A DNA stretch of 10,723 nucleotides, taken from the NCBI GenBank assembly GCA_025351985.1, contig JANXUW010000477.1, forward strand, positions 1 through 10,723. The letters are read 5' to 3'. The DNA comes from Pseudolysobacter sp. GTDB lineage: Bacteria; Pseudomonadota; Gammaproteobacteria; Xanthomonadales; Rhodanobacteraceae. Below, in pieces: positions 1-10,723 of this stretch. The notes beneath the pieces were generated by a model. The model ran no database searches. It had not been told where the DNA came from and saw only the letters and a list, made by a program, of their open reading frames with translations. Position 1 is the first letter of the stretch, and each line of letters opens with the position of its first letter. The translations under genes were made by a program, and so were the position numbers.

Positions 1-168
1 CAATTTTTGAAATATCAGTGCATCGTTCCGTCGTACGAAATTCAAAAACAGTTCGACCTAGTTTCCGATAAGTTTGAAAAATTAGCTGTTCAAATGACGA
101 TGGCATCTTCAAGAAGTGAGCGTCTTTTTTCTTCGCTTCAACTACGGGCATTTGCGGCGGCGCTTTAA
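1..168 (+). CDS. hsdS: Type I restriction-modification specificity subunit HsdS, C-terminal end (5' truncated by window)
   Basis: Frame 1 is open from the first base to TAA at 166-168 and gives 55 residues. They begin QFLKYQCIVPSYEIQKQFD and end SERLFSSLQLRAFAAAL. This is the typical HsdS tail: an 'I.P...EQ..F' segment opening the last conserved helix, a long helix, and the closing 'SLQ.RAF' motif before the stop. HsdS carries the target recognition domains that direct the HsdM methylase and HsdR nuclease to one DNA sequence. The target domains are outside the window, so specificity cannot be judged. The stretch is AT-richer than the genes downstream, which is common for recombining hsdS genes. 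The HsdR gene on the same strand at 3736 supports the call. Confidence 0.88.
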   Translation, partial: QFLKYQCIVPSYEIQKQFDLVSDKFEKLAVQMTMASSRSERLFSSLQLRAFAAAL

Positions 169-255
169 TTGGATAAAGTCCACTTTTCGCCACGTCTAAA
201 TCAATTCAACAATGAGTTTTCTTCAGCCCGCGCCAAATTTTTCGGCGACGTACGC

Positions 256-284
256 TTGCCCGCAAAAGCCGCGCTCACTACAAT
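256..284 (+). promoter_or_regulatory. Probable sigma-70 promoter of the antitoxin-toxin pair
   Basis: TTGCCC (256-261) and TACAAT (279-284) are separated by exactly 17 bases, in an AT-rich gap between hsdS and the antitoxin gene. The expected transcription start is near 291, about 27 bases before the ATG at 318. ACGGAG (305-310) then serves as ribosome binding site. The -10 box matches consensus at 5 of 6 positions and the -35 box at 4 of 6. I see no clear palindrome that would mark an AbrB operator. The remaining bases from 169 to 317 hold nothing else I can support. Confidence 0.55.
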
Positions 285-317
285 CCTTACTCGGTATTAC
301 TTTTACGGAGCGCAGCG

Positions 318-572
318 ATGGACGATCTTTCCGTTACCAGCAAAGGCCAGGTGACCATTCCACGGGATGTTCGGCAGAAACTCGGTATTCGCGCCGGTAG
401 CAAGGTGCGGTTTCGCATCGTCGGCACACATGCGGAACTCGCTGTGGTCAGCTCGCCCACGCCGGTCCGCACCAGTGGCGCCGGCATGCTGCGCCACAAA
501 ACCACGGCGGTGCCGGTCGATTTCGATGTCGCCACGCTGCTGACGCCAAAGTCTCGGCGTCAGGCGGGGTGA
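318..572 (+). CDS. AbrB/MazE-type (SpoVT-AbrB) antitoxin
   Basis: This 84-residue protein has a swapped-hairpin AbrB DNA-binding domain at residues ~4-47. The hallmark is SVTSKGQVTIPRDVRQKLGI, followed by G-S-KVRFRI. Antitoxins of this class bind their own promoter through this domain and block a PIN toxin with the C-terminal tail, here residues ~48-84. The start at 318 is chosen because ACGGAG lies 7 bases upstream and the domain begins right after it. The toxin gene starts 4 bases after the stop, so the two are one transcript. The pair is flanked by hsdS and an hsdR fragment, making it an insert in a restriction locus. Length and motif are normal for the family. The toxin-antitoxin reading comes from family knowledge and gene order. 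Confidence 0.85.
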   Translation: MDDLSVTSKGQVTIPRDVRQKLGIRAGSKVRFRIVGTHAELAVVSSPTPVRTSGAGMLRHKTTAVPVDFDVATLLTPKSRRQAG

Positions 573-576
573 TGTC

Positions 577-1029
577 ATGGAGCGCACGATCGGTCTGGAT
601 ACCAATGTGCTCGCGCGTTATTTCGTATCGCCCAAACCCACCGATGCGGCGGAATGCCGCCTAGCCGCGCTGGCGATAGCACTGATCGATTCGGGCCAGC
701 CGCTGGCCGTCTGCAAAACGGTGCTGCTGGAACTGGAATGGGTATTGCGCGGTTATTACGGTTATCCGGCCAAGGCCATCCGCGCCGTATTCGATTACCT
801 GCTGAGCCAGCCGCATATCAACGTAGAAGATCGCCCGCAGGTGGAGAGTGCTCTGCGCAACAGCGCGGCAGGCTTGGACTTTGCCGATGCGCTGCATCAC
901 GCGAGTTATGCGACCTGCGCCCGCGTCGCCAGCTTTGATGATCGCGGTTTCGCCCGCCGCAGCGACAAGCTCAAACTGCAACCGCCAGTAAAAGTGCCGG
1001 CTGCGCGCAAGGCAGCAGCGAAAAAATGA
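577..1029 (+). CDS. PIN-domain ribonuclease toxin (VapC-like)
   Basis: This 150-residue PIN-domain protein would be an Mg2+-dependent RNase that cuts RNA when freed from its antitoxin. The acidic catalytic residues are all present: D8 in GLDTNVLARY, E52 in the LLELEWVL helix, D101/D104 in LDFADALH, and D121/D122 in ASFDDRGF. The toxin therefore appears intact. The tail (~130-150) is rich in Lys and Ala, ending KVPAARKAAAKK. The start at 577 lies 4 bases after the antitoxin stop, with GGGGTGAT just upstream as the likely ribosome binding site. The stop TGA (1027-1029) overlaps the ATG of an hsdR 5' fragment as ATGA. This implies the pair once sat directly in front of an hsdR gene. The cellular target is unknown; VapC-type enzymes often cut tRNA or rRNA. 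Confidence 0.85.
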   Translation: MERTIGLDTNVLARYFVSPKPTDAAECRLAALAIALIDSGQPLAVCKTVLLELEWVLRGYYGYPAKAIRAVFDYLLSQPHINVEDRPQVESALRNSAAGLDFADALHHASYATCARVASFDDRGFARRSDKLKLQPPVKVPAARKAAAKK

Positions 1030-1121
1030 GCAACTTCCCGTTTCTCCACGCCGAATTCCAACGGCTCTTCGAGCTGGCCAAGGGCGCGGGGCAGCCGGCC
1101 TATTCCGATCAACAGGCATGA
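1026..1121 (+). pseudogene. hsdR 5'-end remnant, copy 1
   Basis: This 31-codon ORF (MSNFPFLHAEFQRLFELAKG...) aligns without gaps to the first 28 codons of the intact hsdR at 3736. By my count 71 of 84 bases match the intact gene and 75 of 84 match copy 2. Homology fades after TATTCCGA (~1109), and the frame ends at TGA 1119-1121. It begins with ATG AGC, like copy 2, where intact hsdR has TTG ACC. Its ATG overlaps the PIN toxin stop (ATGA), so it could be translated by coupling. It is too short to encode a working domain. I read it as the stump of an hsdR allele displaced when the fic unit arrived. It is the most diverged copy, hence perhaps the oldest or from the most distant donor. Confidence 0.85.
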
Positions 1122-1151
1122 GGCTATTGATCGAGTGCCGAAGGCTGGCGT

Positions 1152-1223
1152 ACGTGTTGTTGGGATTCGTTTAGATTTTGACGCCAACGCGAATGGGTGA
1201 TCATGGACCAACGACAAACACGT
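1152..1223. repeat. Nested inverted repeat in the gap before fic
   Basis: ACGTGTT (1152-1158) pairs with AACACGT (1217-1223). GTTGG (1159-1163) pairs with CCAAC (1208-1212), leaving a 4-base bulge. ATTCG (1165-1169) pairs with CGAAT (1190-1194) further in. A second CCAAC at 1184-1188 offers an alternative pairing. The element lies between hsdR remnant 1 and the fic operator region. It could be a binding site, a folded RNA, or a scar of insertion. No function is known. Confidence 0.3.
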
Positions 1224-1244
1224 TGTTGTAGATGAAATGCCGAT

Positions 1245-1309
1245 TTTTGATGACAACATTGCTTGTCGTGCATCGGTGAGCGACAAATGCATTTGTCATC
1301 AAAATGATG
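1245..1309. promoter_or_regulatory. Probable operator array upstream of fic
   Basis: The 12-base arms TTTTGATGACAA (1245-1256) and TTGTCATCAAAA (1293-1304) are perfect inverted repeats. Within them lie two palindromes of form GACAA-N6-TTGTC: 1252-1267, with an asymmetric centre, and 1282-1297, GACAAATGCATTTGTC, which is perfect over 16 bases. Their centres are 30 bp apart, close to three helical turns. A further dyad, CATCA-AAA-TGATG, spans 1297-1309. A weaker relative (GACAA-N5-TTGTT) lies at 1213-1227. The second palindrome ends at a possible -35 box, so binding there should repress. The winged-helix tail of the Fic protein is the obvious candidate binder, by inference. Confidence 0.6.
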
Positions 1310-1327
1310 TTATAAATTAACTACAAT
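1293..1327 (+). promoter_or_regulatory. Likely fic promoter region, exact boxes uncertain
   Basis: The region just after the operator is AT-rich and holds TTGTCA (1293-1298), TATAAA (1311-1316) and TACAAT (1322-1327). No pair has the ideal 17-base spacing: TTGTCA to TATAAA is 12 and TTGTCA to TACAAT is 23. A start from TACAAT would begin near 1334 and favour translation from ATG 1357. The boxes are tentative; only the general location is supported. Confidence 0.35.
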
Positions 1328-1356
1328 GATCGTTGAGCTTAAAAACCAGGCCGAAG

Positions 1357-2481
1357 ATGAGTTTCGATACCAGCCAAGCTGTCAGCTATCACCTAGGCAA
1401 ATTCCCGCCGGCTGAGCTGGATTATGCCCGCCTGATGCCGGGCCTGCTCGGTGCCACCGCCGCATTGGCACGCTACGATCAAATGCTGCGTGGCCTGCAC
1501 AACAGCGAACTTTTCCTCGCACCGCTGCGTGGTCAGGAAGCGGTGGTTTCCTCGCGCATGGAAGGAACCATCAGCACCCTGGACGAGATTCTCCAATTGG
1601 AGGCCGAATTCGGCGACGACGATGCGGGGGCTGCACTGGAGTTTCGATCGGACGCGATCGAAACGGTCTTGTATCGACGTGCGCTGAGCACCGCCCAGCT
1701 TCGGTTGGAGCAGGGCCAGCCACTGACCGAATCGCTGTTGAAAAGCATCCACCAGCAGCTGCTCTCGTTCGGGCGTGGTGCCAGCAAGTCGCCGGGCGCC
1801 TACAAGCGTGAGCAGAATTACATCGGTGAACGCGGCAGTCGCAAAGTGAGTTTTGTACCCATCGCGCCGGAGCATCTGCCCGGAGGCATGGAAGCGTTGT
1901 TCCGGCTGATCGGCGATGAGTCCATGCCGGTGCTGCTGCGTACCGCGCTGGCGCATGCCGAGTTCGAATCGCTGCATCCGTTCGAGGATGGCAATGGTCG
2001 TGTCGGCCGCATGTTGATCACACTGATGCTTTGGCAGGGCAAGGCCATCGCTGCGCCGCACTTTTACATCAGCCGCTATTTCGAAGACCAGAAGGACGAG
2101 TATCTGGATCGCCTGCGCCAGGTGTCGGCGGACGACGATTGGGACGGCTGGTGTAAGTTCTTCCTCGCAGCGGTGGAGCAGCAGGCGATCGGCAATCTGG
2201 AAGCGGCGCGGACGATTGGCGACTTCTATGCGGAAATGAAACCGCGTTTCGCCGAGTTGCTAGCTTCCAAATATGCGGTCACGGCGCTGGATTATCTGTT
2301 CACGAACCCTGTTTTCAGTAACAGCCGTTTTACCCGCAGCGCGGGCATTCCCGCACAGACGGCGGCGCGCTTCACTCGCTTGCTGTTGCAGGAAGGACTG
2401 TTGCAGGTCGTGCGCGAAGCGGCGGGGCGGCGCTCGGCAATCTACCGTTTCGAATCGCTGATGCAGCGTGTGCGAGTTTGA
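1357..2481 (+). CDS. Fic-family AMP-transferase-type protein, class II, with C-terminal winged helix
   Basis: This 374-residue protein has the three-part layout of the common Fic/DUF4172 family. An N-terminal helical region carries the inhibitory motif S65-x3-E69-G70 (in VVSSRMEGT). The Fic core carries H207-PFEDGNGR-VGR. A C-terminal winged helix begins near residue 297 (KYAVTALDYLF...). Fic enzymes usually transfer AMP from ATP to a hydroxyl side chain of a target protein. His207 is the catalytic base, and Glu69 normally blocks ATP binding, so this is an intact, self-inhibited class II form. ATG 1357 is preferred because AGG lies 6 bases upstream; TTG 1333 in frame would add 8 residues. A palindrome array precedes the gene and an hsdR stump follows 37 bases after it. 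Fic genes are known companions of type I restriction loci. The target is unknown. Confidence 0.88.
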   Translation: MSFDTSQAVSYHLGKFPPAELDYARLMPGLLGATAALARYDQMLRGLHNSELFLAPLRGQEAVVSSRMEGTISTLDEILQLEAEFGDDDAGAALEFRSDAIETVLYRRALSTAQLRLEQGQPLTESLLKSIHQQLLSFGRGASKSPGAYKREQNYIGERGSRKVSFVPIAPEHLPGGMEALFRLIGDESMPVLLRTALAHAEFESLHPFEDGNGRVGRMLITLMLWQGKAIAAPHFYISRYFEDQKDEYLDRLRQVSADDDWDGWCKFFLAAVEQQAIGNLEAARTIGDFYAEMKPRFAELLASKYAVTALDYLFTNPVFSNSRFTRSAGIPAQTAARFTRLLLQEGLLQVVREAAGRRSAIYRFESLMQRVRV

Positions 2482-2518
2482 GTGCGACCAAGATGGATGC
2501 GGATTCCAAGGAAATGTG

Positions 2519-2641
2519 ATGAGCAACTTCCAGTTTCTCCACGCCGAATTCAAACCGCTCTTCGAGCCGGCCAAGGGCGCGGAGCAACTGGTCTATTCCG
2601 ACCCGCGCGCGTGCGCTTATCGGTGCGGAAGGCGGCGATGA
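2519..2641 (+). pseudogene. hsdR 5'-end remnant, copy 2, overlapping the DUF3800 start
   Basis: This 40-codon ORF (MSNFQFLHAEFKPLFEPAKG...) matches the first 32 codons of intact hsdR at 92 of 96 bases. Two of the four differences are in the start region (ATG AGC versus TTG ACC); the others are CAC/CAT and TTC/TAC. Homology stops after GCGCGCGTGC (2614), though an Arg three codons later still aligns. It keeps its own ribosome binding site, AAGGAA at 2508-2513, 5 bases before the ATG. The frame stays open to TGA 2639-2641, which overlaps the ATG of the DUF3800 gene (ATGA). The remnant may therefore be translated and may feed ribosomes to DUF3800. A longer DUF3800 start at GTG 2482 would translate this remnant out of frame and is rejected. 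Confidence 0.88.
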
Positions 2642-3543
2642 AGAAGAAATCGTCGTCCGCATCGAAGCAGCTAGCATCGGCTGCCGTAGCTTCGCATCGT
2701 CCTGATACGACAGAGCAATACGGGCTGTTTGATGCGAACCCACCAGTGACCGCAGTAAGTGCTGCGCGCGAGGTGCCCGAAAACAGGTTCAGTCGCTACG
2801 TAGTGTATGTGGATGAAAGCGGCGATCACGGCCTGGAGAGTGTCGACCCAGCCTATCCGGTGTTTGTGCTCGCGTTCTGCGTGTTCCACAAAACCTATTA
2901 TGCGCAGAAAGTGGTTCCATCAATCGAGGCATTCAAGTTCAAGCACTTCGGTCATGACTTGGTGGTGCTGCACGAAACCGACATCCGCAAAGAAAAGGGC
3001 GAGTTCCGATTCAATAGTCGCGAGCAAAAGCAGATATTCATTGACGAGTTGACCGGCATCATTGATGCCAGCAAATTCATCTTGATCGGTTGCGTGATCG
3101 ACAAGAACCGTCTGCGCGAACGCGGCGAAAATCCATATCACTTGGCGCTCGGTTTTTGCCTTGAAACTTTGTACGAACTGACGCAGGAAAAAGGGCAGCA
3201 CGAGTTGACCACGCACGTGGTGGTGGAGTGCCGAGGCAAGCGCGAAGATCGTGAGCTGGAACTAGAGTTCAGGCGGGTCTGCGCAGGAGAAAACAAGCTA
3301 AGCAAGCTGCTTCCCTTCGACATCGTGTTTGCAGACAAGAAGACCAATTCGTCCGGGCTGCAGCTGGCCGATCTGGTCGCGCGTCCCATCGGTTTGTCGG
3401 TCGTAAGGCCGGGCCAGGAGAATCGCGCTTTCGAAGTGCTGAAGAGCAAATTCTTCTGCAGCGGCGGACGCAAACATGTGGGGGTAGGCTTTGAGGGATG
3501 GGGGCTGAAGATTCATCCGCCAGAAAGCGAAAGGCCCCGGTGA
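2638..3543 (+). CDS. DUF3800 family protein, possible metal-dependent nuclease
   Basis: This 301-residue protein of the uncharacterised DUF3800 family has two conserved family signatures: YVDESGDHG (D59, E60, D63) near the start of the domain, and LQLADLVARP (Q242, D245) near the end. Paired acidic residues at both ends of a mixed fold would suit two-metal nuclease chemistry of RNase H type; that is inference, not established. Residues 1-50 look disordered (MKKKSSSASK..., low complexity, many Ala and Ser) and contain QYGLFD at 27-32. The start at 2638 is chosen because GGAAGG (2627-2632) lies 5 bases upstream, and earlier in-frame codons lie inside the hsdR remnant. It sits in a restriction locus between two hsdR 5' copies. 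DUF3800 genes are often found in defence and prophage regions. No signal peptide or membrane segment is seen. Confidence 0.8.
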   Translation: MKKKSSSASKQLASAAVASHRPDTTEQYGLFDANPPVTAVSAAREVPENRFSRYVVYVDESGDHGLESVDPAYPVFVLAFCVFHKTYYAQKVVPSIEAFKFKHFGHDLVVLHETDIRKEKGEFRFNSREQKQIFIDELTGIIDASKFILIGCVIDKNRLRERGENPYHLALGFCLETLYELTQEKGQHELTTHVVVECRGKREDRELELEFRRVCAGENKLSKLLPFDIVFADKKTNSSGLQLADLVARPIGLSVVRPGQENRAFEVLKSKFFCSGGRKHVGVGFEGWGLKIHPPESERPR

Positions 3544-3556
3544 TCGCACCGAGGCC
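3533..3556 (+). terminator. GC-rich hairpin across the DUF3800 stop codon
   Basis: GGCCCCGGTG (3533-3542) and CACCGAGGCC (3547-3556) form a 10-bp stem with one C-A mismatch and a 4-base loop. The loop and arm overlap the TGA at 3541-3543. There is no T-run after it, so it is a weak or factor-dependent terminator at best. It may instead protect or attenuate the transcript before hsdR. No good promoter is visible between 3557 and 3735. Confidence 0.35.
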
Positions 3557-3697
3557 ATAACGCCGACCGGGAACCCCCAATCCACTTAACGCTAAGTTTA
3601 ATTCCGCGAGCACGATATCCGCAAGAAAATATTACTTGAGTGCGCTAAGAGTAGATTCAGGCAGGTCGAAAGTGATCAGGCGGCTGTGAATAAACCC

Positions 3698-3739
3698 ATG
3701 AACAAAAAAACTTTTCGTTCAGTACGAGGTAGTTCTTGA
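3698..3739 (+). CDS. Possible 13-codon leader peptide coupled to hsdR
   Basis: ATG at 3698 opens MNKKTFRSVRGSS and stops at TGA 3737-3739, which overlaps the TTG start of hsdR (TTGA). An in-frame GTG at 3686 would give 17 residues, with AGG 5 bases upstream. A small hairpin (GAAC 3700-3703 with GTTC 3717-3720, AAAA with TTTT inside) lies in the coding part. It ends 5 bases before the hsdR ribosome binding site GAGGT. The ORF has no strong ribosome binding site for its ATG, so it may be chance. If real, it would couple or meter hsdR translation. Confidence 0.3.
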   Translation: MNKKTFRSVRGSS

Positions 3740-3831
3740 CCAACTTCCAGTTTCTCCATGCCGAATTCAAACCGCTCTACGAGCCGGCCAAGGGCGCGGA
3801 GCAACTGGTCTATTCCGACCCGCGCGCGTGC
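3736..3831 (+). repeat. Third copy of the hsdR 5' direct repeat (within intact hsdR)
   Basis: Codons 1-32 of the working hsdR form the reference copy for the remnants at 1026 and 2519. The repeat starts lie 1493 and 1217 bases apart. Copies 2 and 3 are close enough for homologous exchange, which would remove the DUF3800 gene and restore an ATG-started hsdR behind fic. The left edge of every copy is the start codon, and the right edges fall at codons 28-32. Confidence 0.88.
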
Positions 3832-6800
3832 TGCATGCGCACGCGCCACGCGCTGGAACAGGCGGTGCACTGGTTGTACGAGAACGATCGCGATCTGCGC
3901 ATGCCTTACGATCGCAGCCTGAATCTGCTGTTGAGCCAGACCGAATTCGAGCGACTTTTGCCGCCGCATATCCTGCAGAAAACGCGGCTGATCCAGAAGC
4001 TCGGCAATCAGGCGGTACATGCGAATCAGCGCATTGGTCACGGCGACGCGATGCGTCTGGTGCGCGAATTGTTCCATGTGTTGTTCTGGCTCGCGCGCAC
4101 CTACACGCGTGCGAGTGATCCGAAATCCATCGAGGCAACATTCGAAGAAAAACACGTGCCGCGATTGGTGCGCGCGGACGAAGCGATTGCACTGACGCGC
4201 GACGAACTGAAGAAACAGGAAGACAAGTTTCAACAGACGATCGACGCGCAACATGCACAGCTCGAAAATCGCGAAGCGAGCATTGTCGAGGCAGCCGTGA
4301 CACTGGCCGAACGCGAAGCATCGCTCGCGCAGGTCAACGCCGAACTCGCGGCATTGCGCGCAGAGCTGGCATTGGCCAAGTCAGCGAATATTGCGCTGCC
4401 GGATGAGCATGATTACGACGAAGCCGATACGCGTCGTTTCCTGATCGATGTTTTGTTGCGTGAGGCCGGATGGGAGCTGGATGCCAATGCCACCGCCGAG
4501 TTTGCCGTGCTCGGCATGCCGAACAACAAGGGTCAAGGTTTTGCCGATTACGTTTTGTGGGGCGCGGATGGTGCGCCGCTGGCGGTGGTCGAGGCCAAGC
4601 GCAGTTTGAAAGATCCGGATATCGGCCGACAACAAGCAAAGTTGTACGCCGATTGCCTCGAACAAATGAAAGGCCAGCGCCCGATCATTTTCTACAGCAA
4701 TGGTAACAAGACGTGGATGTGGGATGACCGCCGTGCAGCGCCGCGAGAGGTGCAGGGTTTCTACAATCGCGACGAACTGCAACTCGCGATCCAGCGTCGT
4801 AGCCTGCAGACCGATTTACGCAGCCTCAAGATCAATTCGGTAATCGTCGAACGCACGTATCAGCACCGCGCGATCCGTGCGATGGCGGAAGCGTTTGCAG
4901 AAGGCCGCCGCGCCGGTTTGTTGACGATGGCAACCGGCACCGGCAAAACGCGCATGGCGATCGCGTTGGTCGAATTGTTGATGCGCGCCAATTGGGTGAA
5001 GCGGGTTTTGTTCCTGGCGGATCGCGTCGCTTTGGTGAAGCAGGCAACGGGTGCATTCGGCGAGTTTCTGCCTGATTCCAGTCCGGTGAATCTGGTGCTC
5101 AATCGCGAAGGGCAAGGCCGCGTATATCTGTCCACCTATCCGACCATGATGGGTTTGATCGAACAGATGGAAGGCGATCGTCGCAAGTATGGTGTCGGTC
5201 ATTTCGATCTGATCATCATCGACGAAGCGCATCGCAGCGTGTATCAGAAATACGGCGCGATCTTCCGTTATTTCGACAGTTATCTGGTCGGCCTGACCGC
5301 GACGCCGCGCGATGAAGTGGATCGCGATACGTATCATTTGTTCGGTTTGGAAACCGGCGTGCCGACCGATACCTACGGGCTGGATGAAGCGGTGGCCGAT
5401 GGTTTTCTGGTGCCACCGAAAGCGAGTTCCGTGCCGATCAAGTTTGTGCGCGAAGGCATCAAGTACGACGAGCTGACTGAAGCTGAAAAAGAACATTGGG
5501 AGTCACTGGATTGGGGTGATCGCGACGGTGATGGCGAGAGTGATCCGGCGCCAGATGCGGTGCATGCCTCCGAGATCAACAAGCAGCTTTTCAACGAAAG
5601 CACCGTTGATCTGATGCTCAAACATGTGATGGAAAATGGCTTGAAGGTGGATGGTGGCGACACGATCGGCAAAACCATCATCTTTGCCGTCAATCAGCGC
5701 CACGCAGTATTCATCGCCAAGCGTTTTGATCACCACTACCCGCACCACAACGGCGCATTTGCGCGCGTGGTCACGCATGCAGTCAGCTACGCGCAGAGCC
5801 TGATCGATGACTTCAGCAGCAAGAGCAATAAGCTGCCGCAGATTGCGATTTCGGTGGATATGCTGGATACGGGAATCGATGTGCCGGAGATTCTGAATCT
5901 GGTGTTCTTCAAGGCGGTGCGTTCGAAGGTAAAATTTTTGCAGATGATCGGACGTGGCACGCGCCTTCGCGCGAATCTGTTTGGTCCCGGGGAGCATAAA
6001 ACCCAGTTCTATATTTTTGATTTCTGCGCGAACTTCGAATTCTTCAACGAGAATCCCGCCGGTGTGGTGACGCCACTTCCGGAGCCGTTGCAGAAGCGTT
6101 TGTTCAAGCGACGGTTGGAGCTTCTGGAGTTGCTGAAAACGGGCGCAGCGAAGAAAAATCCGAAGGTTGGTGATGCGTTTGGTGGGTACGACGCCGTCGA
6201 TACATTGTGCGGCGGCATCGTCGATCATCTGCACGGCGAAGTGGCGGCGATGAACATCAACAATTTCATCGTGCGACCGCAGAACGAACACGTCATGCGT
6301 TTTGCGAAACGCGAGCAATGGAATCAGCTCGATGATTCCGCGACGACCGAACTGCGCGAACATGTTGCGGGCCTGCCGACCGAACAACCGGCGGAGCACA
6401 TTACCGCAAAGTTATTCGATCTGATTTGTTTGAACCTGCAGTTGGCTTTGATCCGCGCGACGCGAGAATTCGTCACCTATCGCGACAAGATTATCGAACT
6501 TGCCGAAGATCTCGAAAAGAAGGACACGATTCCGGCAGTCAGGGCGCAGCTGGAATTGATCCAGGATGTGCAGACTGAAGATTTCTGGAAAGACATCACG
6601 CTGGTCATGATCGAATCCGTGCGACGCAAAATGCGTGAGCTGATCAAGTTCATCGAACGTCGCTCGCTCGAGCCGGTGTACAGCGTGCTGCAGGATGAGA
6701 TCGGCGCAGCGACCGAAGTGCAGCTCAACGACTTCAGCACCGGCATCAATCTCGCGCAGTACAAGCGAAAGGTCGAAGCGTATATCCGCGCCAACGAAAA

Positions 6801-7221
6801 CCATATCGCCATCGCCAAACTCAGGCACAACAAGCCGCTCACGTCGACCGATTTGAGCGAGCTGGAGCGATTTGTTTATCAATCCGATACGGTCGAAAGC
6901 CGTATGCGTTTTGAACAATGCTATGGCACGGAACAACCGCTGACGTTATTTATTCGCTCGCTGGTCGGGCTGGATCGCAACGCGGCGAAAGAAGCCTTTG
7001 GTCAGTTTCTCGACGAGAATCGCTACACCAGTCAGCAGATTCGTTTTATCGAAATGATCATCGACAAACTCACGCAGCGCGGCGTGATGGAAATAGGGCA
7101 GCTATACGAACCGCCATTCACTGCGGTGCATTACGAAGGTTTGGATGGAACCTTTCGCGACGGTGATGCCGCTGCGATCGTCGCGATTCTCGAAGACATC
7201 AATCAGCGCGCGGCGGCTTAG
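3736..7221 (+). CDS. hsdR: Type I restriction enzyme HsdR, ATP-dependent endonuclease/translocase subunit
   Basis: This 1161-residue motor and nuclease subunit joins HsdM/HsdS and cuts unmethylated DNA after translocating it. A DUF4145-like helical domain covers ~1-125 and a charged coiled coil ~150-220. The PD-(D/E)xK nuclease follows, with D271 (FADYVLW) and E286-A-K288 (VVEAKRS). The SF2 translocase has Walker A ATGTGKT (K404), D496-EAH, T521-ATPR and QMIGRGTR (736-743). The C-terminal third fits the EcoEI-type R tail. All catalytic residues are present and no frameshift is seen. The TTG start has GAGGT 5 bases upstream and an in-frame TAG at 3730 behind it, and copy 2 aligns from the same point. 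The usual hsdS-hsdR neighbourhood is split by 3.5 kb of accessory genes. A TTG start may keep HsdR output low. Confidence 0.95.
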   Translation: MTNFQFLHAEFKPLYEPAKGAEQLVYSDPRACCMRTRHALEQAVHWLYENDRDLRMPYDRSLNLLLSQTEFERLLPPHILQKTRLIQKLGNQAVHANQRIGHGDAMRLVRELFHVLFWLARTYTRASDPKSIEATFEEKHVPRLVRADEAIALTRDELKKQEDKFQQTIDAQHAQLENREASIVEAAVTLAEREASLAQVNAELAALRAELALAKSANIALPDEHDYDEADTRRFLIDVLLREAGWELDANATAEFAVLGMPNNKGQGFADYVLWGADGAPLAVVEAKRSLKDPDIGRQQAKLYADCLEQMKGQRPIIFYSNGNKTWMWDDRRAAPREVQGFYNRDELQLAIQRRSLQTDLRSLKINSVIVERTYQHRAIRAMAEAFAEGRRAGLLTMATGTGKTRMAIALVELLMRANWVKRVLFLADRVALVKQATGAFGEFLPDSSPVNLVLNREGQGRVYLSTYPTMMGLIEQMEGDRRKYGVGHFDLIIIDEAHRSVYQKYGAIFRYFDSYLVGLTATPRDEVDRDTYHLFGLETGVPTDTYGLDEAVADGFLVPPKASSVPIKFVREGIKYDELTEAEKEHWESLDWGDRDGDGESDPAPDAVHASEINKQLFNESTVDLMLKHVMENGLKVDGGDTIGKTIIFAVNQRHAVFIAKRFDHHYPHHNGAFARVVTHAVSYAQSLIDDFSSKSNKLPQIAISVDMLDTGIDVPEILNLVFFKAVRSKVKFLQMIGRGTRLRANLFGPGEHKTQFYIFDFCANFEFFNENPAGVVTPLPEPLQKRLFKRRLELLELLKTGAAKKNPKVGDAFGGYDAVDTLCGGIVDHLHGEVAAMNINNFIVRPQNEHVMRFAKREQWNQLDDSATTELREHVAGLPTEQPAEHITAKLFDLICLNLQLALIRATREFVTYRDKIIELAEDLEKKDTIPAVRAQLELIQDVQTEDFWKDITLVMIESVRRKMRELIKFIERRSLEPVYSVLQDEIGAATEVQLNDFSTGINLAQYKRKVEAYIRANENHIAIAKLRHNKPLTSTDLSELERFVYQSDTVESRMRFEQCYGTEQPLTLFIRSLVGLDRNAAKEAFGQFLDENRYTSQQIRFIEMIIDKLTQRGVMEIGQLYEPPFTAVHYEGLDGTFRDGDAAAIVAILEDINQRAAA

Positions 7222-7239
7222 CGAGGCGGTACAACGCTC

Positions 7240-10032
7240 TTATTTTATTGCCAGCATTATTGCCAAACGCTCCGCATCAAGCCGATCCTTCGCCTGCGCC
7301 ACCAACGCCACGCGCAGCACTGGCAACGCGCTGCGCAACAACTCACGCGCCGTCGCATCGTCGCCGGTCTCATGTGCGTAATACGCGAGTTTTGCGGCGG
7401 CTTGGGCGTAGAGTGGATGATCTTTCGCGACGACAAGCTGCAGTTCGGTCAGCGCTTGTTGTTCGGCGCTGCGTGCGGTTGTCCAATCGTGTTTCGCTGC
7501 AGCGATATGCGCGAGCGCTTCGGCGTAACGCGCGCGGCGACGGTATCCGCCACGTCCGACTGGTAGTGTCAACGCTTGCAGGTTTTTTGCGGCGATATCG
7601 ACGTGGCCGCTCGCGAGTTGCCATTCGGCGTCGAGCACGTCGCTGTCGAAACGTTCGGCATTGTCGGCGGGCAGGGTGCGACGCGTGGCGAGCGCGCTAT
7701 CGAGCAATGGGCGCGCCGCGGCGAGGTTGCCGAGTTCGAACTGGCAGCGTGCGAGATTGTGTTGCGCGCGCGCGAGTGACGGATGTGGCGCGCTGAATTT
7801 TTTCTCGCGGATCGCCAGCGATTGCTCGAACAGCGGCAGCGCGCCAGCGTAGTCGCCGCGATCCTCGAACAGCGTGCCGAGATTATTCACGGTGCTTGCG
7901 TTGTCCATCGAGTCGGCCGTTTCGAGTTTGGTAAACAGCACCATCGCCGCGCGATAATGCGACTCGGCCTCGGCGTATTCGCCCATATCCTGCAGTACAC
8001 CAGCGAGATCGTTCTGTGTGTGCGCCACTTGAATACTTTCGCTACCTTGCACCTGGATGCGCAGCGCGAGCGCTCGCTCGAAATCGCGCTTGGCGGTGGC
8101 CAGCTCGCCGAGTGCCTGTTCGGATTGTGCGAGACCGTTGAGCGAATTCAATGTGCGTGGGTGCTGGTCGCCGAATATCGCGCGTTTGCTGTCGAGGGCG
8201 ATCTGGTATTCGCTGCGCGCGGTAAGGTTGTCGCCGGTGCGGAAAGCCAGGAATCCGAGATTGTGATGTACCGATGCGACTTCGTCGCGATAGCGCGGCC
8301 CGGCTGCGGCGAAGATCGCCAGCGCGCGGTGGAAATCGCGTCCGGCGCCGACAAAGTCGGCTTGATATTGCTCGAGCAAACCGAGTGAACTTTCGGTGTG
8401 ACCGATCTCTGGATCATCGATGGGCAGCAGCAGCTGGCGCAGCGTGATGGCTTCGCGGCACGCGCTAAGCGCTTGTGTGTAATCCGAGCTGTCGGTATAG
8501 GCGCGGCAGAGCTCGTGCAGTGCATTGGCGAGGCGCAGTTGATCCGCGCCGGGCGCGCGCAGCAGCGCGACTGCCGGCGTGAGCAATTCGATACTGCGCT
8601 GCGGCTGGCCGATGCTGGTATAAATTTCGCCGAGCGCCTGGAGCAGGCGCGCGCGCACCTGCGGCTGATCGGAAAGCGTTGTGCCCAGCAGGGTACGACC
8701 GTGATCGAGCAGATCGCGCGCGCTGATATCGCGACCGCGCGTGTTTTCGGGGTCGGCATCCTTGAACAGGCTTAGCAGAAATTCGGTCACTTGCTCGGCG
8801 CTGTGCGCTTCCACTTCTGCCTGATGTTCGGCATGTAATGCGCGCGCACGTTCCACTGCGAGCCATGCCGATGCACCGATTACGCAGACCAGCGCGAGCA
8901 AGCCCGCTGCCACCGCGGCGCGATGCCGGCTGATAAATTTGCGGATGCGATAACCGAGCCGATCGGGCCCGGCTTCGAGCGGCAGGCCGGCGAAATAATT
9001 GTCGATCTCGCCGGCCAGTGCGGCGGCGGAGTTGTAGCGACGTTCGGGTTCGGGCGCCAGCGCGCGAAGCACGACATGATCGAGATCACCATTGATGCGC
9101 GCCGCGTCCTCGCGTATCCACGACGCCTCGGCCTGCAGTGCGATGCGCGCGGGTCGCGACTCACGCCAGCTGCCGGTCTTGCCGTCGGATTTGTATGACT
9201 TGCCGCATAGCAGTTCGTACAGGATCAAACCGAGGCCGAACACGTCGCTCGCCGTGGTCACGGGCTCGCCGGCGATCTGCTCCGGGCTGGCGTAGTCGAC
9301 GGTGAATGCGCGCAGCTCGGTGGCGCGCTCGCCGCTCGCATCGGTGGCGGTAAGTTTGGCGATGCCGAAGTCGAGCAGCATCGGCGTGTCGTCGCCACGC
9401 ACGATCACGTTGGCGGGTTTCAGATCGCGATGCACGATGAGGTTTTGATGCGCGTAATGCACCGCGCGACAGAGTTGCTGGAACAGACGCAGGCGCGTTG
9501 TCAGCGTCGGCGTTTTTTCTGCCCACCAGGCACCGAGCGGCAAGCCTTCGATGTATTCCATCACGAGGAAAGGCTGGCCCTCGACGGTCGTGCCGCCATC
9601 GAGCAGGCGCGCGATATTCGGATGCACCAGCCCGGCCAGAACCTGACGCTCGCGGCGCAGGCGTTCGAGCGCATCGGCGGTCGGAAATCCGCGAATCAGC
9701 TTGATTGCGACCTGGCTCTGGTATTCGCGATCCGCGCGTTCGGCCAGATACACGCTGCCCATACCGCCGCGGCCGATTTCGCTGAGGATGCGATAGTGGC
9801 CGACGCGCCGACCGAGCCACGGCGTGGCTGCATCGAAGTGCGATGCAGCGGTGGCGGCGACACTCGCGGCGAGCGGATCGCTGGCTTCGTCGTCGCACGC
9901 GAGCAAGGCTTCGAGTTCGTCGCGCAAGGCGAGATCCTCGCCACACGCCGCTGCGGCAAAACTGGCGCGTTGTTCGGGCGGCAGTGCGATCGCGGCCTCG
10001 AACAATTCGCGCAGGCGGACAAGGCGGCTCAT
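7240..10032 (-). CDS. Membrane Ser/Thr protein kinase with TPR sensor-like C-terminal region
   Basis: This 930-residue protein starts with a short helical head seen in many ECF-linked kinases (residues 1-50, LFEAAIALPPEQRASF). A Hanks-type kinase domain follows at ~80-345: GRGGMGSVY (87-95), K111 in VAIKLI, H201-RDLKPAN, D221-FG, and SPE at 249-251. One membrane helix lies at ~372-394 (AAVAAGLLALVCVIGASAWL). The remainder, ~400-930, is made of helical repeats of the TPR/kinesin-light-chain type and should lie outside the cytoplasm, for example NLGTLFEDRGDYAGALPLFE. All catalytic residues are intact. It follows an ECF sigma gene by 10 bases on the same strand, so the sigma factor is the likely substrate. 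No clear ribosome binding site precedes its ATG, so translation may be coupled. Its stop lies 18 bases from the hsdR stop, convergent, with no terminator seen between them. Confidence 0.9.
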   Translation of the reverse strand: MSRLVRLRELFEAAIALPPEQRASFAAAACGEDLALRDELEALLACDDEASDPLAASVAATAASHFDAATPWLGRRVGHYRILSEIGRGGMGSVYLAERADREYQSQVAIKLIRGFPTADALERLRRERQVLAGLVHPNIARLLDGGTTVEGQPFLVMEYIEGLPLGAWWAEKTPTLTTRLRLFQQLCRAVHYAHQNLIVHRDLKPANVIVRGDDTPMLLDFGIAKLTATDASGERATELRAFTVDYASPEQIAGEPVTTASDVFGLGLILYELLCGKSYKSDGKTGSWRESRPARIALQAEASWIREDAARINGDLDHVVLRALAPEPERRYNSAAALAGEIDNYFAGLPLEAGPDRLGYRIRKFISRHRAAVAAGLLALVCVIGASAWLAVERARALHAEHQAEVEAHSAEQVTEFLLSLFKDADPENTRGRDISARDLLDHGRTLLGTTLSDQPQVRARLLQALGEIYTSIGQPQRSIELLTPAVALLRAPGADQLRLANALHELCRAYTDSSDYTQALSACREAITLRQLLLPIDDPEIGHTESSLGLLEQYQADFVGAGRDFHRALAIFAAAGPRYRDEVASVHHNLGFLAFRTGDNLTARSEYQIALDSKRAIFGDQHPRTLNSLNGLAQSEQALGELATAKRDFERALALRIQVQGSESIQVAHTQNDLAGVLQDMGEYAEAESHYRAAMVLFTKLETADSMDNASTVNNLGTLFEDRGDYAGALPLFEQSLAIREKKFSAPHPSLARAQHNLARCQFELGNLAAARPLLDSALATRRTLPADNAERFDSDVLDAEWQLASGHVDIAAKNLQALTLPVGRGGYRRRARYAEALAHIAAAKHDWTTARSAEQQALTELQLVVAKDHPLYAQAAAKLAYYAHETGDDATARELLRSALPVLRVALVAQAKDRLDAERLAIMLAIK

Positions 10033-10042
10033 GCGCGAATCG

Positions 10043-10600
10043 CTACAGCGTGAGTTCGCGTTTCAGCCACGCCCGGCCGAAACGCAGGCTGCGATCCACG
10101 GTCGGCACGGAAACCTTGAGCACGTGTGCCACTTCATCGCGATTCAAGCCGCCGAAATAGGTCAGCTCGATCACCTTGCCGGTACGCTGATCTTCGCGCT
10201 CGAGGCGCTGCAGTGCCTGATCGAGCACGAGCAGATCGGCGCTCTCCTCAATACGCGCGCTGCTCGATTCGGTCCACGTCACATGCAGCGCACCACCACC
10301 ACGTTTTTCCGCCTGCTGCGCACGCGCGTGATCGACCAGCACATTGCGCATGTGCAACGCGGCCAGCGCGAAAAAATGCGCACGATCGTGCCAGTCGATA
10401 TCGCTGTCGCACAGGCGCAGAAAAGTCTCATGCACGAGCGCGGTGGGGTTGAGGGTTTGCGCCGGGTTCGAACCGAGCCGCCGCCACGCCATCGTGCGCA
10501 GCTCGGCGTAGACCAATTCGGTGAGTTTGGGCAGCACGGCAGACTGGCCGGCGCGCCAGGCTTGCAGCAATTCGGTGATCGGCGTTTGCGGCGTCAGCAT
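10043..10600 (-). CDS. ECF RNA polymerase sigma factor (kinase-linked type)
   Basis: This 185-residue ECF sigma factor resembles the 'ECF, Sig-70_X6' style family. Region 2 spans ~10-95 and includes TALVHETFLRL (53-63) and HFFALAALHMRNVLVDHAR. Region 4 spans ~122-183 with the helix-turn-helix GLNRDEVAHVLKVSVPTVDR (151-170). No anti-sigma gene is adjacent; a Ser/Thr kinase gene follows in the same operon. Typical ECF factors carry acidic residues before the LVQ of region 2.2 to hold the polymerase clamp. Here those positions are Thr53-Ala54, as in kinase-activated ECF factors such as Vibrio EcfP. No ribosome binding site is seen before the ATG, and ATG 10600 is the first start for the conserved region. 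The regulated genes cannot be told from this window. Confidence 0.9.
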   Translation of the reverse strand: MLTPQTPITELLQAWRAGQSAVLPKLTELVYAELRTMAWRRLGSNPAQTLNPTALVHETFLRLCDSDIDWHDRAHFFALAALHMRNVLVDHARAQQAEKRGGGALHVTWTESSSARIEESADLLVLDQALQRLEREDQRTGKVIELTYFGGLNRDEVAHVLKVSVPTVDRSLRFGRAWLKRELTL

Positions 10601-10635
10601 GCGGGCAGTGTAGCCGCTGCGCCGTGGTGGTGCAG
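10600..10635 (-). promoter_or_regulatory. Possible leaderless promoter of the sigma-kinase operon
   Basis: On the minus strand, TACACT (10612 to 10607) lies 6 bases before the ATG, so transcription would start at the ATG itself. This fits the absence of a ribosome binding site. The -35 region at 17 bases (CTGCAC) is poor. A second candidate, TATATT (10653 to 10648), would give a ~40-base leader but also lacks a good -35. Confidence 0.25.
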
Positions 10636-10649
10636 AAGGTTTGCCGAAA

Positions 10650-10723
10650 TATAATCCCGGCGATGTGGCTGCAGTTTCATTCTGTCAGCCATAAAAAAGC
10701 GAGCCAGAGCAATGTCGTTTTTG
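10650..10723 (+). promoter_or_regulatory. Divergent + strand promoter and possible start of the next gene
   Basis: A perfect TATAAT at 10650-10655 suggests a start near 10662; no good -35 is visible. Two ATG codons follow. One at 10663 (MWLQFHSVSH...) is open to the window edge, and one at 10712 (MSFL...) runs off the end. TGGCTG-CAG (10665-10673) can pair with CTG-T-CAGCCA (10682-10691), followed by an A-rich run, in what would be the leader. Too little is present to name a gene. Confidence 0.35.

Follow-up and report, generated by a model that had tools for sequence, protein, structure and literature searches.

Stumps of the hsdR 5' end as candidate scars of repeated gene insertion in a type I restriction-modification locus

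Type I restriction-modification (RM) loci of Campylobacter carry rlo/mlo accessory genes inside their operons; they resemble the present case in placing accessory genes within type I operons, and we know of no gene-head remnants in them. In the work of Nobusato et al. (2000), as relayed in PMC1643837 and PMC3031569, RM genes insert themselves into the genome and are associated with long, variable target repeats. DarTG2 sits between hsdS and hsdR in the RptR / RRDM defence island, for which the authors use the term potential recombination hotspot in the portion of PMC12255303 available to us. Homology-facilitated illegitimate recombination is described in the consulted part of PMC3240628 as a route observed in the laboratory. 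Here we describe a locus in which the 5' end of hsdR is present three times, and which bears on an open question, namely how islands of defence genes build up where mobile-element genes are lacking.

Repeated hsdR starts in the window

The window, by which we mean the whole stretch of DNA analysed, comprises positions 1-10,723 (10,723 nucleotides) of the forward strand of Pseudolysobacter sp. contig JANXUW010000477.1 (assembly GCA_025351985.1), and all window features described below lie on that strand. Its intact hsdR (3736-7221, 1161 aa) carries the type I domains HSDR_N (1.1e-7), ResIII (2.4e-36), and EcoEI_R_C (6.4e-24), together with DUF4145 (5.5e-9), in Pfam; the M and S parts of the type I assignment rest on relatives, the window holding only the end of hsdS and hsdM lying off the contig. 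This hsdS 3' end (1-168) finishes with LFSSLQLRAFAAAL and the stop codon, a C-terminal motif common to hsdS of relatives, and its 55 residues gave no Pfam match.

Self-BLAST and alignment confirmed that the hsdR head occurs as direct repeats at 1026, 2519, and 3736, as a preliminary description had reported, and Pfam bore out the accessory units placed before each. An AbrB/MazE-like antitoxin gene (318-572; MazE_antitoxin, 2.4e-9) and a PIN toxin gene (577-1029; PIN, 2.3e-7) occupy 318-1029 and lead into stump 1 (1026-1108), apparently 83 nt (27.7 codons) from the very start of an earlier hsdR, which is 85.5% identical to hsdR in nucleotides, 64.5% in amino acids, and nearer to stump 2 (75/83 nt). 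The following unit (1109-2518) comprises a leader of ~250 nt and a Fic gene (ORF 1333/1357-2481; Fic, 1.6e-18; Fic_N, 2.8e-17) that PADLOC matches to SoFic (1.1e-98). Stump 2 (2519-2614) spans the first 96 nt (32 codons) of what would be the previous hsdR start, at 95.8% identity to hsdR (E 1.9e-39 in self-BLAST). Behind it, 2615-3735 holds a DUF3800 gene (probable start 2638, stop 3541-3543; DUF3800, 4.9e-18), a 3' hairpin, and a ~150-nt leader before hsdR, and a homologous unit precedes hsdR in related locus L028. The last codons of this gene and the hairpin form an element (3520-3588) that is recognized by sequence conservation and has no match in Rfam.

The left edges of the stumps coincide with the start codon, as first noted, and no similarity extends to the left of it among the window heads. 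The right edge described at codon 32 holds for stump 2; the edge given for stump 1 had to be corrected, since its match stops 13 nt short of 1121, the end of the stop codon (1119-1121) of its short ORF. Both stumps do begin with ATG AGC and encode Phe15, whereas the intact gene has TTG ACC and Tyr15, and with stump 1 as outgroup all four differences between stump 2 and hsdR fall on the hsdR side. A whole-genome search returned the three window heads and one chance match (E 0.9).

A possible oldest head, heavily degraded and adjoining hsdS, lies at 169-207. Of 300 shuffles, 0, 0, and 1 attained its score in anchored alignments with the three window heads, and 3 of 300 did so in a second anchored run, in which the hsdR starts of L060, L062, and L065 were placed 3-6 nt late; an unanchored test with the three window heads gave p 0.04-0.25. 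It has the top score among sites without an accepted stump and is one of 28 sites tested, so that an older hsdR head behind hsdS is suggestive at most. The view that the locus has no recombinase gene held up for the window ORFs inspected by eye. Pfam scans covered seven of these ORFs, none of them beyond the end of hsdR, and found no transposase or integrase there or in ten scanned cargo proteins, the other ORFs being judged by eye only.

Recurrence of the stumps in related loci

Of 44 related loci that include an hsdR start, 6 have sequence from hsdR nt 1-300 repeated in the preceding 7.5 kb. All seven copies start at hsdR nt 1 or 2, and they end at nt 96 and 83 (window), 75 (L028), 101 (L039, 73% identity), 116 (L044), 128 (L084, 80.5% nucleotide and 75% amino acid identity), and 22 (L061), with L061 and L084 stopping at contig edges. 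Four other hsdR segments, searched where the contig reached, gave a single match (32 nt, E 7e-4) that we took as chance, and upstream copies of the hsdM 5' end numbered 0 in 28 loci. A tblastn match at -7175 in L022 (E 0.001) was discarded as chance, and weak matches in G124, G180, G387, G468, G927, G982, and G989 were left out as stumps.

Cargo is flanked by repeats of 75-128 nt in the window, L028, L044, L084, and L160. Stumps stand right behind the hsdS stop, with no accessory gene in between, in the single-scar loci L028, L044, and L160, and L084 presents a second two-step stack, in which a 552-aa cargo gene, a 128-nt stump, and a Fic gene precede an hsdR running off the contig. DUF3800 is the only cargo seen twice next to a stump (window and L028), and the stump edges differ, 96 versus 75 nt. 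The arrangement had been suggested to be stepwise and to recur in loci with one or two units, and both expectations are supported, with different cargo in different genomes. Two contrary patterns, the same three units in all relatives and an unrelated family of small proteins, were looked for and neither was found.

Filled and empty sites can be compared between species, not within one. In the empty Pseudomonas loci L023, L025, and L029 the hsdR ATG directly abuts the end of one upstream gene; the filled locus L034 has this gene end too, followed there by ATGAGCA (nt 1-7 of hsdR, and the only repeated sequence), an AlbA_2-domain gene, and lastly a complete hsdR. Empty hsdS-hsdR junctions are found in L036, L040, L047, and L107. 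A mirror case occurs in L086, where cargo lies between hsdM and hsdS and 44 nt of the hsdM 3' end are repeated (93%) at the hsdS start. A second HsdR family, unrelated to the first, contributes a 107-nt stump in L160 and two lone heads, one of ~28 codons (G010) and one of 31 (on a Pseudomonas plasmid). The sequences thus establish that the scars exist, that they have a polarity and sit behind hsdS, and that they recur with different cargo in two HsdR families.

Many filled intervals are scarless. By our reading, 22 of ~28 cargo-bearing intervals of the first HsdR family have no recognisable scar, self-comparison found no hsdR stump in Acinetobacter plasmid loci (genes between hsdS and hsdR in 4 of 6), and three more second-family loci with genes in this position have no repeat. 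Insertion with a scar is thus one route among others, or most scars have been lost. The 44 loci, a small sample, hold one short scar (22 nt) and six of 75-128 nt, whereas simple length-dependent loss of repeats predicts equal numbers at 20-70 nt and at 70-130 nt; we count this mismatch against the insertion reading proposed below.

Nine stretches of viral contigs match the pattern and none encodes a relative; two phage records match the second HsdR family at 43% identity across the whole query. Neither HsdR family has a DNA match in E. coli, so no within-species comparison was available there. Short proteins in a large database gave 20 matches in one search and 185 in another, the best 120 of which were listed. 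Among the 131 distinct short proteins in the matches listed, 71 have at least 4 residues beyond the hsdR match and 60 have fewer; inspection by eye suggests that a good number of these 71 carry frameshifts (with tails such as CRIRTT) or terminate in IGRAHV or RKSVV, which we take to be sequencing adapters, and that many proteins of 45, 47, or 57 residues resemble nonsense mutants. Only P0040 and P0105, in which an hsdR head is joined in frame to an hsdS tail without cargo, were used as more than leads, and they appear to be junction duplications without cargo. Scars may explain some short database proteins named 'type I restriction enzyme R subunit', although among those seen here many are frameshifts, nonsense mutants, or contig ends.

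Origin of the stumps

In the tree of heads called for by the preliminary description, each of the seven stumps branches within its own hsdR subfamily (unsure for L039, a long branch), which identifies the remnants as hsdR heads rather than a separate small protein family, and the ~100 nt available give little resolution beyond this. Most stumps other than that of L044 lack the length to be placed. That of L044 groups with the hsdR of another genome (support 92/71), to which it is 0.897 identical versus 0.862 to its own hsdR, the two hsdR genes being 0.836 identical; its repeat copies would point to two alleles. Four-fold-site identity among 20 hsdR genes is 0.58-0.61 in codons 2-32, 0.77 in codons 33-48, and 0.47-0.71 in other bins. 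We therefore rejected homogenised heads, as only codons 33-48 stand out, and attribute the high head identity seen at first mostly to amino acid conservation. Cargo-linked hsdR alleles in Acinetobacter plasmids were also considered and gave no mosaic signal.

We propose that the heads are probably scars of repeated insertions at the hsdR 5' end. Each stump would be an old hsdR start left in place, and each inserted unit the cargo behind the stump plus a second hsdR 5' end; we read the stump as the resident start because those of L028, L044, and L160 follow hsdS directly, which goes against the earlier suggestion that the unit arrives as a gene with an hsdR head behind it. Relatives display what we take as the ground state, in which 3-6 nt separate the hsdS stop from the hsdR start. 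Each event would then fuse incoming cargo, usually a gene from a toxin, abortive-infection, or similarly defence-like family, to a point in the first ~130 nt of the resident hsdR; downstream of this cargo would stand an hsdR that is complete and has a start of its own. The outcome would be an insertion between direct repeats of the hsdR 5' end with a dead upstream copy. The next insertion would strike the new hsdR start, so that units stack between hsdS and hsdR with the newest adjoining hsdR and scar age rising with distance from it (96%, 86%, and perhaps one ruined). For the window we infer a chronological order in which Fic entered first and DUF3800 then entered before hsdR, leaving the AbrB/MazE-PIN pair, in this reading, as the oldest cargo. 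The near-touching hsdS and hsdR may have shaped the survivors, as only insertions that duplicate the junction would keep both genes whole. Two routes are candidates: a one-sided event that combines an illegitimate joint at the left end with homologous exchange within hsdR at the right end, or a genuine long target duplication. The present hsdR start may have come in together with the cargo or been copied in place.

The best-surviving alternative, which we consider unlikely, is that cargo moves together with the hsdR head that follows it, or as a cargo-head circle, and enters any hsdR head by RecA-dependent exchange, so that head-flanked cassettes move and stack. Scars of 75-128 nt have roughly the length that homologous recombination requires, and the lone head in G010 also stands behind another gene, although lone heads are equally explained as remains of arrays that lost hsdR. 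Cassettes of this kind, and the exchange through conserved hsd sequence proposed initially, fit poorly with the lack of a general excess of synonymous identity in the heads and with the differing DUF3800 edges; no head-cargo junction is common to any of the compared stumps, and the cargo-free hsdS sides of L028, L044, and L160 also argue against them.

Simple tandem duplication of the hsdR start on the spot, followed later by the arrival of genes through drift, would account for P0040 and P0105, yet it is improbable given that cargo directly follows the stump in the genomic cases seen, that the L044 stump is nearer to another genome's hsdR, and that the stump 2 differences all fall on the hsdR side. 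Several edges at codons 25-33, shared by eye with some short database proteins, could suggest a site-specific recombinase acting in trans on an attachment site at hsdR codons ~28-32. Edges ranging from 7 to 128 nt show no fixed crossover, and this spread, with similar distances in two HsdR families of unrelated N-terminal sequence, argues against a common site; with no integrase gene seen in the window, we hold such a recombinase to be very improbable. A working role for the stumps as short ORFs (leader peptides or translational couplers) is scarcely credible, even with a start codon near the preceding stop and a frame open to or near the edge in those inspected, since their amino acid identity is no better than their nucleotide identity (stump 1 and L084), giving no sign of purifying selection, and they are absent from most cargo-bearing intervals.

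Comparison with known systems

Our reading of repeated insertion raises a broader, tentative idea, which we regard as possible and rather doubtful: that the hsdR 5' end is a general, integrase-free landing site at which defence genes are stacked one by one. Each landing would copy ~100 bp of hsdR, the dead heads would be a dated record of the additions and their order, and cargo might also exit through RecA acting on the head repeats. A gene-head scar marking each acquisition would reveal where the insertion happened and in what order events followed, and would serve as a signature searchable in any genome.

The likeness to insertion with long target duplication, as far as the relayed accounts describe it, lies in insertion between long, variable direct target repeats tied to RM loci; here, by contrast, other genes enter the RM operon, repeatedly at the 5' end of one gene, and the repeats are mostly 75-128 nt. 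The DarTG2 island shares defence genes between hsdS and hsdR, whereas hsdR remnants, stacking, and an insertion route go unmentioned in the portion of that report available to us. Homologous exchange at one end with an illegitimate joint at the other, as in the consulted account of homology-facilitated illegitimate recombination, would yield the order head, cargo, hsdR, but that process was seen in the laboratory and is only a candidate route here. Insertion with long target duplication and the hsdS-hsdR interval as a suspected hotspot are thus already known; what is new is the repeated use of one site, the ~100-nt scars, and their recurrence in two HsdR families.

Stumps and the junctions that they mark

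The window is the entire contig C101 of a genome in 766 contigs that is 86% complete. Its plus strand opens with the partial 3' end of hsdS, followed by an AbrB/MazE-like gene, a PIN gene, stump 1 (1026-1108), a Fic gene, stump 2 (2519-2614), a DUF3800 gene and the intact hsdR (1161 aa; 3736-7221), each stump being a truncated copy of the hsdR 5' end. In self-comparison, stump 2 is 96.8% identical to hsdR nt 2-96 and stump 1 is 86.6% identical to nt 2-83; counted with the start codons, these values are 95.8% over 96 nt and 85.5% over 83 nt. Alignment to the window hsdR revealed no similarity left of the start codon for either stump. The stumps agree with each other at 75 of 83 positions and, as the preliminary description had it, both carry ATG, AGC and Phe15 where hsdR has TTG, ACC and Tyr15; with stump 1 as outgroup, all four positions at which stump 2 departs from hsdR are changed on the hsdR side. 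The minus strand of 7240-10600 encodes a 930-aa protein with an N-terminal part that is serine/threonine kinase-like by eye and an adjoining 185-aa ORF that by eye is sigma factor-like, both unrelated to the hsd genes.

The best explanation, and a probable one, is repeated insertion at the hsdR 5' end, leaving stumps as scars. AbrB-PIN would have come to follow hsdS, after which Fic and then DUF3800 would have been inserted, each at the hsdR start current at that time. A trace at 169-207, behind hsdS, may, by anchored alignment, be a still older hsdR head; it is one of 28 sites tested, and an unanchored alignment test of it was not convincing.

Cargo-free junctions consist of the hsdS stop, 3-6 nt and the hsdR start (loci L036, L040, L047, L107, L088 and L089); a leader of 69-70 nt separates the two in L031 and L035. 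Two filled loci carry a stump at the native hsdR place directly behind hsdS, followed by DUF3800 (L028) or AbiEii (L044) and then a complete hsdR. Because these stumps occupy the native site, a stump is the start of the hsdR that was resident there. Pseudomonas supplies the clearest comparison of an empty with a filled site: one gene ends at the hsdR ATG in the empty loci L023, L025 and L029, and in the filled L034 the end of this gene runs into ATGAGCA, identical to hsdR nt 1-7, beyond which lie a gene for a 671-aa protein with an AlbA_2 domain and an entire hsdR. L084 is a second two-step stack: behind a 552-aa cargo gene lie a stump of 128 nt and then a Fic gene, and hsdR begins at the contig end. 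A single cargo gene, Fic-like by eye, lies between hsdS and hsdR in L065.

Frequency of probable scars among related loci

Whole-genome searches with hsdR heads, in overlapping sets, gave matches in 17 of 398 genomes of the order, 13 of 233 of the family, 15 of 369 of the class, 17 of 395 of the family of genome G237 and 5 of 43 of the family of genome G044; a contig collection yielded 14 loci. We took 47 loci from these searches, with one genome represented twice; each species is represented by a single genome, in several cases a bin, and comparisons are between species. Five 300-nt hsdR segments, where the contig reached, were compared with 7.5 kb upstream in 44 loci; the three excluded were L050, which lacks hsdR, L063, which is a second copy, and L087, whose match is doubtful. 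Segment 1-300 recurs upstream in 6 of the 44: the window (twice), L028, L039, L044, L061 and L084. All copies start at nt 1 or 2 and end at nt 96 and 83 (window), 75 (L028), 116 (L044), 128 (L084), 22 (L061) and 101 (L039, 73% identity). The four other segments gave a single 32-nt match (E 7e-4), and hsdM nt 1-300 had no match in 28 loci. Searching the 47 loci at the protein level recovered the same set minus L061 plus L050, whose stump lies on a contig without hsdR nearby; a match in L022 was dropped as chance. Counted by eye, cargo separates hsdS from hsdR in about 28 of the 47 loci, is absent from 10 and could not be judged in 9. Scars of any length occur in 6 of the roughly 28 cargo-bearing intervals (the window, L028, L034, L039, L044 and L084), and 22 lack one.

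Origin of the new hsdR start

An insertion sparing both hsdS and hsdR would have to strike within a very short stretch or else duplicate the end of one of them, because the two genes nearly touch, a constraint that we infer from the surviving loci. On Acinetobacter plasmids, the spacer is 31-32 nt in two empty junctions; of six loci there, four have genes in the hsdS-hsdR interval, and an hsdR stump is seen in none.

The new start could arrive with the cargo or be copied from the resident gene. At L044 the stump scores 0.897 against the L047 hsdR and 0.862 against its own, and a tree of 39 heads (~100 nt each) places it beside L047 and the stump of L050 (92/71); for both reasons, the sequences favour import with the cargo at this locus. 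The L028 stump scores 0.907 against both its own hsdR and that of L038. A fixed attachment site at the hsdR head is disfavoured, since the left joint varies from 7 to 128 nt into hsdR. Loss of long repeats does not by itself explain the scar lengths in the 44 loci (six of 75-128 nt versus one of 22 nt); the bias would follow if homologous recombination required a minimum length, or if duplications had an intrinsic length. General homogenisation of heads is ruled out because synonymous identity across 20 hsdR genes is raised in codons 33-48 and not in codons 2-32.

Other repeats occur at hsd loci. As a mirror image of the stumps, L086 has cargo between hsdM and hsdS, and a 44-nt stretch from the 3' end of hsdM recurs (93%) at the hsdS start. 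The short database proteins P0040 and P0105, in which an hsdR head runs in frame into an hsdS C-terminus, represent junction duplications without cargo. Direct repeats flank whole hsdMSR loci in L023, L025 and L029 (60-269 nt, 74-88%) and in L041 (a 74-nt pair, 91%).

A second HsdR family, side elements and known systems

A search with the N-terminal part of a second, unrelated HsdR of ~800 aa (HSDR_N, ResIII, EcoEI_R_C), whose plasmid relatives are annotated as EcoAI/FtnUII family, gave matches in 16 of 200 genomes. In G044, hsdS overlaps a 107-nt stump (78.5%) by ATGA, and an HTH_66 gene, a PIN_10 gene and hsdR follow. G010 carries a head of ~28 codons between a gene without a Pfam match and an Abi_2 gene, and nothing else in the genome matches this N-terminus. 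One of 25 matching plasmid records (Pseudomonas savastanoi) matches over codons 1-31 only, behind XRE-DUF4411 and before a RelE/ParE-type pair, with no annotated hsdR in the 10 kb covered. ORFs separate hsdS from hsdR in three more loci of this family (L162-L164), but no repeat is seen there.

The DUF3800 gene ends in a 66-70 nt element comprising its last codons and a hairpin (window 3520-3588; L028 10976-11053; also L118-L136). Within the order, 25 of 299 genomes match it, five of these over ~30-36 nt only; 35 plasmid records match as well. Across 21 copies, compensatory changes are seen in 4 of the 16 base pairs predicted, and the fold z is -3.1. At E<=1 nothing in Rfam 15 matches it, although Rfam contains DUF3800-I and DUF3800-IX RNAs; the element is possibly a further DUF3800-linked RNA (see also PMC11701678). 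In L121, L129 and L130 (~1500) it is found close to where a different type I hsdR (M[NT]ETEADTRANRIDP..) begins, in L121 behind an hsdS end. Separately, a gene starting like MRGELIAVWPESW.. directly follows hsdS in L030 (9158-9994), L027, L038, L046, L062 and L111; it mostly encodes 276-299 aa, the L046 and L111 ORFs being shorter, and Pfam gave no match for the L030 protein.

DarTG2 and another gene pair have been reported between hsdS and hsdR, a site that the authors regard as a potential recombination hotspot (PMC12255303). No title on hsdR-head scars appeared in searches of the open-access literature. 'Insertion with long target duplication' has been described for restriction-modification genes (PMC1643837, PMC3031569), and the insertions proposed for the window resemble this process.
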